Assembly (NCBI GenBank): GCA_002702705.1
Contig: PABH01000042.1
Location: 124,001-188,000 of the forward strand
DNA: 64,000 nt
Source of the DNA: Anaerolineaceae bacterium
GTDB lineage: Bacteria > Chloroflexota > Anaerolineae > Anaerolineales > Anaerolineaceae
Direction: 5' to 3'
Under the pieces are notes generated by a model that worked only from the letters and a program-made list of their open reading frames with translations, ran no database searches and had not been told where the DNA came from. Shown piece after piece: positions 1 to 64,000 of the stretch; within the stretch, counting starts at the first letter, position 1, and the number at the start of each line of letters is the position of its first letter. Made by a program: the position numbers and the translations under genes.

Positions 1-540
1 TATCCAGGCTCCATCGAACGTGTGGATTTTGGAGAAATTAATGATGAGAAATTCTTCGTGGTTGCTTCCGTCGAAAAGGGTAAAACACAAATTGAATGGG
101 TACCGCTCAATGGACGGCGTTTTCTGGACCATACCATTGATCTGCGAAACATCAACAAACACGGTTTTTCAAACGAGTCCATACCTACCCCTCAACAAAT
201 TCGGACTTATTTTGAAGAATATCTACCGGAAACGGACGAGATTGCAGACACGATTGCAAGGTTGCAGTTAAAATATCCCCGTGATTGGGAGGTATTAATT
301 GAAGATCACTGGATTCGCGAACGGTACCAATCCGCACTGGAATTTCAATTCATTCGTAAACCAATAGTTGAAGCAAGATTACGTTTACCAGACGACCAGG
401 AGATCAGTTCGATCCCTCCCGAACAACTTTTAAAAATTTATCTGGAAAATCAATCCTACGAATCAGAAGAAATTGAAATTTTACAGGCTTTGGCTAAAGA
501 AATTATTCAGCATCATGATAAAATGGAAGTAACAGAATAA
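1..540 (+). CDS. sbcD: DNA exonuclease SbcD (Mre11-type), C-terminal part
   Basis: The reading frame is open from base 1 to the TAA at 538-540, so the 5' part lies outside the window. The first visible residues, YPGSIERVDFGE, match the strand that closes the Mre11/SbcD phosphoesterase domain (family pattern Y.GS.ERVDFGE). The remaining ~165 residues are the capping and SbcC-binding region. SbcD is the Mn-dependent nuclease subunit of the SbcCD complex, which opens hairpins and protein-blocked DNA ends in the cytoplasm. SbcC lies two genes downstream at 1893, which supports the call. The internal GTG at 22 is not a credible start because homology continues upstream of it. Confidence 0.85.
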   Translation, partial: YPGSIERVDFGEINDEKFFVVASVEKGKTQIEWVPLNGRRFLDHTIDLRNINKHGFSNESIPTPQQIRTYFEEYLPETDEIADTIARLQLKYPRDWEVLIEDHWIRERYQSALEFQFIRKPIVEARLRLPDDQEISSIPPEQLLKIYLENQSYESEEIEILQALAKEIIQHHDKMEVTE

Positions 541-558
541 ATTACAAAATTTGGAGCT

Positions 559-1896
559 ATGAATAATACCTTTCTCGAAATCTTATTTCTCTTCTTGCTG
601 CTGGTATTAAACGGCGTTTTTGCCATGTCGGAAATTGCATTAATCTCTGCACGCAAAATTCGTTTACAACAAATGGCAAAAGAAGGTGACACGAGCGCAA
701 AAGCCGCTCTGGAAATTTCCGAAACCCCGAATCGCTTTTTGTCCACTGTCCAAATAGGCATAACTTTAATTGGGATCATGGCTGGTGCATTTGGTGGTGC
801 CACTTTATCCGATAAACTGGCGGTCACAATAGAAAAAGTTCCCTGGATGGCCGAATACAGCGGTGCGATTGCCTTTGCGATTGTGGTTTTATTAACCACC
901 TATTTCACCCTGGTTATCGGAGAACTTATTCCGAAACGTTTGGGAATGAATAGCCCGGAGAAAATCGCCACCTCTGTGGCATTACCAATGAAAGCGATTT
1001 CTTGGTTAACCTCGCCGGTGGTTAACTTATTAAGTGCCTCAACGGAATTGGGTTTAAAATTGCTGGGCGTTTCCAAATCAACAGAACCCCCCGTCACGGA
1101 AGAAGAGATCAGAATCTTAATGAAACAGGGCGCCCAGTCCGGTATCTTTGAAGAAGCGGAAGAAGATATGGTCAGTGGGGTCTTTAAGTTGGGAGACCGG
1201 TATATTGACTCGATCATGACACCCCGAACGGAACTGGAATGGATTGACCTGGATGAACCATTCGATGTCATCTTACGCCAGATTCAAGAATCAAAACACA
1301 CTCGCTTCCCGGTGGCTACTGAAGAACTGGATCGCGTGCATGGGATTTTATCCAGCAACGATTTATTAAGTGCCTGTCTAAATGAAACCCAACCGGACAT
1401 TAAAAAATTAATCCAGACCCCTCTTTTTGTTCCCGACAGCACCTCCGCCTTAAAAGCGCTTGACTTACTCAAAGAAGCGGGCGTTCATGCCGCCCTCGTT
1501 ATTGATGAATTCAGTGGCGTTTTGGGCATGGTTACGCTCTACGACATTTTAAAAGCGATTGTTGGTATTATTCCAACCGCAGGTGAAGAAGAAGAAGCCC
1601 AGGTTGTTCAACGGGAAGATGGCTCTTGGTTAATGGATGGTTTATTAGCCATTGATGAAGTGAAAGAAGCCTTGGGGCTGGAAGAATTACCGGAAGAAAA
1701 TCGGGTCGGATTCCAAACCTTGGGCGGCTTTATGATGACCATGTTAGATCATATTCCGGAAGCCGGGGATTCGATTGATGTTCTGAGCCTGAGATTTGAG
1801 GTTGTGGATATGGACGGCAGACGGGTTGATAAGGTACTTGTTTCACCTGCGCCAAAACAAAATGACGAACCACCAACAATCATCATTGAACAATGA
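559..1896 (+). CDS. CNNM/CorC family membrane protein (DUF21 + CBS pair + CorC_HlyC)
   Basis: This 445-residue protein has an N-terminal DUF21 membrane domain (about residues 1-190, four hydrophobic segments starting FLEILFLFLLLVLNGVF and including the NRFLSTVQIGITLIG region). A CBS pair follows (about 205-340, starting at DSIMTPRTELEWID), and the C-terminal CorC_HlyC/TerC-like domain (about 355-435) contains DGLLAIDEV. The family is linked to Mg2+/Co2+ efflux or homeostasis and was formerly called hemolysin C-like; substrate cannot be read from sequence. GGAG at 552-555 precedes the ATG. It sits between sbcD and sbcC, 18 bases after sbcD and overlapping sbcC by 4 bases (ATGA), so the three are probably cotranscribed. 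Why an ion-transport protein is inserted between nuclease subunits is unclear. Confidence 0.85.
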   Translation: MNNTFLEILFLFLLLVLNGVFAMSEIALISARKIRLQQMAKEGDTSAKAALEISETPNRFLSTVQIGITLIGIMAGAFGGATLSDKLAVTIEKVPWMAEYSGAIAFAIVVLLTTYFTLVIGELIPKRLGMNSPEKIATSVALPMKAISWLTSPVVNLLSASTELGLKLLGVSKSTEPPVTEEEIRILMKQGAQSGIFEEAEEDMVSGVFKLGDRYIDSIMTPRTELEWIDLDEPFDVILRQIQESKHTRFPVATEELDRVHGILSSNDLLSACLNETQPDIKKLIQTPLFVPDSTSALKALDLLKEAGVHAALVIDEFSGVLGMVTLYDILKAIVGIIPTAGEEEEAQVVQREDGSWLMDGLLAIDEVKEALGLEELPEENRVGFQTLGGFMMTMLDHIPEAGDSIDVLSLRFEVVDMDGRRVDKVLVSPAPKQNDEPPTIIIEQ

Positions 1897-4460
1897 TCCC
1901 ATTAAAATTAAGTATTACCGGATTTCTTTCTTACCAACAACAGGTTAACATCGACTTCCAGGATGTCCACCTGGCCTGCATTTCCGGTGCGAATGGTGCG
2001 GGAAAAAGCTCTATTTTGGATGCAATCACCTGGGTACTGTTTGGTTTTGCAAGATCGAAGAACGATGCAGTTATTAATCAACGTTGTCAAGCAGCAGAAA
2101 TTTGCCTGGAATTTGAATACGAACATCAACGATACCGAATCACACGATCTAAAGTGGAGAATAAACCCCAGGTTCTCGAATTTAATCTTTATCACTCTGA
2201 AAACCATACCTGGCGCCCTCTGACCGAACACAATATCAGTGAAACCCAAAAACGAATCATTTCCATTTTAAGAATGGATTATGATACCTTTACGAACGCC
2301 TCCTTTTTTTTGCAGGGAAAAGCAGATCAATTCACCCAGCTTTCCCCGGGACCGCGCAAAGAAATTCTTTCCAACATCCTCGGCCTTGAAGTTTGGGAAG
2401 AATATCGAATCGATGCCAGAGAAAAAAGGCGTTCCCTGGAACAAACGCAGCAGCGTTACCTCAACCTGATTGAAGAAATTCGCAAAGAACTGGCAGAAGA
2501 ACCGGAAATTAAACAGCGGATCAAAAAGTTCAAATCCGATTTGCAAAATGCACAAACCCTCAATACAACTCTCGGCCAACTGGTAGAACAATCCAAACAG
2601 TTACAAAACGCAAAAGAAACCGCCCTTCACCAAATTGAAAATCTGAAACAGTCTCTCCACAATAAAAACAAACAACGAACGGAATGGTCAGAAAAACTGG
2701 CAGCCCACCTGGATGATAAACAAAAATACGAAGTTATTCTGAATAACGAATCGGAGATTTTGCGTGAATATAACCAGTGGAAGACCTACCGGGATCAACT
2801 GGAAGAGGTTCAAAACCAGGCCGATCAATATTACAAATTAGAACAATTATCAAATCTGGCAAAACAAGAGATAAATACGGAAGAGGCTCGCTTAAAAGCC
2901 GATTTTAGAAATCTTTCTGCAGAATCAGAACATATTCAAAAAATCCAAACTGAACTCCCCATTTTGTTGGAAAAATCTACTGCTTTAACTGAAAAGATAA
3001 ACTCAGCAGAAACATTGTTGAATCAACGAGAAGAAACTCAATCCAAACTCGAAGATTTGCAAAATCAATTCTCAACAAAACAATCCGAATTAAAACAAAC
3101 AACCTTGGCCTATCAGAACCTACGAGACCAATACCAGGATTTCCACCAGGCCGGACCTGAATGTCCATTCTGCAGCCAACCGCTTACACCGGATCATCGG
3201 GAAAAGTATGAAAAACATCTTACTGAGATCGGGCAAGACTTAAAAGTACAAAAGACCAATCTGGAAACAGAAGTCACCGCCATTCAGACTTCCATTAAAG
3301 AATATAGAGAGACCCTTCAAAATTTAAATCGAGTCCAACAGGAATTTCACCAGCTGCAAAACCAACGGACTGCCTTTCAAACCCAAATCACCCAAATCCA
3401 GGACACGATAAAACACTGGTTGGATAACAAAGCAGCGGTTTTTAAAGATGTCTCACAAAAATTGGAGAAAGAAAATTTTGCAACCGAAGCCCGGTTAACA
3501 TTAAAAGACCTGGCTGAACAAATGAAAACATTAGGGTACGATGTTGAAACCCATCAAAACCTGAAATCACTTGAAGCAAACCACCGCAGCAGTGAAAATC
3601 AATACCGCGAGCTTGAAATCGCCAAAGCTGCACTCAACCCCATTTTGGAACAAATCAAAGACCGTGAAGAAGCAATTCAGTTATTGAAACAGGAAATCAA
3701 TCAGGATCAAACCCACCTTGTTCAGCTCGAAACGGAGTTCGATACCCTTTATAAAGATATTCCTGATTCAAAACAACTTCAAAACGAATTGGACCAAAAC
3801 CAGATTGATATCAATCGTCTCCACCAATTTATTGGAGCCGAAAACCAAAAAATCAATTATCTACAACAAAAAAGAGTTGACCAATCCGATTACCAACAGA
3901 AAAATGATGAAATGGTGATTCAAATCAGCCGTTATCAAAAACTGGAAGAAGCTTTTGGGAAAAACGGTATTCCGGCTTTATTAATTGAACAGGCCTTACC
4001 GGAAATTGAAAACCATGCCAACGAATACCTGGAAAGACTTACGAACGGATTGATGTCCATCAAATTTCAGACCCAAAGTGAATACAAAGATAAAAAACGA
4101 ACGGATAAAAAAGAAACGCTCGATATTCTTATCAGTGACCAAAGTGGTGATTACCGGGCCTACGAGTTGTTTTCCGGCGGGGAAGCCTTCCGCATTAATT
4201 TTTCCATTCGTTTGGCACTTTCACAGGTTTTAGCACGTCGGGCGGGTGCCCGCTTACAAACCCTGGTGATTGATGAAGGCTTCGGCAGTCAGGATTTGGA
4301 AGGTCGTCAGCGATTGGTGGAAGCCATCAATCTGGTGCAAAAAGATTTTGAACGGATTTTAGTCATAACCCATCTGGAAGAGTTAAAAGATGCATTTCCT
4401 ACCCGCATTGAAGTGCAAAAAACGTTACAAGGTTCTTTTGTTGAGGTTACTACCCGCTGA
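1893..4460 (+). CDS. sbcC: DNA repair ATPase SbcC (Rad50-type)
   Basis: This 855-residue SMC-like ATPase carries Walker A GANGAGKSS near residues 33-41, then long Gln/Glu-rich coiled coils. The zinc-hook CPFC lies near residues 424-427 in the middle of the coil. The C-terminal lobe has the ABC signature LFSGGEAFRIN near 758-768 and Walker B LQTLVIDEGFGSQD near 790. Two molecules pair through the hook and gate the SbcD nuclease. Length is a little shorter than E. coli SbcC (about 1050), as in many Rad50-like bacterial versions. The start overlaps the CorC-like gene (ATGA) and the stop overlaps the next glycosyltransferase (TGATG), implying translational coupling. Confidence 0.93.
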   Translation: MIPLKLSITGFLSYQQQVNIDFQDVHLACISGANGAGKSSILDAITWVLFGFARSKNDAVINQRCQAAEICLEFEYEHQRYRITRSKVENKPQVLEFNLYHSENHTWRPLTEHNISETQKRIISILRMDYDTFTNASFFLQGKADQFTQLSPGPRKEILSNILGLEVWEEYRIDAREKRRSLEQTQQRYLNLIEEIRKELAEEPEIKQRIKKFKSDLQNAQTLNTTLGQLVEQSKQLQNAKETALHQIENLKQSLHNKNKQRTEWSEKLAAHLDDKQKYEVILNNESEILREYNQWKTYRDQLEEVQNQADQYYKLEQLSNLAKQEINTEEARLKADFRNLSAESEHIQKIQTELPILLEKSTALTEKINSAETLLNQREETQSKLEDLQNQFSTKQSELKQTTLAYQNLRDQYQDFHQAGPECPFCSQPLTPDHREKYEKHLTEIGQDLKVQKTNLETEVTAIQTSIKEYRETLQNLNRVQQEFHQLQNQRTAFQTQITQIQDTIKHWLDNKAAVFKDVSQKLEKENFATEARLTLKDLAEQMKTLGYDVETHQNLKSLEANHRSSENQYRELEIAKAALNPILEQIKDREEAIQLLKQEINQDQTHLVQLETEFDTLYKDIPDSKQLQNELDQNQIDINRLHQFIGAENQKINYLQQKRVDQSDYQQKNDEMVIQISRYQKLEEAFGKNGIPALLIEQALPEIENHANEYLERLTNGLMSIKFQTQSEYKDKKRTDKKETLDILISDQSGDYRAYELFSGGEAFRINFSIRLALSQVLARRAGARLQTLVIDEGFGSQDLEGRQRLVEAINLVQKDFERILVITHLEELKDAFPTRIEVQKTLQGSFVEVTTR

Positions 4461-5572
4461 TGAAACCAATTCAAGTTTTCCTGCAACAACGGGTCATCCC
4501 GGTTTACCGGATTCCCTTTTTAGAACTGCTGGCGGCGCATGAAGGTATAAATCTGACTGTATTTGCAGGACAACCCCGTCCGGTAGAATCCATTAAAACT
4601 GGTCAGATAATTAAAGGCGCACAGTTTATTCAAACCCGTAATATTCATATTTTGCAGGATAGTTTTTATTTTTGTTATCAACGCAACCTGACAGCAGCCC
4701 TGCAAGAAATAAAACCGGAAGTTATTATCCTTGAGGGAAATGTGCGTTATTTATCTACTCGACATGCTTTTGGTTGGGCCCGGCAGTTTCACGCTGGTTT
4801 AATTGGCTGGGGCTTAGGGGTTCCACCCAAACAAGGCACCATAAACAAATTATTAAACTACTCCTGGAAAAGTTTCTTATCCAATTTTGATGCCATGATT
4901 GCCTACAGCCAGACCGGAGCAGAACAATACCAATCGGCTGGTTTTTCAGAACAACAAGTTTTTACTGCGGTCAATGCGACTGTTCCCAGACCAGCTCAGC
5001 CTCCAGAACGACCGGTAACCCTGACGGATGGAAAAGCGACTGTTTTATATGTTGGCCGTTTACAAGCCAGAAAACGCCTGGACGTTTTGATCCGTACCTG
5101 TGCCCAACTGCCGCCCTATTTACAACCCAACTTATGGATTGTTGGAGATGGGCCAATGCGGGAAGAGCTCGAAAAAACTGCCGGTCTGTTTTATCCCAAC
5201 ACGCGTTTTTTTGGCGGTTTGTATGATCGTGAATTGGCTGAAATTTATTCACAGGCTGATTTATTTGTTTTACCAGGCACCGGGGGTTTGGCCGCTCAAC
5301 AAGCCATGTCCTACGCTTTACCGGTTATCATGGCTGCCGGGGATGGCACCCAGGCTAATTTGATTAAACCGGAAAATGGATGGACAATACCTGCGGATGA
5401 CGATTCGGCTTTATTTAACACCTTGAGTGAAGCGTTATCAAACCCGGTTAAACTACGCGAAAAAGGCCAGGCCGCTTTTCATACGATTCAAAAAGAAATT
5501 AACATTGAAGCAATGGTACAAGAGTTTCTTAACGCCATTCAATATACCGTCGAGTCAAGGAAAAACCAATGA
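4460..5572 (+). CDS. glycosyltransferase, GT4 family
   Basis: This 370-residue GT-B fold enzyme has a well-conserved C-terminal half: VLYVGRLQARKRLDVLI (about residues 195-211), WIVGDGPMREELE, then FFGG.YDRELAEIYSQADLFVLPG and an acceptor/donor loop GGLAAQQAMSYALPVI. These are hallmarks of retaining GT4 transferases using nucleotide-sugars. No signal peptide or clear transmembrane segment is seen, so it probably acts at the cytoplasmic face of the membrane. The usual E-x7-E of GT4 appears altered (GGLAAQQAMSYALP in place of EGFGLVLLEAMACG-like). It is translationally coupled to sbcC upstream and to a second GT4 downstream; the sugar and acceptor cannot be told. Confidence 0.8.
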   Translation: MKPIQVFLQQRVIPVYRIPFLELLAAHEGINLTVFAGQPRPVESIKTGQIIKGAQFIQTRNIHILQDSFYFCYQRNLTAALQEIKPEVIILEGNVRYLSTRHAFGWARQFHAGLIGWGLGVPPKQGTINKLLNYSWKSFLSNFDAMIAYSQTGAEQYQSAGFSEQQVFTAVNATVPRPAQPPERPVTLTDGKATVLYVGRLQARKRLDVLIRTCAQLPPYLQPNLWIVGDGPMREELEKTAGLFYPNTRFFGGLYDRELAEIYSQADLFVLPGTGGLAAQQAMSYALPVIMAAGDGTQANLIKPENGWTIPADDDSALFNTLSEALSNPVKLREKGQAAFHTIQKEINIEAMVQEFLNAIQYTVESRKNQ

Positions 5573-6801
5573 AGCCCATCCATATTCTTTTGATTGCCGA
5601 TGGTCGCAGTCCAATCACCCGCCGCTGGATTACCATCCTGAACGAAATCAACATCAAAGTCAGCCTGGTATCTACCTATACGGTTCAAGAACCATTACCC
5701 GTTGATCAATTTTTTTATTTACCGGTGGCTTTTAGCCGGTTTATTCAATCAAAAGGTACTGGGGAACCTTCCCAAACCGCCGCCAATAACAAATCCAGTT
5801 GGAAAAGCGGTTTAATCCGGCGTTTTCGTTTTCTTTTTCTTAATTTAAGATACAGTCTTGGTCCCCTCACGTTACGTCCGGCTGGACGGAAATTACGAAA
5901 AATCATTAATCAAGTTCAACCTGATGTGGTGCACGCCCTGCGTGTTCCCTTTGAAGGCATGTTATCTCAATACACCCCCACTGAATATCCATTAATTACA
6001 TCCATCTGGGGAAATGATTTTACACTTCATGCCGACCGGACTACAGCCATGCGCAAACACACCACACAAACCATGCAGCGTTTGAATGGCCTCATGGCGG
6101 ATGTTCAGCGCGATATCTATCTCGCCCGCCAATGGTCTTTTGATCCTCAAAAACCAGCTTTGGTTGTGCCGGGTGCAGGCGGTATTGACCTGAATTTAAT
6201 CAACAAAGCCCGCCAACCCATTCTGGATCAATATCATTTACCCTGGGATTGTCCTCTGATTATTAACCCGCGCGGCATCCGCGCTTACACCCAAACCGAT
6301 GTATTTTTTTCATCCATCCCAATGGTCTTGCAGCGTTTTCCAAACGCCCATTTTATTTGCACCGGGATGAAAGGGGAAAAACAAGCCGAGGATTGGGTAA
6401 ACCGCCTGAAAATTCATAAAAATATCACCCTGTTACCATCCATCCCCCAAAAAGATTTGTGGGCCATCTTCCATAAAACGCGTATCTCCATTTCACTCAC
6501 CGAACACGATGGCACCCCCAACACACTCTTAGAAGCCATGGCATGTGGCAGTTTTCCGATTGCTGGTGATATTGAATCACTCCGCGAATGGATTACACCC
6601 GGTGTGAACGGTTTGTTGGTAGAACTCCATAAACCCCAGGCATTGGCTGATGCTGTCATCCGGGTTTTAAATAACCCCAAGATGATCCCCTCCGCAGCGG
6701 AAGAAAATACCCACCGCATTAAACAAAAAGGTGAAGTCCACTGGGTTCAGCAGCAAGTTGAGTTATTTTATCGCCAGTTTATACCGGAATCAGCAGACTA
6801 A
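5569..6801 (+). CDS. glycosyltransferase, GT4 family
   Basis: This 410-residue GT-B glycosyltransferase starts in an ATGA overlap with the preceding glycosyltransferase. The N-terminal half contains VHALRVPFEGML and TSIWGNDFTLHA, typical of the acceptor-side domain of GT4 enzymes. The C-terminal half has the donor motif SLTEHDGTPNTLLEAMACGSFP, with the E-x7-E pattern retained better than in its neighbour, and DIESLREWITPGVNGLLVE. The pair likely adds consecutive sugars to an envelope glycan or lipid. Substrates are not deducible. No clear terminator follows; the next gene begins about 200 bases on. Confidence 0.82.
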   Translation: MKPIHILLIADGRSPITRRWITILNEINIKVSLVSTYTVQEPLPVDQFFYLPVAFSRFIQSKGTGEPSQTAANNKSSWKSGLIRRFRFLFLNLRYSLGPLTLRPAGRKLRKIINQVQPDVVHALRVPFEGMLSQYTPTEYPLITSIWGNDFTLHADRTTAMRKHTTQTMQRLNGLMADVQRDIYLARQWSFDPQKPALVVPGAGGIDLNLINKARQPILDQYHLPWDCPLIINPRGIRAYTQTDVFFSSIPMVLQRFPNAHFICTGMKGEKQAEDWVNRLKIHKNITLLPSIPQKDLWAIFHKTRISISLTEHDGTPNTLLEAMACGSFPIAGDIESLREWITPGVNGLLVELHKPQALADAVIRVLNNPKMIPSAAEENTHRIKQKGEVHWVQQQVELFYRQFIPESAD

Positions 6802-6822
6802 ACGATCTTCCCTATTGTTTCC

Positions 6823-6846
6823 TTCGTGATATTCGTGTGCTTGGTG
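6823..6846 (+). repeat. short 9-nt-period TTCGTG repeat remnant
   Basis: TTCGTG occurs at 6823 and 6832 and TTGGTG at 6841, an exact 9-base period repeated three times in the 202-base gap between the glycosyltransferase and the protease genes. From memory, intergenic elements made of TTCGTG/TTTGTG units are scattered in many bacterial genomes, so this may be a decayed copy. I see no coding potential or hairpin here. Confidence 0.35.
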
Positions 6847-7003
6847 GTTAATTCCAACTTTCCGTTTTTAACTATTCCCTTTTCACTTTCTTAAGTTGTA
6901 AGGTGGTTTGATTATGCTTTACAGTCCCCTAACAAGCTCACAAAAACGGAATTTTCTGTGATACCTTAAGATAAGATTTATCGAAAAAAACGCCGGAGAA
7001 TGA

Positions 7004-8869
7004 ATGCAGAAACTTTCCCATTATTTACAAAAATTCGCAGGTTTTTTATTAATCCTGACCTTATTCACCAGTGTTAGCGCACAACCTGCTGCCGCTGCCC
7101 AAGAGGGAGAACCATTTCTTACAACCCTGGCAGTTCAACCCGCTTATGACCTTAAACCACAACAAAATAGGCTCGGCGCTGTCCGGGTGCAGCCTGTCAC
7201 ATTCAGGGCTGATGTCTTAAATCAAGTTAAAAGAGATTTGGCTGTTTCTTCCCAAAAACTCTCCATGCAAATTTTCTCCGATTTGGAACTCGAGATTACG
7301 TTTGAGGAACAAACTACCTCTTTTACAGGCACAACCCTCTTATCCGGCTCTGTTATGGGTGATCCCCAGGGATGGATTCACCTGGCGGAAACAGATGGTA
7401 TGGTCAGCGCGGATTTGGTTTATCAAAATATTCAATACCAGTTACGCCAGAAAGACGGCTTGTATGTTTTCACGGAAATTGACCAAAGCCAATTCCCGCA
7501 GGAAGCAGACCCGATTATCCCGGAACTTTCATTCGCCAACCAGACACCCCAAGCCCTTGATGTGGCCTACGATTCCGGCGCCTATGTGGATGTGTTGGTT
7601 GTGTATACTGCTACTGCCCGAAGTTACGAAGGTGGAACAACTGCTATCCAAAATCTCATTAATCTAGCCGTAAAGGAAACGAATGATGGCTACGTTGCCT
7701 CCGGCGTAAACCAACACATGCGTTTAATGCATACCGAAGAAGTTGATTATTCTGAAACAAATTTTGATTGGGGTACAGCACTAAATAATCTAAAGTATGT
7801 TGATAATGTAATCGATAATGTTCATGACCTACGGGACACTTACGGTGCTGATTTGGTGGTAATGATCGTTAGCAATACAGATTATTGTGGTATTGGCTAT
7901 TTATTGCCAGTTAACTCATCTACTTTCTCACAGTTTGGATTTTCGGTTGTGTCAAGCAATTGCGCCACAGGTTATTACTCTTTTGGCCACGAAACCGGGC
8001 ATAATATGGGCGCCCACCATGATAGAGAAGTTACAGAACCGGCTGAAGGTTTATTTGAGTATTCTTATGGTTATATAGCTTCAAATGATAGCTTTCGAAC
8101 GATCATGGCGTATGGTAATTTTTGCAACAGTTGTTACCGGGTTAACCGCTGGTCTAATCCAGATGTAAGTTATAATGGGTTGCCAACCGGTGTTTTATAC
8201 ACAGCGCCAGACAGCGCAGATAACCGCAGAACATTAAATAATTCTGCTAACGCTGTTGCCAATTTCAGGCAATCAAAATTAAATGCGGCTTCGAATCTTA
8301 CAAAAACTTCATCGGGGCCATTTTCTGTAAGTTTGCAATTTACAGATAATAGCAGCATTGAAACAGGGCATTTATTGCAAAGATCATTAAATGGATCTGC
8401 ATGGACAACATTAATCGATTTACAACCAAATACAGTGTCTTATTTAGATACGAACAATGTAAATTGTCAAACGCAATATTATTACAGAGTTATTACCCAT
8501 AATCTTTATACCAATACGGAAGCAAGCAATATTGTTCCTGTCGTTACAGGAACTTGCGTCGCTCCGGATGCTGCAGTTTTTCCAAGCGCCATCCCATCTC
8601 TTACCCAGATTACTTTAATGTGGACAGACACCCTCGGTGAAACAAGCTACACCATCCAACAATTGCCAGATGGCTCCTCAAGTTGGGTAAATGTAAGTGG
8701 TCAAACCTTGCCAGCTAACACCACCCAAACTACCGTAGTTAATTTGACCAAAAACACGACCTATTATTTCCGCATTGCGGCAACCAACGCCTATGGAACT
8801 AAATACACCGCACCCCTAACGGTCAAAACCCACTCCCAGGTGGTTTATATACCCTTAACCGTCCGTTAA
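7004..8869 (+). CDS. secreted metzincin metalloprotease (reprolysin-like) with two C-terminal Fn3 domains
   Basis: This 621-residue exported protein has a Sec signal peptide (about residues 1-32, ending SAQPAAAAQ). A prodomain-like region (about 35-185) is followed by the protease domain from YVDVLVVYTATA. The zinc site HETGHNMGAHHD places His329, Glu330, His333 and His339 in HExxHxxGxxH, and the Met-turn is TIMAYG near residue 368, as in M12B-like metzincins. Two fibronectin type III repeats follow (about 430-520 and 525-610). The protein ends VVYIPLTVR, a hydrophobic tail plus Arg. GGAG at 6995-6998 supports the ATG at 7004 over the ATG at 7000, which is out of frame. A terminator follows directly. 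Confidence 0.9.
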   Translation: MQKLSHYLQKFAGFLLILTLFTSVSAQPAAAAQEGEPFLTTLAVQPAYDLKPQQNRLGAVRVQPVTFRADVLNQVKRDLAVSSQKLSMQIFSDLELEITFEEQTTSFTGTTLLSGSVMGDPQGWIHLAETDGMVSADLVYQNIQYQLRQKDGLYVFTEIDQSQFPQEADPIIPELSFANQTPQALDVAYDSGAYVDVLVVYTATARSYEGGTTAIQNLINLAVKETNDGYVASGVNQHMRLMHTEEVDYSETNFDWGTALNNLKYVDNVIDNVHDLRDTYGADLVVMIVSNTDYCGIGYLLPVNSSTFSQFGFSVVSSNCATGYYSFGHETGHNMGAHHDREVTEPAEGLFEYSYGYIASNDSFRTIMAYGNFCNSCYRVNRWSNPDVSYNGLPTGVLYTAPDSADNRRTLNNSANAVANFRQSKLNAASNLTKTSSGPFSVSLQFTDNSSIETGHLLQRSLNGSAWTTLIDLQPNTVSYLDTNNVNCQTQYYYRVITHNLYTNTEASNIVPVVTGTCVAPDAAVFPSAIPSLTQITLMWTDTLGETSYTIQQLPDGSSSWVNVSGQTLPANTTQTTVVNLTKNTTYYFRIAATNAYGTKYTAPLTVKTHSQVVYIPLTVR

Positions 8870-8893
8870 ATCCTTATAATAATCAGACCTTTT

Positions 8894-8923
8894 TAAGCCG
8901 GCTTAAAAACCGGCTTATTTTTT
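8894..8923 (+). terminator. rho-independent terminator after the metalloprotease
   Basis: An 8-bp perfect stem TAAGCCGG/CCGGCTTA (8894-8901 with 8910-8917) with an 8-base loop is followed by six T residues at 8918-8923. Confidence 0.9.
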
Positions 8924-8959
8924 ACCTGATAAAATCTCTTTTTAAAACTACACACAAAC

Positions 8960-8988
8960 TTGACTTAAATTCTCTTAAATTCGATAAT
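8960..8988 (+). promoter_or_regulatory. sigma-70-type promoter for the CBS protein gene
   Basis: TTGACT at 8960-8965 and GATAAT at 8983-8988 are separated by 17 bases, lying 46 bases upstream of the CBS-pair gene and after a terminator, the expected arrangement for a new transcription unit. Confidence 0.65.
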
Positions 8989-9034
8989 AATTTTACAAAA
9001 TACATTTCAAACCATCAAAAAAAGGAGCAGGATC

Positions 9035-9472
9035 ATGGCAACTGTAAAAGATTTATTAGCCCAAAAAGGCACGGAAGTATGGGTTACCCAACCGGATGCA
9101 GTTATCCGTGACGCATTAGGTATTATGCGGGATAAAAATATCGGTGCCATTCCGGTTGTGAAAGATGATCAAGTCGTGGGTATTTTTTCGGAACGTGATT
9201 TTGCCCGTCATGCCATTGATGATGATTGTTTTGATATGAATATGCGGGTTGACTCTTTAATGATCCATCCCGTTTATTTTGTTGATCCATCTCAAACCGT
9301 TGAAGAATGTATGGCAGTTATGACCACCAAAAAATTAAGACACCTACCCGTGTTGGATGAAGGAAAATTAATCGGTATCGTCTCTATTGGCGATGTAGTC
9401 AAACATTTAATGCAAGAAAAAGAAGAAACCATCGAACTACTAGAGCACTTCCTCTGGGCAAATATGATCTAA
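9035..9472 (+). CDS. CBS domain-pair protein
   Basis: The 145-residue soluble protein is essentially two CBS domains: about residues 8-65 (PDAVIRDALGIMRDKNIGAIPVV...GIFSERDFAR) and 75-130 (MIHPVYFVDPSQTVEECMAVMTTKKLRHLPVL...GIVSIGDVVK). Stand-alone CBS pairs bind adenine nucleotides and act as energy or redox sensors of other enzymes; the partner is not evident here. A strong AAGGAG at 9022-9027 fixes the ATG at 9035. The gene is monocistronic, with its own promoter and a terminator at 9499. Confidence 0.92.
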   Translation: MATVKDLLAQKGTEVWVTQPDAVIRDALGIMRDKNIGAIPVVKDDQVVGIFSERDFARHAIDDDCFDMNMRVDSLMIHPVYFVDPSQTVEECMAVMTTKKLRHLPVLDEGKLIGIVSIGDVVKHLMQEKEETIELLEHFLWANMI

Positions 9473-9498
9473 GGTTTAATCACCAATAATGGAAAAAC

Positions 9499-9526
9499 GC
9501 GGGGTTTGTTTTTACCCGCATTTTTT
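9499..9526 (+). terminator. rho-independent terminator after the CBS gene
   Basis: GCGGG (9499-9503) pairs with CCCGC (9515-9519) and is followed by six T residues at 9521-9526. Confidence 0.8.
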
Positions 9527-9546
9527 ATTTAAAACCCATACAATAC

Positions 9547-9575
9547 TTGAGATATTTTCCGACTTGATGTTATCC
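9547..9575 (+). promoter_or_regulatory. possible promoter for yibE/F-like gene
   Basis: TTGAGA at 9547-9552 and TTATCC at 9570-9575 are 17 bases apart, just after the CBS-gene terminator and 54 bases before the next start codon. The -10 element is a weak match, so position is the main support. Confidence 0.35.
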
Positions 9576-9628
9576 TATCAGGGTGAAATTAAATTTAAAT
9601 CCAATCTAATGAAAATATATAGGAAACA

Positions 9629-10843
9629 ATGAAAAACAATATCGGTCCAATCTTTTTAAAAGTAGCTTTGGTTATTTTCGTTACTGTTTTAATTTTGTTG
9701 TTAATCTTACCCGGGTTCTTGAACCAAAATCAAAGAACCCTGATCGATCCAACCACCCAATATGGGGAAGAAACGACAAAAGCCAGGGTCATCGCAATTA
9801 ATGAACAAGGAACGGTTACCCTAGGGAATGTGGAACAAATCTATCAAGTACTTGATATTAAGGTCTTATCCGGTGAGTATGCTGAAAATATTTATCGAAT
9901 AGACTACGGCAGACAACAAGTATTGGCTGGTAATTACCCATTAAAAACCGGTGATACCATTTACGTTTCGATTGGTGTACGCCCGGATACTGGTGAAACG
10001 CGTGCTTTTTTCACCGATTTTGACCGCACACAACCGATTCTGATTTTATTTCTGGTGTTCCTGTTTTTCAGTATCCTGATTAGCGGCTGGAAAGGGGTAC
10101 GCAGTGCAGTCGGGATCGCATTTAGTATGTTGATGATCGTGTTTTATATCATTCCCGGCATTCTGGCGGGAAAAGACCCTGTTTTTGTAAGTATCGTTGG
10201 TGCTTTTTTATTCCTTGCAATCTCACAATATCTGGTATATGGCTGGACATTAAAAACCCATGCCGCTGTGACAGGTATTTTGTTATCTTTAATCATTACA
10301 GGTTTGCTTTCCGTTATCTTTATTAACTTCACAAAATTAACCGGTTTTGGTGACGAAAACGTATTATTCCTGGCTCAAATGACTCAAGATATAAATATGC
10401 GCGGCTTGCTGCTGGCAGGCATGCTGATTGGTTCGCTGGGTGTTTTGGATGACCTTGTCATCAGTCAAGCTTCCGCTGTGTTTGAACTACACGCTGCCAA
10501 TCCGGCGCTCTCACGCCGCTTTTTGTATAAACGGGCAATGAATATTGGCAAAGATCATGTCGCAGCCACAGTGAATACCTTGGTTTTGGCTTATGCAGGT
10601 GCTTCATTGCCTATGTTACTCCTCTTCACCATCAGTAATCAAAACCCCGCCGTTTTAATTAACCTGAGTTATATTGCGGAAGAAATCGTCCGCACATTGG
10701 TTGGTTCAATTGGTTTGTTTTTATCCGTTCCCATCACCACCGCATTGGCGACTTTCATCGCTGTTAATCACGCCAAGGTTCCCTGGATAACAAAATATTT
10801 TGGACCGGATAACCAATGGAATGAGATGGGTCATCATCATTAA
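9629..10843 (+). CDS. YibE/F family multi-pass membrane protein
   Basis: This 404-residue protein has one N-terminal membrane segment (about 9-30), an extracytoplasmic beta-rich region (about 40-130, with ARVIAINEQGTVTLG and YRIDYGRQQVLAGNYPLKTGD), then about seven more membrane segments. The family signature region LLAGMLIGSLGVLDDLVISQAS is followed by RRFLYKRAMNIGKDHVAATVNTLVLAYAGASLPMLL. This is the YibE/YibF architecture. No biochemical function is firmly established for the family; transport has been proposed. It appears monocistronic, with AGGAAA just before the ATG at 9629. Confidence 0.88.
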   Translation: MKNNIGPIFLKVALVIFVTVLILLLILPGFLNQNQRTLIDPTTQYGEETTKARVIAINEQGTVTLGNVEQIYQVLDIKVLSGEYAENIYRIDYGRQQVLAGNYPLKTGDTIYVSIGVRPDTGETRAFFTDFDRTQPILILFLVFLFFSILISGWKGVRSAVGIAFSMLMIVFYIIPGILAGKDPVFVSIVGAFLFLAISQYLVYGWTLKTHAAVTGILLSLIITGLLSVIFINFTKLTGFGDENVLFLAQMTQDINMRGLLLAGMLIGSLGVLDDLVISQASAVFELHAANPALSRRFLYKRAMNIGKDHVAATVNTLVLAYAGASLPMLLLFTISNQNPAVLINLSYIAEEIVRTLVGSIGLFLSVPITTALATFIAVNHAKVPWITKYFGPDNQWNEMGHHH

Positions 10844-10946
10844 TAAAGAATCACTCGTAATAAATGCTATTTATCAGTATACAGACCATCCTTTGGATCA
10901 TTATAATAAAAAAGAACGCTAAATTTTTTTTAAAAGGAGAAAGTTA

Positions 10947-12752
10947 ATGTCTGATCTAAAACCCACCCACTGGGATGTATCCAATGTTTTTCCGGGATTG
11001 GAATCAGAAGTCTTCCAAGCCGCTATTGTGGAAGCAGATCAATCGATTGAACGACTAATGACGTTTTTCCAAAAAAATCTGAAACCACTTTCTTTGGAAA
11101 CCGACGATGAACAGCTGAACGTACAGATTGGCGCCTATTTGGATCAGCTCAACGAAACGTTGACCCTGCAAGGCAAAATTAACGCTTATTTGTATGCATT
11201 TATCTCTACCGATTCCTACAATAAACTGGCCCTGCGGATTCTCTCAGAATTTGAACAAATCACCTTAAAGACCAACAAACAAGATATTTCCTTCCAAACC
11301 TGGCTGTCTCAGTTCAGTGATCGCATCGATAAAATCATCACCTACGGTGGTACCGTTCAATCCCATGCGTTTAACTTAAAAGAAACCATTCACTACAGCA
11401 AATTCTTAATGTCAGAACAAGAAGAAGGCCTGGCCGCAGAGTTGAATCTGAGTGGTGCAAATGCCTGGGAAAAATTACAGGGAACGCTTACTTCTCAATT
11501 AACCGTGGACTTTGAAATGGATGGGGAAGTGAAAAAAATGCCCGCTCCAGCTCTCACGAACCTGCGCGCTCATCCGGATGAAGATGTTCGCCGGCGGGGA
11601 TACGAAGCTGAACTGAAAGCCTGGAAAACAATCGAAGAACCACTGGCATCTGCAATGAACGGCATTAAAGGGTCTGTCATCACCCTAAACAAACACCGCG
11701 GCCGGGATGATGCCCTCCATAGTGCCCTCGATGCAGCCCGCATCGACCGGGACACCTTAGATGCCATGCTTTCCGCCATGGAAGATTCCTTCTCCATGTT
11801 CCGCAAATATTTCCGTGCCAAAGCCAAACGATTTGGTCAGGAACAGCTTCCCTGGTGGAACTTGTTCGCCCCGGTTGGTAAAACAGATACTGTTTTCAGC
11901 TTTGGTGATGCCAGAGACTTTATCGTTGAAAATTTCGGAAAATTCTCTCCCGACCTCGCCAGTTATGCCAAATATGCTTTTGATCACAATTGGATCGATG
12001 CCGAACCACGGGAAGGCAAACGCGGTGGCGCTTTTTGTATGGAAATCCCCGGAATAGGCGAATCGCGGATTTTATGTAATTTTGACGGGTCATTTGACCA
12101 ACTTTCCACCATCGCCCATGAATTGGGTCACGGGTTTCACAACGATTGTAAAATCAAAGCTGGCCGCACCCGGCTGCAAAAACGTACCCCCATGACAATG
12201 GCGGAAACAGCCTCCATCATGTGCGAAACCATTGTGGGGAACGCCGCCTTAGATATGGTTACAAACCCACAAGAAGAATTAGCCATTTTAGAGAATATGA
12301 TCGTTGGTGACTCGCAGGTAATTGTGGATATTTATTCCCGCTTCTTATTTGAAAAAGAAGTCTTTGAACGCCGTGAAAAAGCCGAACTCTCCGCAGATGA
12401 GTTAAATGATATTATGGTGCGTGCTCAAAAAGCCACTTATGGCGATGGTCTGGACGAAAAATACCTGCAAAAATACATGTGGACCTGGAAACCCCATTAT
12501 TATTCCGCTGATCTCTCTTTTTACAATTTTCCATATACCTTTGGGTTATTATTTGGGATTGGCCTTTACGCAATTTACCAACAACGCGGTGCTGCCTTCA
12601 TTCCCGAATATGTCAATTTGTTGGCCTCAACCGGTTTGGACAATGCCGCCGACCTGGCTGCTCGTTTTGGTATCAATATCCGCGATAAATCTTTCTGGGA
12701 TGATAGTATAAAAGTCATCGAAAAACGTGTGAACCGCTATCTGGAGCTTTAA
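10947..12752 (+). CDS. pepF: oligoendopeptidase F (M3 family metallopeptidase)
   Basis: This 601-residue cytoplasmic peptidase has the M3 zinc motif HELGHGFH, with His391, Glu392 and His395 near the centre of the protein, and the downstream glutamate helix MTMAETASIMCETIV. The N-terminal helical region (about 1-200) matches the PepF N-terminal domain, and the C-terminal part contains the family pattern WKPHYYSADLSFYNFPYTFG. It cleaves short peptides inside the cell. AAAGGAG precedes the ATG at 10947. No signal peptide is present. It is followed by a strong hairpin and a gene-poor gap. Confidence 0.94.
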   Translation: MSDLKPTHWDVSNVFPGLESEVFQAAIVEADQSIERLMTFFQKNLKPLSLETDDEQLNVQIGAYLDQLNETLTLQGKINAYLYAFISTDSYNKLALRILSEFEQITLKTNKQDISFQTWLSQFSDRIDKIITYGGTVQSHAFNLKETIHYSKFLMSEQEEGLAAELNLSGANAWEKLQGTLTSQLTVDFEMDGEVKKMPAPALTNLRAHPDEDVRRRGYEAELKAWKTIEEPLASAMNGIKGSVITLNKHRGRDDALHSALDAARIDRDTLDAMLSAMEDSFSMFRKYFRAKAKRFGQEQLPWWNLFAPVGKTDTVFSFGDARDFIVENFGKFSPDLASYAKYAFDHNWIDAEPREGKRGGAFCMEIPGIGESRILCNFDGSFDQLSTIAHELGHGFHNDCKIKAGRTRLQKRTPMTMAETASIMCETIVGNAALDMVTNPQEELAILENMIVGDSQVIVDIYSRFLFEKEVFERREKAELSADELNDIMVRAQKATYGDGLDEKYLQKYMWTWKPHYYSADLSFYNFPYTFGLLFGIGLYAIYQQRGAAFIPEYVNLLASTGLDNAADLAARFGINIRDKSFWDDSIKVIEKRVNRYLEL

Positions 12753-13173
12753 ATTAAGCGATTTTTAACCTCTTGTGATTTAATCTCGCCAAAACGCACA
12801 TAAAAATTTTTAAATTTCTTCGGAAGGATTTGGTCTCGGTATCTCATACAAAGACCATCCTTTCGAAGATTTTTATTTTATGGATGTTTCCTCAATTCAT
12901 TTTTTGAGGCCTGGTTATCGAACTGGCTCGTCTCTTAAAGGTGATCGTGAAAACGAACAACCATTCAAAATGAGTGAATGAAATTCTCGAGCCGTTTCAT
13001 TATCAAGGAAGTAAATTAAACGATAGGTTTAGATCAGATCGTGCTTTATCTGCATTATGATGATTAACTTTTTTAATTACAATCATCTTTGCAACTTTTT
13101 TTATCAAAACCCGTACATAATAATAGCAAAATAAAACTGCAAAACGCAGATGAATAAATACTGGAGGTATCTC
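12753..13173 (+). other. 421-base intergenic region
   Basis: Apart from the hairpin at 12818-12875 I see no gene here. The stretch is AT-rich, lacks a convincing open frame with a ribosome binding site, and leads into the small ORF at 13174. A 12-base word AGACCATCCTTT in the hairpin's right arm (12852-12863) also occurs at 10883-10894, just upstream of pepF. Confidence 0.5.
12818..12875 (+). terminator. terminator hairpin after pepF
   Basis: The left arm CTTCGGAAGGAT (12818-12829) pairs with ATCCTTTCGAAG (12857-12868) with one mismatch. The stem extends inward through GGTCT/AGACC, and TTTTTATTTTA follows from 12870. Confidence 0.75.
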
Positions 13174-13326
13174 ATGGGAATTTTAACCGGAATATTTGGT
13201 TTAGTTGTTGGTTTATTAGGTGGGCTGTTTGGATTAATTTTCGGATTATTAGCCGGGGTTTTTGGCCTTCTTGTTGGTGTTTTTGGCGGCTTAATCGGTG
13301 GATTATTCGGCTTAATTGGTTTGTAA
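13174..13326 (+). CDS. 50-residue glycine-zipper hydrophobic microprotein
   Basis: The ATG at 13174 follows GGAGG at 13163-13166 with ideal spacing and opens a 50-codon frame ending TAA at 13324-13326. The product is composed almost only of Gly, Leu, Ile, Val and Phe (it begins MGILTGIFGLVVGLLGG), with no charged residue at all. Glycines recur every three to four positions in units such as GLLGGLFG, GLLAGVFG and GGLIGGLFG, an uninterrupted chain of GxxxG-type helix-packing motifs. It should form one long or two short membrane helices that self-associate. I do not recognise a family. It stands alone between terminators at 12875 and 13345. Pore former, bacteriocin-like peptide or membrane scaffold are all possible; none is proven. 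Confidence 0.7.
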   Translation: MGILTGIFGLVVGLLGGLFGLIFGLLAGVFGLLVGVFGGLIGGLFGLIGL

Positions 13327-13344
13327 GTTTTTTTTCTACGAATG

Positions 13345-13375
13345 TAGAGGCTGGCTCAATCGAGTTCAGCCTCTA
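13345..13375 (+). terminator. hairpin terminator after the microprotein
   Basis: TAGAGGCTG (13345-13353) pairs perfectly with CAGCCTCTA (13367-13375), with inner CTC/GAG pairing and a TTTAT tail. The T-run after the stem is short, but its place right after the small gene supports the call. Confidence 0.7.
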
Positions 13376-13430
13376 TTTATATCCGGTTAAATCGATGTCC
13401 GTGTTAGAATTCATCAGCTTTTGAAACGAG

Positions 13431-14339
13431 ATGGGATTTAATGTTATGGGTGAATTTGCCGCACTGATCACAGCCTTTTTATGGGCAGGAACATCGATTT
13501 TTTTCACATTTGCCGGTAAACAAATCGGTTCACAAGTCTTAAACCGGGTTCGTCTCACACTGGCAGTTTTGTTATTAAGCCTGACACATTGGTTTGTTAT
13601 CGGAAATCCTTTTCCAATAGACGCTTCACCGGAACGGTGGTTATGGTTAGGTTTATCCGGTTTAATCGGACTGGTAATTGGAGATGCTCTTTTATTCCGT
13701 TCTTTTATTTTAATTGGTCACCGGATTGCCATGTTAATCATGTCTTTGGTTCCTGCAATCAGCACCATTTTTGCCTGGTTACTATTAGGAGAAACATTAC
13801 TTTTCACCCAAATTTTGGGTATTGGCTTAACCATATTTGGGGTGGCACTGGTGGTAACGGATTGTAAAAATAAAACACCCACTCAGATTAATCTAAAAGA
13901 TCACTGGTTAGGGCTTTTACTTGCCTTCGGCGGTGCAGTAGGTCAGGCTGTTGGTTTAATTTACGCAAAAAAAGGATTGGTAGATAATTATTCAGCCCTT
14001 TCCGGTGTTTTAATCCGGATGATTAGTGCCATGTTAATTGTTTGGATTTTGGCATTATTCACAAAACAGGTAAAAAAGACTTTCATCCAACTAAAAAATC
14101 ACCCGGACGCAATTAAATTTATTACAGCGGGAGCCATCAGTGGGCCATTTTTAGGGGTCTGGTTATCCCTTATTGCAGTGCAGTCCTCCAAAGTGGGTAT
14201 CGCCTCTACCCTAATGGCCTTAACCCCCATTTTCCATTTACCCATTGGTAAGTATCTTCTTAAAGAAAAGATCACAATCCAGGCCATTCTGGGTACAGTG
14301 GTTGCTATGGTCGGAATCGCAATTATTTTTATATGTTAA
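13431..14339 (+). CDS. EamA/DMT-family transporter
   Basis: This 302-residue protein has ten predicted membrane segments in two EamA repeats. The first (about 5-140) includes ALITAFLWAGTSIFF and ISTIFAWLLLGETLLFTQILGIGLTIFG; the second (about 155-300) ends IFHLPIGKYLLKEKITIQAILGTVVAMVGIAII. The paired E-x-L/K..QILG pattern at the end of each repeat is characteristic. Such carriers export amino acids or other small metabolites; the substrate is unknown. Two starts are possible: ATG at 13431 (GAAACGAG upstream) and ATG at 13446 (GGGATTT upstream); both leave the first helix intact. Confidence 0.87.
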   Translation: MGFNVMGEFAALITAFLWAGTSIFFTFAGKQIGSQVLNRVRLTLAVLLLSLTHWFVIGNPFPIDASPERWLWLGLSGLIGLVIGDALLFRSFILIGHRIAMLIMSLVPAISTIFAWLLLGETLLFTQILGIGLTIFGVALVVTDCKNKTPTQINLKDHWLGLLLAFGGAVGQAVGLIYAKKGLVDNYSALSGVLIRMISAMLIVWILALFTKQVKKTFIQLKNHPDAIKFITAGAISGPFLGVWLSLIAVQSSKVGIASTLMALTPIFHLPIGKYLLKEKITIQAILGTVVAMVGIAIIFIC

Positions 14340-14381
14340 TAAATAGGACAATTTACCGATAGTTTAGATGACACCCGCAAC

Positions 14382-14410
14382 TTGTTATCCAAAATCAGCC
14401 CAGGTATCAT
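14382..14410 (+). promoter_or_regulatory. promoter for the moaD-like/AOR operon
   Basis: TTGTTA (14382-14387) and TATCAT (14405-14410) are 17 bases apart, ending 21 bases before the MoaD-like start codon. The spacing and position are right; the hexamers are each one or two bases off consensus. Confidence 0.5.
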
Positions 14411-14431
14411 CAACGTATACATCCTTCGATT

Positions 14432-14677
14432 ATGGAAATACACCTAAAATTATTTGCAAATTACCGTAATTTATTTCCACCAGGAACCGACGGGTATCAA
14501 TTAACCCTAACCATTCCCGATAATTCTACCGTGAATGATGTGTTAGCTATGTTTTCGGTTCCACAAGCGCCGGAGAGTGTGGTTTTGGTTAATGGCAAAA
14601 CTCATCTACCGGATGAATTATTAAAAAACGGAGATGTAATCAGCGCGTTTCCGGCTATGGCTGGAGGAAATCATTAA
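14432..14677 (+). CDS. MoaD/ThiS-like sulfur carrier, linked to tungsten oxidoreductase
   Basis: This 81-residue beta-grasp protein has the MoaD pattern: KLFANYRNLFPPG at the start, a VNDVLAMF helix, VVLVNGK in the middle and GDVISAFPAMAGG at the end. In MoaD the terminal Gly-Gly is adenylated and thiocarboxylated to donate sulfur to the pterin cofactor. Here the diglycine is followed by Asn-His before the stop, so it is not exposed unless trimmed. The gene lies 16 bases upstream of the tungsten enzyme, so it most likely serves its metal-pterin cofactor. A true carrier needing C-terminal processing and a non-conjugating chaperone remain alternatives. Confidence 0.8.
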   Translation: MEIHLKLFANYRNLFPPGTDGYQLTLTIPDNSTVNDVLAMFSVPQAPESVVLVNGKTHLPDELLKNGDVISAFPAMAGGNH

Positions 14678-14693
14678 TACCAGGGAGAGAAAA

Positions 14694-16535
14694 ATGAAAG
14701 CGTGGCATGGCAAGGTTTTAAGAATTAATTTAAAAGATCAAACCAGTAAAGTTGAAACCGTAACACAGGAATTTGCATCCAAGTATTTGGGCGGGCGGGG
14801 TTGGGCCGTTAAATATTTGCTGGATGAAATGGATCCAAAAGTGGATGCCTTATCACCGGAGAACATGATGATCTTTGCCACTGGGCCTTTAACCGGAACC
14901 GTTGCACCCACGGGAAACCGTTATATGGTTGTAACGAAATCTCCATTAACTGGTGCTTTAACCAATTCGAATTCGGGCGGTTTTTTTCCGACTGAAATGA
15001 AAAAAACCGGATTTGATTTATTTATTTTTGAAGGGAAAGCAGATAAACCGGTTTACCTATGGATAGATGAAGATCAGGTAGAAATCCGTTCCGCGGAACA
15101 CCTTTGGGGTAAAAATGTACCCGAAACAGAAGATACTTTACTGGCAGAGACCCATCCCAAAGCCAAGGTTGCCTGTATTGGACAGGGTGGGGAGAACCTG
15201 GTTTTATTTGCAAGTATCATGAATGATAAACACCGCGCTGCCGGAAGATCCGGGGTGGGGGCAGTGATGGGTTCTAAAAATTTAAAGGCGGTTGTTGTAA
15301 AAGGATCACAACCAGTCGAAATAGCCGATCCGGAAGGTATGGACCATATTTGTCGTGAAATGAGCAAAACGGTGGGAAATGTTATGAAAGCAGGCGGCGC
15401 CATGCGCGTTTATGGCACTTCTTATGTTCCGCCAATAACCAACGAAATGGGCATTTTACCCACCCGCAATTTTCAATCCGGTCAATTTGAAGGCATCCAG
15501 GGTATTACTGGCGATGTAATTAATGAAAAGTACCTCAAAAAACCAAAACCCTGTTTTCGCTGCCCAATCGCCTGTGGCCGTGATACCAAAGTTGATGATC
15601 CAAAATATGGCGGGGAAGGAGAAGGCCCCGAATATGAAACAATTGCAGCGTATGGTAGTGCCTGCGGTGTCGATAATATGGCAGCCATTATCAAGGCCAA
15701 TTATTTGTGTAACGAATATGGCTTAGATACCATCTCCGCCGGGATGACAATCGCCTGTGCCATGGAATTAGCCGAAAAAGATTATATTCCCCAAGAAACC
15801 ATTGGTTTTGACCTCCATTTTGGAGACCCGGATGCCATGATTGAACTTACGCATCAAATCGCGAAACGAGAGGGTTTTGGGGATGAATTAGCTATGGGTA
15901 GTTATCGTCTGGCAGAAAAATATGGACACCCGGAATTAGCGGTCACAGCGAAAAAACAGGAGTTTCCCGGTTACGACCCGCGCGGTTCTCAGGGAATGGG
16001 CCTGTTATATGCCACCTCCAATAAAGGTGCTTCGCACATGTCCGGTGATATTGCTTACAGTGAAGTTTTTGGTGTGCCTGAAAAAATTGATCCATTATCA
16101 CTTGAAAACAAAGCCGAATTGGTTAAACGCTTTGAAGATGCGTTTACCGTGATTGACTCAACCGGTTTATGTGTATTCCTAAGCGTCCGTTACATGTTTG
16201 ATCCACAGGTCGAACTTTGGCCCACACCGATGTCGAAGGTAATGCAGTTTGCAACCGGTGTTCCTTATACCCAACAAACTTTGTTAGAAGCCGGAGAACG
16301 GGTCTTTAATATGGAACGGCTCTTTTTATTACGAGCTGGGATTACGCATGCCGATGACACACTGCCGCCGCGTATGTTAAATGAACCCCTGCCCAGCGGT
16401 CCTGGCAAAGGCCATGTTGCGGAGTTAGACAAATTGCTGCCCAGATTTTATGAGATTCGTGGTTGGAATGAAGTTGGCATTCCTGATAAAGAAAAACTTA
16501 TTTCATTAGGTATTTCTGATTACTACTTCCAATAA
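14694..16535 (+). CDS. tungsten aldehyde:ferredoxin oxidoreductase
   Basis: This 613-residue enzyme has AOR family domains in order: N-terminal domain with YLGGRGWAVKYLLDE (about 31-45), pterin-binding segments FATGPLTGTVAPTGNRY and GRSGVGAVMGSKNLKAV, and C-terminal domains. The [4Fe-4S] ligands are Cys287, Cys290 and Cys294 (CFRCPIAC) plus Cys493 (STGLCVF), spaced almost exactly as in Pyrococcus AOR. AORs oxidise aldehydes to acids with ferredoxin as acceptor in an oxygen-sensitive cytoplasmic reaction, pointing to an anaerobic or fermentative host. AGGGAGA precedes the ATG at 14694. It forms a two-gene unit with the MoaD-like carrier and ends at a strong terminator. The exact aldehyde cannot be assigned. 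Confidence 0.93.
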   Translation: MKAWHGKVLRINLKDQTSKVETVTQEFASKYLGGRGWAVKYLLDEMDPKVDALSPENMMIFATGPLTGTVAPTGNRYMVVTKSPLTGALTNSNSGGFFPTEMKKTGFDLFIFEGKADKPVYLWIDEDQVEIRSAEHLWGKNVPETEDTLLAETHPKAKVACIGQGGENLVLFASIMNDKHRAAGRSGVGAVMGSKNLKAVVVKGSQPVEIADPEGMDHICREMSKTVGNVMKAGGAMRVYGTSYVPPITNEMGILPTRNFQSGQFEGIQGITGDVINEKYLKKPKPCFRCPIACGRDTKVDDPKYGGEGEGPEYETIAAYGSACGVDNMAAIIKANYLCNEYGLDTISAGMTIACAMELAEKDYIPQETIGFDLHFGDPDAMIELTHQIAKREGFGDELAMGSYRLAEKYGHPELAVTAKKQEFPGYDPRGSQGMGLLYATSNKGASHMSGDIAYSEVFGVPEKIDPLSLENKAELVKRFEDAFTVIDSTGLCVFLSVRYMFDPQVELWPTPMSKVMQFATGVPYTQQTLLEAGERVFNMERLFLLRAGITHADDTLPPRMLNEPLPSGPGKGHVAELDKLLPRFYEIRGWNEVGIPDKEKLISLGISDYYFQ

Positions 16536-16560
16536 GAGAATCCTATTGTAATTTTTCAGC

Positions 16561-16624
16561 CCCCCTTCCCGTAGGTGAGTTTTTTGATGTCGGAGTTTAA
16601 CAACTCACCCCCGGGAGGGGTTTT
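16561..16624 (+). terminator. strong terminator after the AOR gene
   Basis: A long GC-rich hairpin is formed by CCCCTTCCC-GTAGGTGAGTT on the left (from about 16562) and AACTCACCCCCGGGAGGGG on the right (ending 16620), followed by TTTT. The stem has a few mismatches or bulges near its middle. Confidence 0.85.
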
Positions 16625-16716
16625 CTGGATTTTCAGAGCAATTAAACCTTATTTTCTAAATATTTTTTATATTTATTTAACCCTTTAAAATTATTAAACA
16701 CTCTATAATTTATAGT

Positions 16717-18867
16717 ATGTTAAGTGTTCTTGCTACTTTGCCAATGATCTCCGCTAGCATAACTGGCGCTATTACTGCCTTTTATCTCGTTTTAATTTTA
16801 AAGAAGCCAGACCATAAGATATATTTAAGATTTGCAATTACCGTGATGATGGTACTGTTTTACAGTTTAGCCTCCGTCGGTTTATATTCCAGTGCGGAAA
16901 TCCTGGATGCCCTGATTTGGCGAAGAATACAAACGACAGCACTAAGCCTGTTCACAATTTTCTTTTTGGATTTCATTTTTATTTATATTAACTATCAAAA
17001 AAGATCATTCGTCCGTATCATCCAAATCAGTGCATTAATCTCCATTGTTTTACAAATTGTGATAACAAATGATCTCACCTGGAAATTTTCAAATGAAAAA
17101 CTCACTACCATTCAGATCTTTAATCAAACAGCAACCTTCCCCGATATTTCTCCAGGAATCATTTCGATTATTTTATTTGCGATTGGTATTATTGCATATT
17201 TATATGTTTTGTTTATCACATTCAAACATCGTGCGTTGATATCAGGTTATAAACAAAATTTTATTGTCGCATCGGTCATTGTCTTTTTCTTGGGATTCCT
17301 GAATGATACATTAATCAGCTTTAATGTCATCCAATCAATTTATATGCTATCCATAAGTCTCTTAATTTTAATTTCTCTTATTACTTACTCCATGATAGAC
17401 ACAATAATAGTCGATGCAAGTTTAAAACAACAACTCGTAACCGCAAATCAAAAACTGGAAGAAATAACCAGCCAGTTAGAACACCGCATACAGAACCGCA
17501 CGATTGAGTTACAAGACCAGGCTGAATTTTTCCAATCCTTAATTAATAATAATCCGGTTGGTATTGCAATTATGGATAATAACGAAAAGATCATTCAAAC
17601 CAACGCCATGTTTACTGAAATCTTTGGATATGAGCAGCACGAAACACCGGGACAAGCTTTAGATAGTTTAATCGCTCCTCCAGAACGTTATGAAGCAGCA
17701 GTGGGTTTTACACAGCAAATAATGAATTTGGAAAAAATCAATGTTGTTGATGTGCGCAAGACAAAAAAAGGAGACCGGGTAACAGTAGAAATATTAGGTG
17801 TACCCGTGGTTGTTAAAGGGAAAAAAGTTGGGGGACTTGGGATTTACCAGAATATCACCAACCGCATAACTGCAGAAAAACAACTCAAAGAAAATGAAGC
17901 CAGTTATCGTAGTTTGTTTTATGATTCGCCCATCCCATTAATCGAAGAGGATTACAGCGAAGCCAGGAAAATATTACTCGAACTCAAAGAAGAGGGTATT
18001 CAGAATATCCATGAATTCTTGGTCCAGCATCCGGAACGATTAAAAGAAATTCTGTTAAAAATAAAAATTATTAAAGTAAACAATGCCGCCATAATGTTAT
18101 ATAAAGCCAAAAACAAGTTTGAACTACTTTCGAATTTAAATTTCATCATCCCTGAATCAGCCTATCCATTAATAGCAAACCAATTGGAAACCCTCTTATC
18201 AGGATCAGCACAAGTGGTATCAGAACTTGATAACCAGGATCTAAATGGGGAAATAATTCACGCCATCATTCATATCACCATCGCACCAGGATATGAAGAC
18301 AGCTGGGAAAAAGTATTTGTATCGATTATTGATAATACGGAAAGAAAAATAAACCAGCAATATCTTGAATACTTATCATCACATGATCAATTAACCGGAC
18401 TGGCCAATCGTAATTTATTATTTGAACGACTGCAACATGCCATCAAAGTAGCTCATCGAAATGAGACTTCAATCGCCGTGTTTTTTATTGACTTGGATGG
18501 CTTTAAGACCATCAACGATCTTCATGGCCATTATATTGGAGATCAATTATTGATTCAGGCTGCCAAACGGTTAACCGCTAGTCTTCGTGATTCCGACACA
18601 ATTTCTCGGGTAGGTGGAGATGAATTTGTATTAATTCTTGAAAATTTTAAAGAACCAGAAATCTTACCGATGGTTGCCGATAAAATTCTAAAAATCATTT
18701 CTCGCCCTTATGAAATTGAAGATTTACGCTGTCAGATTACCACCAGCATCGGTATCAGCCTTTATCCAAAACACAGTAAAAACCCGGAAGAATTGATTTC
18801 TCTTGCCGATACCGCCATGTATGAAGCAAAACACAAAGGCAAAAATCAGTATTATATAGCACATTAA
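16717..18867 (+). CDS. membrane sensor diguanylate cyclase (7TM-PAS-PAS-GGDEF)
   Basis: This 716-residue protein begins with about seven membrane helices (residues 5-235), then a coiled coil (KLEEITSQLEHRIQNRTIELQDQ). Two PAS-like regions follow (about 270-385, with NPVGIAIMDNNEKIIQTN; about 395-545) and a GGDEF domain (about 550-715). SRVGGDEFVLIL holds an intact GGDEF active site, and the product-inhibition site RxxD is present (RDSD, five residues before GGDEF). No EAL domain is seen, so it should make cyclic-di-GMP from GTP at the inner membrane. A TATAAT at 16704-16709 ends only seven bases before the ATG and no Shine-Dalgarno is visible, so the message may be leaderless. Confidence 0.9.
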   Translation: MLSVLATLPMISASITGAITAFYLVLILKKPDHKIYLRFAITVMMVLFYSLASVGLYSSAEILDALIWRRIQTTALSLFTIFFLDFIFIYINYQKRSFVRIIQISALISIVLQIVITNDLTWKFSNEKLTTIQIFNQTATFPDISPGIISIILFAIGIIAYLYVLFITFKHRALISGYKQNFIVASVIVFFLGFLNDTLISFNVIQSIYMLSISLLILISLITYSMIDTIIVDASLKQQLVTANQKLEEITSQLEHRIQNRTIELQDQAEFFQSLINNNPVGIAIMDNNEKIIQTNAMFTEIFGYEQHETPGQALDSLIAPPERYEAAVGFTQQIMNLEKINVVDVRKTKKGDRVTVEILGVPVVVKGKKVGGLGIYQNITNRITAEKQLKENEASYRSLFYDSPIPLIEEDYSEARKILLELKEEGIQNIHEFLVQHPERLKEILLKIKIIKVNNAAIMLYKAKNKFELLSNLNFIIPESAYPLIANQLETLLSGSAQVVSELDNQDLNGEIIHAIIHITIAPGYEDSWEKVFVSIIDNTERKINQQYLEYLSSHDQLTGLANRNLLFERLQHAIKVAHRNETSIAVFFIDLDGFKTINDLHGHYIGDQLLIQAAKRLTASLRDSDTISRVGGDEFVLILENFKEPEILPMVADKILKIISRPYEIEDLRCQITTSIGISLYPKHSKNPEELISLADTAMYEAKHKGKNQYYIAH

Positions 18868-19032
18868 GATTAATTCATGATTTGATAATGGTTTATAAAT
18901 TTTACGAGGGAAATTCCGATATAAAGGTTATGGCTGCGATTAAGTTTGGAATGGTTTTTCATTCAATAGTTATTTTTTATGATTCAAGGTTATACTAATT
19001 TGTAATACAACAATTTTATGGAGTTTGAGTAA

Positions 19033-20760
19033 ATGCATATTCTAAGCGCCGCGCAAGAATCACTTCTTCAACGGGAACGGATCGTTCTGAATGACCTGCA
19101 ATTATTAGTTACTTCTTTTCATGGCTCTAAAGATGATCTTTTTACATTAAAAACTTCCATTCAACAAATGGATGACTTTTTCCTTTTGGTTATTGTGGGA
19201 GAATTTAATGCCGGAAAAAGTTCTTTCATTAATGCTTTACTCGGTGCGAAAGTTCTCAAAGAAGGGGTTACACCCACAACTACCAAAATCAATATCATTC
19301 GTTATGGCGAAAATCATTCCGAGCAGGTTATTGATGAAAATACCTTATTATTAAAAGAACCAGCAGCCCTTCTAAGTGAAATCAGCATTGTTGACACCCC
19401 CGGCACAAATGCCATTATCCGTGAGCATGAAAAGATCACCAGCCAGTTTATACCGCGCTCAGATTTGGTCTTATTTATCACTTCAGCAGATAGGCCGCTC
19501 TCTGAAAGTGAACGCACTTTTTTGGAAACCATTCGAGATTGGGGTAAAAAATTAGTCGTCATTATTAACAAAGTTGATTTGGTTGAATCGAGTGAAGAGA
19601 TTGAACAAATCGAAGATTTTGTGACTGAAAACATTAAATCCTTACTAGGGATACATACGGAAGTATTTCCAATCAGCGCTAAAAAAGCGCTCAACGCAAA
19701 ACTTGGTGAACCAAAATTGTGGCAAGAAAGTCGATTTGAAGCAGTAGAAAATCATATTCGTTCCATCCTCGATGAAGAAGGGCGCATTAAACTCAAACTA
19801 CAAAATCCCCTGGGTGTGGGTTTAAACCTCGCAAATCGTTATCAAAAAGTGATTCAAGAACGTTTGGTTATCCTAGAAGATGATATTGAGACCATTCATA
19901 ATATTGAAAATCAGTCCAAACTTCACAAAGAAGATATGCTGCACGATTTTGAATTTCGCATGGCTGATATCGAAAACATTTTATTTGGAATGGAACAGCG
20001 TGGGCAGCAGTTTTTTGATGAATACCTACGCATTGGGCGTATTCCTGATTTAATCAACAAAAACAAAATTCAAGACGCCTTTACCAAAACCGTGATTACG
20101 GATGTATCCCGCCAAATTGAAGTAAAAGTAGATGAATTAATTGATTGGATGATTGACCGGGATTTTCGCCAATGGAAAGCAATTATGGATCACCTTTCCA
20201 AACGCAAACAAAAATATGATGAAAAAATTATCGGGGACCCAATTAATACCACCTTTAATTATGATCGCAGTTTTTTAATAGAAAGCGTAGCCAAAGAAGC
20301 AGAACGAATTGTTGCAGATTATGATAGGGAAAAAGAAGCTTCGGAAATTGCTTCTGGAGCTCAAAATGCAGTGGCTGCGGCGGCTGCTATTGAAGTGGGT
20401 GCCATTGGGCTGGGCACGTTAATTACTATTTTGGCAACCACCCTTTCAGCTGATGTGACCGGCATTTTGGTTGCCAGCGGTGTAGCCATACTAGGATTAT
20501 TTGTCATTCCTTCCCGGCGCAGAAAAGCAAACCGGGAAATGAGCAGGAAAATCCAACAATTAAAAGTTAACCTAACCACGAGTCTACAAAAAAAGTTCAG
20601 TACTGAAATCGATCGCAGTTTGGATCGAATCCATAACGCAATTCTCCCGTATACCCGATTTGTTCGGGCAGAACGAGCCAACCTTGAAGAAACGCAGTTA
20701 GCTTTAGAGGAAATCCAAAAAGAAATTCTGGATATTCAAAATCAAATTAACCAATGGTAA
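19033..20760 (+). CDS. bacterial dynamin-like GTPase
   Basis: This 575-residue protein has the dynamin-type G domain: G1 GEFNAGKSS at residues 56-64, G2 around TPTTTKIN, G3 VDTPGTN, and G4 NKVD. Helical stalk segments follow. A strongly hydrophobic pair of segments near residues 440-495 (ending LFVIPSRRR) resembles the membrane-inserting paddle of bacterial dynamin-like proteins, and a C-terminal coiled coil ends the protein. The family remodels or protects membranes. It stands alone, GGAG precedes the ATG, and no partner DLP gene is adjacent, although many bacterial DLPs occur in pairs. Confidence 0.87.
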   Translation: MHILSAAQESLLQRERIVLNDLQLLVTSFHGSKDDLFTLKTSIQQMDDFFLLVIVGEFNAGKSSFINALLGAKVLKEGVTPTTTKINIIRYGENHSEQVIDENTLLLKEPAALLSEISIVDTPGTNAIIREHEKITSQFIPRSDLVLFITSADRPLSESERTFLETIRDWGKKLVVIINKVDLVESSEEIEQIEDFVTENIKSLLGIHTEVFPISAKKALNAKLGEPKLWQESRFEAVENHIRSILDEEGRIKLKLQNPLGVGLNLANRYQKVIQERLVILEDDIETIHNIENQSKLHKEDMLHDFEFRMADIENILFGMEQRGQQFFDEYLRIGRIPDLINKNKIQDAFTKTVITDVSRQIEVKVDELIDWMIDRDFRQWKAIMDHLSKRKQKYDEKIIGDPINTTFNYDRSFLIESVAKEAERIVADYDREKEASEIASGAQNAVAAAAAIEVGAIGLGTLITILATTLSADVTGILVASGVAILGLFVIPSRRRKANREMSRKIQQLKVNLTTSLQKKFSTEIDRSLDRIHNAILPYTRFVRAERANLEETQLALEEIQKEILDIQNQINQW

Positions 20761-20806
20761 GTTTTTGTTCAATCCACCTGGACACATCTGTAATTATAGA
20801 TATATC

Positions 20807-21025
20807 TTACTCACGCCAGGCTTTTTCTTTCTTTTCTTCATAATGATCAAAAGCCTGTTTCAAGCCGCCGATCACTTCTGCAGCTGTCTCAAACATGGCT
20901 TCCGCCTGGGGGTCCTCAAATTTATCAATATCTTCCCGTAAGTGATTGATCAGTTCATCAAATTTTTCTTTCACATAATGGGTATGATGATGCACTGTTT
21001 GTTCAGAATTCTTATTTTCTTTCAT
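20807..21025 (-). CDS. small charged protein of unknown function
   Basis: The 72-residue product starts MKENKNSEQTVHHHTHYVKE and is rich in Glu, Lys, His and Asp. It is predicted to be mainly helical, with no membrane segment and no Cys. I do not recognise a family. AGG sits six bases before the ATG, and a perfect 9-bp-arm palindrome lies about 16 bases upstream of the start. It points away from the aldolase gene and converges on the dynamin-like gene. Confidence 0.65.
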   Translation of the reverse strand: MKENKNSEQTVHHHTHYVKEKFDELINHLREDIDKFEDPQAEAMFETAAEVIGGLKQAFDHYEEKKEKAWRE

Positions 21026-21452
21026 TTCAACCTACTTTCATAATGGATTTAATCCATTATTTAAATTAATACCACTTTCTAAAAATTTAATCGATACGCA
21101 GTATGCCTACATTGGATTAGGGGTTTTACCCAGATGACGAAAGCCGTTCATGTTTACCGAATAAACCATGGAAATAATCCTCATTATAGGTAAAGGTGCA
21201 GCAGCAGGTGTACACACTGATACATTTCCTTTCTATTTCAAAACTTCGTTCTTAAGCAAGTTTGGTAAGTCCATATGTTTTAATAAATAGAGGTGCAAAC
21301 TCTTTATTCCAAACAGCATATGCTTGTTCGGATAGGTGGCATTTCATCCAATTTTGATTTACAATCTAATAAGATAATTAGTCAAGTCACCGAAGAAAGA
21401 AGGGTAATTCATCTTTTATTCGGCAGCTCAATACTCAAATAAGGAGTCACAA
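21026..21452 (+). other. 427-base intergenic region between divergent genes
   Basis: This gap separates the small minus-strand gene from the aldolase. Apart from the palindrome at 21041-21059 and the ribosome binding site AAGGAG before 21453, I see no ORF with a ribosome binding site, no tRNA and no clear riboswitch fold. Promoters for both genes must lie here, but none matches consensus well. Confidence 0.5.
21041..21059. promoter_or_regulatory. 19-base palindrome upstream of the small unknown gene
   Basis: TAATGGATT and AATCCATTA flank a single central T. The perfect 9-bp arms suit a dimeric repressor operator or a small hairpin in the 5' leader of the minus-strand gene. Confidence 0.45.
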
Positions 21453-22403
21453 ATGATTGTCAGCACGAAAAAATTATTTGAACACGCTTATGGTAAATAC
21501 GCTATCGGCGCATATAATATTAATAACCTGGAACAAACCATGGGGTTGTTCCGTGGAAACATGGACAGCCAGGCCCCCTTCATTATCCAAATCAGTAAGG
21601 GTGCTCGATCTTATACGGACAAACGAATGTTGGAAGCCATTATTCGGGCTGCTGACGAAATTTTCCCAGATGCAGTGTTTGCAGTCCACTTGGACCACGG
21701 TGATGAACAAACCGCATATGATTGTATTGAATCCGGATTTTATAGTTCAGTCATGATCGATGCCAGTCACGAAGACTTTGAAACGAATATTGCCATTACC
21801 AGACGGGTTGTTGATGCAGCCCATGCCAAAGGAATTGTCGTAGAAGCTGAACTTGGAATGCTGGGTGGAGTGGAAGAACATGTGGCAGTCAGCGAAGCCG
21901 ATGCCAAACTAACCGATCCTGATCAAGCCAAAGAATTCGTAGAACGTAGTGGATGTGATTCTTTAGCTTGTGCCATTGGAACCAGCCACGGGGCTTTTAA
22001 ATTCTCCGGCAATCAAGGCCTGCGCTTTGACGTTTTATCCCAGATTCAAAATCGTCTGCCCGGTTTTCCGCTGGTGATGCATGGTTCTAGTTCTGTACCT
22101 CAAGAGGAAGTGGAGCGTATCAACGCTGCTGGTGGTCAAATTAAAGGTGCAAAAGGGGTGGATGCAGACCAATTCAAACGAGCGGCAGAACTTGGCGTTA
22201 CCAAAATCAATATTGATACCGATGGAAGGTTAGTCTGGACTCGGGTACACCGCGAATTTTTCGCTAACAAACCGGAAAACTTTGATCTCCGTCCGCCAGG
22301 AAAAGAATTTATGGCTGAATACGCAAAGTTTATTGCCGGTAAAAATGAAAAATTAGGGAGCGCTGGCCAATTACCCGCAGTCAAGAAGATGCTGCAAGGA
22401 TAA
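21453..22403 (+). CDS. fba: class II fructose-bisphosphate aldolase
   Basis: This 316-residue zinc-dependent aldolase has the first metal ligand region FAVHLDHGDE (about 80-89), a second signature VEAELGMLGGVEEH (about 132-145), LVMHGSSSVPQEE (about 208-220) and KINIDTDGRL (about 250-259). It cleaves fructose-1,6-bisphosphate to DHAP and glyceraldehyde-3-phosphate in glycolysis and gluconeogenesis. AAGGAG at 21439-21444 fits the ATG at 21453. It is monocistronic with a strong terminator. The family also includes tagatose-bisphosphate and other aldolases, but the length and motifs fit the fructose type. Confidence 0.92.
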   Translation: MIVSTKKLFEHAYGKYAIGAYNINNLEQTMGLFRGNMDSQAPFIIQISKGARSYTDKRMLEAIIRAADEIFPDAVFAVHLDHGDEQTAYDCIESGFYSSVMIDASHEDFETNIAITRRVVDAAHAKGIVVEAELGMLGGVEEHVAVSEADAKLTDPDQAKEFVERSGCDSLACAIGTSHGAFKFSGNQGLRFDVLSQIQNRLPGFPLVMHGSSSVPQEEVERINAAGGQIKGAKGVDADQFKRAAELGVTKINIDTDGRLVWTRVHREFFANKPENFDLRPPGKEFMAEYAKFIAGKNEKLGSAGQLPAVKKMLQG

Positions 22404-22421
22404 GTTTTTTAGGAATACATT

Positions 22422-22455
22422 AAACGGCGGTGGATAAAACCACCGCCGTTTTTTA
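22422..22455 (+). terminator. rho-independent terminator after fba
   Basis: A perfect 12-bp stem AAACGGCGGTGG/CCACCGCCGTTT (22422-22433, 22440-22451) with a 6-base loop is followed by a T-run. Confidence 0.95.
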
Positions 22456-22475
22456 TCAATGGTAAAATAAGATTT

Positions 22476-22994
22476 ATGGAAATTGAACGAAAAATAGAAA
22501 CTACTCTACCACTTGATATTTTAATTAAACCGATTGACAATCTGGATCAAGATTGGATACCTTTTGAACAAGGACCTGGTATTTTTCTCATTCCTGAAAA
22601 CCATGTAGCCATGGTAGAAATTCAAAATTTACATGATGATGTTGTTCCCACTTTGGTAGAAGAGATCGCTGATTGTTCCGTCCTTCTGGAATTAAACTTA
22701 AGTGAAAATCGCAATGTCGGCAATGAAGGCATGCGCTGGATTAAAAATCTGACCTATATTAGCCGCTTAAACCTGAGTGCCTGCGGAGTTAATGATCGTG
22801 GTTTAGACTGGATTATCCCGATGCGCAACGTAACCTTTTTAGACCTTAGCTACTGTACCCGGATAACCGACATTGGCATTAAAAAATTAGATCAAATGCG
22901 CAGCTTGGAAGAACTATACATACGTGGGATACCAAGAATTACCCATGCTGCCGTTAAAAGAATAGAACGCCGAAATTTATTGATTCGACGTTAA
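22476..22994 (+). CDS. small leucine-rich-repeat-like protein
   Basis: The 172-residue protein has about 55 residues of unassigned N-terminal sequence, then four to five repeats of the cysteine-containing/RNase-inhibitor-like LRR type. These include LLELNLSENRNVGNEGMRWI, ISRLNLSACGVNDRGLDWI, VTFLDLSYCTRITDIGIKKL and LEELYIRGIPRITHAAVKRI, in the pattern xxLxLSxCxxITDxGL. No signal peptide or membrane segment is seen, so it is probably a cytoplasmic protein-binding module. It begins 20 bases after the aldolase terminator; the ribosome binding site is weak. Function is unknown. Confidence 0.75.
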   Translation: MEIERKIETTLPLDILIKPIDNLDQDWIPFEQGPGIFLIPENHVAMVEIQNLHDDVVPTLVEEIADCSVLLELNLSENRNVGNEGMRWIKNLTYISRLNLSACGVNDRGLDWIIPMRNVTFLDLSYCTRITDIGIKKLDQMRSLEELYIRGIPRITHAAVKRIERRNLLIRR

Positions 22995-23080
22995 CCCAAA
23001 AGAACTTCCTATATAAAGTGTTCCAAAATCTGGCATGTGAAAACACCTCTTCGTTCTTTCCATTGTGGTCTTAAATAAAA

Positions 23081-23133
23081 CTCCCGCTGGATAGGTTTCC
23101 ACTCTTAACGAACGGATTTGTTTCCAGCGGGAG
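23081..23133 (-). terminator. terminator of the copper operon
   Basis: An 11-bp perfect inverted repeat CTCCCGCTGGA/TCCAGCGGGAG lies just beyond the copA stop codon. On the minus strand the stem is followed by TTTTATTTAA. Confidence 0.8.
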
Positions 23134-23143
23134 AAGAGATTAC

Positions 23144-25564
23144 TTAAATTTGTTTTCTTCGCAGCCTTAAACTATTACTGACAACAAACACACTGCTAAA
23201 CGCCATTGCCCCTGCTGCTAACATGGGATTTAAAAAGCCCAATGCTGCCGCCGGAATCAAAATGATGTTATAGATAAAGGCCCAAAACAAATTTTGTTTG
23301 ATGGTTCGTAATGTGAAACGCGATAACTTCACGGCACTTGCAACACTATGCAATTCACCACCCATCAACACAACAGGAGCAGATGCCATCGCTACATCCG
23401 TACCGGTCCCAATTGCCATACCCACATCAGCCTGAGCCAAAGCGGGAGCATCATTGATACCATCCCCTACCATAGCGACAAATTCACCTTGTTCTTGTAA
23501 CTGTTTTATCTTGGAAGATTTATCAGCTGGCAGCACTTCTGCAATTACCTCATCAACACCTACTTGTGCAGCTACCGCTTTAGCAGTTTGTACGTTATCA
23601 CCAGTCAGCATAATCGTCTTTAAACCTAATTGTTGTAGCTCAAGAATTGCTTCTGCAGAGCTGTCTTTGACTGTATCCGCCACTGCGATTAAACCTCGGA
23701 TGACACGGTCAATCGAAACGACCATTACGGTTTTTGCCTGAGATTGTAAGGTATTTATATCAGATTGGATGCGGCTGATATCCCAGCCTTCTTGATTTGC
23801 CATACGCAAATTACCGATCTGAATTTCAGAACCATCGATTACCGCAGAAACACCGGAACCTACCACCGCAGTAAATTGATCAGGATCACTTAATTTTAAT
23901 CCACGCTGGTTGGCTTCCGCCAATATCGCTTCACCCAGCGGGTGTTCACTACCTTTTTCTACGGATGCTGCCAACCGTAATAATTCGTTCTGATCACCAT
24001 CAAATTCAACCAGGATGATATCGGTTACTGCGGGTTGTCCGCGGGTGATCGTGCCGGTTTTATCTAAAACGATACTTTGTAAACGTCCAGCACGTTCCAG
24101 TGATTCACTGGATTTAAACAAAATGCCGCGTTCAGCACCTAAACCAGTGCCCACCATCACTGCGGTCGGGGTGGCTAAACCCATCGCGCACGGGCAGGCA
24201 ATAACCAGCACAGCGACCATCCGAATCAAAGCTCTTGTAAATTGACTCACTTCTGCATTCGCAGCCTCTGGCACAATAAAAAACCACACCAAAAAAGTGA
24301 TTAATGCCAAAACAATGACTGCGGGTACAAATACTGCGGAAATTTGATCCGCCAGTTTTTGAATAGAAGCCTTACTGCCCTGGGCTTCTTCCACCAATCG
24401 AATAATCTGTGCTAAAACCGTATCTTTGCCAATACGCGTTGTTTTGAATCGGATTAAACCCAATTTATTTAACGTTGCACCTGTTACCATATCACCTGGA
24501 TGTTTATCAACCGGCAGAGATTCACCTGTTAACATCGATTCATCCACACTGGTTTCGCCTTGAATCACGATACCGTCCACCGGAATTTTCTCTCCAGGGC
24601 GTACGATGACTTCATCTCCAACCAATACATCTTCAATCGGAATATCGGTTTCGACGCCATTTCGCACAACTCGGGCTGTTTTTGCTCGTAAACCCATTAG
24701 TTTTTTAATGGCTTCACTGGTTCGCCCTTTCGCTCTGGCTTCCAGAAATTTTCCCAATTTAATCAGGGTAATAATCACGGCTGCTGTTTCAAAATAGACA
24801 TGGCCAGGGATTAACCCAAATACAATGGGTAAGGAATATAAATACGCCGCAGAAGAGCCCATCACCACCAATACATCCATATTGGCTGCGCCATTACGCA
24901 AAGACTTGTACGCCCCCACGTAATACTGCCATCCAACGTAAAATTGGACAGGTGTTGCCAGGACCAGCATCAACCAGTTCACCCATTCTGCATGCGCCCA
25001 CATACCCAATAAACCAAAATCTCTCCCCATGGAAAGTAAAAAGAGGGGCACAGTAAAGATCAGGCCAACCGTTAATAAATGACGCTGCTGGTTGATTTCT
25101 GCTTCACGGGCTTGGGCTTCTACATCCAAATCCTGATCCCCCATCAAAACTGCTTCAAATCCGGCAGATTGGATTTGCTGCCGGATTTCATTGTTACTAA
25201 TAACGGTAGGGATAAACTGGATTCTTGCACGTTGCGTCGTAAATTGAATGGAAACTTCAGTGATACCGTCAATTTTGGATAAAGTCTTTTCCAAACGGCG
25301 GGCGTCATTATCATCACTCATCCGTTTGACCCAAAACTCTGCTTCACCAGATGCAACCCCATAACCAGCTCGTTCTACCCGGCCAATTACGGATGATAAA
25401 TTAACCAGGCTGGGGTCGTAAGCAATGGTGGCCCTCTCGGATGAAAGGTTAACTACTGCTGAATCGACCCCTTTTTCCTTTTTTATATTCCGTTCAACAG
25501 CAGCAACACAATTCGCACAGGTCATCCCGGTAATCGGTAAGACTATATGTTTTTGTTCTGCCAA
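23144..25564 (-). CDS. copA: Cu(+) exporting P1B-1 ATPase
   Basis: This 806-residue P-type ATPase has an N-terminal heavy-metal domain with GMTCANC (about residues 13-19). A second HMA-like domain (about 75-145) has lost the Cys pair: the motif reads RMSDDND. Membrane helices follow, then the transmembrane metal site [11 protein letters not shown], the phosphorylation site [16 protein letters not shown] in the nucleotide domain, and [14 protein letters not shown]. The last helices carry YN (FIYNI) and a MAFSS motif, as in Cu(I)-specific P1B-1 pumps. It exports cytoplasmic Cu(I). It lies 15 bases after copZ in a csoR-copZ-copA operon. Confidence 0.95.
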
Positions 25565-25579
25565 AACTACTCCTTTATT

Positions 25580-25786
25580 TTACGAAGCGACTGGATAATT
25601 GATCTCTTTCAATAAATCCTTAATCTGTTCTTCTGTTGCGGGATCACCAAAGGTAATCGTTGCCTGTTTGGTATCGGAAGAAGCTTTCACTTCCTGCACA
25701 CCTTCTAAATCGCTAACTTCTGTTTCAATCGTGTGGACACAATGTCCGCAATTAATACCGGGTATTGAATAAGTAACAGTCTTCAT
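25580..25786 (-). CDS. copZ: copper chaperone CopZ (HMA domain)
   Basis: This 68-residue single HMA domain carries the metal motif GINCGHC and the VKASSDTKQATITFGD strand typical of CopZ. It carries Cu(I) to CopA or the regulator. The ATG at 25786 is chosen because AAAGGAG ends eight bases before it; a GTG three codons upstream would overlap that ribosome binding site. It sits between csoR and copA, spaced by about 15 bases on each side. Confidence 0.92.
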   Translation of the reverse strand: MKTVTYSIPGINCGHCVHTIETEVSDLEGVQEVKASSDTKQATITFGDPATEEQIKDLLKEINYPVAS

Positions 25787-25803
25787 GAAGATCACTCCTT
25801 TGT

Positions 25804-26076
25804 TTATATTTTTTGAGTAGCATCAAAAACTTCACTGATCTCTTTTAACACACGTTCTCGTTCAGATGGATCTTCACCTCGAACCGCGGTAATTAAGCAG
25901 GAATTCAGATGCTCGGTTAATATTTTGGAACTTAGTTTGTTTAAGGATGCTTGCACAGCCTGAATCTGACGAATGACATCAATACAATACGCATCATCGT
26001 CCACCATCCGTTGAACGCCGCGCAAATGACCTTCTGCCGTTTTTAATCTCCGTATGATATCTTTATGGTTGTGCAT
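25804..26076 (-). CDS. csoR: CsoR-type copper-sensing repressor
   Basis: The product is a 90-residue all-helical DUF156 repressor starting MHNHKDIIRRLKTAEGHLRGVQRMV. The Cu(I) ligand set Cys-His-Cys is present: Cys in DDAYCIDV, then His and Cys in LTEHLNSC. On Cu(I) binding CsoR leaves the operator and derepresses export. An in-frame start 22 codons upstream (26142) would begin inside the promoter and translate the operator, so the ATG at 26076 is preferred; GGAGG lies just upstream. It is the first gene of the copper operon and probably autoregulated. Confidence 0.93.
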   Translation of the reverse strand: MHNHKDIIRRLKTAEGHLRGVQRMVDDDAYCIDVIRQIQAVQASLNKLSSKILTEHLNSCLITAVRGEDPSERERVLKEISEVFDATQKI

Positions 26077-26106
26077 AAATCCTCCGTTTCCCCAATTTCT
26101 GGGGTT

Positions 26107-26132
26107 GTACCCCCCCCAGGGGGGATGGGTAT
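26107..26132. promoter_or_regulatory. CsoR operator upstream of csoR-copZ-copA
   Basis: GTACCC followed by a C-run, AGG, a G-run and ATGGGTAT forms an inverted repeat with GTACCC/GGGTAT ends, the C/G-tract architecture described for CsoR operators. It lies between the -10 element and the csoR start, where a bound repressor would block transcription. Confidence 0.8.
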
Positions 26133-26137
26133 AAATA

Positions 26138-26165
26138 ATCATACCATTTATATAAATATTGTCAA
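26138..26165 (-). promoter_or_regulatory. promoter of the copper operon
   Basis: Read on the minus strand, a perfect -35 TTGACA (26160-26165) and TATGAT (26138-26143) are separated by 16 bases. The CsoR-type operator begins right after the -10. Confidence 0.85.
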
Positions 26166-26278
26166 GTGGTGTGATAACTTACATTACACATGTTTTTTAT
26201 TTTCCCTTCCCTTTATTTCAATTCTTAATGTACAATGCGAATAATTAGCAAGTCATAAATAAGATAAAATAGGAATCT

Positions 26279-27262
26279 ATGAATAACTTAAACAAATCTT
26301 TTCATCAACAAGATACGCAGCCAATCCAACGGGAGCCTTATCCAACATCAACGGATCAGCATAATGAAGAATTTATTCAACCCGTGGTTATTTCAAACTC
26401 TCGCGCCCCAATTCAACGCACCCCTCTCCCTAAGAAAAACAGAAAAAAGCCGGGGTGTTGTGTTTGGGGTGTGATTTTACCGGTTCTTTTTATTGTCCTG
26501 ATCTATTTTTTGTTCCCAGCTCGAACCAACATCCTGTTATTAGGTATAGACCGTGCCCCAGAAGGAACGGATGTCAGCCGGACTGATACCAATATTCTCA
26601 TCAGTATCATTCCGCTTCAACCTGTTGTTAATATGCTCTCCATTCCCAGAGATTTATGGGTGCAAATCCCCGATGTGGGCGAAAATCGGATCAACACAGC
26701 TCATTTTTTTGCAGAAGCGGAACAGGCTGGCAGCGGACCGAATGCAGCGATGCAAACCGTACGACAAAATTTTGGTGTAACTGTTAATTTTTACGCCCGC
26801 GTGCGTTTTGATGGTGTTAAGGATATTATTGATGCAATGGATGGAATTACAATTCAATTGGACCAACCCATGTCTGGTTATAATGGCGGCACCCATTACT
26901 TAAACGGAGAACAAGCCCTGGCATTTGCGAGAGACCGGCAAGGATCTGATGACTTTTTCCGAATGCAGCGTGGCCAGATAATTATCCGTTCCACCATTAA
27001 TGAACTGCTTAAACCCTCATCTTGGAGCAAAATTCCAAAAATTATCCGCGTTATGAATCAGGTTGTTGATAGTAACATACCCGCCTTTTTGTATCCCAGA
27101 CTTGGCTTAGCACTCACAAGAGCTGCTATCAGTAATAAAATTAACAGTGTAACCATTAGTCGAGAAATGGTTACACCATTTACCACGGATCAGGGCGCCA
27201 GTGTACTTTTGCCGAATTGGGAAGCGATCAACCCAGTATTATTAGAGTTGCTGGGTGAATAG
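26279..27262 (+). CDS. LytR-CpsA-Psr (LCP) family envelope protein
   Basis: This 327-residue protein has a cytoplasmic N-terminus (about 1-58), one membrane anchor (VWGVILPVLFIVLIYFLFP, about 61-79) and an extracellular LCP domain. Family signatures are NILLLGIDRAP, RTDTNILISIIP, MLSIPRDLWVQIP, RINTAHFFAEA, and YLNGEQALAFARDRQGSDDFFRMQRGQ. LCP enzymes transfer undecaprenyl-phosphate-linked glycopolymers to peptidoglycan or proteins, consistent with a monoderm-like wall. It converges with the PIG-L gene, leaving only six bases, with no separate terminator visible. Confidence 0.92.
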   Translation: MNNLNKSFHQQDTQPIQREPYPTSTDQHNEEFIQPVVISNSRAPIQRTPLPKKNRKKPGCCVWGVILPVLFIVLIYFLFPARTNILLLGIDRAPEGTDVSRTDTNILISIIPLQPVVNMLSIPRDLWVQIPDVGENRINTAHFFAEAEQAGSGPNAAMQTVRQNFGVTVNFYARVRFDGVKDIIDAMDGITIQLDQPMSGYNGGTHYLNGEQALAFARDRQGSDDFFRMQRGQIIIRSTINELLKPSSWSKIPKIIRVMNQVVDSNIPAFLYPRLGLALTRAAISNKINSVTISREMVTPFTTDQGASVLLPNWEAINPVLLELLGE

Positions 27263-27268
27263 GGATAA

Positions 27269-28027
27269 CTACCCCTTTAAATTTTGTTTCTGTTTTAGTC
27301 GTTCCCAGGCTTCATCATCTTCTAAAGTGATCACTTTATAGGCTTCGGCATACTTCATATCCAAACCTTCGGCGCGTTCCGCCGCCCATTGGGTAATCAT
27401 CTCGCTGGGGTCCCAACCATTAAATTGGCTGGTATGTGCCTGCAAAGCATGTAATTTAATGGGCAGTGTTTCATCAATGGAAACAAATGTATCCGGTGTT
27501 AATGAATTTGTAATATACACTTTCCTGGTTTTATGGGCGTACAAACCTTCTTCGCTTAATTCTTGAAACAAATTAGGCTGACCAGCTGCGGGAAAAACCG
27601 CATCCAAAGCCGCAGTAGCAGCCGCCCGATGATCGGGATGGTTAATATAGGTGTCATTAAAAAACACAATGGTAGGATCACCGGTAACTACAACTTCCGG
27701 CCGGTAACGGCGAATTTCTCGAACAATCTTTTTTCGCAGTGCCAATGTAGGTTGTAATAAGCCGTCCGGTTCGCGCAAAAACTCAACCAGGTTTACTCCG
27801 GTACGATGGGCCGCTTCCAATGTTTCTGCTTCGCGAATTTCTGCCGCTTTTTGATTGGTCATCCCTGGTTCTGCAATACCAACATCCCCACTGGTGCATA
27901 ATACATAAACAATCCTACAACCAGCTTTAGCCCATAAAGCCATCGTGCCACCACAAGTAAATTCAATATCATCGGGATGCGCAACAATTACCATTGCACT
28001 TTCCGGTATATATGTCTGAGTTAACAT
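27269..28027 (-). CDS. PIG-L/LmbE family N-acetyl-sugar deacetylase
   Basis: This roughly 252-residue cytoplasmic zinc hydrolase has the family signature [20 protein letters not shown] (AHPDD supplies metal ligands and the catalytic Asp) and a later [12 protein letters not shown] (second metal His region). Relatives deacetylate N-acetylglucosaminyl groups in mycothiol, bacillithiol or GPI-like pathways; no thiol-biosynthesis partner gene is adjacent, so the substrate is open. AAGAAGG is six to eight bases before the ATG at 28027, whereas a GTG at 28036 overlaps that ribosome binding site, so the ATG is chosen. Confidence 0.87.
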
Positions 28028-28099
28028 TATTTTCACCTTCTTATGAAATTTATTAAATTTTAACCCCGCTCATCTTATTCAGCAATTATAAGTAAAGTG

Positions 28100-30205
28100 T
28101 CAAAGCAAGTCCATTTTGTTTTTTGAAAACAGACCGTTCATACCATAGGGATCGCTCCACAAATGAACCCGGTTACGCCCACTTTGTTTAGCACGGTATA
28201 AAGCCTGGTCCGCCTGGTCAAGCACCTGTTCCAGCGTTAGATTACAATCGGCATCCATGCTGGCAACACCCAAACTTACGGTGATAGCAACTTTTAGATT
28301 TTCAAGCAGGATAGGTCGATCACTGACAACCAAACGAATACGATTGGCTGTCTTTTCAGCCATCTCAATAGGAGTCTCAGGCAAAATAATCACAAATTCC
28401 TCTCCCCCGTATCGTCCAATTTTATCCGATGAGCGTAATACAGTTTGGCAGCGATCTGCAATGGTTCTTAAAACCTGGTCACCAACCAAATGTCCGTAGG
28501 TGTCATTAACATTTTTAAATAAATCAATATCTAACATAATCACAGAGATTGGGTGTTTGTACCGGCAGGCGCGCTCAAACTCCAGGTGAGCAAGTTCAAA
28601 AAAATAGCGGCGGTTATAGAGTTCAGTGAGCGGATCAAGGTTAGCCATTCTTTCCGCTTCCTCATACAGCCTTGCTCGTTCAATCGCTGCACTATATTGA
28701 TCTCCAATGGTCTGTAGAAGTCGAATTTCATCACCGCTAAAAACAGCATTGGGTGACATTACCAAATTTAAGACACCAATCTGTCGCTCAGCCAACCGCA
28801 GTGGGATACTGATTAATCCTGGGTAGGAAATAGAAAATTCATCTAAAACTGCACAAGGTAAAAATGAAACGGGTTCCTGGTAATCACCATTCATAAATTT
28901 TTCGAAAACTTTACAGGTAGGGCAAAAAGTATATTTCTTAAACGCAGCTTCTGCGATAACTGGCAAATTATAAGACCCGGCTAAATAGGGGCGATAATTT
29001 TTATCTGCCAAAACAATATAACCAAATCGAGCTCCTAAACGGGAAATAATCTCTTGTAAACCATCCTGTGTTACCCGATCAAAATCCACTAAGCGATTTA
29101 ATTTTTCTGCGATAATTCTGAGAACGTCCAATTCCATCGCGCGGTTTTCTGCAATGGTTCTGGCTTCTTTTTCTGCTTGTTCCGCTTCATATGCCGGGGT
29201 TACATCACGAATAATAATTAATTTCTGTTTCCACAAATCGTTATGAATAGGCAAGAATATTTGTTCCGCTTCATAATGGATTTCACCAGTTTCAGTAAGA
29301 ATAATTGCTTCAGATTGTTCTCCTATTAAAACCGGGAACCAAACCGAATCTTGCGATACAAAGTGATTGACATGTTTTCCAATTTGTTGTTTGGAATCAA
29401 CATTCAACAGATTCTCAGCAGCCAAATTTGCAAAAATCAATCGGGATTTTTGATCAAAAATGATTAACCCATCCCGAAAATTTTCTAAAAGCGTATGGTA
29501 TGTAATCATGGATAAATCAAACAGACGATATTTGTAAATCCCAAAAACCACCAGCAAGCCTGATCCAGAAAAGCTGATGGGAAGAATATGATTTATCATC
29601 ATCGGAGAAGGCCAAAAAATAGAACCAGCCACTGATATTGTTGGCAATAAAGCACTTATCAGTATAAATCTGACTTGATCCTGATAAAACACACCTCGGA
29701 TCCGCATATATTTAACAAATACAAAAACCGAAATAAAGAGGCAAATATAAAAATAAAACCAGAAAAAGAGATATAACCAACCATAAGTATACGTCTCCAC
29801 TCCCGGGGAAATAACCTGAAATTTATCCCACAATAATTCTGTAAACGGTTGAGTCCAACCAAAATAAATAATGATTAAAGGGAAAACAAATAAGAATAGC
29901 TGCCGCCATGATCGAACCCAAAGTTTTTGGCCGGTAAAATGTAGTGTGAATAACAAAAAAGACCCTGGAAGGAGCCCTTGAAACAAAAGAATAAAACGGT
30001 ATATACCAACATTCCCATTCCCCACAACTGGTATGATGTTGATCAGATTAATCGTTAACCACCCTAAAATCCCCACCATCCACAGCATAAAACTTAACGA
30101 ACCTGGCATCTCTCTTTTTCTCCAGGCATAAATAATAAATGCGGAAGTAAAAATCAATGCTATGGATTGGAGTAATATACTCGTTAAGAAGAACAATTTT
30201 TCCAT
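28100..30205 (-). CDS. membrane sensor diguanylate cyclase (7TM-PAS-GAF-GGDEF)
   Basis: This 701-residue protein has seven N-terminal membrane helices (about 5-230), resembling the histidine-kinase N-terminal 7TM domain. A PAS domain follows (about 240-350, LENFRDGLIIFDQKSRLIFAN), then a GAF domain (about 375-525) with several Cys (FCPTCKVFEKF) and a GGDEF domain (about 535-690). The active site is GRYGGEEFVIILPET and the I-site RSSD lies five residues ahead. It should synthesise cyclic-di-GMP. Its domain order differs from the other cyclase in this window (GAF here, second PAS there), so they probably sense different inputs. It is monocistronic. Confidence 0.9.
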   Translation of the reverse strand: MEKLFFLTSILLQSIALIFTSAFIIYAWRKREMPGSLSFMLWMVGILGWLTINLINIIPVVGNGNVGIYRFILLFQGLLPGSFLLFTLHFTGQKLWVRSWRQLFLFVFPLIIIYFGWTQPFTELLWDKFQVISPGVETYTYGWLYLFFWFYFYICLFISVFVFVKYMRIRGVFYQDQVRFILISALLPTISVAGSIFWPSPMMINHILPISFSGSGLLVVFGIYKYRLFDLSMITYHTLLENFRDGLIIFDQKSRLIFANLAAENLLNVDSKQQIGKHVNHFVSQDSVWFPVLIGEQSEAIILTETGEIHYEAEQIFLPIHNDLWKQKLIIIRDVTPAYEAEQAEKEARTIAENRAMELDVLRIIAEKLNRLVDFDRVTQDGLQEIISRLGARFGYIVLADKNYRPYLAGSYNLPVIAEAAFKKYTFCPTCKVFEKFMNGDYQEPVSFLPCAVLDEFSISYPGLISIPLRLAERQIGVLNLVMSPNAVFSGDEIRLLQTIGDQYSAAIERARLYEEAERMANLDPLTELYNRRYFFELAHLEFERACRYKHPISVIMLDIDLFKNVNDTYGHLVGDQVLRTIADRCQTVLRSSDKIGRYGGEEFVIILPETPIEMAEKTANRIRLVVSDRPILLENLKVAITVSLGVASMDADCNLTLEQVLDQADQALYRAKQSGRNRVHLWSDPYGMNGLFSKNKMDLL

Positions 30206-30315
30206 CCGCCCCCTTTTAAGCCACCTTTTTTGTCAGTAGATATATTTTTGTTTTTCAGTTTAGCAATTCAAATAACAATTTACGATTAGTCTTACAAAAC
30301 TGTTAGGTCATTATT

Positions 30316-30609
30316 TTATTTTAGTTGACCTGGCCGCCTTGATCGCGGGGGCAATACAGGGCTCTGACCAGATTTCAGTTGATGGTCAACCGATTTACCA
30401 ACACCTTCCTGAAGTAAGATTTTTAATTGTCCAATTGCTTTTTGGTCATACTGAAAATGTTTGCAAGAATCACAGACCCAGCACGGAAAATCGGGTACGG
30501 TAACCATCGTATCCCCCACCCAGGTGTAATACGTTGTTAATTTTAGAAAATAACTGCCCATCTGACATTCCGGACAGGTTACATGACTGTTTTTTAATGC
30601 GTTTTGCAT
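30316..30609 (-). CDS. small zinc-ribbon protein, YgiT/MqsA-N-like
   Basis: The 97-residue product carries CPEC near residue 15 and CWVCDSC near residue 50, the two halves of a four-Cys zinc site separated by a short beta region (YYTWVGDTMVTVPDFPCWVC). This matches the N-terminal zinc finger of YgiT/MqsA-type antitoxin-like proteins. No Xre helix-turn-helix follows and no toxin gene is adjacent, so a toxin-antitoxin role is not supported. ATG at 30609 is chosen with AGG five bases upstream; a GTG two codons earlier is possible. It begins 15 bases after lepB and is probably cotranscribed. Confidence 0.72.
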   Translation of the reverse strand: MQNALKNSHVTCPECQMGSYFLKLTTYYTWVGDTMVTVPDFPCWVCDSCKHFQYDQKAIGQLKILLQEGVGKSVDHQLKSGQSPVLPPRSRRPGQLK

Positions 30610-30624
30610 CGCCACCTATCTTTC

Positions 30625-31242
30625 TTATTCATTTGCTGCGGTTACAACAACTGGGCGGTTCACAATTTGAGGGTGGGTTAATACTTTTATTTGGTCAACC
30701 GGCCAATAAACCACTAAAGCTTTGCCGACCAGGTTTTCAAACGGCACAAAACCCCACGAATGGGAATCAGATGATTGATTACGGTTGTCACCCAAAACAA
30801 AAATCTGTTCCTCTGGCACTTTCCAAGATCCCCTATAAGCAGGCGGAGCAGAAATATAGGGTTCTTCTAATTCAGTACCATTTACGACCACTTTGCCATC
30901 TTGAATTAATATTTCATCTCCAGGAATGCCAATGATACGTTTGATGTAATCTTCTTGCGGATTCCCTGGATAATGAAAAATAACCACATCACCGTGATCC
31001 GGTTCACCCAAACGATACGCCAATTTATTAACCAGTAATAATTCCCCGGGTTGTAAGGTGGGTTTCATGCTAATATTTTCAACACGAACCCGAGGGAAAA
31101 AACTATCAATTAAGAAGTAAAACACCAACGCTAAAATTAACGTTTGTGACATTTCAATGAGAAATGATTTAACTTTTGATTTGGGTTGTGGTTGTGTTTC
31201 CACATCCACAACAACCGGCTGTTCCGGTTCATGATAATTCAA
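30625..31242 (-). CDS. lepB: signal peptidase I
   Basis: The product has one N-terminal membrane anchor (about 28-46), then the S26 motifs: catalytic Ser in NISMKPTLQPGELLLVNK, catalytic Lys in EDYIKRIIGIPGDEI, and GDNRNQSSDSHSWGFVP. It removes Sec signal peptides outside the membrane. The start is judged to be TTG at 31242 because a perfect GGAGG lies five bases upstream; extending to the ATG at 31305 would add 21 residues that run through that ribosome binding site. A TTG start could limit expression. Confidence 0.9.
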   Translation of the reverse strand: MNYHEPEQPVVVDVETQPQPKSKVKSFLIEMSQTLILALVFYFLIDSFFPRVRVENISMKPTLQPGELLLVNKLAYRLGEPDHGDVVIFHYPGNPQEDYIKRIIGIPGDEILIQDGKVVVNGTELEEPYISAPPAYRGSWKVPEEQIFVLGDNRNQSSDSHSWGFVPFENLVGKALVVYWPVDQIKVLTHPQIVNRPVVVTAANE

Positions 31243-31410
31243 ATTAAACCTCCACACACCACTGCGTGTTAAATTGATTATAAGACTGCTTGATAATGAC
31301 GGCAAGGGCTTAAGATTGACTTTAATAATCTTTATTAAGGCCAGCCTGCTGAAATCTTGTTGCTAGTCCTATTGAATTATTATGATTCGATTAAAGGATA
31401 CAGCTTAATT

Positions 31411-32319
31411 TTATGACACTCTTAGGCGTGTTCCACATGACCGGCAAAACACATCACCTGAATTGGCTTTTTTACCACATTGATGACAAAAAATCACGCC
31501 CTCTTGATCTGTTTTATTTACGGCACGAGGTGAATGCCTTTTCACTGCTGGAGCAGGCTGCCTTTGTTTATTTTGAATGTACCAAAATGCACCAATGCCT
31601 ATCACAATTACACCCAAAACAGCCAATAATATGGGTAAAATTTGAGCAAAAGAAGTTCTGCCTTTTGTTTGTGGTGTAACAGGTTGGGCTGCCACGACAG
31701 ATTGTTGATTTTGGTTCTGGTTACTTAAAATATCATCATCTTTTATATATGAAAAATCCAGTTGAAAACCGGTACCAGCTTTTACTTCGCCAACATTATT
31801 TGTAAAATACACCATCCCATCATTACCATTGATGGGACTACCCATACTTTGTTTAAACACCATATCTGTTGCGGTATAAGGACGCTGAACTTCAATTAAC
31901 ATTGAATCAACCGTGTAATTACCCGGCCATTCATAAGTGAAAGACCTCACGTCAGAATCCACTTGAATGCTGGGATCATAATATTCTAACCAGACTTCCG
32001 GATAGGGGGTCGTAAAGGTTAAGTCCAGCCAATCTCCATTGTTTTGTTTTTCATAGTCTAATAAATACAGCATGCCATCCAGCTCGCGCACAGCAACGGA
32101 ATGTGGTTCACCTACCACCTTTGGAATTTGGATTGTTACACGGGCAGGTAAATCTACCGTATCAGCCAAAAACATGTCCATAATCACCAATACACCAGGC
32201 TGATCATATTCGGGCCAAAGTTTAACTTGCATTTCATCAAACGAAATCGGGTTTTGAGCCTGAACAGGAATTACCAAACTGCATAATAAAATCAAACAAA
32301 ATATCCAACTGCGCCGCAT
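31411..32319 (-). CDS. exported single-pass protein with C-terminal zinc ribbon
   Basis: This 302-residue protein has a cleavable signal peptide (MRRSWIFCLILLCSLVIPVQA), an extracytoplasmic beta-rich domain (about 22-205), one membrane helix (ILPILLAVLGVIVIGIGAFWYI, about 230-250) and a cytoplasmic tail. The tail carries a zinc ribbon, FCHQCGKK...FCRSCGTRL, near residues 276-298. The outer domain is not recognised. The topology (sensor outside, zinc finger inside) suggests signalling or protein interaction but this is inference. AGGAG precedes the ATG. The gene stands between lepB and pfk with no obvious partner. Confidence 0.72.
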   Translation of the reverse strand: MRRSWIFCLILLCSLVIPVQAQNPISFDEMQVKLWPEYDQPGVLVIMDMFLADTVDLPARVTIQIPKVVGEPHSVAVRELDGMLYLLDYEKQNNGDWLDLTFTTPYPEVWLEYYDPSIQVDSDVRSFTYEWPGNYTVDSMLIEVQRPYTATDMVFKQSMGSPINGNDGMVYFTNNVGEVKAGTGFQLDFSYIKDDDILSNQNQNQQSVVAAQPVTPQTKGRTSFAQILPILLAVLGVIVIGIGAFWYIQNKQRQPAPAVKRHSPRAVNKTDQEGVIFCHQCGKKANSGDVFCRSCGTRLRVS

Positions 32320-32588
32320 AATGACTCCTGAAATTTTTTAAATGAATGGAATTTCTTTTTTTATATTACCATGAAACAAGCAACAATTATAACAAACTTA
32401 GTCTTTAATTAAGCGCCATTCTTTACGAGCCCTAAAAATAATTCTTTTATTATCTATTTTGAAAAATATCCGATTAGTACATTTTAGGTGAAGTAGATGC
32501 CAGACTTCTTACAGTCCTCCTGTTTCACCAGCTTGTGTATACTATAATGAAAGAGGTTTAAAACAATTTCAAATCAGGAGGTTTTCCT

Positions 32589-33722
32589 ATGAACGGTAAA
32601 AAATATGTCGGGGTATTGACTTCTGGTGGTGATACGCCAGGGTTAAATGCTGCTTTACGCGGTTTAGGGAAAGCCTCTCTTCAAAATGGAATGCAATTGA
32701 TTGGTTTTTATGACGGCTTTCGTGGATTAATGCAAAACCGTTTTTTAAGACTGGATGAAAAAAACCTATCCGGTATTCTTACCATGGGTGGCACCATCTT
32801 AGGAACCAGCCGAGATAAACCGCATAAAATGCCATTTGGTGGCAAAATGTTGGATATGACCGATGTTATGGTGGACAACTACAAGAATCACCATTTGGAT
32901 GTTTTGGTTTGTATGGGCGGCGGCGGCACACAAAAAAACGCCCATCGGTTAATGCAATCTGGATTAAATATCATCACCCTACCAAAGACAATCGATAATG
33001 ATATTGCTAAAACAGATGTGACCTTTGGGTTCGATACCGCATTGGGCATTGCTACCGAAGCAATTGACAGACTGCACTCCACAGCACACTCTCACCACCG
33101 TATTATTGTAGTAGAAGTTATGGGACATAATGCGGGCTGGTTGGCTTTAGGTTCTGGTTTGGCAGGCGGAGCAGATGTAATCCTCATTCCGGAAATTCCC
33201 TATAACGTAAAGAATGTTGCAGACGCAATCTTACAGCGCAGTCGCAGCGGAAAACGTTTTTCGATCGTGGCTGTTTCTGAAGGAGCCATGTCAGATGAAA
33301 ACCACAAATTATTAGAAACGCTGCAAACAAACCTGGATTCAGCAAAAAACGATGGTGAAAAAGACAAAAAAGAAAAATTGCGACTGGAATTAGAAACATT
33401 TAATAAAAACATGACCCAAAGCACGCTTTTATTATCCCAAAAACTCGAAGAATTAACCGGATTAGAATCCCGAGTTACCATCCTGGGTCATCTCCAACGT
33501 GGTGGAACTCCTTCTGCTGCTGACCGGTTATTGGCGACCCGTTTGGGGACTGCGGCAACACGGTTGATACTTCAAGAAAAATATGGCGTCATGGTTGCTG
33601 CCCGAGGGGAGACCTTTGAAGCAGTAACATTAGAAGAGGTGGTCGGTATCCGAAGAACGGTCCCACCTGACCATGCCTGGATCAAAAGTGCCAGGGCTGT
33701 TGGCACTTGTTTGGGTGATTAA
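32589..33722 (+). CDS. pfkA: 6-phosphofructokinase family protein
   Basis: This 377-residue protein has PFK motifs in order: [18 protein letters not shown] (about 8-25), the nucleotide loop [11 protein letters not shown] (108-118), catalytic [18 protein letters not shown] (about 134-151), [19 protein letters not shown], and [15 protein letters not shown]. In E. coli PfkA the nucleotide loop is GGDGS and its Asp helps bind Mg; here that position is Gly (residue 112). The residue that separates ATP- from PPi-dependent enzymes is Gly, as in ATP types. Glycolytic phosphorylation of fructose-6-phosphate is likely, but phosphoryl donor and efficiency are uncertain. AGGAGG precedes the ATG. Confidence 0.87.
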
Positions 33723-33777
33723 TCTTTATGACAAATCCCTAAATTTCAAGTACAATAGCCAAAATATAAAGGAAATT

Positions 33778-34686
33778 ATGGCCAGTAAAAAAAACCGAAA
33801 ACCAGAAGAATATTCAATCAATGAACTACGCCAACTGATCATTGATAAAAAACGAAAAGAACGTTCTGACCGCCTTTCCCGTTATCGCCGGACTGGTCGC
33901 AGTTACCAGTTGGAAACGGCTCAAAAGGAAAATCCCTTTGAGGAAGTACCGAACACGGCTGCGTTTAATATTGAAACCGAAATGGAACAACCGAAGAAAA
34001 AACGTGGAAAGCTGGATCATTTTTTGGTAGCTGTTGAGGTGTTGGCAGTTTTTGGTTTATTGTTTATTTTATTCAACGGCATGAATATTCTTCGTAATCT
34101 GAATCAAGAAGTATCAGCGTCCTTGATTCAGCCCACCATTACACCAACGGCAATTATTCAAGCCGTTGTCTTGCCTTCCGGGCATACACCTCCCAATGAA
34201 CCGGGGGGTGCCCAACCCAATGAATCGGAAATTCCGGTCCATCTGCGAGCCTATGTGCAATCCTTGGTTGACATTCCTCTGCCTACCCCCAGCCCGGAAC
34301 AGGCGATCCGTATTCAAATTCCTGCCATTTCTGTTGACGCACCTGTTGTAATGGGTGATGGTTTTGAACAACTAAAAAAAGGAGTGGGCCAATATATTGG
34401 CAGCAGCAACCCGGGAAAAAATGGAAATGTTGTGCTTTCAGCGCATAACGATATATTTGGAGAAATCTTCCGGGATCTAGATAAATTACAAAATGGGGAT
34501 GAAATTATTGTTTTTACCAATTTGAGGTCTTATACCTACGTGGTTAACAACCAACAAATTGTTGAACCAACGCAGGTGGAAGTAATGGCCCCCACAGACT
34601 CCCCCGTTGTGACCCTTATCTCTTGTTATCCTTATTTAGTCGATAATCAAAGAATAGTAGTTACTGGATCCTTAATTGAACAATAA
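33778..34686 (+). CDS. sortase (class D/E-like)
   Basis: With the ATG at 33778 (AAGGA upstream) the product has 302 residues: a basic cytoplasmic N-terminus (about 1-78), a membrane anchor (VAVEVLAVFGLLFILFNGM, about 83-101), a Pro/Thr-rich linker and the sortase barrel from about residue 175. The catalytic triad is visible: His223 (SAHND), Cys283 (LISCYPY) and Arg292 (NQRIVV). Sortases join sorting-signal proteins to the wall or to each other on the outer face. No LPxTG-type substrate is adjacent. An upstream in-frame start (33673) would lie inside pfk and is rejected. Confidence 0.9.
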   Translation: MASKKNRKPEEYSINELRQLIIDKKRKERSDRLSRYRRTGRSYQLETAQKENPFEEVPNTAAFNIETEMEQPKKKRGKLDHFLVAVEVLAVFGLLFILFNGMNILRNLNQEVSASLIQPTITPTAIIQAVVLPSGHTPPNEPGGAQPNESEIPVHLRAYVQSLVDIPLPTPSPEQAIRIQIPAISVDAPVVMGDGFEQLKKGVGQYIGSSNPGKNGNVVLSAHNDIFGEIFRDLDKLQNGDEIIVFTNLRSYTYVVNNQQIVEPTQVEVMAPTDSPVVTLISCYPYLVDNQRIVVTGSLIEQ

Positions 34687-34764
34687 TTAGAATTTGTGGT
34701 ATAAATAAGGCGGTTCAAGCATTACAAGCGCTGGAATCAAATGTTATTGATCAGGAGAAAGAAA

Positions 34765-34971
34765 ATGGCAAAAAAACAAAGACGAAGTGTGTCTAAATCT
34801 AATACAACTGCTGCCGATCCCGCACAAACCAGCAGCGGGATGCGTTCTCGCTTAAGCAGTACGGAATTTAATCCAGATTATTCAGATATTATCACCGATT
34901 TAAAACGGATTGGTGTTTTAGCTGGCAGCTTTTTTGTTATCTTGATTGCGCTTTCTTTCTTTCTCAGATAA
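34765..34971 (+). CDS. small tail-anchored membrane protein of unknown function
   Basis: The 68-residue protein has a very basic N-terminus (MAKKQRRSVSKSN), a Ser/Thr-rich middle and a single C-terminal helix (IGVLAGSFFVILIALSFFLR). This layout, cytoplasmic basic tail with a C-terminal anchor, is common for small Chloroflexota membrane proteins but is not assigned to a function. AGGAG precedes the ATG at 34765. It lies 78 bases after the sortase gene and ends at a terminator, so it may share that transcript. Confidence 0.7.
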   Translation: MAKKQRRSVSKSNTTAADPAQTSSGMRSRLSSTEFNPDYSDIITDLKRIGVLAGSFFVILIALSFFLR

Positions 34972-34995
34972 TAGCCCTACCGTTTTGACAATTAA

Positions 34996-35027
34996 AAACA
35001 TACGTCATAAAAGGCGTATGTTTTTTT
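34996..35027 (+). terminator. rho-independent terminator
   Basis: AAACATACG (34996-35004) pairs with CGTATGTTT (35015-35023) and a T-run continues to 35027. Confidence 0.9.
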
Positions 35028-35038
35028 ATTATTATACC

Positions 35039-35067
35039 TTGACACAATATTCATCGTCCGGTATTAT
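35039..35067 (+). promoter_or_regulatory. promoter of the IclR-fusion/ABC operon
   Basis: A perfect TTGACA (35039-35044) and TATTAT (35062-35067) are spaced by 17 bases, 27 bases before the start codon. Confidence 0.85.
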
Positions 35068-35080
35068 GGACTTAAGTCCA
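35067..35080. promoter_or_regulatory. perfect 14-bp palindromic operator
   Basis: TGGACTTAAGTCCA is its own reverse complement. It begins on the last base of the -10 and covers the expected transcription start, ideal for repression by the IclR-type regulator encoded immediately downstream (inference). Confidence 0.75.
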
Positions 35081-35094
35081 GGATATAGTACGAT

Positions 35095-36225
35095 ATGAAT
35101 ACCCCTTTATCAAATTCCCCCACCGAACGAACCCTTTCATTGATTGAATTGTTTTTAAACAAATCCGATGGTTTATCACCAACGGATATATACGACCAGT
35201 TAAATATTTCTCGCAGCACATTATTTACATTATTAAAAGAATTAAAAGACCTCGGCTACCTGGAACAAACCGAAACCAGAGGAAGATATTATCCAGGACC
35301 AAAATTAAAAGCATGGTCTGGCTTTTCCGGTCCAAATTTTCAAAGTTTATTAACGGGATTTGATAATGAAACCCGGCATACCAATTATAAAGAAACGATT
35401 GCCCTGGCTGCTCCCAATAAGAATGGAATAATCTTACTGCAACAAGTGGAGGGAAACCAATCCATCCGAGCAGTTTATACTGTTGGCGGTCCCCTTCCAA
35501 TGGATCACTGCGCTTTTCAAATTTTTAATCCAAACCCCTCCCTGGCTGTCACCCAACACGGATATGCATTTCAATCCTTTGAGGAACGTTATGAACTGGC
35601 ACTTCCCATTTGTCAAAATGGAATAACTCCGGATGCAATCCTTCTATTAAATGTACCTGCCTACCGTTGGCAGCAACCTGATCTGTTCAATACCTGGCTG
35701 CCTGTTTTACGATCCATGGCTGCCCGCTTGTCATACCGTCTCGGCGCAGCAAGTTATACTCCCTTCCACACAATCGATGAAAAAGTTAGTTTTCCTACCG
35801 TAAGCCTTGAAAAAGATCAGATCAACGAATTTTTGCAAGGCCCTTGGGCCGCCAGACTGGCGTGTATCCGCCCCGATGGCAACCCCCATGTTATCCCCGT
35901 CTGGCAAGAATGGGATGGAAATGCTTTTTACATTCTGGCATGGAATGGCAGTCAGTGGGCAGAATTTGTGCAAAAGAACCCAAATATTTCCTTAACGATT
36001 GATGAACCCTGGCTGCCCTTACGACGGGTTGTGGCTCGTGGTGAAATTTTCCCACTTTCCGATATGCCGTTGGAAAAGCAACATCGCCTTATCAACCGTC
36101 TAACGGAACGATATTTAGGGCAGGCGGCTTCAGAGGATTTTTCTAAACAAGTAGAAACTATCTTTCGTTTTAAACCAACCACCCAACGTGGTTGGAAAGG
36201 GTTAACCTCATCCAATAAACCATGA
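35095..36225 (+). CDS. IclR-type HTH fused to PNPOx-like (flavin/F420-type) split barrel
   Basis: The 376-residue protein starts with an IclR winged helix (about 8-65: ERTLSLIELFLNKSDGLSPTDIYDQLNISRSTLFTLLKEL). A degenerate IclR-effector-like region follows (about 75-215). The C-terminal domain (about 235-365) resembles pyridoxamine-phosphate-oxidase-like split barrels: GPWAARLACIRPDGNPHVIPVW, then FYILAWNGSQWAEFVQKNPNISLTID and RRVVARGEI. Such barrels bind FMN, F420 or heme. The protein is therefore probably a transcription factor with a cofactor-type sensing domain. It overlaps the ABC ATPase gene (ATGA), so it heads the transporter operon and very likely regulates it through the palindrome at 35067-35080. 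Confidence 0.82.
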   Translation: MNTPLSNSPTERTLSLIELFLNKSDGLSPTDIYDQLNISRSTLFTLLKELKDLGYLEQTETRGRYYPGPKLKAWSGFSGPNFQSLLTGFDNETRHTNYKETIALAAPNKNGIILLQQVEGNQSIRAVYTVGGPLPMDHCAFQIFNPNPSLAVTQHGYAFQSFEERYELALPICQNGITPDAILLLNVPAYRWQQPDLFNTWLPVLRSMAARLSYRLGAASYTPFHTIDEKVSFPTVSLEKDQINEFLQGPWAARLACIRPDGNPHVIPVWQEWDGNAFYILAWNGSQWAEFVQKNPNISLTIDEPWLPLRRVVARGEIFPLSDMPLEKQHRLINRLTERYLGQAASEDFSKQVETIFRFKPTTQRGWKGLTSSNKP

Positions 36226-36977
36226 TTCAATTTTCTCAAATTTCACATCAATACTTAAATGGTCATCTGGTACATGCTTTGGAAAAAATAAATCTGACCA
36301 TCCAAAGTGGACAATTCATTGCTTTAATCGGCCCGAGCGGATGCGGTAAATCTACTTTGTTAAGATTGGCGGCCAATCTGATCCAACCCACACAAGGTCA
36401 AATTCAAATCCATGGTGAAAGTCCCCAACAGGCTGTACTGAATAAACGGATCGCCTGGATGGCACAACAACCGGCTTTATTACCCTGGTTGTCCGTTCAA
36501 AAGAATATAGAATTAGCATTGAAATTCCAAAAGAAACCCTCTTCTATCCAAAAACAAACAGAACAAGCCCTCCAGGCCGTTCGATTAACGGAAGCTGCTC
36601 ATCAGTTTCCAAATACGCTTTCTGGTGGAATGCAGCAGCGGTTAGCCCTGGCGCGGCTGCTGGTGCAAGATGCGGATATCTGGCTCATGGATGAGCCCTT
36701 CGCCGCATTGGATGAGTTAACCCGTGAAAATTTAACCATTGAGTTGTATAACTTGTGGTCATCCTACCAACCAACGGTATTATGGGTTACGCATAATATT
36801 TATGAAGCGGTCAAATTATCAGACCGTATTCTGGTATTTTCTCCCCCGCCAGGACGGATTGTTGGTGATATCAACATCAATTTATCTCAGCCGCGGCAAG
36901 AAAACAGCCCTGAATTTCAAAAGTTATTAAATCAATTACGAAATATTCTCCACCAGGATCAAGAATTACACCAATGA
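36222..36977 (+). CDS. ABC transporter ATPase (SsuB/TauB/ThiZ type)
   Basis: The 251-residue protein has Walker A GPSGCGKST (about 36-44), Q-loop MAQQPALLPWL, signature LSGGMQQRLALARLL, Walker B DIWLMDEPFAALD and the H-loop WVTHN. It matches the ATPases of the nitrate/taurine/NMT1-type importers. It couples ATP hydrolysis to uptake through the downstream permease, with ATGA overlaps at both ends showing translational coupling. Confidence 0.93.
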   Translation: MIQFSQISHQYLNGHLVHALEKINLTIQSGQFIALIGPSGCGKSTLLRLAANLIQPTQGQIQIHGESPQQAVLNKRIAWMAQQPALLPWLSVQKNIELALKFQKKPSSIQKQTEQALQAVRLTEAAHQFPNTLSGGMQQRLALARLLVQDADIWLMDEPFAALDELTRENLTIELYNLWSSYQPTVLWVTHNIYEAVKLSDRILVFSPPPGRIVGDININLSQPRQENSPEFQKLLNQLRNILHQDQELHQ

Positions 36978-37750
36978 AAAATCAAACAATCCACAAAAAA
37001 CAAGGAGACCTGACCGCATGGTTAATCGTTTTGGTGTTTTTTATCCTATGGGAGTTTATTGTCCGAATTAACAACACACCAGTTTATTTATTACCAGCAC
37101 CATCTCGAGTAATATCCACCATGATTGCCTTTCCATTAACGTATGCACAGGCTAGTTTTATTACCATCGGAGAAGCACTCGCTGGCTTATGTTTAGGTGT
37201 AATGGCGGGCATTCTGATTGCCTCTCTTCTTACCTTACTCCCTGGTTTAGAAGATGGTGTGATGACCCTTGCTATCCTCATCAAATCCACACCACTGGTT
37301 GCAATCGCACCCTTATTAACGTTATGGCTTGGCTTTGGCATCTTCCCTAAGATTATTATCACCGCTTTGTTAACCTTTTTCCCAGTTCTCGTGAACATCC
37401 TAAGCGGTATGACTCGTATTGATCCAGCGCTTCATGATCTCTTTCGATCATGGAATGCCAGCCGGTGGGAGATCTATCGTCATTTGCGACTTCCTTCTGC
37501 AATTCCCTATTTATTTACCGCCTTAAAAATCGCTGCGCCACTTTCGCTGATTGGGGCTGTCGTAGCGGAATGGACTGGTGCTTCCGGCGGTTTGGGTCGC
37601 ACGATGTGGTTAGCCTATACCAACCTCAATCTACCTTTTATGTTTGCAGCCATTTTTATTCTGGCTGCTGCAGGTATCAGCATTTATCGCCTTATCTCCT
37701 GGGCAGAAAAACATTTTGTGTTTTGGAGTCAAAATTCCATTTTGGATTAA
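36974..37750 (+). CDS. ABC transporter permease (SsuC/ThiX type)
   Basis: This 258-residue permease has about six membrane helices and the BPD_transp_1 coupling motif DLFRSWNASRWEIYRHLRLPSAIPYLFTALK (an EAA-like loop). AEWTGASGGLGRTMW near the end is characteristic of the taurine/nitrate/thiamine-precursor permease group. It forms the membrane path for the NMT1/THI5-like importer and overlaps the ATPase gene by four bases. Confidence 0.92.
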   Translation: MKNQTIHKKQGDLTAWLIVLVFFILWEFIVRINNTPVYLLPAPSRVISTMIAFPLTYAQASFITIGEALAGLCLGVMAGILIASLLTLLPGLEDGVMTLAILIKSTPLVAIAPLLTLWLGFGIFPKIIITALLTFFPVLVNILSGMTRIDPALHDLFRSWNASRWEIYRHLRLPSAIPYLFTALKIAAPLSLIGAVVAEWTGASGGLGRTMWLAYTNLNLPFMFAAIFILAAAGISIYRLISWAEKHFVFWSQNSILD

Positions 37751-37771
37751 TACTTTTTATAAGGAAGAACC

Positions 37772-38770
37772 ATGCGAAAATTTATTTTATTTTTTACGAG
37801 CTTTGCTCTAGTCTCTCTCCTCCTCAGTGCTTGCGCCAAAAATGCTGCACCAACAATTACCCCTTCTGAATCAAAAGAAATGGTTTTCATGGCTGGGTAT
37901 AAACCGCAGGCTAACTTGCCATTTGTGGGCGTTTATGTCGCCCAAGAAAAAGGTTTTTTTGCGGAAGAAAACCTGACTGTCCAAATTGAACATTCGCCTG
38001 GTGGCGGTCAACATTTACAATTAGTGTCACAAGGCAAAGTACAAGTGACAACACAAGACGCAGCTATTTTATTAAAACGCCGCTCTGACCCTGGCCTGCC
38101 GTTGGTGTCCATCGCTTTGATTGGTCAAAAAGGGCAGCAGGCATTTGTCGCTTTAAAGGATAAAGGATTTACTTCACCAACCGATTGGGCAGGCTACCTG
38201 GTTGGATATAAAGGGGCACCCCCCCCTGAACTATTTGCCTTATTAAAAGCGGCTGGTGCCGATCCAAATCAAATCGAATTGGTGAATGTGGGTTTTGACC
38301 CGCGTATCTTAACCGAGGGAAAGGTCGATGTATACCCGGTTTATAAATCCAACGAACCATACATGATTCAACAGTGGGGTTATGAATTGGAACAATGGGA
38401 TACTGAGGATTATGGTGTCCCATCCCTTGGATTAACGTATGTCACCAGTGAGGAGACGCTTCAAAACGATCCTGAAGTTTTACGACGTTTCTTAAGTGCA
38501 TCCTTAAAAGGAATCCAATATGCAAAAGAACATCCTGATGAAGCGGTAGATATTGTTTTGAAATATACGGGACCCGAAACGGACCGGGATCACATGGCGT
38601 TTATGTTACAAACCGAATTAGCCGATGCCGAAAATGAAGACACAAATATTCATGGAATCGGTTGGCATAATATTGACCAATGGCAGGCGCTGGCCGATAT
38701 GTTGGTGGAATTTGATGCCATGCAGCCAACTGATGTAAAAGCTGCTTTTACAAATGAATTACTGCCATAA
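37772..38770 (+). CDS. NMT1/THI5-like substrate-binding lipoprotein
   Basis: The 332-residue protein has a lipoprotein signal peptide with lipobox LLSAC (Cys about residue 21), then the NMT1/THI5-like fold: GYKPQANLPFVGVYVAQEKGFF (about 44-65), VQIEHSPGGGQHLQLVSQGKVQVTTQD, and DVYPVYKSNEPYMIQQWG. Relatives bind thiamine pyrimidine precursors (ThiY) or riboflavin (RibY of Chloroflexota). The neighbouring regulator carries a PNPOx-like barrel, which makes a flavin or vitamin substrate plausible, though this is inference. It is a surface lipoprotein delivering ligand to the permease encoded just upstream. Confidence 0.87.
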   Translation: MRKFILFFTSFALVSLLLSACAKNAAPTITPSESKEMVFMAGYKPQANLPFVGVYVAQEKGFFAEENLTVQIEHSPGGGQHLQLVSQGKVQVTTQDAAILLKRRSDPGLPLVSIALIGQKGQQAFVALKDKGFTSPTDWAGYLVGYKGAPPPELFALLKAAGADPNQIELVNVGFDPRILTEGKVDVYPVYKSNEPYMIQQWGYELEQWDTEDYGVPSLGLTYVTSEETLQNDPEVLRRFLSASLKGIQYAKEHPDEAVDIVLKYTGPETDRDHMAFMLQTELADAENEDTNIHGIGWHNIDQWQALADMLVEFDAMQPTDVKAAFTNELLP

Positions 38771-39012
38771 GGAAAACCAAATCCCGGCTTTGGCGTCCTC
38801 TTCATCCGCGAGAATCCCCAACATCGAGATTTTGGATTAAAAAGTCAGACGATGGACGAGGTTCGATAGGTTAAGAAGCTACAATTTTTGCAAGGATGTT
38901 AACTTGAGGTCTGATCTTTCCCAACCTGAAAGAATTGACCTCTTATCTCCTTAATGAACTATGTTAAAATAAAACCAGGACCCAAATAACAAATGAAAAG
39001 GATCGTTTGATC

Positions 39013-39810
39013 ATGAAAAATGAAAATTTAAAAACTGAAACAGCAGAAGGATTGGTAGTATCCATTCGTTTTAACGAAATGGGCGAAGTTTTATCCGCCG
39101 GTGCCGGAAAACAAGACCAAAAAACAACCAAATCCGGTCAGCCAGATTTAGCCAGTTATATTGACCATACCCTATTAAAACAAGACGCAACGACAGAGCA
39201 AATTATTCAATTGTGTAATGAAGCTAAACAATACCATTTTGCCTCCGTCTGCGTTAATCCAACCCATGTCAGTTTATGTGCGGAATTATTACGCAACACC
39301 GGGGTAAAAGTATGTACCGTTGTCGGATTCCCTCTGGGTGCAACAACCACTGAAACCAAAGTTTTTGAAACCTACGAGGCCATTCAAAATGGCGCAGATG
39401 AAATCGACATGGTTATCAACATTGGCGCATTAAAATCAGGAGATTACACCCTGGTAGCCCGTGACATTAACGAGATTGCTTTTGCCTGCCAGGAAGGAGA
39501 CGCCCTGCTAAAGGTTATTATAGAAACCTGTCTGCTGACCGATGAAGAAAAAGTTATCGCTTCCTTATTGGCAAAAGAAGCTGGAGCTGATTATGTTAAA
39601 ACATCCACAGGATTTTCTACTGCCGGTGCAACCGTGGAAGACGTTGCTTTAATGCGTAAGGTTGTCGGTCCTGAACTCGGTGTGAAAGCAGCCGGTGGTG
39701 TCCGTTCCAGAGAAGACGCATTAAAAATGATCGAAGCGGGTGCAACTCGCTTAGGTGCCAGCGCTGGTATTAAAATAATCGCAGGAGAAACTGTAAAAAG
39801 TGACTATTAA
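39013..39810 (+). CDS. deoC: deoxyribose-phosphate aldolase
   Basis: The catalytic core starts at [19 protein letters not shown] (about residue 46) and includes [37 protein letters not shown], the Schiff-base lysine in [16 protein letters not shown], and [14 protein letters not shown]. It cleaves 2-deoxyribose-5-phosphate to acetaldehyde and glyceraldehyde-3-phosphate in nucleoside salvage. An unusual N-terminal extension of about 44 residues (with [21 protein letters not shown]) precedes the core. ATG at 39013 is chosen (AAAAGGA 38997-39003); a TTG two codons earlier is less likely. It is monocistronic with a terminator. Confidence 0.93.
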
Positions 39811-39892
39811 GGGTTTCTTTACAGAAAACAAGGCCTTTGATACAATTTTGAAACGATAAGCGCGGCGCACACAGCAAACAAAAAGAAACTTT

Positions 39893-39948
39893 CAGCCTCA
39901 AAGGTGCAGCCTTTTATTAAGGTGGTTGTAGCACTTGAGGCTGTTTTT
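39893..39948 (+). terminator. terminator between deoC and the CDF gene
   Basis: CAGCCTCAA-AGGTGC (39893-39907) pairs with GCACTTGAGGCTG (39931-39943) with a small bulge, followed by TTTTT at 39944-39948. Confidence 0.8.
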
Positions 39949-39968
39949 ATACCTCGGGAAGGAAATCA

Positions 39969-40874
39969 ATGCAGTGGGTTCGCAAACAAACCGTCGATAG
40001 ACAAAAAACAATCCTGTTTCGTAAAGCCATGTGGCTTACGTTAACCGGAAATATCATTCTAGCGGTCGCAAAAGCAATTATTGCATATCTTAGTGGCAGT
40101 GTAGCGCTTTACGCAGATGCTGCCAATTCAGTTTCTGATGTCATTTATTCCATTATGATGGTATGGGGATTGTGGGTTGCGCAGCAGCCCGCGGATATTT
40201 CTCATCCACAGGGACACAGCCGCTTTGAGCCATTGGTTGGATTATTAGTAACATTTTCGATGGGTTATGCGGGTTTTGAAGCGGCGAAAGCAGCTATTAC
40301 CCGGTTAATCAGTGGGGGAATAGCGATTGACCCTGGTTTGCCTACCTTGGTTTTGATTTTCAGTGCCATCATTAAATTGGGTATGTTTTTAATTATTCGA
40401 GATATTGCAAAAAAGGTTGTCAGCCCTACTCTCAATACCACCGCGAAAGACAACCTGTCCGATGTATTAACCTCTTCAGCCGCGTTTATTGGTGCCTTTT
40501 TATCCTCATTTGCTCATCCCATTCTCGACCCAATCGCCGGTTTGTTTGTATCCGGCTGGATTTTTAAAAACGCTTTCGATGCCGGGCGTGAAAACCTGAC
40601 CTACTTAACGGGTGGCGGTGCCACAGAGGAACAGCGCAAAGAATTTGTCACCATTGCAAAAAACATCCATGGCGTAGTGGATGTCCACCACTTAATGTGC
40701 GAATATGCCGGGCCGCAATTAGTTTTAGATATGCACATTAATGTCAATGGGAATCTGACGTTAAATGAATCCCATGCCATCGCAGATCAAGTCATTGACG
40801 CATTGGAAGCACTCCCGGACGTAGATCGGGCATATATTCATGTTGAACCCCATGACTGGGTTGAAAAAACTTAA
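39969..40874 (+). CDS. cation diffusion facilitator (CDF) transporter
   Basis: This 301-residue protein has about six membrane helices. SVALYADAANSVSDV (about 44-58) and TTAKDNLSDVLTSSAAF (about 157-173) contain the paired D/N-x3-D metal-site motifs, HPQGHSRFEPL follows the second helix, and a cytoplasmic C-terminal domain starts near residue 212 (IHGVVDVHHL). It is a proton-coupled efflux pump for divalent metals (Zn, Mn, Fe or Co). The first site reads DAANSVSD and the second DNLSD, so exact metal choice is not clear. The next gene starts inside its 3' end. Confidence 0.92.
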   Translation: MQWVRKQTVDRQKTILFRKAMWLTLTGNIILAVAKAIIAYLSGSVALYADAANSVSDVIYSIMMVWGLWVAQQPADISHPQGHSRFEPLVGLLVTFSMGYAGFEAAKAAITRLISGGIAIDPGLPTLVLIFSAIIKLGMFLIIRDIAKKVVSPTLNTTAKDNLSDVLTSSAAFIGAFLSSFAHPILDPIAGLFVSGWIFKNAFDAGRENLTYLTGGGATEEQRKEFVTIAKNIHGVVDVHHLMCEYAGPQLVLDMHINVNGNLTLNESHAIADQVIDALEALPDVDRAYIHVEPHDWVEKT

Positions 40875-41724
40875 ATTAAATTTAAAATTTTTTCTACTGC
40901 TGGCCTTGGCTTTGATTATCTCTTGGGTGGGTTTGGTGCTTGTTTTAAGTAACCGTTATCTTAATTCCATGTTACATCCTCCCTGCCTTACGGCACCAAC
41001 ACCACCAGCGGGTTTTGAATTGGTTAATATCCCTTTCTAGGATAAATATTTAACCGGTTGGAGGGCTCAGCCCAAAAACGGAGTTATTATTCTTATGTTT
41101 GGCGGGCATGGTTCTAATCAGGCTGCATTAATGGAAGAAGCTCAATTTCTGGCAGGGGAAGGTTATGGAATTCTTACCAGTAATTATCGCCACTGCTTGG
41201 GAGAACCTGTGTCATTTGGCTGGTTGGAAGAGGAAGAATTTGAAGCCGTATTTAATTTTGTACATCAACTTGATCCAAATGCAAAAATAGGCGCGTTCGG
41301 ATTTTCTGCAGGGGCAATTACAGCTATTCGTGGTGCTTCGCAGCATTCCGAAATTCAAGCATTAACTGCAGTCGGAAATTATGCTTCTTTAAAACATGAA
41401 ATCATCACACCCGATGAACCACTTTTGACACTGCGTTGGCAAATCGGACGAGGTGTTTATTTTTTGTATTGGCTTAAAACCGGCTTATCCCCTGCACAAG
41501 TGGACATACTAACAGAATTAAAAAAGATTAACCCGCGTCCCATTTTGTTAATCCATGGTGAATATGAACAAATAGAAAACCAAGCCGTTTTACAACACCA
41601 GTCAGCAGGTAATAACGCGGTATTATGGATTGCACCACACAGCAGCCACGGAGATTATTTAACAGAAGTTCCACATGACTACCGGAAAACTGTGATAAAC
41701 TTTTTTGAGCAAAACCTACCATAA
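40852..41724 (+). pseudogene. alpha/beta hydrolase interrupted by one in-frame TAG
   Basis: One reading frame runs from about 40852 to 41724 with a single interruption, TAG at 41038-41040. Upstream are a signal anchor (KLNLKFFLLLALALIISWVG) and PPAGFELVNIPF; downstream without frameshift come DKYLTGWRAQPKNGVIILMFGGHGSNQ, the nucleophile elbow GFSAG, and HGEYEQ and SSHGD near the C-terminus. This is the usual order of a membrane-anchored hydrolase, in which GFE.V.(F/T)...D...L.GW..P.NG is continuous, so the stop replaces one residue (CAG, TGG or TAC are one change away). A second polypeptide could start at the ATG 41095 but would lack the first strands. Nonsense mutation, sequencing error or readthrough are possible. 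Confidence 0.8.
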
Positions 41725-41747
41725 CCTTTCGCCAAAAGGACAAAATT

Positions 41748-42470
41748 ATGACAGAAACCCTTTATGAAACCAATAGTTACTTAAAAACAATCGAAACAAT
41801 AATTACTCAAACTGATCCAGATAAACACGCCGTGTCATTGCAAAAAACCATTTTTTATCCAGGTGGAGGTGGGCAACCCAACGATACAGGGTGGTTAACT
41901 TTTGGAGGCCAACAACTGGAAGTGTCTAAAGTACAAAAAATTGGTGGTGAAGTATGGCATTTTCTTCATCCACAACCACCTTTACCTGAAATCGGAACCC
42001 GGGTAACGGATGAAATTAATTGGGAACGGCGATATCAACTGATGCGCACGCACTCAGCCATGCATGTTTTATGTGGTGTTGTTTTCCGTGATTACGGTGC
42101 TTTGGTAACAGGTGGGAATATGGAACCTCTTGAAGGCCGCATGGATTTTGAATTTGAATCGCTTACAAAAGATTTGGTACAAGTGATTGAGGATGCCGTT
42201 AACAAGGAAATCCAACAAGGGCGAAATATTAAGGTAAACATTCTTCCCCGGGATGAAGCATTTCTTATTCCTGATTTAATTCGCACAAAAATCAACTTGC
42301 TTCCACCTCAAATTCAGGAAATCCGTACAATTGAAATTGAAGGTCTGGATTTGCAAGCGGATGGTGGAACCCATGTTAATAACATTCAAGAAATCGGCCC
42401 AGTAAAGATTACCAATTACAAAAGCAAAGGTAAGATCAACAAACGAATCTATTTATCTCTAACTGCCTAA
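41748..42470 (+). CDS. alanyl-tRNA editing protein AlaX-like
   Basis: This 240-residue protein corresponds to the free-standing editing domain of alanyl-tRNA synthetase: FYPGGGGQPNDTGWL (about 36-50), zinc site THSAMH with His102 and His106, and LQADGGTHVNNIQEIG with His209. The usual Cys of C-GGTH is Asp205 here. AlaX hydrolyses Ser- or Gly-tRNA(Ala) mischarged products in the cytoplasm. It sits 20 bases upstream of proS, an understandable pairing of two aminoacylation genes, and 23 bases after the broken hydrolase. Confidence 0.86.
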   Translation: MTETLYETNSYLKTIETIITQTDPDKHAVSLQKTIFYPGGGGQPNDTGWLTFGGQQLEVSKVQKIGGEVWHFLHPQPPLPEIGTRVTDEINWERRYQLMRTHSAMHVLCGVVFRDYGALVTGGNMEPLEGRMDFEFESLTKDLVQVIEDAVNKEIQQGRNIKVNILPRDEAFLIPDLIRTKINLLPPQIQEIRTIEIEGLDLQADGGTHVNNIQEIGPVKITNYKSKGKINKRIYLSLTA

Positions 42471-42490
42471 ATTCACAGGAGTATTCATCC

Positions 42491-44263
42491 ATGCGCATTA
42501 GCCAACTTTTCAGCCAAACATTAAGAGAAGCACCCGCGGACGCACAAACGCCCGGCCACCAATTTCTGATTCGCGCCGGATATATCCGCCAAATGGCCGC
42601 CGGCATTTACACCATGATGCCCCTCGCCAAACGCACCATTACAAAAATTGAAAATATTCTACGTCAGGAAATGAACCGCATTGGCGGACAGGAATTATCA
42701 ATGCCAGTCACACTACCAGCGGATATCTGGAAAGAAACAGGCAGATGGTATCAAATTGGGGCTGAAATGGCTCGCTTTAAAGATCGAAATGATCGAGATA
42801 TGGTTTTAGCCATGACTCATGAAGAAGCTGTCGCCGATTTGGTTCGTCGAGAAATTCGGTCCTACAAACAATTTCCTAAGTTAATTTATCACATTCAAAC
42901 AAAATTCCGTGATGACCCTCGCCCCCGCGCTGGATTAATTCGAGTTCGTGAATTCACAATGAAAGATAGTTACAGCTTGGATCGGGATTGGGAAGGTTTG
43001 GAAAAACAATATCGTGCTCACTACCAGGCGTATTTTAATATTTTCCGGCGCTGCGGATTGGATGTAATCGCTGTAAAATCAGATACCGGCATGATGGGCG
43101 GCAAAATAGCTCATGAATTTATGTTCCTTAATCCCATCGGTGAAGACACCCTGCTTCTTTGTAACAACTGTGGCTTCTCCGCCAATCGACAAGTAGCATC
43201 ATTTCGCAAACCTGAAGCGGTTTCCATGGAAGTTAAACCATTGGAAAAAGTACATACTCCACTGACCAAAACCATTGATGATCTGGCGAAATTCCTTAAC
43301 ATCAAACCTTCACAAACCGCCAAAGCAGTTTTCATGACTGCTACCCTTCAAAAAGATGATATTGACGTACAAGAAGTTGTGATGGCTGTGGTTCGTGGTG
43401 ATATGGAATTAAATGAAACCAAATTAAGTAATCTCATCAAAGCCAAAGAAATCCGCCCAGCCACTGAAGAAGAGATTAAATCCATCGGCGCTGTGCCAGG
43501 TTATGCTTCGCCCATCGGTATTACCAGAGGATTAATCGTTGTTGATGATCTTATTCCAACCTCGGCAAACTTGGTGGCAGGTGCCAATGAAGCCGATTAT
43601 CATTATTTAAATGTGAACTTTGGGCGGGATTATCAAAGTACCTTCGTTGCTGATATCACCGCAGCCCGCGAAGGAGATGGCTGCCCGGAATGCGGTCATC
43701 CACTTACAGCCAGCCGAGGGGTAGAAGTTGGGAATATCTTCCAACTCGGCACCCGTTATTCAGACGCAATGGGATGTACTTATCAGGATGAAAATGATGC
43801 TCCCCAACCCGTGATTATGGGGTCTTACGGCATTGGTGTCGGCCGTCTTTTGGCCTGTATAGCGGAGCAGCATAATGATGAATATGGACTCATTCTGCCG
43901 GTAACAATTGCCCCTTATCAAGTCCATCTGGTTGTTTTACAAAGTAAAAAGTCAGATCAACCGGGGAAAGTTGCAGATCAACTGTACCAGGATTTACAAC
44001 GAGCTCGCATTGAGGTACTTTATGATGATCGTAAAGAAAGTGCTGGCGTAAAATTTAATGATGCAGACTTGATTGGAATCCCTATGCGCATCACCGTTGC
44101 TGAAAAAGCACTCAATGAAGGAAAAGTAGAATTAAAATACCGCGGTGCCAAAGAAAAAACGCTGGTACCAGTCGACGAAATTATACCTACTGTGATGGAA
44201 CAACTGCTGTTGTTAGACCGTACCATCGCTCAAACCGTAGTTCAAGAAACCTTTAAAATATAA
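42491..44263 (+). CDS. proS: prolyl-tRNA synthetase (bacterial type)
   Basis: This 590-residue class II synthetase has motif 1 region AAGIYTMMPLAKRTITKIENILRQEMNRIGGQEL, motif 2 around PKLIYHIQTKFRDDPRPRAGLIRVREFTMKDSYS, an inserted editing domain between motifs 2 and 3 (about 225-400, including PSQTAKAVF and GYASPIG), motif 3 SYGIGVGRLLACIAEQH, and the anticodon-binding domain (about 475-575). It charges tRNA(Pro) and edits Ala-tRNA(Pro). A bidirectional hairpin lies between it and the convergent phosphorylase gene. Confidence 0.96.
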   Translation: MRISQLFSQTLREAPADAQTPGHQFLIRAGYIRQMAAGIYTMMPLAKRTITKIENILRQEMNRIGGQELSMPVTLPADIWKETGRWYQIGAEMARFKDRNDRDMVLAMTHEEAVADLVRREIRSYKQFPKLIYHIQTKFRDDPRPRAGLIRVREFTMKDSYSLDRDWEGLEKQYRAHYQAYFNIFRRCGLDVIAVKSDTGMMGGKIAHEFMFLNPIGEDTLLLCNNCGFSANRQVASFRKPEAVSMEVKPLEKVHTPLTKTIDDLAKFLNIKPSQTAKAVFMTATLQKDDIDVQEVVMAVVRGDMELNETKLSNLIKAKEIRPATEEEIKSIGAVPGYASPIGITRGLIVVDDLIPTSANLVAGANEADYHYLNVNFGRDYQSTFVADITAAREGDGCPECGHPLTASRGVEVGNIFQLGTRYSDAMGCTYQDENDAPQPVIMGSYGIGVGRLLACIAEQHNDEYGLILPVTIAPYQVHLVVLQSKKSDQPGKVADQLYQDLQRARIEVLYDDRKESAGVKFNDADLIGIPMRITVAEKALNEGKVELKYRGAKEKTLVPVDEIIPTVMEQLLLLDRTIAQTVVQETFKI

Positions 44264-44290
44264 TTTTGCGGTCCAATATTCGTTAAATAA

Positions 44291-44322
44291 TCAGGCAAAG
44301 TTCGGCATTGAACTTTGCCTGA
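44291..44322. terminator. bidirectional terminator between proS and the phosphorylase gene
   Basis: A 13-bp perfect stem TCAGGCAAAGTTC/GAACTTTGCCTGA with a 6-base loop separates two convergent genes. T-rich sequence follows it on each strand (TTTAATG on plus, TTATTTAACG on minus). Confidence 0.85.
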
Positions 44323-44330
44323 TTTAATGA

Positions 44331-47300
44331 TTAGGTTAATTCGACCTCGAGATGATGAATCAAACCATCTCTAAGGAAAATATGCCTGCTGTTTGCAGGA
44401 TCCAAAATATAGCCTGGAATTTTTTCAATCCTGCCATCCTCAAAATGGACATGAATATTTTGATCTTTTGAAGACCGAAGGATAACCGGCACCTGGCATA
44501 TGGAATAAGCCAATGTATCCTTCTCTAAAACCAGTTGTTCTTCTTCACCATCAATATTCCAATAATGATATTCCGATTGATTCGTTAAGAATTCATTTCG
44601 ATCCAGTAGAAGAAAATCAAACCCTATTACCCCATTTTTAATTCTCAGACCCAGTTCAACCAGCCGAGCAAGGATCTCTTCTTTAACCAAGCCTGTCATT
44701 CCCGGTTGTTTTGCACCCTGCCCTTTTGGTGTATGAGAATATGGATCGGTAGGAAAAGCGCCATACGATTCAGGGGTTTTATTAAAACTTTGACCCGCTC
44801 GAATATCCTCATATTTTTTTATTAACTCCATAACACTTGGTTCGTCTTTTGTACGAAAAATTGTTTCCTGGACTGCCAATAATAACTTGGATACCATATG
44901 CCAATAAATACTTCCTAACCCTTCGTAAGCAAAAAAAGTACCGGATCTCCCTGTAAACTCATCATGATGGAATATTTCCTCAAATAAAGCCAAAATCTTA
45001 TTTCCGTCAATCTTTACCAACTCAGCATACCGGGGTTGTTTTTTCAACAAATCTAAAAAACGATTGATATCTTTGTTATTACGAATTGCTCCATTAAAAT
45101 GGTATTTTCCTTCTTCATCCATAATGATCAAAGATTGGTCACCAGCTTTAACAAGCGCTTCAATTAATGATATTCCACTTACCTGTGTGGATGTCATTGT
45201 ATTTTTTTCAAGAAACCCTTGCAGTTTACGATCAGGATAAAGGATATAACTATGTTGATCAGCTTGATAAAGACGACTGTCCCTCAAACTTTGCAATAAA
45301 TCTAACGATTCTTCTCCTGATAACATTCCTGATGAAAGAATAGCCACCTGTCCTTCTAACATTTCATATAAATGACTAATCGTTGCATGGGAATCATAAA
45401 AATGGAAAATATTGTAAGCATGGTAAAGATGATCAAACCGTTTATTCGCTCTTAATGAATGTTCGATAAATTGCTGCGCCAAATCAAAAAATGAAATTAA
45501 GTCTACAGCTGGCACCTGAGTTTGTTCACCAGAAAAACCATTCGTATAAAAATTCCAACGATAATTACTTCCTGCCAGCCCCAATGCATTCACCATCTCA
45601 AGTCTTTGATTATCTGTGAAGGAACCACCTAACACTTCTTGGTATTGTAGAAAAATCTCGTTTATATTAGAAAAAAGTTCCTTCACTTCTCGGCTGATTT
45701 GTACTTCAAAAATTGTATTAGCAGTTGCCAATTCCTTAAGAAACGCTACATAACGACGTAGATAACATAGTGTGACAACCGATACCCCTTTTCCAACCAA
45801 CGCATTATTTGCATCATTCCACTCGGGTCGCTGCGTGTTCATCCAGATTCCGCCCTCAGGAATAAAATTGACTAACTTAGCAAGCAGTAAAGTCATTAAT
45901 TTCTCAGCTAATGTGGCTTTGAGCAAACTACCGTTTTTTTGATGAACTAGTTTTCCATCTGATCCGATTTTTTTCACCCTCGTTTCAATCTCTCGTTCTA
46001 ATTCCCAATTAAAATCAATCGTATTATGAGAATCTAACAATAAATCAGAATACGGTTTAATGCGATAGGGCACATCAGCATAACAAAACATCGGTTTATT
46101 AAGAAATGTTTCTAGTTTGCCGGGATGTAAATCGGAACTAATTTCCATCAGCTTTTGAAGATAAATAATTTGATGGTCACTCCAATATCCAATATTAGCC
46201 CAGGGATTATTTGGCTCTGGCAGTTCCCAGTCAATTCCATTTCGAGTAATTCGATAAGGGTTATATCCATCCACTGTCGTTGCATTCAGAAAAGCACAAA
46301 TCATGTTTTCTATATATTCGGGATAAGAATAGGCCAAGGGTTCCCAGTTTTGAAAAATATCCCGCCAGTTTCCTTCATAATCCAATTGTTTTGAACCATC
46401 TTCTTTTTTGATATTTATTGCAAATCGATTCCAAGGACGGCTGGGATCACCATGTCTTCTACTAAAAGAAAGTGGCAAATACACATAACTCAACCGGATT
46501 AAGTCCATCACATTGGTTTTTTCACATGCTTCTTGAAGAGAAGATATATTGATTTTCTGAGGTAATTGAGAAAAGAATGCTGTGTTTTCACTAAGCATAG
46601 CCTGGTTATGAACCAATATAAATTCGATAAAATCATCTTTGTTTACCCAATACTGATCATCAAAGACGCCACCACGCATTACATTAAACATCACATTTGC
46701 AAAATGAAATGCAGTCCGAATTTGAAGGTTTGAGGTTTGTAAACCATCGGCTCTGGCAACAATCTTTTCCAAGTTTAGGGTATTGTCACTGATATCATCC
46801 TCAACCATTTGAATTAAATTAGATCCATTGTTTTCCAGAAGATTACGTAACCGAATGATCGCTGCACTATCCTGGTAAACATCTGCAACAAGGTGCCAGG
46901 ATTTTTCTTCATTGGGAGCCAGTTGAATATTAGCATGCACAAAATAAGCGCTGCGCTGTCCGCGTACTTCTGTTTCCATCTCCACACGTTTTTTTGTTCG
47001 AAAGTTATCAAGCTGACAAGAGGAAAGCAAATATGATGTCGGATCTAATCCAAGCTGCGTAACCGTAGTTGCAAGAAGGGACTCACTTGGTTCTGCCAAA
47101 TCCGTAAGCGTAGAGCTTAATGAAAATATCGCTAACCCGCTATCTGGAAGCAGTTCGCTATATTTATAGGCATCTAGTAAGATACTTAAAGAATTTTGCG
47201 TATGCATAGAAACGTTCGCAGGCAAAATGTTTTGTAACCCATCGAGAAACTCAATATCGCAAGTTTTTTCTGACAAATTATGCAACCAGGATGTCTTTAC

Positions 47301-47786
47301 AAATCCAAATGCATCACTAATTCGCCAGGCGTAACGGTAAACCAAACCAAGACTGTAATTGATCTCTTCAAAAATAACGGAAGTGCCTGAAATATTTTTA
47401 TAAATATTACGAACTAGATTGTAGATCCCCTCGAATCGAAATGAAAATGGTTCCCAAAGATAATTATGGTCTTCATCATTAACAAATAATATTGCTTTAT
47501 TTCCCGTGTTTTCACTGTTCTCAGTCAACTTATCGACCGTATAGTAAGGAAAAAGCGCCTTTTCAGCACTTACTCGACCTGCCGATAATCCTCCGGTTGA
47601 TGATATAAAAAGCCAGTGATTTGAACTACTCACAATGCTCATGAAAAATGGTTCCATGGCATCATAATTTTCTATTTTGTAGTATGTTTCACCCAGCAAA
47701 GAGATATATTCTCCCTTTATGTCCTTCTCTGGACTTTTAAAGGTTGAGTCACCGATAAAAATGGGGAATGGTTTTTGATTTTTCAT
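44331..47786 (-). CDS. large GH94/GH149/GH161-like glucan phosphorylase
   Basis: This 1151-residue protein has no signal peptide. It has an N-terminal beta-sandwich region (about 1-310, with GQRSAYFVHANIQLAPNEEKSWHLV) and a helical (alpha/alpha)6-type region that includes LSFSRRHGDPSRPWNRF, YEGNWRDIFQNWEPLAYSYP and IWMNTQRPEWNDANNALVGKG (about 645-667); the WND element is where GH94-type phosphorylases place catalysis. The size (over 1100 residues) fits the beta-1,3-glucan phosphorylase families GH149/GH161 better than classical GH94 (about 800). It closes a locus with two GH16 glucanases and a sugar importer. It would convert oligosaccharides plus phosphate to glucose-1-phosphate. The exact family needs a profile search. 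Confidence 0.75.
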   Translation of the reverse strand: MKNQKPFPIFIGDSTFKSPEKDIKGEYISLLGETYYKIENYDAMEPFFMSIVSSSNHWLFISSTGGLSAGRVSAEKALFPYYTVDKLTENSENTGNKAILFVNDEDHNYLWEPFSFRFEGIYNLVRNIYKNISGTSVIFEEINYSLGLVYRYAWRISDAFGFVKTSWLHNLSEKTCDIEFLDGLQNILPANVSMHTQNSLSILLDAYKYSELLPDSGLAIFSLSSTLTDLAEPSESLLATTVTQLGLDPTSYLLSSCQLDNFRTKKRVEMETEVRGQRSAYFVHANIQLAPNEEKSWHLVADVYQDSAAIIRLRNLLENNGSNLIQMVEDDISDNTLNLEKIVARADGLQTSNLQIRTAFHFANVMFNVMRGGVFDDQYWVNKDDFIEFILVHNQAMLSENTAFFSQLPQKINISSLQEACEKTNVMDLIRLSYVYLPLSFSRRHGDPSRPWNRFAINIKKEDGSKQLDYEGNWRDIFQNWEPLAYSYPEYIENMICAFLNATTVDGYNPYRITRNGIDWELPEPNNPWANIGYWSDHQIIYLQKLMEISSDLHPGKLETFLNKPMFCYADVPYRIKPYSDLLLDSHNTIDFNWELEREIETRVKKIGSDGKLVHQKNGSLLKATLAEKLMTLLLAKLVNFIPEGGIWMNTQRPEWNDANNALVGKGVSVVTLCYLRRYVAFLKELATANTIFEVQISREVKELFSNINEIFLQYQEVLGGSFTDNQRLEMVNALGLAGSNYRWNFYTNGFSGEQTQVPAVDLISFFDLAQQFIEHSLRANKRFDHLYHAYNIFHFYDSHATISHLYEMLEGQVAILSSGMLSGEESLDLLQSLRDSRLYQADQHSYILYPDRKLQGFLEKNTMTSTQVSGISLIEALVKAGDQSLIIMDEEGKYHFNGAIRNNKDINRFLDLLKKQPRYAELVKIDGNKILALFEEIFHHDEFTGRSGTFFAYEGLGSIYWHMVSKLLLAVQETIFRTKDEPSVMELIKKYEDIRAGQSFNKTPESYGAFPTDPYSHTPKGQGAKQPGMTGLVKEEILARLVELGLRIKNGVIGFDFLLLDRNEFLTNQSEYHYWNIDGEEEQLVLEKDTLAYSICQVPVILRSSKDQNIHVHFEDGRIEKIPGYILDPANSRHIFLRDGLIHHLEVELT

Positions 47787-47821
47787 ATTAAATCCTTTAC
47801 TGAGTAATCTTTGTTAACGGA

Positions 47822-47836
47822 ATCGTTATTAACGAT
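47822..47836. promoter_or_regulatory. 15-base palindrome upstream of the phosphorylase gene
   Basis: ATCGTTA and TAACGAT flank a central T, about 36 bases upstream of the minus-strand start at 47786. It differs from the LacI-type sites at 52963 and 53245. Operator function is only a guess. Confidence 0.4.
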
Positions 47837-47988
47837 AACCTTTTAAAAAAATCGATATAAATAAAAGGAAAACATATTTTGATAGATTTTTATTAGAAGT
47901 AATAAATCATTGGTTATGATAATACCGTTAATTTTACTTTTTATTTGCAATTACTCATTGTCTTTTCATAAATTGTTGAAAAAATCTT

Positions 47989-48828
47989 TTATAGTTTGGT
48001 TACCTTGACCCAATCAACCAGCATTTTGGCTTCATTATTTTGAACCAATCTCACAGTTTCTTCAGGAATTCCCAAGTAGGGAAAATTGACACCATTTGTT
48101 TTATACGGATATGTACCCCCAAGGGCACAATTTAGAATTAGATATTTACTGTCACTGAATACCCATCTACCGTAATAATCAATCATAGGCGGTGTTACAC
48201 GGTATAGGAGTTCCCTATCAATTCGGAATACAAAACCGTCTGAAGGGGTGAGTTCTACTGAATAAATGTGCCATGTAGCTGTAGAATGATCTGCTGAAAA
48301 ATACTTTTTATTAACGATTGGTGTTTCTCCGAAATAACCTGGGCCATGGACAGCTACACTTGCCCAATCGGTTTCACCAACATTTTCCATAATATCAATC
48401 TCACCACATTGAGGCCAGGGTCCTTTTGAACCTAAAGACCAAAAAGCCGGCCAAAGGCCACTTCCAGCAGATAGTAAAATACGGGCAGAAACAACACCAT
48501 AAGTAAATTGAAACTTACCTCGTGTGTTGATTCTGCCTGAAATAAAATCAAAAGACTTCCCTTGAGGACTCTGAAATCCAGATTGAAAACGGGGGTGGAT
48601 CACAAGAATGCCGTTTGCCTCTTTATTTCCAGGACTCAAATAAATCGTTTCCTCAGAATCGACATAAGCCTGTTGTTCATTGTTTACAACCTGTCCGGTT
48701 ACTTCCACATTCCAATTAGATCGGTTGAGATCTGAAGAAGTAAAATCATCAAAAAAAATAGTTTCTGTGTCGTTGTTATTAATGTAATTTTGTTTGGTAT
48801 TCATTTCAATGGAAACTTCAGTTTTCAC
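47989..48828 (-). CDS. GH16 beta-glucanase without signal peptide
   Basis: The roughly 279-residue GH16 enzyme has the catalytic motif GEIDIMENVG (nucleophile and acid/base Glu in ExDxxE), preceded by the substrate-cleft pattern GLWPAFWSLG. It lacks any N-terminal hydrophobic segment, so it is predicted cytoplasmic, unlike its neighbour. It starts with GTG at 48828, one base-pair step after the upstream GH16 stop; an ATG eight codons in (48804) is an alternative. GH16 enzymes cut beta-1,3 or mixed-linkage glucans. It probably trims imported oligosaccharides for the phosphorylase. Confidence 0.88.
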   Translation of the reverse strand: MKTEVSIEMNTKQNYINNNDTETIFFDDFTSSDLNRSNWNVEVTGQVVNNEQQAYVDSEETIYLSPGNKEANGILVIHPRFQSGFQSPQGKSFDFISGRINTRGKFQFTYGVVSARILLSAGSGLWPAFWSLGSKGPWPQCGEIDIMENVGETDWASVAVHGPGYFGETPIVNKKYFSADHSTATWHIYSVELTPSDGFVFRIDRELLYRVTPPMIDYYGRWVFSDSKYLILNCALGGTYPYKTNGVNFPYLGIPEETVRLVQNNEAKMLVDWVKVTKL

Positions 48829-48830
48829 CT

Positions 48831-49661
48831 TTAATTGTTAATTTTTTCGTAAACACGAACATAATCAATCTGATATTGCGCTGGAAAAACTGTGTCAGGA
48901 CTGATTAAACCACCTAATGTACCACCAAGGGCAAGGTTAAAGATAATGAAAAATGGTTGGTCAAATGGCCAATCTCTTATACCCACATCGCTTTTAGAAA
49001 CCGAATGGTATTGAACCCCATCATAAAACCAATTAATTTGTTCAGCATCCCATTCAATAGCATAGGTATGGAAATCGTCAGCGATATTGTATGTTTGGCG
49101 GTTCCATTGAGTAAAGCCCAATGCGCCAGAATAACCAGGCCCGTGTAAGGTACCCAAAATCACATCGGGATCTTTTCCAACATATTCCATGATGTCAATT
49201 TCACCACAATCGGGCCAACCAACCTCAGTAATATTGTCTCCAAGCATCCAAAATGCGGGCCACATACCTGCACCCTCTGGTACTTTAATGCGCGCTTCAA
49301 TACGCCCATATTGAAAACTCTGTTTTCCCTGTGTCTTTAATCTAGCTGATGTAAATTCAAAGCCGCCAGAATCATTCTCTTCTTTTCTTGCTTCAATTAC
49401 CAGATTCCCTTTTTCCAATCGAGCATTTTCTTTAAGATCAGTATAAATCTGCGCTTCTCCATTACCCCAACCACCACCGCCTAAATCATAGTTCCAATTA
49501 TCGGAATTAATCTGTTTACCATCAAATTCATCATGCCAGACCAAATTCCATCCTTCAGGTACATCAATCGGGGTGGTGGCTGTGGTTTGGCCACAACCTG
49601 TTAAGGTTTGCAAAAAGACAGCACAAAAGGTAATCCAGCTAAAAAATATGCGAAATTTCAT
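48831..49661 (-). CDS. GH16 endo-beta-glucanase, lipoprotein
   Basis: The 276-residue enzyme has a lipoprotein signal peptide with lipobox LTGC (Cys about residue 23). The GH16_3-type domain carries LVWHDEFDG, WNYDLGGGGWGNGE, GAGMWPAFWMLG and the catalytic GEIDIMEYVG. This subgroup is typical of laminarinases. As a lipoprotein it would cut polymeric beta-1,3-glucan at the outer face of the membrane to yield fragments for the ABC importer encoded just before it. The gene starts eight bases after the permease stop. Confidence 0.92.
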   Translation of the reverse strand: MKFRIFFSWITFCAVFLQTLTGCGQTTATTPIDVPEGWNLVWHDEFDGKQINSDNWNYDLGGGGWGNGEAQIYTDLKENARLEKGNLVIEARKEENDSGGFEFTSARLKTQGKQSFQYGRIEARIKVPEGAGMWPAFWMLGDNITEVGWPDCGEIDIMEYVGKDPDVILGTLHGPGYSGALGFTQWNRQTYNIADDFHTYAIEWDAEQINWFYDGVQYHSVSKSDVGIRDWPFDQPFFIIFNLALGGTLGGLISPDTVFPAQYQIDYVRVYEKINN

Positions 49662-49669
49662 GAGTCTTG

Positions 49670-50515
49670 TTATCCTTTAACAGAACCTGAAGTCAAACCG
49701 GAAATAATATACCGCTGTAAAAAGAGGAACAGTATCAACATAGGTAATGTCAACATTAATACTGCCGCAGCTAAATTAGGCCAGTTACTTCCATAAACAC
49801 CCTGAAATACGATTAAACCTCGTGTGATCGGGTAATATTTTTCACTGGTCAGGTAAATCGTTGGTGCAATAATCTCATTCCAAATGCCAATTGCATGTAA
49901 TACAACTACGGTGGCAATGGCTGGTTTAATTAAAGGAATAACAATTGACCATACAAACCGGAAATACCCGCAGCCATCCAATGCTGCCGCCTCATCAAGT
50001 TCCTTTGGCACGGATTTAATATAATTCACAAGAATAACGATGCCAATCGGATTAACAATGAACAACATGATATATCCAATCGGATTGTTATACAAACCCA
50101 AATTTAAAATAAGTTGGAATTGTGGAATTAAAGCCGGAGGCAAAAACAAAGCGATCACAAACAATGTTAACAATGGTCCGGAAAATTTTACGTAATTACG
50201 GGCGATCGGAAAAGATACAAAAACCGCGGTTATGATATAGATCGTTGTTGCAGAAACGGTGTAGATTAGTGAATTAAACAGATACTTGGGAAAATTTGCT
50301 TTTGTCCACGCTTCAACAAAATTTTGAAAATGCAATTCTCTCGCTAATCCAGTGGCATCCTTCATAAAAGACGGCATTGTTTTTAATGAGGTGTTTACTA
50401 AAACCAATAAAGGTCCCAAGTAAATAATGGCAAAAATGATCAAGATCAGATAGGATCCAATTCTGCCCCAATTTACCGGTTTTTTATTCCTAACGGATTT
50501 TGTCATAGTACTCAT
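49670..50515 (-). CDS. carbohydrate ABC permease, MalG type
   Basis: This 281-residue permease has about six membrane helices and the EAA coupling loop in LDEAAALDGCGYFRFVWSIVIPLIKPAIATVVV. The C-terminal part (NWPNLAAAVLMLTLPMLILFLFLQRYIISGLTSGSVKG) matches the MalG/CUT1 permease end. It works with the MalF-type partner and the binding protein. No ATPase gene is in the operon, so a shared MsmK/MalK-type ATPase elsewhere is presumably used. Confidence 0.92.
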   Translation of the reverse strand: MSTMTKSVRNKKPVNWGRIGSYLILIIFAIIYLGPLLVLVNTSLKTMPSFMKDATGLARELHFQNFVEAWTKANFPKYLFNSLIYTVSATTIYIITAVFVSFPIARNYVKFSGPLLTLFVIALFLPPALIPQFQLILNLGLYNNPIGYIMLFIVNPIGIVILVNYIKSVPKELDEAAALDGCGYFRFVWSIVIPLIKPAIATVVVLHAIGIWNEIIAPTIYLTSEKYYPITRGLIVFQGVYGSNWPNLAAAVLMLTLPMLILFLFLQRYIISGLTSGSVKG

Positions 50516-51447
50516 CCCATGATCCTCTCTTCTCTACGTTTCAATATATAATTCACACCCAAGCCAATGACCAACACCAGCAAAAACAGAATGATCGAAG
50601 CAGCAGCAGCATACCCCTGCCTGAAGCTTGAGGTCACGCTACCTGAAGTTTGACCAAAACCAACGGCATAAATTAAGTAACCTAATACTTGGGTTCCATT
50701 CCTATAACCTAAAAGGACTAAGAAGAGCTGCCAGGCTTGAAGGCTGCCAATAATGTTTAAAGTAAGGTTGGTATTTACACTCGGTGTCAACAATGGCCAG
50801 GTTACATTTGCAAAAACCTGCCACGAACTGGCACCATCAATTCGTGCCGCCTCATACATTTCAGCACCAATGGTCTGTAAACCGGAGAGGAAAATAATCA
50901 TGGTTGTACCCATGTTCGCCCAAATCTGGATAACGATAACCCAGGCAAAGGCTTCTGCGGGTTGACCACCTAAAAATTCAGATTGTGCGCCAAACAGCTC
51001 AAGGATTCTTGCCATTGGGCCACCTAGAGGAAACAAGAAGAGAGACCAAATCAAACCTTGAATAACTGCGCCAAGAATTACTGGCATAAAATAAAGGGTA
51101 CGAAAAATATTTCGCCCCTTGAGATTTTGATTAATGATCACTGCAACCAACAGTCCTAATCCAAATTGAATTGTAGTCACAAAGAAACAAAATATAAGTG
51201 TGCGTCCTAGAGCTGCGAAGTTATCTTTGGCTGCCTGGCCCATGAAAAGGAATTCTTTATAGTTATCTAACCCTATCCAATCAATCTGAGCACCCTTCAA
51301 ACCCGTCGCGTTTGTAAAAGAGTAAACAGATGTAGCGATAGATGGTCCGAGGGCAATCAACACATAAAAGAAAATGCCAGGTAAGAGCAGTAAATAAGGT
51401 GTCCATCGAGATCGTTTAGATCCAAAATAATATGCCATGATATCCAA
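50512..51447 (-). CDS. carbohydrate ABC permease, MalF type
   Basis: This 311-residue CUT1 permease has about six helices (first: YLLLLPGIFFYVLIALGPSI) and the EAA loop MYEAARIDGASSWQVFANVTWPLLTPS. It overlaps the MalG-type gene by four bases. Together they form the channel for the imported beta-glucan fragments suggested by the neighbours. It starts 67 bases after the binding-protein gene, separated by a perfect hairpin that probably lowers permease expression relative to the binding protein. Confidence 0.93.
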   Translation of the reverse strand: MDIMAYYFGSKRSRWTPYLLLLPGIFFYVLIALGPSIATSVYSFTNATGLKGAQIDWIGLDNYKEFLFMGQAAKDNFAALGRTLIFCFFVTTIQFGLGLLVAVIINQNLKGRNIFRTLYFMPVILGAVIQGLIWSLFLFPLGGPMARILELFGAQSEFLGGQPAEAFAWVIVIQIWANMGTTMIIFLSGLQTIGAEMYEAARIDGASSWQVFANVTWPLLTPSVNTNLTLNIIGSLQAWQLFLVLLGYRNGTQVLGYLIYAVGFGQTSGSVTSSFRQGYAAAASIILFLLVLVIGLGVNYILKRREERIMG

Positions 51448-51467
51448 GCTCCTTTATTAAGAAAAAG

Positions 51468-51501
51468 CCCTAGGCTTCCACTTATAAGTGGAAGCCTAGG
51501 G
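51468..51501 (-). terminator. 34-base perfect palindrome between binding protein and permease genes
   Basis: Arms CCCTAGGCTTCCACTTA and TAAGTGGAAGCCTAGGG are exact complements with no loop bases left over. On the minus strand CTTTTTC follows. It likely acts as a partial terminator or RNA-stabilising hairpin that sets binding protein to permease stoichiometry. Confidence 0.75.
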
Positions 51502-51514
51502 AATTATTGGGAGT

Positions 51515-52837
51515 CTACTTTACAGCATCAAGACCGGATTGTAAATCAGCTTGAACTTTATCTGCAAGCACTTTGGGGTCATCATCCGTACCAAAAGGTT
51601 TGAAGTATGAAGCCCAAGGATTTGCGAATTGTCCAGCACCTTTCGGGGCAATCCAGTATTGTTCATATCCTACCCGGAAATTCTCCAAATAAGGAGCAAC
51701 CTCTTTACCGATGGCTGTATTCAATTGCGCTGTCGGCTGGGTTGGAATGAAACCAACTGCATCAACGAATGCTTGATAATTTTCAGGATCAGAAAATTCT
51801 GCCAAATACAACATTGCTGCATCTTTATTGGGTGTGTTGGCTGCTACCGCCCAACCCTGATCATATTTACCAAACAAGTACTTATTATCGTCTGCATTAT
51901 CTGAACCGGGGAATGGGATGTATCCCCATTCAAAAGAAGGTTGTGCTTCTTCGATTGCAGGACCGTACCAGGTTCCACCAGGGAACATCGCCACAGCACC
52001 AGAAGCAAAACGTCCGGGTGCAGCATCGCCACCAATACCACTCGCGCCTTCTTCCATCATATCGCGTGCATAAACCTGCATTTTCTCCCACATTTCAAGA
52101 GATTTTGCATCATTCCACTTTATGGTTCCATTCCAAAGTCCCTCTACAAGGGCTTCTTGATCAGGATAAATTGAACCAATTAAGCCGTAGGCTCCAACAA
52201 AAATCGGCCAACCATCTTTACCGCCAGCGGTCATACAGGGGATATCGATTGATTTGAAGGTTTCACAGGCAGTAACAAGTTCACTCCAAGTGGTAGGAAC
52301 TTTGACGTTGTTCGCAGTGAACAAGTCTTTATTGTAATAAATGCCACTGTAGGAGACACGTCCAAGATTGATCTCATAAACTTTTCCATTATATGTTCCT
52401 GCATCTTGGATCGCTGCTTCATCGTAGTTTTTAACAAAAGGCTGATCACTCAAATCCATTAATAGACCAGCATCAATTAACTGCTGCCAGTTCGGCGCAT
52501 CTACTTGTGACATATAAGGTTGAGCTGCATTGGCAAACCCAAACATATCAACCACATCAACGTCATTTGCTGTTAAACGAGTCTGGGTAACTGTACTCAG
52601 ATCATTGGCATTAACGACTGACATATCTACAGTAATGTAGGGATATTTTTCTTCAAATTTCTTGTTAAATTCCTCCATAAACGCCACCATCGGTGGATTT
52701 TGGTGAACCAGTACCTTGAGCGTTAGGTCTTCGGGTGTATCAGAACCAGTGCTTGGGGCAGGGGTAGATGCACATGCACTCAAGATCATCGACAAGACCA
52801 TTAGTAAGGCCAACATGGAATACATTTTTTTAAACAT
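51515..52837 (-). CDS. sugar ABC transporter substrate-binding lipoprotein
   Basis: The 440-residue family 1 binding protein has lipobox ILSAC (Cys about residue 22), an N-terminal lobe with LTLKVLVHQNPPMVAFMEEFNKKFEEKYPYI, and the conserved FASGAVAMFPGGTWYGP in the hinge region. CUT1 binding proteins of this type capture oligosaccharides. The two GH16 genes downstream suggest beta-glucan oligomers. GGAG precedes the ATG. It is first in the importer operon, and a LacI-type operator sits about 126 bases upstream of its start. Confidence 0.94.
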   Translation of the reverse strand: MFKKMYSMLALLMVLSMILSACASTPAPSTGSDTPEDLTLKVLVHQNPPMVAFMEEFNKKFEEKYPYITVDMSVVNANDLSTVTQTRLTANDVDVVDMFGFANAAQPYMSQVDAPNWQQLIDAGLLMDLSDQPFVKNYDEAAIQDAGTYNGKVYEINLGRVSYSGIYYNKDLFTANNVKVPTTWSELVTACETFKSIDIPCMTAGGKDGWPIFVGAYGLIGSIYPDQEALVEGLWNGTIKWNDAKSLEMWEKMQVYARDMMEEGASGIGGDAAPGRFASGAVAMFPGGTWYGPAIEEAQPSFEWGYIPFPGSDNADDNKYLFGKYDQGWAVAANTPNKDAAMLYLAEFSDPENYQAFVDAVGFIPTQPTAQLNTAIGKEVAPYLENFRVGYEQYWIAPKGAGQFANPWASYFKPFGTDDDPKVLADKVQADLQSGLDAVK

Positions 52838-52962
52838 CGGACAGTTTTCTCCATCTTCTAAAAAATAAGTTTAGGGGTTATTTGACAATCAATCAAAATT
52901 CAAGCAATTCAACCAATTTTTTAATCTGCTTACAACCACCTCCTCGAATCTTTAACCTTTTT

Positions 52963-52976
52963 TGAAAGCGCTCTCA
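52963..52976. promoter_or_regulatory. LacI/GalR-type operator upstream of the sugar importer
   Basis: TGAAAGCGCTCTCA fits the LacI-family consensus TGnAAnCGnTnnCA fully, with the central CG and flanking A/T runs. It lies in the 173-base gap between the LacI domain gene and the binding-protein gene. Confidence 0.8.
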
Positions 52977-53010
52977 AAAAACACTACAAAAAATTCCAGA
53001 AATCTTTGGA

Positions 53011-53217
53011 TTAAGAAACCGGATTCTTATTTTTAGGAATACGTTTTGATGCTAAATTGCGTGCTGTTTGATTTGGCTGATAGCCGGACTCTTTGATCAC
53101 TTTCTTAACACGTTCACGGGTCTGAGGACGCACACCAGGATAATCATTAATCACTCGAGAAGCGGTTGCTAACGATACGCCAGCTAATTTTGCGACTTCC
53201 TTTAAAGTGATTGTCAT
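53011..53217 (-). CDS. stand-alone LacI-family DNA-binding domain
   Basis: The whole 68-residue protein is the LacI helix-turn-helix plus hinge helix: TLKEVAKLAGVSLATASRVI (residues 4-23) and hinge GYQPNQTARNLASKR (about 45-60), then eight residues and a stop. Normal LacI regulators have another ~270 residues of sugar-binding sensor. The downstream 173 bases contain no such domain in any frame, so this is not a simple frameshift. The neighbouring giant kinase contains the missing LacI sensor fold without an HTH. It may be a truncated remnant or a minimal dimeric repressor. Its own operator lies 28 bases upstream. Confidence 0.85.
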   Translation of the reverse strand: MTITLKEVAKLAGVSLATASRVINDYPGVRPQTRERVKKVIKESGYQPNQTARNLASKRIPKNKNPVS

Positions 53218-53605
53218 AATCCTTCTGCGACCTCATTTTCATTCTGAAAACGCTTACATTTGTAAATCTATACTATAGGATTCAACAATCGCAGACATGG
53301 AGAAAAGAGAGATGATTATGGACATTTCATTGAATTTTTGAAATACCTGAAAAAAACTAATTCTTCACAGGGTGCACTTAATATACGATCAGGAATATTC
53401 CACCAGGCATTAGCGATACCTGACTTGATGGAACACGATTTTTGATCAAACGATAATCAAATACCTTAATATGTTTAACATTCGAACTTCATCAGCATAT
53501 TGCTTCAGAAATTGAGACGATTTCGGGACCTATTACCCCAGAGTTTTTATATAAAAATAAAAAACGATTATATTGTCACTAGATTAATAACCAGGGAAAA
53601 ACAAC
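53218..53605 (-). other. 388-base gap upstream of the small LacI gene
   Basis: Apart from the operator at 53245-53258 I see no gene. The region is AT-rich with no open frame of note, no tRNA and no recognisable LacI sensor fragment. It separates the hybrid kinase stop codon from the small LacI gene. Confidence 0.5.
53245..53258. promoter_or_regulatory. LacI/GalR-type operator upstream of the small LacI gene
   Basis: TGAAAACGCTTACA also matches TGnAAnCGnTnnCA at every fixed position. Its place just before the LacI-domain gene suggests autoregulation. Confidence 0.75.
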
Positions 53606-56600
53606 TTAACCTGAAGAACGGAAATCTTCCGGTGACATGCCTGTTTCACGATGGAATATTCTGCTAAAATAACCGCTGTCCGTAAAACCTACTAAAAAAG
53701 CAATTTCGGTAATACTTTTTTGGCTTGTTTTAATTAATTGTTTTGCCTGATTAATCCTGAATCTTTGAATGTACTTTATCGGGGTAATTGCCATTTCCTG
53801 TCTAAAACAAAAAGTTAAGTAATCTTCAGAAATGTTTACATATTGGGCAATATCTTTACGTGTAATTTGCTCTGCATAGTGTTCCTGGATAAAAGCCATA
53901 GCCTGCCTAACCAACCTTTGTGCTGCTTGACTCAAATTCCGTTTGCGATCCAGGGCACTACTGATATGCGCTGCTGTTTCTTTAAGGCTAAACATACCTT
54001 TGTTCAGCACGGTAGTCACTCCCTGATTGATGCGGTCCATATCTGATTCTGTTAAAAGTTTCCCCGTCACAACGATTACAGGGATATCTCGTGTTCTTTC
54101 ATTTGACCGCATAAATTCTAAAACCTCAAAACCATCCATGACGGGCATCTGTAAATCCAATAAAACAACATCGACTTTTTCTTGTTTAAGGATATCCAAG
54201 GCAATATTTCCATTTTGAGCTTTTAAAACACGGTAAGAAGAAGATTGTGATTGCACAACGCGGGCAAGCATCTCGACTGCATCCGGATTATCGTCAACAA
54301 TAAGATAGTTAATGACTGGTTGTTCTGAATCAATCATTAATCTGACATGGTCAAAGGTTTGTGTCAGGTCAGAAAGATCAATGGGTTTTGTAAGATAATC
54401 CAGATTTAATATTCCCTCCCCATTTGGCGATGAGGAATAAAACATAATCGGAATGCCTATTGCTAAATGATTGCTTTTAATTCCTTTAAGCGTGTTCCAT
54501 CCCATCTCAGATTGAATGCTTACATCCAAAATAATTGCGTCCGGGGGTGACTTGACCAACATGGTTTGCCACTCTTTTTTTCGTTCCATCATGAACTTTT
54601 GCACATTGATTCCGGTATAAGTTAAAAGATCACATAAATTGGCACAGGTATTTTCATGAGTTAATAAGACCATCACAGTTTGTTGAGAAACTGATTGGTT
54701 GTGCTCATTCGATATTTGTTTTGCTGGGGGTTGTACAGTTGGTAAGTTGAAATAAAAACAAGAACCCTCACCTTCTAATCCAGTTGACTCCACACCAATC
54801 GTTCCATCATGCATTTCAATGAGTATCTTACTAATTGCTAATCCCAAACCCAACCCCGGATAACCGCGTGAAATGCTGCTTTCTAAGCGGCGAAATTCAC
54901 CAAAAATTACCGCCTGATCTTCAGGGCGAATTCCCAATCCAGTATCACATACACGCACGGATACAGTATTAATCCCTGCTTCAACGAATAATGAAATTTC
55001 ACCTTCAGCAGTAAATTTGACTGCATTATTAATAAAATTTAAGACAACCTGACGTAGACGGGTACTATCGCCCCAAACCCAAGGGCCGGTTTCTGGTAAA
55101 TTTGCCTTCCAGGAAAGTCCTTTGTCGGTCGTTAATTGGGCTCCGCTATCAATAACCATTCGAAGCGTTGCGCTTAAATCAATTAATTCCATATTCAGCC
55201 GTAGTTGACCTGCATCCCTATTAGCCAGATCAAGCACATCACCAATCAATCCACCCAGGTGTTGAGCATAAGCATTAATTCGCTCAACATCTCTCTGAAC
55301 AGGCTCGGGAAGAAGTAATTTTTCCTCAGCGCTTTCATCCAATAAGATTCCACTTAATCCGACGATTAAATTTAATGGTGTACGTAATTCGTGGCTTATC
55401 GTTGACAAAAAACGACTCTTCAATCGATCAGCTTCTTCAGCACGTTGTCGTTCCGAGTTAGCTTGCTGATATAACCTGGTGGAGTTAAAAGCACCGCCCA
55501 ATTGCTGAACGATAGAACCATAAAGATCAAAATTCTCTACACCGAATCCCACAAAGCCAATTTGTTTTGTTGGTGTAAGAATAGGAATTAAAGTTAAAAT
55601 AAATGGCTGAGATTCCTCAATTATTTCGGATGGAGGAAATTCTTGAGTCTTAAAACGGATTGGGTTTTGTTCCACATCCAATACATTGCGCAAAATACTC
55701 CAGGCAATAGGGTTTTCCCCATCCGATTCAAACAGGACTAACATTGCTGTATGAATGTCTAAATCCGGTAAGTGGGTTGCTAAAATTTCATAAATCTGAG
55801 ATTCATCAAGAACATTAAGTAATCTTGCGGTTAACAAACTCAAACGACTGGTTGTCCACCGTTCATTAATCACATATTGTTGGTGATGGTGCTGTAAATG
55901 GGCACTGATCACAAGTCTCGCATCACTTAAGATTTCATTCACCAAATTGGATGAAAAAGAACTGGAAAACGACACTGCTCCCCAATTTTTTTCTAAGAGT
56001 GAGATTGCAACTTGCCATATATGGGTGTCATCATCTCCGGATACGACACGATCAAGCAGCCTCGTTAATGTGTTATGAAATTCTTGACGATCACCGGAAT
56101 AGATTGTTTTTGTAAAAGAATTAACTAATTGTTCGCTAAAAGCGTAACATTCATCTTCAGTTAAGTTGTAGGTTTGATTTATGATACTTTCTGCAATGTT
56201 CTGAGCCAGTTCCGAGGTTTTTTTATCGGAAGATAAAAAATGAGATGATTTCTCAAATTTATTACTAGTAGAAGAAATCTTTTGTATACCACAACCACAA
56301 GATTCACGAACCACCAAACGAGCATTTATTTTTACAATTTCTGGTAATGAGATACCCTCTTCCAGGTGGTGAAAAAGCAGTTCAACAGCACGATAACCAA
56401 TACTAAACAAAGGGACATGAATACTGGTTAAGCCGGGTTTATGAATCGCGCCATCTAATCGATTATCAAAACCAATAACTGCAATATCCTGTGGAACTCG
56501 TAATCCAACTTCAGATAAAGCCTTCATTGCACCTAAAGCAGATTCATCATTACTTGCAAGCACAGCCGAAAATTTAGCCCCGGTTTTAATAATTTTCATC

Positions 56601-57217
56601 ATGGCATCATAACCGCCACTAAAAACATGGTTCCCATAAGCGATTAGATCTGGATTTCCATCCAGGTTGTAATTATCACGCGCAGATTGGTATGCTCTTA
56701 GACGTTCTCCGGTGTCCCCCATTAAATCCATAGGAGAACCCGCAATAAAAGCAATTTGTTTATGGCCATGACCTATTAAATGGTAGATTGCCTCATGAAT
56801 GCCGCCTTCATTGTCAATAACTATTTTTGAACCCGTCTCACCTAATCCGATAAATAAAGTTGGATGACCATGTTTTACGAACTCTTTTACATATTCTGTC
56901 CGAGTTTGTGAATGAAGAGGATTTGCGATAATTAATCCATCGGTATTCCAAGGACCAATCGGGACAAAATCATGATCGGTAGAAATAAACGGCCAGGCAG
57001 GCCGAAGAGGATCTGTTGGGCTGGCTGAAGGTCCAATTCCACAACCTAATAATAGATTACAACCAAGATCTTGGGCAGCCCGACTGATTCCTCGATAAAT
57101 TGGTGCCAGGTAACTTAGATTTGTTGCCGTTCTATAAAATTGCCAACCAGCTAAAACTCCAATTGTCGGTTTATCGTGACGGTAAACTTGGTTGGTTTGT
57201 GGATTGTTTTGACGCAT
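53606..57217 (-). CDS. LacI-sensor hybrid histidine kinase with two receivers and AraC output
   Basis: This 1203-residue cytoplasmic protein has, in order: a LacI-type periplasmic-binding-fold sensor (about 17-310, ending RESCGCG) without a helix-turn-helix; a helical/GAF-like region (about 340-580); HisKA with SHELRTP (His609); a HATPase domain (LRQVVLNFINNAVKF, VCDTGLGI, GLGLGLAI); a degenerate first receiver (about 848-946, Asp898); a canonical receiver (about 970-1085, Asp1021 in LLDLQMP); and an AraC domain (about 1100-1203). It combines sugar sensing, phosphorelay and DNA binding in one chain, comparable to Bacteroidetes hybrid two-component systems but with an intracellular LacI sensor. 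It lies upstream of the beta-glucan genes and probably activates them. Confidence 0.92.
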   Translation of the reverse strand: MRQNNPQTNQVYRHDKPTIGVLAGWQFYRTATNLSYLAPIYRGISRAAQDLGCNLLLGCGIGPSASPTDPLRPAWPFISTDHDFVPIGPWNTDGLIIANPLHSQTRTEYVKEFVKHGHPTLFIGLGETGSKIVIDNEGGIHEAIYHLIGHGHKQIAFIAGSPMDLMGDTGERLRAYQSARDNYNLDGNPDLIAYGNHVFSGGYDAMMKIIKTGAKFSAVLASNDESALGAMKALSEVGLRVPQDIAVIGFDNRLDGAIHKPGLTSIHVPLFSIGYRAVELLFHHLEEGISLPEIVKINARLVVRESCGCGIQKISSTSNKFEKSSHFLSSDKKTSELAQNIAESIINQTYNLTEDECYAFSEQLVNSFTKTIYSGDRQEFHNTLTRLLDRVVSGDDDTHIWQVAISLLEKNWGAVSFSSSFSSNLVNEILSDARLVISAHLQHHHQQYVINERWTTSRLSLLTARLLNVLDESQIYEILATHLPDLDIHTAMLVLFESDGENPIAWSILRNVLDVEQNPIRFKTQEFPPSEIIEESQPFILTLIPILTPTKQIGFVGFGVENFDLYGSIVQQLGGAFNSTRLYQQANSERQRAEEADRLKSRFLSTISHELRTPLNLIVGLSGILLDESAEEKLLLPEPVQRDVERINAYAQHLGGLIGDVLDLANRDAGQLRLNMELIDLSATLRMVIDSGAQLTTDKGLSWKANLPETGPWVWGDSTRLRQVVLNFINNAVKFTAEGEISLFVEAGINTVSVRVCDTGLGIRPEDQAVIFGEFRRLESSISRGYPGLGLGLAISKILIEMHDGTIGVESTGLEGEGSCFYFNLPTVQPPAKQISNEHNQSVSQQTVMVLLTHENTCANLCDLLTYTGINVQKFMMERKKEWQTMLVKSPPDAIILDVSIQSEMGWNTLKGIKSNHLAIGIPIMFYSSSPNGEGILNLDYLTKPIDLSDLTQTFDHVRLMIDSEQPVINYLIVDDNPDAVEMLARVVQSQSSSYRVLKAQNGNIALDILKQEKVDVVLLDLQMPVMDGFEVLEFMRSNERTRDIPVIVVTGKLLTESDMDRINQGVTTVLNKGMFSLKETAAHISSALDRKRNLSQAAQRLVRQAMAFIQEHYAEQITRKDIAQYVNISEDYLTFCFRQEMAITPIKYIQRFRINQAKQLIKTSQKSITEIAFLVGFTDSGYFSRIFHRETGMSPEDFRSSG

Positions 57218-57341
57218 AATCCCTCAAGGTTGCTTGAACAGGAGTAACGGGTATGCTTATTATACAACTTTATTTAAGAGATCTGTTTTTAGCAGGTATC
57301 TTAAGAAATAAGCTTTCAGTAAATGTCTGCTTCCCCAAAAT

Positions 57342-59216
57342 TTATGGAGCAAAAAGCACATTTTGTTGTAAGAACATCTCCACTTGTTTGTAAAAATCAA
57401 GCAAGGTTTCATTTTTACGAAAACCATGACCCTCACCTTCATATAATTGGTAAATAAATGGAACACCTTGTTGGCGTAATTTTTTTACAATTTCTTCTGC
57501 CTGGTTTTGTGGTACAACCGTATCTTCACTACCCTGGAAAATCGCCAACGCATCCCGAATTCGTTCTGCATGGAAAACAGCCGACCAGGCATGGTATCGT
57601 TCTGCGGCTTCCGGCAGCGTGCCAATTAAGAAATCATTATTATGCGCTTCAAATTTATGAATATCCTGATCTAAAGTGAATAAATTGCTGATACCATACA
57701 ATGAAACACCAGCCTTAAATACGCCAGGATAACGCACAAGGCTGTTTAATACGGTATATCCACCTGCACTACCACCCATAATAATCAATTGTTTTGGGTT
57801 CGCTAATTTCCGGTCAATGAGTGTCCTCGCACCACTGACGGCGTCTTCCACATCCACATCCCCCCAGCGTTGATAAAGTTTATTCTGATAACTGTAACCA
57901 TATCCCGTACTGCCGCGGTGGTTCACTTCCAGCCAACCATAACCTCGGGAAGTGAAATAACTGATATCCGCATCATACCGCACGGTTGCTTGAGAAGTGG
58001 GCCCACCGTGAATATGAATAATAACCGGTGGAAGTCCCTCCGATTGGAACTTCGGATTCGCAGGTTGGTAATACAATCCAAACACCTCACTCCCATCTTC
58101 TGCCTGCCATGAAATCACTTCTGGCATCGGCAGATATTCGGGATTGATATTTTCCGGGGAACTGCGAGCTACTGTTCGCCATCCTTGTTCTTCTCGAACC
58201 ACAATCCGAGGTGTAATTTGTGGACTGGTAACGATGGCAGTTATCTTTCCCAACTTAGAAATATGGATCTGACGAATCCAGGTATAAGGCTGAATATTTA
58301 TTTCCGAGATATCTCCATTCTTGATTTCCACCTGATATAACCGGGCAAACCCGGCTTCATGTTGAATATAAATGATACTTTTGTTATCCGGCATCCAGGC
58401 GTAAGTGCGAATACCTTGTACCCAGGCGGGAATGGTTAGGTGCACTCCTTGCGGAGCCAATAACACGGTTTGTTTTTCTGCTGCCAGGTCATACAATACA
58501 AACTCATCCCACTCTTCAGCACTGCGGATATAACTTAAAGTTGTTCCATCCGGAGAAAACTCTGGTTGAAAGATGATCGTTTCGTCGTTTCCATCCACTA
58601 AGCGAATATTATTTAATCCTGGCAAATCTCCCATCACAACATCTGCTACCATCAAACGTGTAGCTTCCCAGGGCATGTGAGGGTGATCCCATTCAATCCA
58701 GGTTATTTGTTTTCCATTCGGAGACCAGGTCGGCTGCATGTAAAAATCGGCACCCTGTTTTAAAATCCGCGGCCATTCTTTTCCCTCAGAATCAACAACC
58801 GCCAAAACATCCAAATTGCCATCCGAGAAAACATATATCACCCATTCACCATCCGGGGAGATTTTCGGTGAAGCAACACCGCCATACGATGGGGTAATGG
58901 CACGCGGACGATCATAACCCAATTCACGGCGGTATAAACGGCCATCCTTTCCGGCAAATATAACCACATCATTAAGAACATCAAACTCACCGCCACCATA
59001 GCCCACCCCGCCGCGGCAAGAAATTTCTTGATTCAAATCCCAACCTGGTTCTTTTGTATCAGAAGCAACCAACACACCCTGACCTGAACGACCTTCTAAC
59101 CAGACTAAATTTTCTTTCTCTGCATCCCAACGGACTTCATTTAATCGAATTCCCTGACTCAATTCTTCAGCGGATATGGGGCTTGCCCATAATCCGTAAG
59201 GTTTATTCTGTTTCAT
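57342..59216 (-). CDS. S9 family prolyl oligopeptidase/acylaminoacyl peptidase
   Basis: The 624-residue serine peptidase has an N-terminal beta-propeller (about 40-360, with WD40/TolB-like repeats such as ISPDGEWVIYVFSDG and FSPDGTTLSYIRS). The C-terminal alpha/beta hydrolase holds the oxyanion region IHGGPTSQ, nucleophile GGSAGGY, acid GSEDTVVP and catalytic His EGEGHGFR. It cleaves short peptides or acyl-aminoacyl bonds. No signal peptide is seen, so it is cytoplasmic. It is monocistronic. Confidence 0.92.
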   Translation of the reverse strand: MKQNKPYGLWASPISAEELSQGIRLNEVRWDAEKENLVWLEGRSGQGVLVASDTKEPGWDLNQEISCRGGVGYGGGEFDVLNDVVIFAGKDGRLYRRELGYDRPRAITPSYGGVASPKISPDGEWVIYVFSDGNLDVLAVVDSEGKEWPRILKQGADFYMQPTWSPNGKQITWIEWDHPHMPWEATRLMVADVVMGDLPGLNNIRLVDGNDETIIFQPEFSPDGTTLSYIRSAEEWDEFVLYDLAAEKQTVLLAPQGVHLTIPAWVQGIRTYAWMPDNKSIIYIQHEAGFARLYQVEIKNGDISEINIQPYTWIRQIHISKLGKITAIVTSPQITPRIVVREEQGWRTVARSSPENINPEYLPMPEVISWQAEDGSEVFGLYYQPANPKFQSEGLPPVIIHIHGGPTSQATVRYDADISYFTSRGYGWLEVNHRGSTGYGYSYQNKLYQRWGDVDVEDAVSGARTLIDRKLANPKQLIIMGGSAGGYTVLNSLVRYPGVFKAGVSLYGISNLFTLDQDIHKFEAHNNDFLIGTLPEAAERYHAWSAVFHAERIRDALAIFQGSEDTVVPQNQAEEIVKKLRQQGVPFIYQLYEGEGHGFRKNETLLDFYKQVEMFLQQNVLFAP

Positions 59217-59305
59217 TTTTCTTCCTTAATTTCTCTTTTTAGATCTTCATTTTTTAATGTTCTTCATACCCTCTATGCCCAGACAGAGTATCGTTATCAG
59301 GTTTT

Positions 59306-59623
59306 TTATCCGATATACTCACCAAAGATTTCTTTGATCTTTTGTAATGGTTTAAAACCCGTCATACGGTCCTGAACCTCACCATTTTTAAAAAGCATTA
59401 CAGTCGGCACACTCATCACCGTATAATTCATCGCCAAATCGGGGTTTTCATCGACATTAATATGACCTAATATCATTTTTCCCTCCCATTCTTCGGCAAG
59501 TTTATGCAGTTCAGGTTCCAAGCGTTTACAAGGCACACACCAAACTGCACCAAATTCAACCATAACAGGTAAGTCCGCCCCTAACACCTGATCTTCGAAA
59601 TTTTCCTGGGTTAACTGAATCAT
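59306..59623 (-). CDS. trxA: thioredoxin
   Basis: The 105-residue protein has the thioredoxin fold with active site WCVPCKR (about residues 28-34) in place of the usual WCGPCK. The cis-Pro loop SVPTVMLFKNG and the buried Asp region NVDENPDLAMNY are also present. It reduces protein disulfides in the cytoplasm. Val in the CxxC dipeptide could shift the redox potential relative to WCGPC. It is separated from the peptidase gene by 89 bases, and no thioredoxin reductase is nearby. Confidence 0.9.
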   Translation of the reverse strand: MIQLTQENFEDQVLGADLPVMVEFGAVWCVPCKRLEPELHKLAEEWEGKMILGHINVDENPDLAMNYTVMSVPTVMLFKNGEVQDRMTGFKPLQKIKEIFGEYIG

Positions 59624-59655
59624 ACTTCCTCCAAACCAGTTACTTTTTAATAATT

Positions 59656-59683
59656 TTGAAATTTAAGAACTCTTATGTACAAT
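59656..59683 (+). promoter_or_regulatory. promoter for the GNAT gene
   Basis: TTGAAA (59656-59661) and TACAAT (59678-59683) are 16 bases apart, 42 bases before the ATG of the acetyltransferase gene. Confidence 0.5.
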
Positions 59684-59725
59684 GAAAGTATAGTCGATTG
59701 GTAATTTTTTGTCAGGCAGGAAACC

Positions 59726-60214
59726 ATGGAAATCTTTAATTTGAGGGATATCGTTGCGAAAGATCAAGAGTGGATTCGTCCTTGGATCATATTTCAATGG
59801 GGAGCAGAATATGTCATAGCCCATGATACAAAATATGTTCCTGTGGATTTGCCGGGTGTAGTTGCTGTAGATACAAATGGTGAAAATATCGGATTAATTA
59901 CTTACCAGATTATGGACCAGGAATGTGAATTAATCACATTAAATTCATTAAGAGAAGGTATCGGGGTTGGAACCGCTTTAATCGAAGCGGTAAAGCATCG
60001 TGCAATCCAAGAGGGATGTAAACGGATTTGGCTTGTAACAACCAATGATAATCTGAATGCCGTTCGTTTTTACCAAAAAAGAGGATTTCATTTAGTTCGT
60101 ATCCATCGTAATTCCGTAACCAGAGCACGTAAACAAAAACCGGAAATTCCAGAAATTGGAGACTTTGGCATACCTATTCGTGATGAAATTGAATTGGAAT
60201 TTGTTTTCGATTAA
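59726..60214 (+). CDS. GNAT family N-acetyltransferase
   Basis: The 162-residue GNAT protein has the acetyl-CoA-binding motif A region LREGIGVGTALIEAVKHRA (Q/RxxGxG/A-like, here GIGVG, about 77-95), then RIWLVTTNDNLNAVRFYQKRGFHLVRIHR, the classic motif B. It transfers acetyl from acetyl-CoA to an amine of unknown identity. AGGAAA precedes the ATG at 59726. Its substrate cannot be inferred from neighbours; amino acid, antibiotic or protein N-terminus are all possible. Confidence 0.88.
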   Translation: MEIFNLRDIVAKDQEWIRPWIIFQWGAEYVIAHDTKYVPVDLPGVVAVDTNGENIGLITYQIMDQECELITLNSLREGIGVGTALIEAVKHRAIQEGCKRIWLVTTNDNLNAVRFYQKRGFHLVRIHRNSVTRARKQKPEIPEIGDFGIPIRDEIELEFVFD

Positions 60215-60287
60215 ACACATTTAATACACTATAATTGGCGCTTACCTTAAGAGTGGTCTGGTTTAATTCGACCTTTTAGACCACCAA

Positions 60288-60917
60288 ATGGATGAGGTTC
60301 GCGTGTTGTTTTTATCGCAAGGAATATTTTTTGGTTTATACGGTGCATTGTTACCAGGCCCTTTTCAGGCTTTTTTGTTGTCGCAGATTTTGCGAAATGG
60401 CTGGAAACGCACGCTACGTTTGGCATTGATTCCGCTGTTTTCTGATGTGCCTGTTATTTTCCTCTTTTTATTGATTTTATCTCAGGTGCCGGGTTGGTTC
60501 ATCAATTTACTTCAGATAAGTGGTGGCTCTTTTTTGATATATCTTGCCTGGGATGCCTATCAATCTTCAAAACATACAACTACGATATTGGATGATAAAA
60601 AAGGATCTGATGGAAGTCTGTTTAAGGGTGCTGCCATCAACCTGCTCAACCCAAATGTTTATATTTTTTGGGGTACTGTTGGTGTACCAACCATCCTTAA
60701 GGGCTGGGCTGTCAGCCCGTTTTCCGGTTTAGCCTTCGTGTTTGGCATGCTTGGAACGATGATCCCCGTTACCATGCTGCTGATTTTCGTTTTTAGTAAA
60801 ATGGGACAATTTAAACCAAATCTTCGCAAAAATCTTTCCCGATTTATCGCTTTCCTGCTTTTATGTGTCGGGTTATATTTGATTACGAATGGAATCCTGA
60901 CGGTAGTTTCCGCTTAA
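60288..60917 (+). CDS. LysE/RhtB-family exporter
   Basis: The 209-residue protein has six membrane helices and the LysE family pattern GALLPGPFQAFLLSQILRNGWKRTLRLALIPLFSD near the N-terminus, with AAINLLNPNVYIFWGTVG (N-L-L-N-P motif) in the middle. These carriers export amino acids or related compounds. The ATG at 60288 has no clear ribosome binding site, whereas GTG at 60303 has GAGG five bases upstream and would give a 204-residue protein; the latter may be the real start. It lies 58 bases before the RNA-modification operon and could be cotranscribed. Confidence 0.82.
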   Translation: MDEVRVLFLSQGIFFGLYGALLPGPFQAFLLSQILRNGWKRTLRLALIPLFSDVPVIFLFLLILSQVPGWFINLLQISGGSFLIYLAWDAYQSSKHTTTILDDKKGSDGSLFKGAAINLLNPNVYIFWGTVGVPTILKGWAVSPFSGLAFVFGMLGTMIPVTMLLIFVFSKMGQFKPNLRKNLSRFIAFLLLCVGLYLITNGILTVVSA

Positions 60918-60975
60918 TGGCATTTGACCTGCCCTTGCGATGTGAACAAGCTTATTGCATAATGGTGATATGAGT

Positions 60976-62079
60976 ATGGAAATCAAAAAGTTTCTGGATT
61001 TACCCCACGGAAGACTCAATTTTCCGGTATACCTGCCGGACGCCACGTATGGATTGGTACGAGCGGCAGATGCCGCAGACCTGGAAAATGCCGAAATTGA
61101 AGCTGTGGTAATGAACACCTTTCACCTGATGCAAAAACCCGGCACCACAACCATTCAGGCTTTAGGCGGACTGCACAATATGAGTGGTTGGCAAAGGCCC
61201 ATCATTACCGATTCCGGCGGTTTTCAGGCCTATTCATTAATTCGACAAAACCCGAAATTTGGCAGCATGTCCAGTAAAGGCATCAGTTTTCAGCCGGAAG
61301 GTTCCAGCCGGAAATATCAGCTAACCCCGGAAAAAAGTGTGCAGCTGCAGTTGGCCTACGGGGCAGATGTCGTCATTTGCCTGGATGATTGCACCCATGT
61401 TGATTCCTCGGATGAGGTACAAGAAATCTCTGTTGATCGTACCATCGCTTGGGCCAAACGGTCTCGAGAAACCTTTGATAAGTTATTAAAGGATAAAAAA
61501 TATGCCAAAGGGCAAAAACCACTGCTGTTTGGTGTGATCCAGGGCGGCGGCATCTTTGAAGAACGAAAACGATGTGCTGAAGCCTTACTCGAAATCGGAT
61601 TTGATGGTTTCGGATATGGTGGTTGGCCTCTGGATGGGGAAGGAAATCTTTTAACCGATATTCTTAAATACACCCGTTCGCTTATTCCTCCTGAATATCC
61701 AATGCATGCCCTCGGCATTGGCCATCCTTATAACGTCCTGGCATGTTATCAATTGGGTTATGGCATTTTTGACTGTGCCATGCCCACTCGTGATGCTCGC
61801 CATGGTCGCTTGTATAGTTTTGTGAACCCAAGTGATGCCCCTCAGGCCGGGTTAACCGGTAAATGGTTAAAATATATTTACATTAATGATGAAGAACATA
61901 TTAAAGCCAACCTGCCCATTACCCAGGGTTGTGATTGTCTGACCTGTACCCGTTTTTCACGGGGATATTTACATCATATTTTTAAAATGAATGACAGCCT
62001 TTATCACAGGTTAGCCACAATCCATAATTTGCGTTTCATGACCCAACTTTGTGATCGGATCCGTTTATTAGAATTATGA
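60976..62079 (+). CDS. divergent tRNA-guanine transglycosylase (TGT) family protein
   Basis: This 367-residue TIM-barrel protein retains the TGT catalytic frame: base Asp79 in ITDSGGFQ, nucleophile Asp266 in FDCAMPTRDARHG, and the zinc site Cys319, Cys321, Cys324 and His350 (CDCLTC...H). The base-recognition loop, GGLAVGE in E. coli TGT, reads GYGGWPLDGE (213-222), and the usual FDECTPYP is CLDDCTHVD. It should exchange a guanine for a 7-deazaguanine-type base in RNA, but base and RNA target may differ from tRNA queuosine. ATG at 60976 is chosen (GGTG eight bases upstream); TTG 60955 and ATG 60970 are alternatives. It heads an operon with rRNA methyltransferases, and a weak promoter TTGCGA-17-CATAAT ends at 60963. 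Confidence 0.87.
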   Translation: MEIKKFLDLPHGRLNFPVYLPDATYGLVRAADAADLENAEIEAVVMNTFHLMQKPGTTTIQALGGLHNMSGWQRPIITDSGGFQAYSLIRQNPKFGSMSSKGISFQPEGSSRKYQLTPEKSVQLQLAYGADVVICLDDCTHVDSSDEVQEISVDRTIAWAKRSRETFDKLLKDKKYAKGQKPLLFGVIQGGGIFEERKRCAEALLEIGFDGFGYGGWPLDGEGNLLTDILKYTRSLIPPEYPMHALGIGHPYNVLACYQLGYGIFDCAMPTRDARHGRLYSFVNPSDAPQAGLTGKWLKYIYINDEEHIKANLPITQGCDCLTCTRFSRGYLHHIFKMNDSLYHRLATIHNLRFMTQLCDRIRLLEL

Positions 62080-62879
62080 AGAAAGATATAGAAGAATTAA
62101 TAGAAACCGTAAAATCAAGTAACAAATACCGCAATATCCACACCGGTTTGGTAGAACATATTGCGGAAGCCGAATTAAATAAAGGCCGTTCGTGGAAAGA
62201 TACAGTTAAAGCGGTGCGCAGTAAACTGCACCAGGTTGGGGCTGCATACCAACCCCAACCCATCCATTATGAACAGTTGGTAGAGATCATGGAAACTCTG
62301 CCAAAGGATCTCCATCACCCTGCAGTTAAAGCGTTTTGCCAACAGGCTATGCAGCAGCATGCTTCAACTCGAGAACGTCTGCCTTTTTTGGAGCAGTTTT
62401 ATCAACAGCTCTTTTCTCCTTTGGCACCTATCGATTCATTAATGGATGTAGCCTGTGGCCTTAATCCACTTGCCCTGCCGTGGATGTCCCTTCCCGTTGA
62501 ATGTAAAATCACGGTTTGTGATATTTACACTGACCAGATTGAGTTTTTAAACCGGTTTTTTGATTATTTTTCAATAAACGGCAAAGCCGGTTTTTGTGAT
62601 CTGACCTTAACTATTCCCAAAGAAGCCGTCCAAGTTGCTTTGGTTTTAAAAACAATTCCCTGCCTGGAACAGGTTGATAAGGAAATTGGGGCCCGGCTTT
62701 TGGCTGGTTTACCCGCTGAAAACCTGATCGTAAGTTTCCCCTCTAAATCTTTAGGTGGCAAAGTAAAAGGTATGCGTCAGCATTACGCAGCACATTTTAA
62801 TCAAATGGTAGCCTTATTTCCCTGGCAAGTTACCTTACTTCCGTTTGATAATGAAGATGTATACCTGATTCAAAAATGA
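62076..62879 (+). CDS. Arm/Rmt-family 16S rRNA (guanine1405-N7)-methyltransferase
   Basis: This 267-residue SAM-dependent enzyme matches the aminoglycoside-resistance methyltransferases ArmA/RmtB (about 250 residues) along its length: a helical N-terminal domain (1-90), HASTRERL (95-102), SAM motif DVACGLNPLAL (124-134), CDI, LKTIPCLEQ (191-199) and SFPSKSLGGKVKGM (220-233). All conserved catalytic-site motifs of the family are present. Known relatives methylate G1405 N7 of 16S rRNA in the 30S decoding site, giving resistance to kanamycin- and gentamicin-type aminoglycosides. Here the gene is chromosomal in a non-producer-like setting, overlapping TGT upstream (ATGA) and a paralog downstream. 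Confidence 0.88.
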   Translation: MKKDIEELIETVKSSNKYRNIHTGLVEHIAEAELNKGRSWKDTVKAVRSKLHQVGAAYQPQPIHYEQLVEIMETLPKDLHHPAVKAFCQQAMQQHASTRERLPFLEQFYQQLFSPLAPIDSLMDVACGLNPLALPWMSLPVECKITVCDIYTDQIEFLNRFFDYFSINGKAGFCDLTLTIPKEAVQVALVLKTIPCLEQVDKEIGARLLAGLPAENLIVSFPSKSLGGKVKGMRQHYAAHFNQMVALFPWQVTLLPFDNEDVYLIQK

Positions 62880-63697
62880 GCAAACAAAATCTATCCCAAC
62901 CGGAAATAGAAGATTTAGTAAACACCCTGGTTAATTCCAAAAAATATGCATCTTTGGTTTTGCCAAAAGAAACCGTGCGGGATTTAATTCTACAAGAGCT
63001 TCCGCGTCACAAACAAGTGAAACAGGCCGTACAAGCCGTTCGGAAAAAACTGCATAATGTCGTTGCTCCCTATCTGGGTGACCCGGATTATCTTCAATCA
63101 GAGATAACTTTAACCCGCCTCTACCAGGATAAAGACCAGGATCTCGTCAAAGAATATTGCCTGGAAATTTTAGACCAGCACGCCTCTACCAAAGAACGTT
63201 TGGCCATTTTGGATGAATTTTATCCTCGTCTTTTTGAAGTCACAGGCATACCAACCAGTATTTTGGATTTAGCCTGCGGTTTACATCCTTTTGGTTTACC
63301 CTGGATGAATTTACCAGCCGCAACCACTTATTTCGCTTATGACCTGCACCAGCCCCGCATCAACCTTATTAATGCTTTTTTTAAACTGGAAAACCGCCCT
63401 CCGAATGGAGTGTATCAAGATATCCTTGTTCAACCTCCGACACAACAAGCAGATGTAGCTTTCTTTTTTAAGGAAGCACATCGTTTTGAACAGCGCCAAC
63501 ATGGATGTAATCGGGATTTTTGGTTGGCTTTGCAGGTTAAGTTTTTACTGGTATCCTTACCTATAGCCAGCCTGAGTGGAAAACATGATCTGACCGATAA
63601 ACACCGGCGGTTGGTTTATGAAACCATCCAGGGTTTTCATTGGGAGGTAACCGAAATCCCCTTTAAGAACGAACTGGTATTTTGCATTCGGAAATGA
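62876..63697 (+). CDS. divergent Arm/Rmt-family methyltransferase paralog
   Basis: This 273-residue protein is a second Arm/Rmt-like enzyme, fused by an ATGA overlap to the first. It keeps HASTKERL (102-109) and the SAM motif DLACGLHPFGL (131-141), but the K-T/L-[IL]-P-x-L-E-x motif reads FFKEAHRFEQ (197-206), and the target-side motif SFP[ST][KR]SL[GS]G reads SLPIASLSG (227-235), with the following K-G-M lost. The protein is probably still able to bind SAM but changed at the RNA-contacting and catalytic region. It could methylate another nucleotide, act as a partner subunit, or be degenerating. The intact frame and normal length argue against decay. Confidence 0.82.
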   Translation: MSKQNLSQPEIEDLVNTLVNSKKYASLVLPKETVRDLILQELPRHKQVKQAVQAVRKKLHNVVAPYLGDPDYLQSEITLTRLYQDKDQDLVKEYCLEILDQHASTKERLAILDEFYPRLFEVTGIPTSILDLACGLHPFGLPWMNLPAATTYFAYDLHQPRINLINAFFKLENRPPNGVYQDILVQPPTQQADVAFFFKEAHRFEQRQHGCNRDFWLALQVKFLLVSLPIASLSGKHDLTDKHRRLVYETIQGFHWEVTEIPFKNELVFCIRK

Positions 63698-63698
63698 T

Positions 63699-64000
63699 AT
63701 GAAAAAACGCAAAAAAAACCGAACAAACACCGAACCAGTAAATCCCTTAGAGGATATGTTAAACCGTTTTCAAAATTTATTACCAGCGGATCAATGGAAT
63801 TTAGTACTGGAAGAACTTAATCAGCCCTATTACCAGGCGGTTCGGCTGAATCCATTAAAAACAGACAAGTCAATTGATGACATTGCAGACAAATATCAGT
63901 GGGCTTACAAACCCGTACCGTATTGTGATACCGGTTTTTGGATCACCGAAAACTCACTCCCGCTTAGTAAAACGGTAGAACACCAAATGGGGCATTATTA
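63699..64000 (+). CDS. RsmF/NSUN-type rRNA (cytosine-C5)-methyltransferase, N-terminal part
   Basis: The frame starts one base after the previous stop and runs off the window (100 codons seen). The basic start MKKRKKNRTN is followed by the RsmF/YebU-NSUN N1 region: YYQAVRLNPLK (residues about 44-54), then WAYKPVPYCDTGFWI and KTVEHQMGHYY, matching the family pattern RLNxLK...PVPWC..GFW....GKT.EH..G.YY.QE. The catalytic Cys pair lies beyond the window. Bacterial RsmF methylates C1407 of 16S rRNA (also C1400/C1404 in Thermus), two nucleotides from G1405, which fits the adjacent Arm-family genes. RsmB-type specificity cannot be excluded. Confidence 0.82.
   Translation, partial: MKKRKKNRTNTEPVNPLEDMLNRFQNLLPADQWNLVLEELNQPYYQAVRLNPLKTDKSIDDIADKYQWAYKPVPYCDTGFWITENSLPLSKTVEHQMGHY

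Follow-up and report, generated by a model that had tools for sequence, protein, structure and literature searches.

Genes and features of the locus

The window, the whole 64,000-nt stretch of Anaerolineaceae DNA that was analysed, carries on its minus strand a hybrid kinase gene, a small gene for a LacI-type helix-turn-helix (HTH) protein, here called mini-LacI, and an operon for glycan use (Table 1).

Table 1 Genes and candidate regulatory elements around the mini-LacI gene
Feature	Position in window	Strand	Description
Hybrid kinase, 1203 aa	53606..57217	-	LacI-type sensor, HisKA, HATPase, two receivers, AraC HTH; Pfam
Direct-repeat box AATGAAATGTCCAT..CTTTTCTCCATG	53296..53331	-	proposed site of the kinase AraC domain
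Possible -10 hexamer TAGTAT	53270..53275	-	identified by eye; lies 20 bp past the box, also in relatives
Operator 1, TGTAAGCGTTTTCA	53258-53245	-	putative; 28-41 bp before mini-LacI start codon
Mini-LacI, 68 aa	53011..53217	-	LacI HTH and hinge, without effector domain
Operator 2, TGAGAGCGCTTTCA	52976-52963	-	putative; between mini-LacI and binding-protein gene
Sugar ABC binding protein	51515..52837	-	Pfam SBP_bac_8
ABC permease	50512..51447	-	Pfam BPD_transp_1
ABC permease	49670..50515	-	Pfam BPD_transp_1
GH16 beta-glucanase	48831..49661	-	Pfam PF00722, 100.7 bits
GH16 beta-glucanase	47989..48828	-	Pfam PF00722, 52 bits
GH149 1,3-beta-glucan phosphorylase	44331..47786	-	NCBIfam NF058639, 1596 bits, cut-off 1150

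The first-pass annotation had described the 68-residue protein as a LacI HTH and hinge alone, and its coordinates, strand and length proved exact. Residues 4-49 match Pfam PF00356 (LacI HTH) with 72 bits at a cut-off of 27, and this is the sole Pfam family matched. The reading frame ends after 68 residues and holds none of PF00532, PF13377 or PF13407, the C-terminal effector domains included in the LacI-family definition in the cited part of PMC4052901. In the monomer model, helices are predicted at residues 5-12, 16-23 and 31-44 and, with low confidence, a hinge helix at 50-57. Of the 12 LacI HTHs in the home genome, 11 lie in frames of 338-412 aa, and only that of mini-LacI sits in a short one, of 73 aa from stop to stop.

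The 1203-residue neighbour is likewise built as had been claimed, with a LacI-type sensor in front of HisKA, HATPase, two receivers and an AraC output, and no LacI HTH is found in it by Pfam. Its matches are to Peripla_BP_3 (146-307; 104 bits, placing the sensor in the LacI-type sugar-binding fold), HisKA (600-670), HATPase_c (716-827), Response_reg in two stretches (best 972-1074) and HTH_18 (1123-1201), and the protein thus unites the parts of a hybrid two-component system in a single chain. LacI-family cores are the best Foldseek matches of the sensor model (best E 1.6e-20), consistent with this predicted fold. His609 and Asp1021 of the second receiver are invariant in 11 orthologues, in whose alignment the first receiver looks, by eye, degenerate and the second canonical. 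Neither a signal peptide nor a membrane segment was noticed in the kinase by eye. The operon behind it, with its ABC transporter, two GH16 enzymes and a GH149 phosphorylase, is a beta-1,3-glucan operon, a character that the first-pass annotation had not recorded.

The two LacI operators said to flank the small gene are present as putative sites, each one mismatch from TGRAARCGYTTYCA. In the home genome (5.9 Mb) the pattern TGWRARCGYTYWCA is matched at just two sites, both flanking the mini-LacI gene. The reversed pattern likewise gives two matches per strand, so two matches per genome are chance level, while the position of both within 300 bp around the mini-LacI gene is not. Upstream of mini-LacI we additionally observed a direct-repeat box, absent from the earlier description, which scores 25/29, where the best of 20 shuffles reached no more than 18, and whose core has its only exact match in the home genome at the box itself. 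Operator 1 begins 37 bp past this box.

HTH-only genes beside related kinases

Among the matches listed, the survey comprised 75 kinase loci, namely 18 with a mini gene, 41 without it but with a visible next gene, and 16 uncounted, most of which have little sequence behind the kinase. Uncounted were loci with no next gene shown (L054, L084, L106, L109, L113, L115, L116, L117, L123, L239), broken or partial kinases (L127, L134-L137) and L131, set aside for its half-length LacI; L129, whose half-length LacI lies 3.7 kb away, was counted among the 41. Contigs appearing under two names (L073/L092, L074/L112, L075/L099, L202/L125, L204/L118) were counted once, and the near-identical L098 and L100 were both retained.

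HTH-only LacI genes, proposed earlier as something to seek beside such kinases in related genomes, were found immediately after the kinase gene at 18 non-redundant loci, or 19 if L134 with its frameshifted kinase is included. Mini-LacI has 18 further HTH-only relatives, with a relative also in the cultured Ornatilinea apprima, and all HTH-only genes that can be mapped sit directly behind a hybrid kinase of this type, also where the downstream transporter differs in kind (L198, L199, L118/L204). Where the next gene can be seen, in 59 loci, it is never a full-length LacI; together with the 19 short genes, this rules out the recent truncation that had been considered from the outset. Across 12 pairs of HTH-only genes dN is well below dS, and the mini-LacI gene is therefore under purifying selection; these comparisons support a real and old gene. 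Being absent from 41 of the 59 loci, it is nevertheless dispensable. Its presence is patchy, with 7 changes on the kinase tree, and tblastn detected no eroded copies in the gap of mini-less loci. The half-length LacIs of L129 and L131 accompany the deepest kinases of the clade.

Putative operators and their co-occurrence with the small gene

An even palindrome with central CG at the regulator's own gene, as in the LacI family, is found in the gap between kinase and next gene in 17 of 18 mini-bearing loci and in 0 of 41 mini-less loci, or 0 of 27 if only the kinase clade is considered. In total, 21 palindromes were found against 0.29 expected from background. The first operator consensus missed the sites of Arg-type minis and was widened to TGRAARCGYTTYCA after reading upstream sequences, so that only L198-L201 and L205 are mini-bearing loci independent of its design; four of these five have a site (L198, L199, L200 and L205, not L201). 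Independent contrasts between mini gene and operator agree in 5/5 cases, with a relatedness-corrected p of 0.0625. In 12 of the 18 mini loci the operator begins 36-38 bp past the conserved direct repeat, and a -10-like hexamer between box and operator can be seen by eye in relatives. The proposal that putative binding sites for the HTH piece are retained thus holds beyond the home locus.

The association is not without exceptions. The site at L201 is weak and L099 has none at the promoter position, while L133, without a mini gene, carries TGAGAGCGCTCTCT, an operator-like palindrome, at the diagnostic offset. In a sister lineage that lost the mini gene (L098, L100) a decayed site persists at the same offset. 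Allowing three mismatches yields a site at 6 of the 27 clade loci that lack the mini gene, with 2.8 sites expected. Searches of seven other genomes gave, in six, 1-4 matches besides the gene-adjacent site; the site of the remaining genome fails to match the pattern used. That the pattern occurs at only two places in the home genome speaks against the operator of a global regulator; the other genomes are less clear on this point.

The recognition helix reads TASR or AASR in mini-LacIs and TVSR in 55 of 64 full-length relatives. Half-site base -5 is G in 1 of 14 cases with Leu-Ala at HTH residues 15-16 and in 18 of 20 with Arg-x. The Arg-Ala protein of L128 retains G at -5, so this specificity rule rests on few changes.

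Ancestry of the two pieces

The locus had been read as one LacI regulator split in two. BLAST ranks speak for this, with 9 of 10 kinase sensors scoring best against the LacI subset nearest mini-LacI, a subset that had itself been collected by HTH similarity. The sensor tree speaks against it, placing the kinase sensors in a separate clade from those LacIs that have the HTHs closest to mini-LacI; this tree has long branches and comprises 12 of 17 named kinases, the five without the motif used for cutting being left out. With tree and ranks in disagreement, we do not regard the fission of one LacI as established. Nor do we claim a single origin of the mini HTHs, since a 90/87 grouping with the two half-LacIs, obtained with 45 of 64 full-length LacIs, was lost with all 64 (3 changes, 56 columns).

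Model and alternatives

We favour, with moderate confidence, a two-regulator promoter at which the kinase would activate and mini-LacI would act as a ligand-blind local feedback brake. The combination of local repression and kinase activation suggested in the first-pass annotation thus fits the data best. The LacI-type domain of the kinase would sense a sugar, probably a beta-1,3-gluco-oligosaccharide imported by the adjoining transporter, upon which phosphate would pass within the single chain to the second receiver and the AraC domain would activate the operon from the direct-repeat box that closely precedes the -10. As the first gene of the operon, mini-LacI would be produced once the kinase fires and accumulate with operon output, which would make it a local negative-feedback brake; having no sensor, it would not be inducible. 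It may bind the central-CG operators at the transcription start, here also the site before the binding-protein gene, presumably pairing only via its hinge helices on DNA, and may thereby cap or pulse operon expression. On this view mini-LacI resembles a naturally occurring brake, blind to sugar, on a switch that sugar drives. A headpiece on its own should be a weaker DNA binder than a whole repressor, which counts against the brake. Free lac headpieces fold their hinge when on the operator, as reported in the cited part of PMC13069688, and autoregulation is given for 72% of the LacI-family regulators studied in the cited part of PMC4052901.

Mini-LacI could instead resemble a microprotein antagonist, occupying the operators of a full-length, sugar-responsive LacI and relieving repression after the kinase fires. 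It has the DNA-binding part only, HTHs resembling its own (up to 81% over 54 residues) occur in full-length LacIs of the class, another 11 LacI-family genes are present in the home genome, and L133 shows an operator-like site without a mini gene. However, sites track the mini gene across the survey, the operator pattern occurs at no other place in the home genome, and the Leu-Ala pair is found in no other readable home-genome HTH (11 of 12 readable), which renders this competition unlikely. The L133 palindrome could also mean that some other DNA-binding protein uses the palindromes, with mini-LacI merely located between them, as most LacI-family members bind central-CG palindromes according to the cited part of PMC4052901; given that the palindromes co-occur with the mini gene and vary together with its recognition helix, we regard this as very unlikely.

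The invariable position of mapped HTH-only genes behind a hybrid kinase, even with differing transporters, and the BLAST ranks of both pieces, which indicate the same LacI subset, would fit a dimerisable kinase sensor that holds the free headpiece and renders its DNA binding sugar-dependent. The kinase, however, functions at many loci that have no mini gene, the hinge stops short of any sensor contact as far as can be judged from sequence, and the sensor tree separates the two pieces. We therefore consider this arrangement quite improbable, and no less so the natural two-chain LacI in which the same sensor drives the phosphorelay and one ligand event would shift the promoter from repressor-held to AraC-driven. 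The patchy presence of the small gene and the half-length LacIs beside the deepest kinases could finally be taken to mark it as a decaying remnant, with little function left, of a LacI displaced by the kinase. Purifying selection, the short form in 19 loci, operators retained at fixed spacing, the lack of eroded copies by tblastn and of any full-length LacI in the 59 loci all argue against such a relic, leaving it highly improbable.

Relation to known systems

The textbook repressor, LacI, relies on core-domain dimerisation and allostery to hold its DNA. With LacI/GalR repressors such as CcpA, LacI and PurR, mini-LacI has in common the HTH and hinge (PF00356), the central-CG palindrome and the site at its own gene; in contrast to them it has no effector or core dimerisation domain and hence no ligand response of its own. 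Its HTH and hinge have the same extent as those of the engineered lac headpiece (62-residue constructs, for example PDB 1cjg, 1l1m and 2bjc; aligned residues 4-60), with a Foldseek match of the model that is weak by E value (5e-3) at a probability of 1.00. These headpieces are, however, laboratory fragments, whereas mini-LacI is a conserved natural gene. In many lineages the DNA-gripping end of LacI alone has been retained, with sugar sensing on an adjoining one-protein phosphorelay. If the headpiece represses alone, it would offer a natural system for studying the capacity of hinge helices by themselves. It would then also represent a ligand-blind repressor of minimal size and, with the kinase, a compact circuit of activator and brake for glycan use in Chloroflexota. 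No description of an HTH-only LacI regulator or of such a kinase type was found among the open-licence PMC papers listed.

In E. coli XylR a LacI-type sugar domain governs an AraC-type output, as in the hybrid kinase, but XylR has neither kinase or receiver domains nor an HTH-only partner. The hybrid two-component systems of Bacteroides (PMC11253607) likewise combine a sensor kinase with a receiver and a regulatory output in a single chain and control glycan genes; in the cited part of that work they are described as membrane sensors, in contrast to the LacI-type sensor observed here.

Results

The hybrid kinase and the 68-residue mini-LacI (LacI HTH and hinge) are followed on the minus strand by a binding protein, two permeases, two GH16 enzymes and a 1151-residue protein, and since this last protein is a GH149 1,3-beta-glucan phosphorylase, the operon can be assigned to beta-1,3-glucan (laminarin-like) use.

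Features of the kinase/mini-LacI locus in minus-strand order
Feature	Window position	Length	Strand
Kinase (first)	53606-57217		minus
Gap kinase/mini-LacI		388 bp	minus
Mini-LacI	53011-53217		minus
Gap mini-LacI/binding protein		173 bp	minus

The first-pass annotation had described an HTH-only protein beside a LacI-type sensor fused to HisKA, HATPase, two receivers and AraC, and both descriptions held: the LacI HTH is the sole Pfam match of mini-LacI, Pfam finds all these kinase domains, and the predicted model of kinase residues 1-346 matches LacI-family cores. The mini-LacI model (mean pLDDT 74) comprises three HTH helices and, at low confidence, a fourth hinge helix. Its sequence relatives of solved structure belong to the LacI family, lac headpieces of 62 residues among them, and Foldseek returned LacI-family proteins again, weakly (best E 1.6e-3, none reaching 0.001). 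From an alignment read by eye, the first kinase receiver (residues about 850-960) appears degenerate in 11 orthologues and is perhaps a pseudo-receiver.

HTH-only LacI genes were also found beside such kinases in relatives, as the annotation had proposed to check: the mini gene occupies 18 non-redundant loci, or 19 with L134, whose kinase is frameshifted. A family survey of at least 121 genomes gave at least three other short LacI HTH frames among the matches listed (69, 69 and 73 aa; 71, 68 and 56% identity), each adjoining a kinase orthologue. The operon is common to 11 genomes, four with and seven without the mini gene, and none of these seven has a LacI gene between kinase and operon. Scanning genome contigs with a kinase alignment yielded 77 loci, 48 of them mapped, with kinase matches of at least 150 bits, some being fragments, in 46. 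At class level (profile search, 396 genomes), at least ten LacI HTH frames below 200 aa were among the matches listed, the home gene included; of eight of the other nine (the contig-edge G438 frame left out), seven lie directly behind this type of kinase. The transporter that follows is a different one in three of these seven, and two of them sit on contigs that the kinase scan had covered. L203 was ruled out, being part of a longer LacI cut off by the contig edge. None of the 12 phylum-level kinase loci examined contained a mini gene. In L108 (Longilinea arvoryzae), the kinase end (13555) and the binding protein (17025) lie about 3.5 kb apart, with ORFs of opposite orientation in between. The L125 contig is titled Pleurocapsa minor, a cyanobacterium, yet its kinase groups with Anaerolineae kinases and it has the same length as G175:C18; it is probably a contaminating bin.

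All 19 mini proteins end at most about 5 to 25 residues past the hinge, three with the identical AAQRSRKQS; starts are uncertain, some being GTG or TTG, with the longest frame taken in a few. dN was far below dS in 12 of 12 pairs, dS being saturated in most (L093/L094: 0.03 versus 0.48). By tblastn, no eroded mini copies were found behind mini-less kinases, the half-length LacI genes excepted. In the 69-kinase tree, the 17 rows with the gene are scattered, which takes seven changes, at least six of them forced by supported branches.

The gene's presence coincides with that of an operator. Searching the gap between kinase and next gene for TGRAARCGYTTYCA (two mismatches tolerated, central CG obligatory) gave an operator in 17/18 mini loci versus 0/41 mini-less loci, with 21 sites observed against 0.29 expected (1287 kb background). 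Within the kinase clade the figures are 17/18 versus 0/27 (Fisher 1.6e-11, relatedness ignored), while independent contrasts all point the same way (5/5, p 0.0625). Tolerating three mismatches gave 18/18 versus 6/27, with 2.8 sites expected. Two of these six mini-less sites, in L100 and L133, lie at the promoter position. The L100 site appears decayed, likewise in its near twin L098, and sister row L097 keeps gene and site. L133 is the clearest exception, with a good palindrome, TGAGAGCGCTCTCT, about 137 bp past the kinase gene and no mini gene. Seven other genomes were searched for the site next to their mini gene: in six it occurs at 2-5 places, the mini locus included, and in the seventh, G175, the site itself falls outside the search pattern.

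The best direct-repeat match in 18/18 mini gaps was TATGAATTGTCCATG-N7-CGCTTTTCTCCATG, spacer 7, a box that we infer to be the AraC site of the kinase. Against the best of 20 shuffles, L200 and L201 did not score higher and L199 did by one; 16/41 mini-less loci also exceed their own shuffles with spacer 7. In the home genome the core has one exact match, at the mini-LacI locus. The operator starts 36-38 bp from the box in 12/18 mini loci and 31 bp in two; weaker central-CG sites follow it at 37 (L119, L200) and 38 bp (L201), and L099 has no central-CG site at the promoter offset. About 20 bp past the box a hexamer resembling a -10 element can be seen by eye, so that the operator would span about +4 to +18.

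Discussion

We consider it most likely, on sequence grounds, that the locus combines a kinase activator with a mini-LacI brake. The kinase would activate the operon from the box, and mini-LacI, encoded by the operon's first gene, would bind at the transcription start and damp the operon without a ligand of its own. According to PMC4052901, autoregulation is usual in the LacI family (72%); the unusual trait of mini-LacI would be the non-inducible brake. Free headpieces have disordered hinges that turn helical on the operator (PMC13069688), which would fit an easily released brake better than a lock.

In the LacI code of the TVSR group, as given in PMC2978694, HTH residues 15 and 16 correspond to half-site bases -5 and -4. 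The minis read TASR (18) or AASR (1), and the code is therefore applied to them only by analogy. With L134 and L201 left out, base -5 is G in 1/14 Leu-Ala, 5/8 Leu-Thr plus Leu-Ser and 18/20 Arg-x half-sites, which agrees with mini-LacI as the putative binder of the operators; the pattern stems from few changes, and Arg-Ala (L128) retains G. Among the 11 of 12 home-genome LacI HTHs read, mini-LacI alone carries Leu-Ala.

As to origin, TASR in 18/19 minis versus 1/64 full-length LacIs hints at common descent. The kinase sensors form one clade, separate from the LacIs with HTHs nearest to the minis, whereas by BLAST this LacI subset is the best match of 9/10 sensors; tree and BLAST ranks thus point different ways on a possible splitting of one LacI. 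The half-LacIs (L131:9959-10705, L129:7943-8521), which accompany the deepest-branching kinases of the clade, carry the HTH and about one sensor subdomain (L131: 179 aa, HTH by Pfam, remainder by eye). A box-like sequence, TACAAT and a GGGAGCGCTCCC palindrome occur at both loci, and these genes may represent an intermediate stage. Minis group with them in a first HTH tree but not in a fuller one, such trees having too few columns.

Elsewhere in the window, two Rmt/FmrO 16S rRNA methyltransferase relatives stand in tandem behind a tgt-like gene (62076-62879 and 62876-63697, plus strand), scoring 203 and 171 bits against NCBIfam Rmt_gen, below its cut-off of 250, and 169 and 127 bits against Pfam PF07091.
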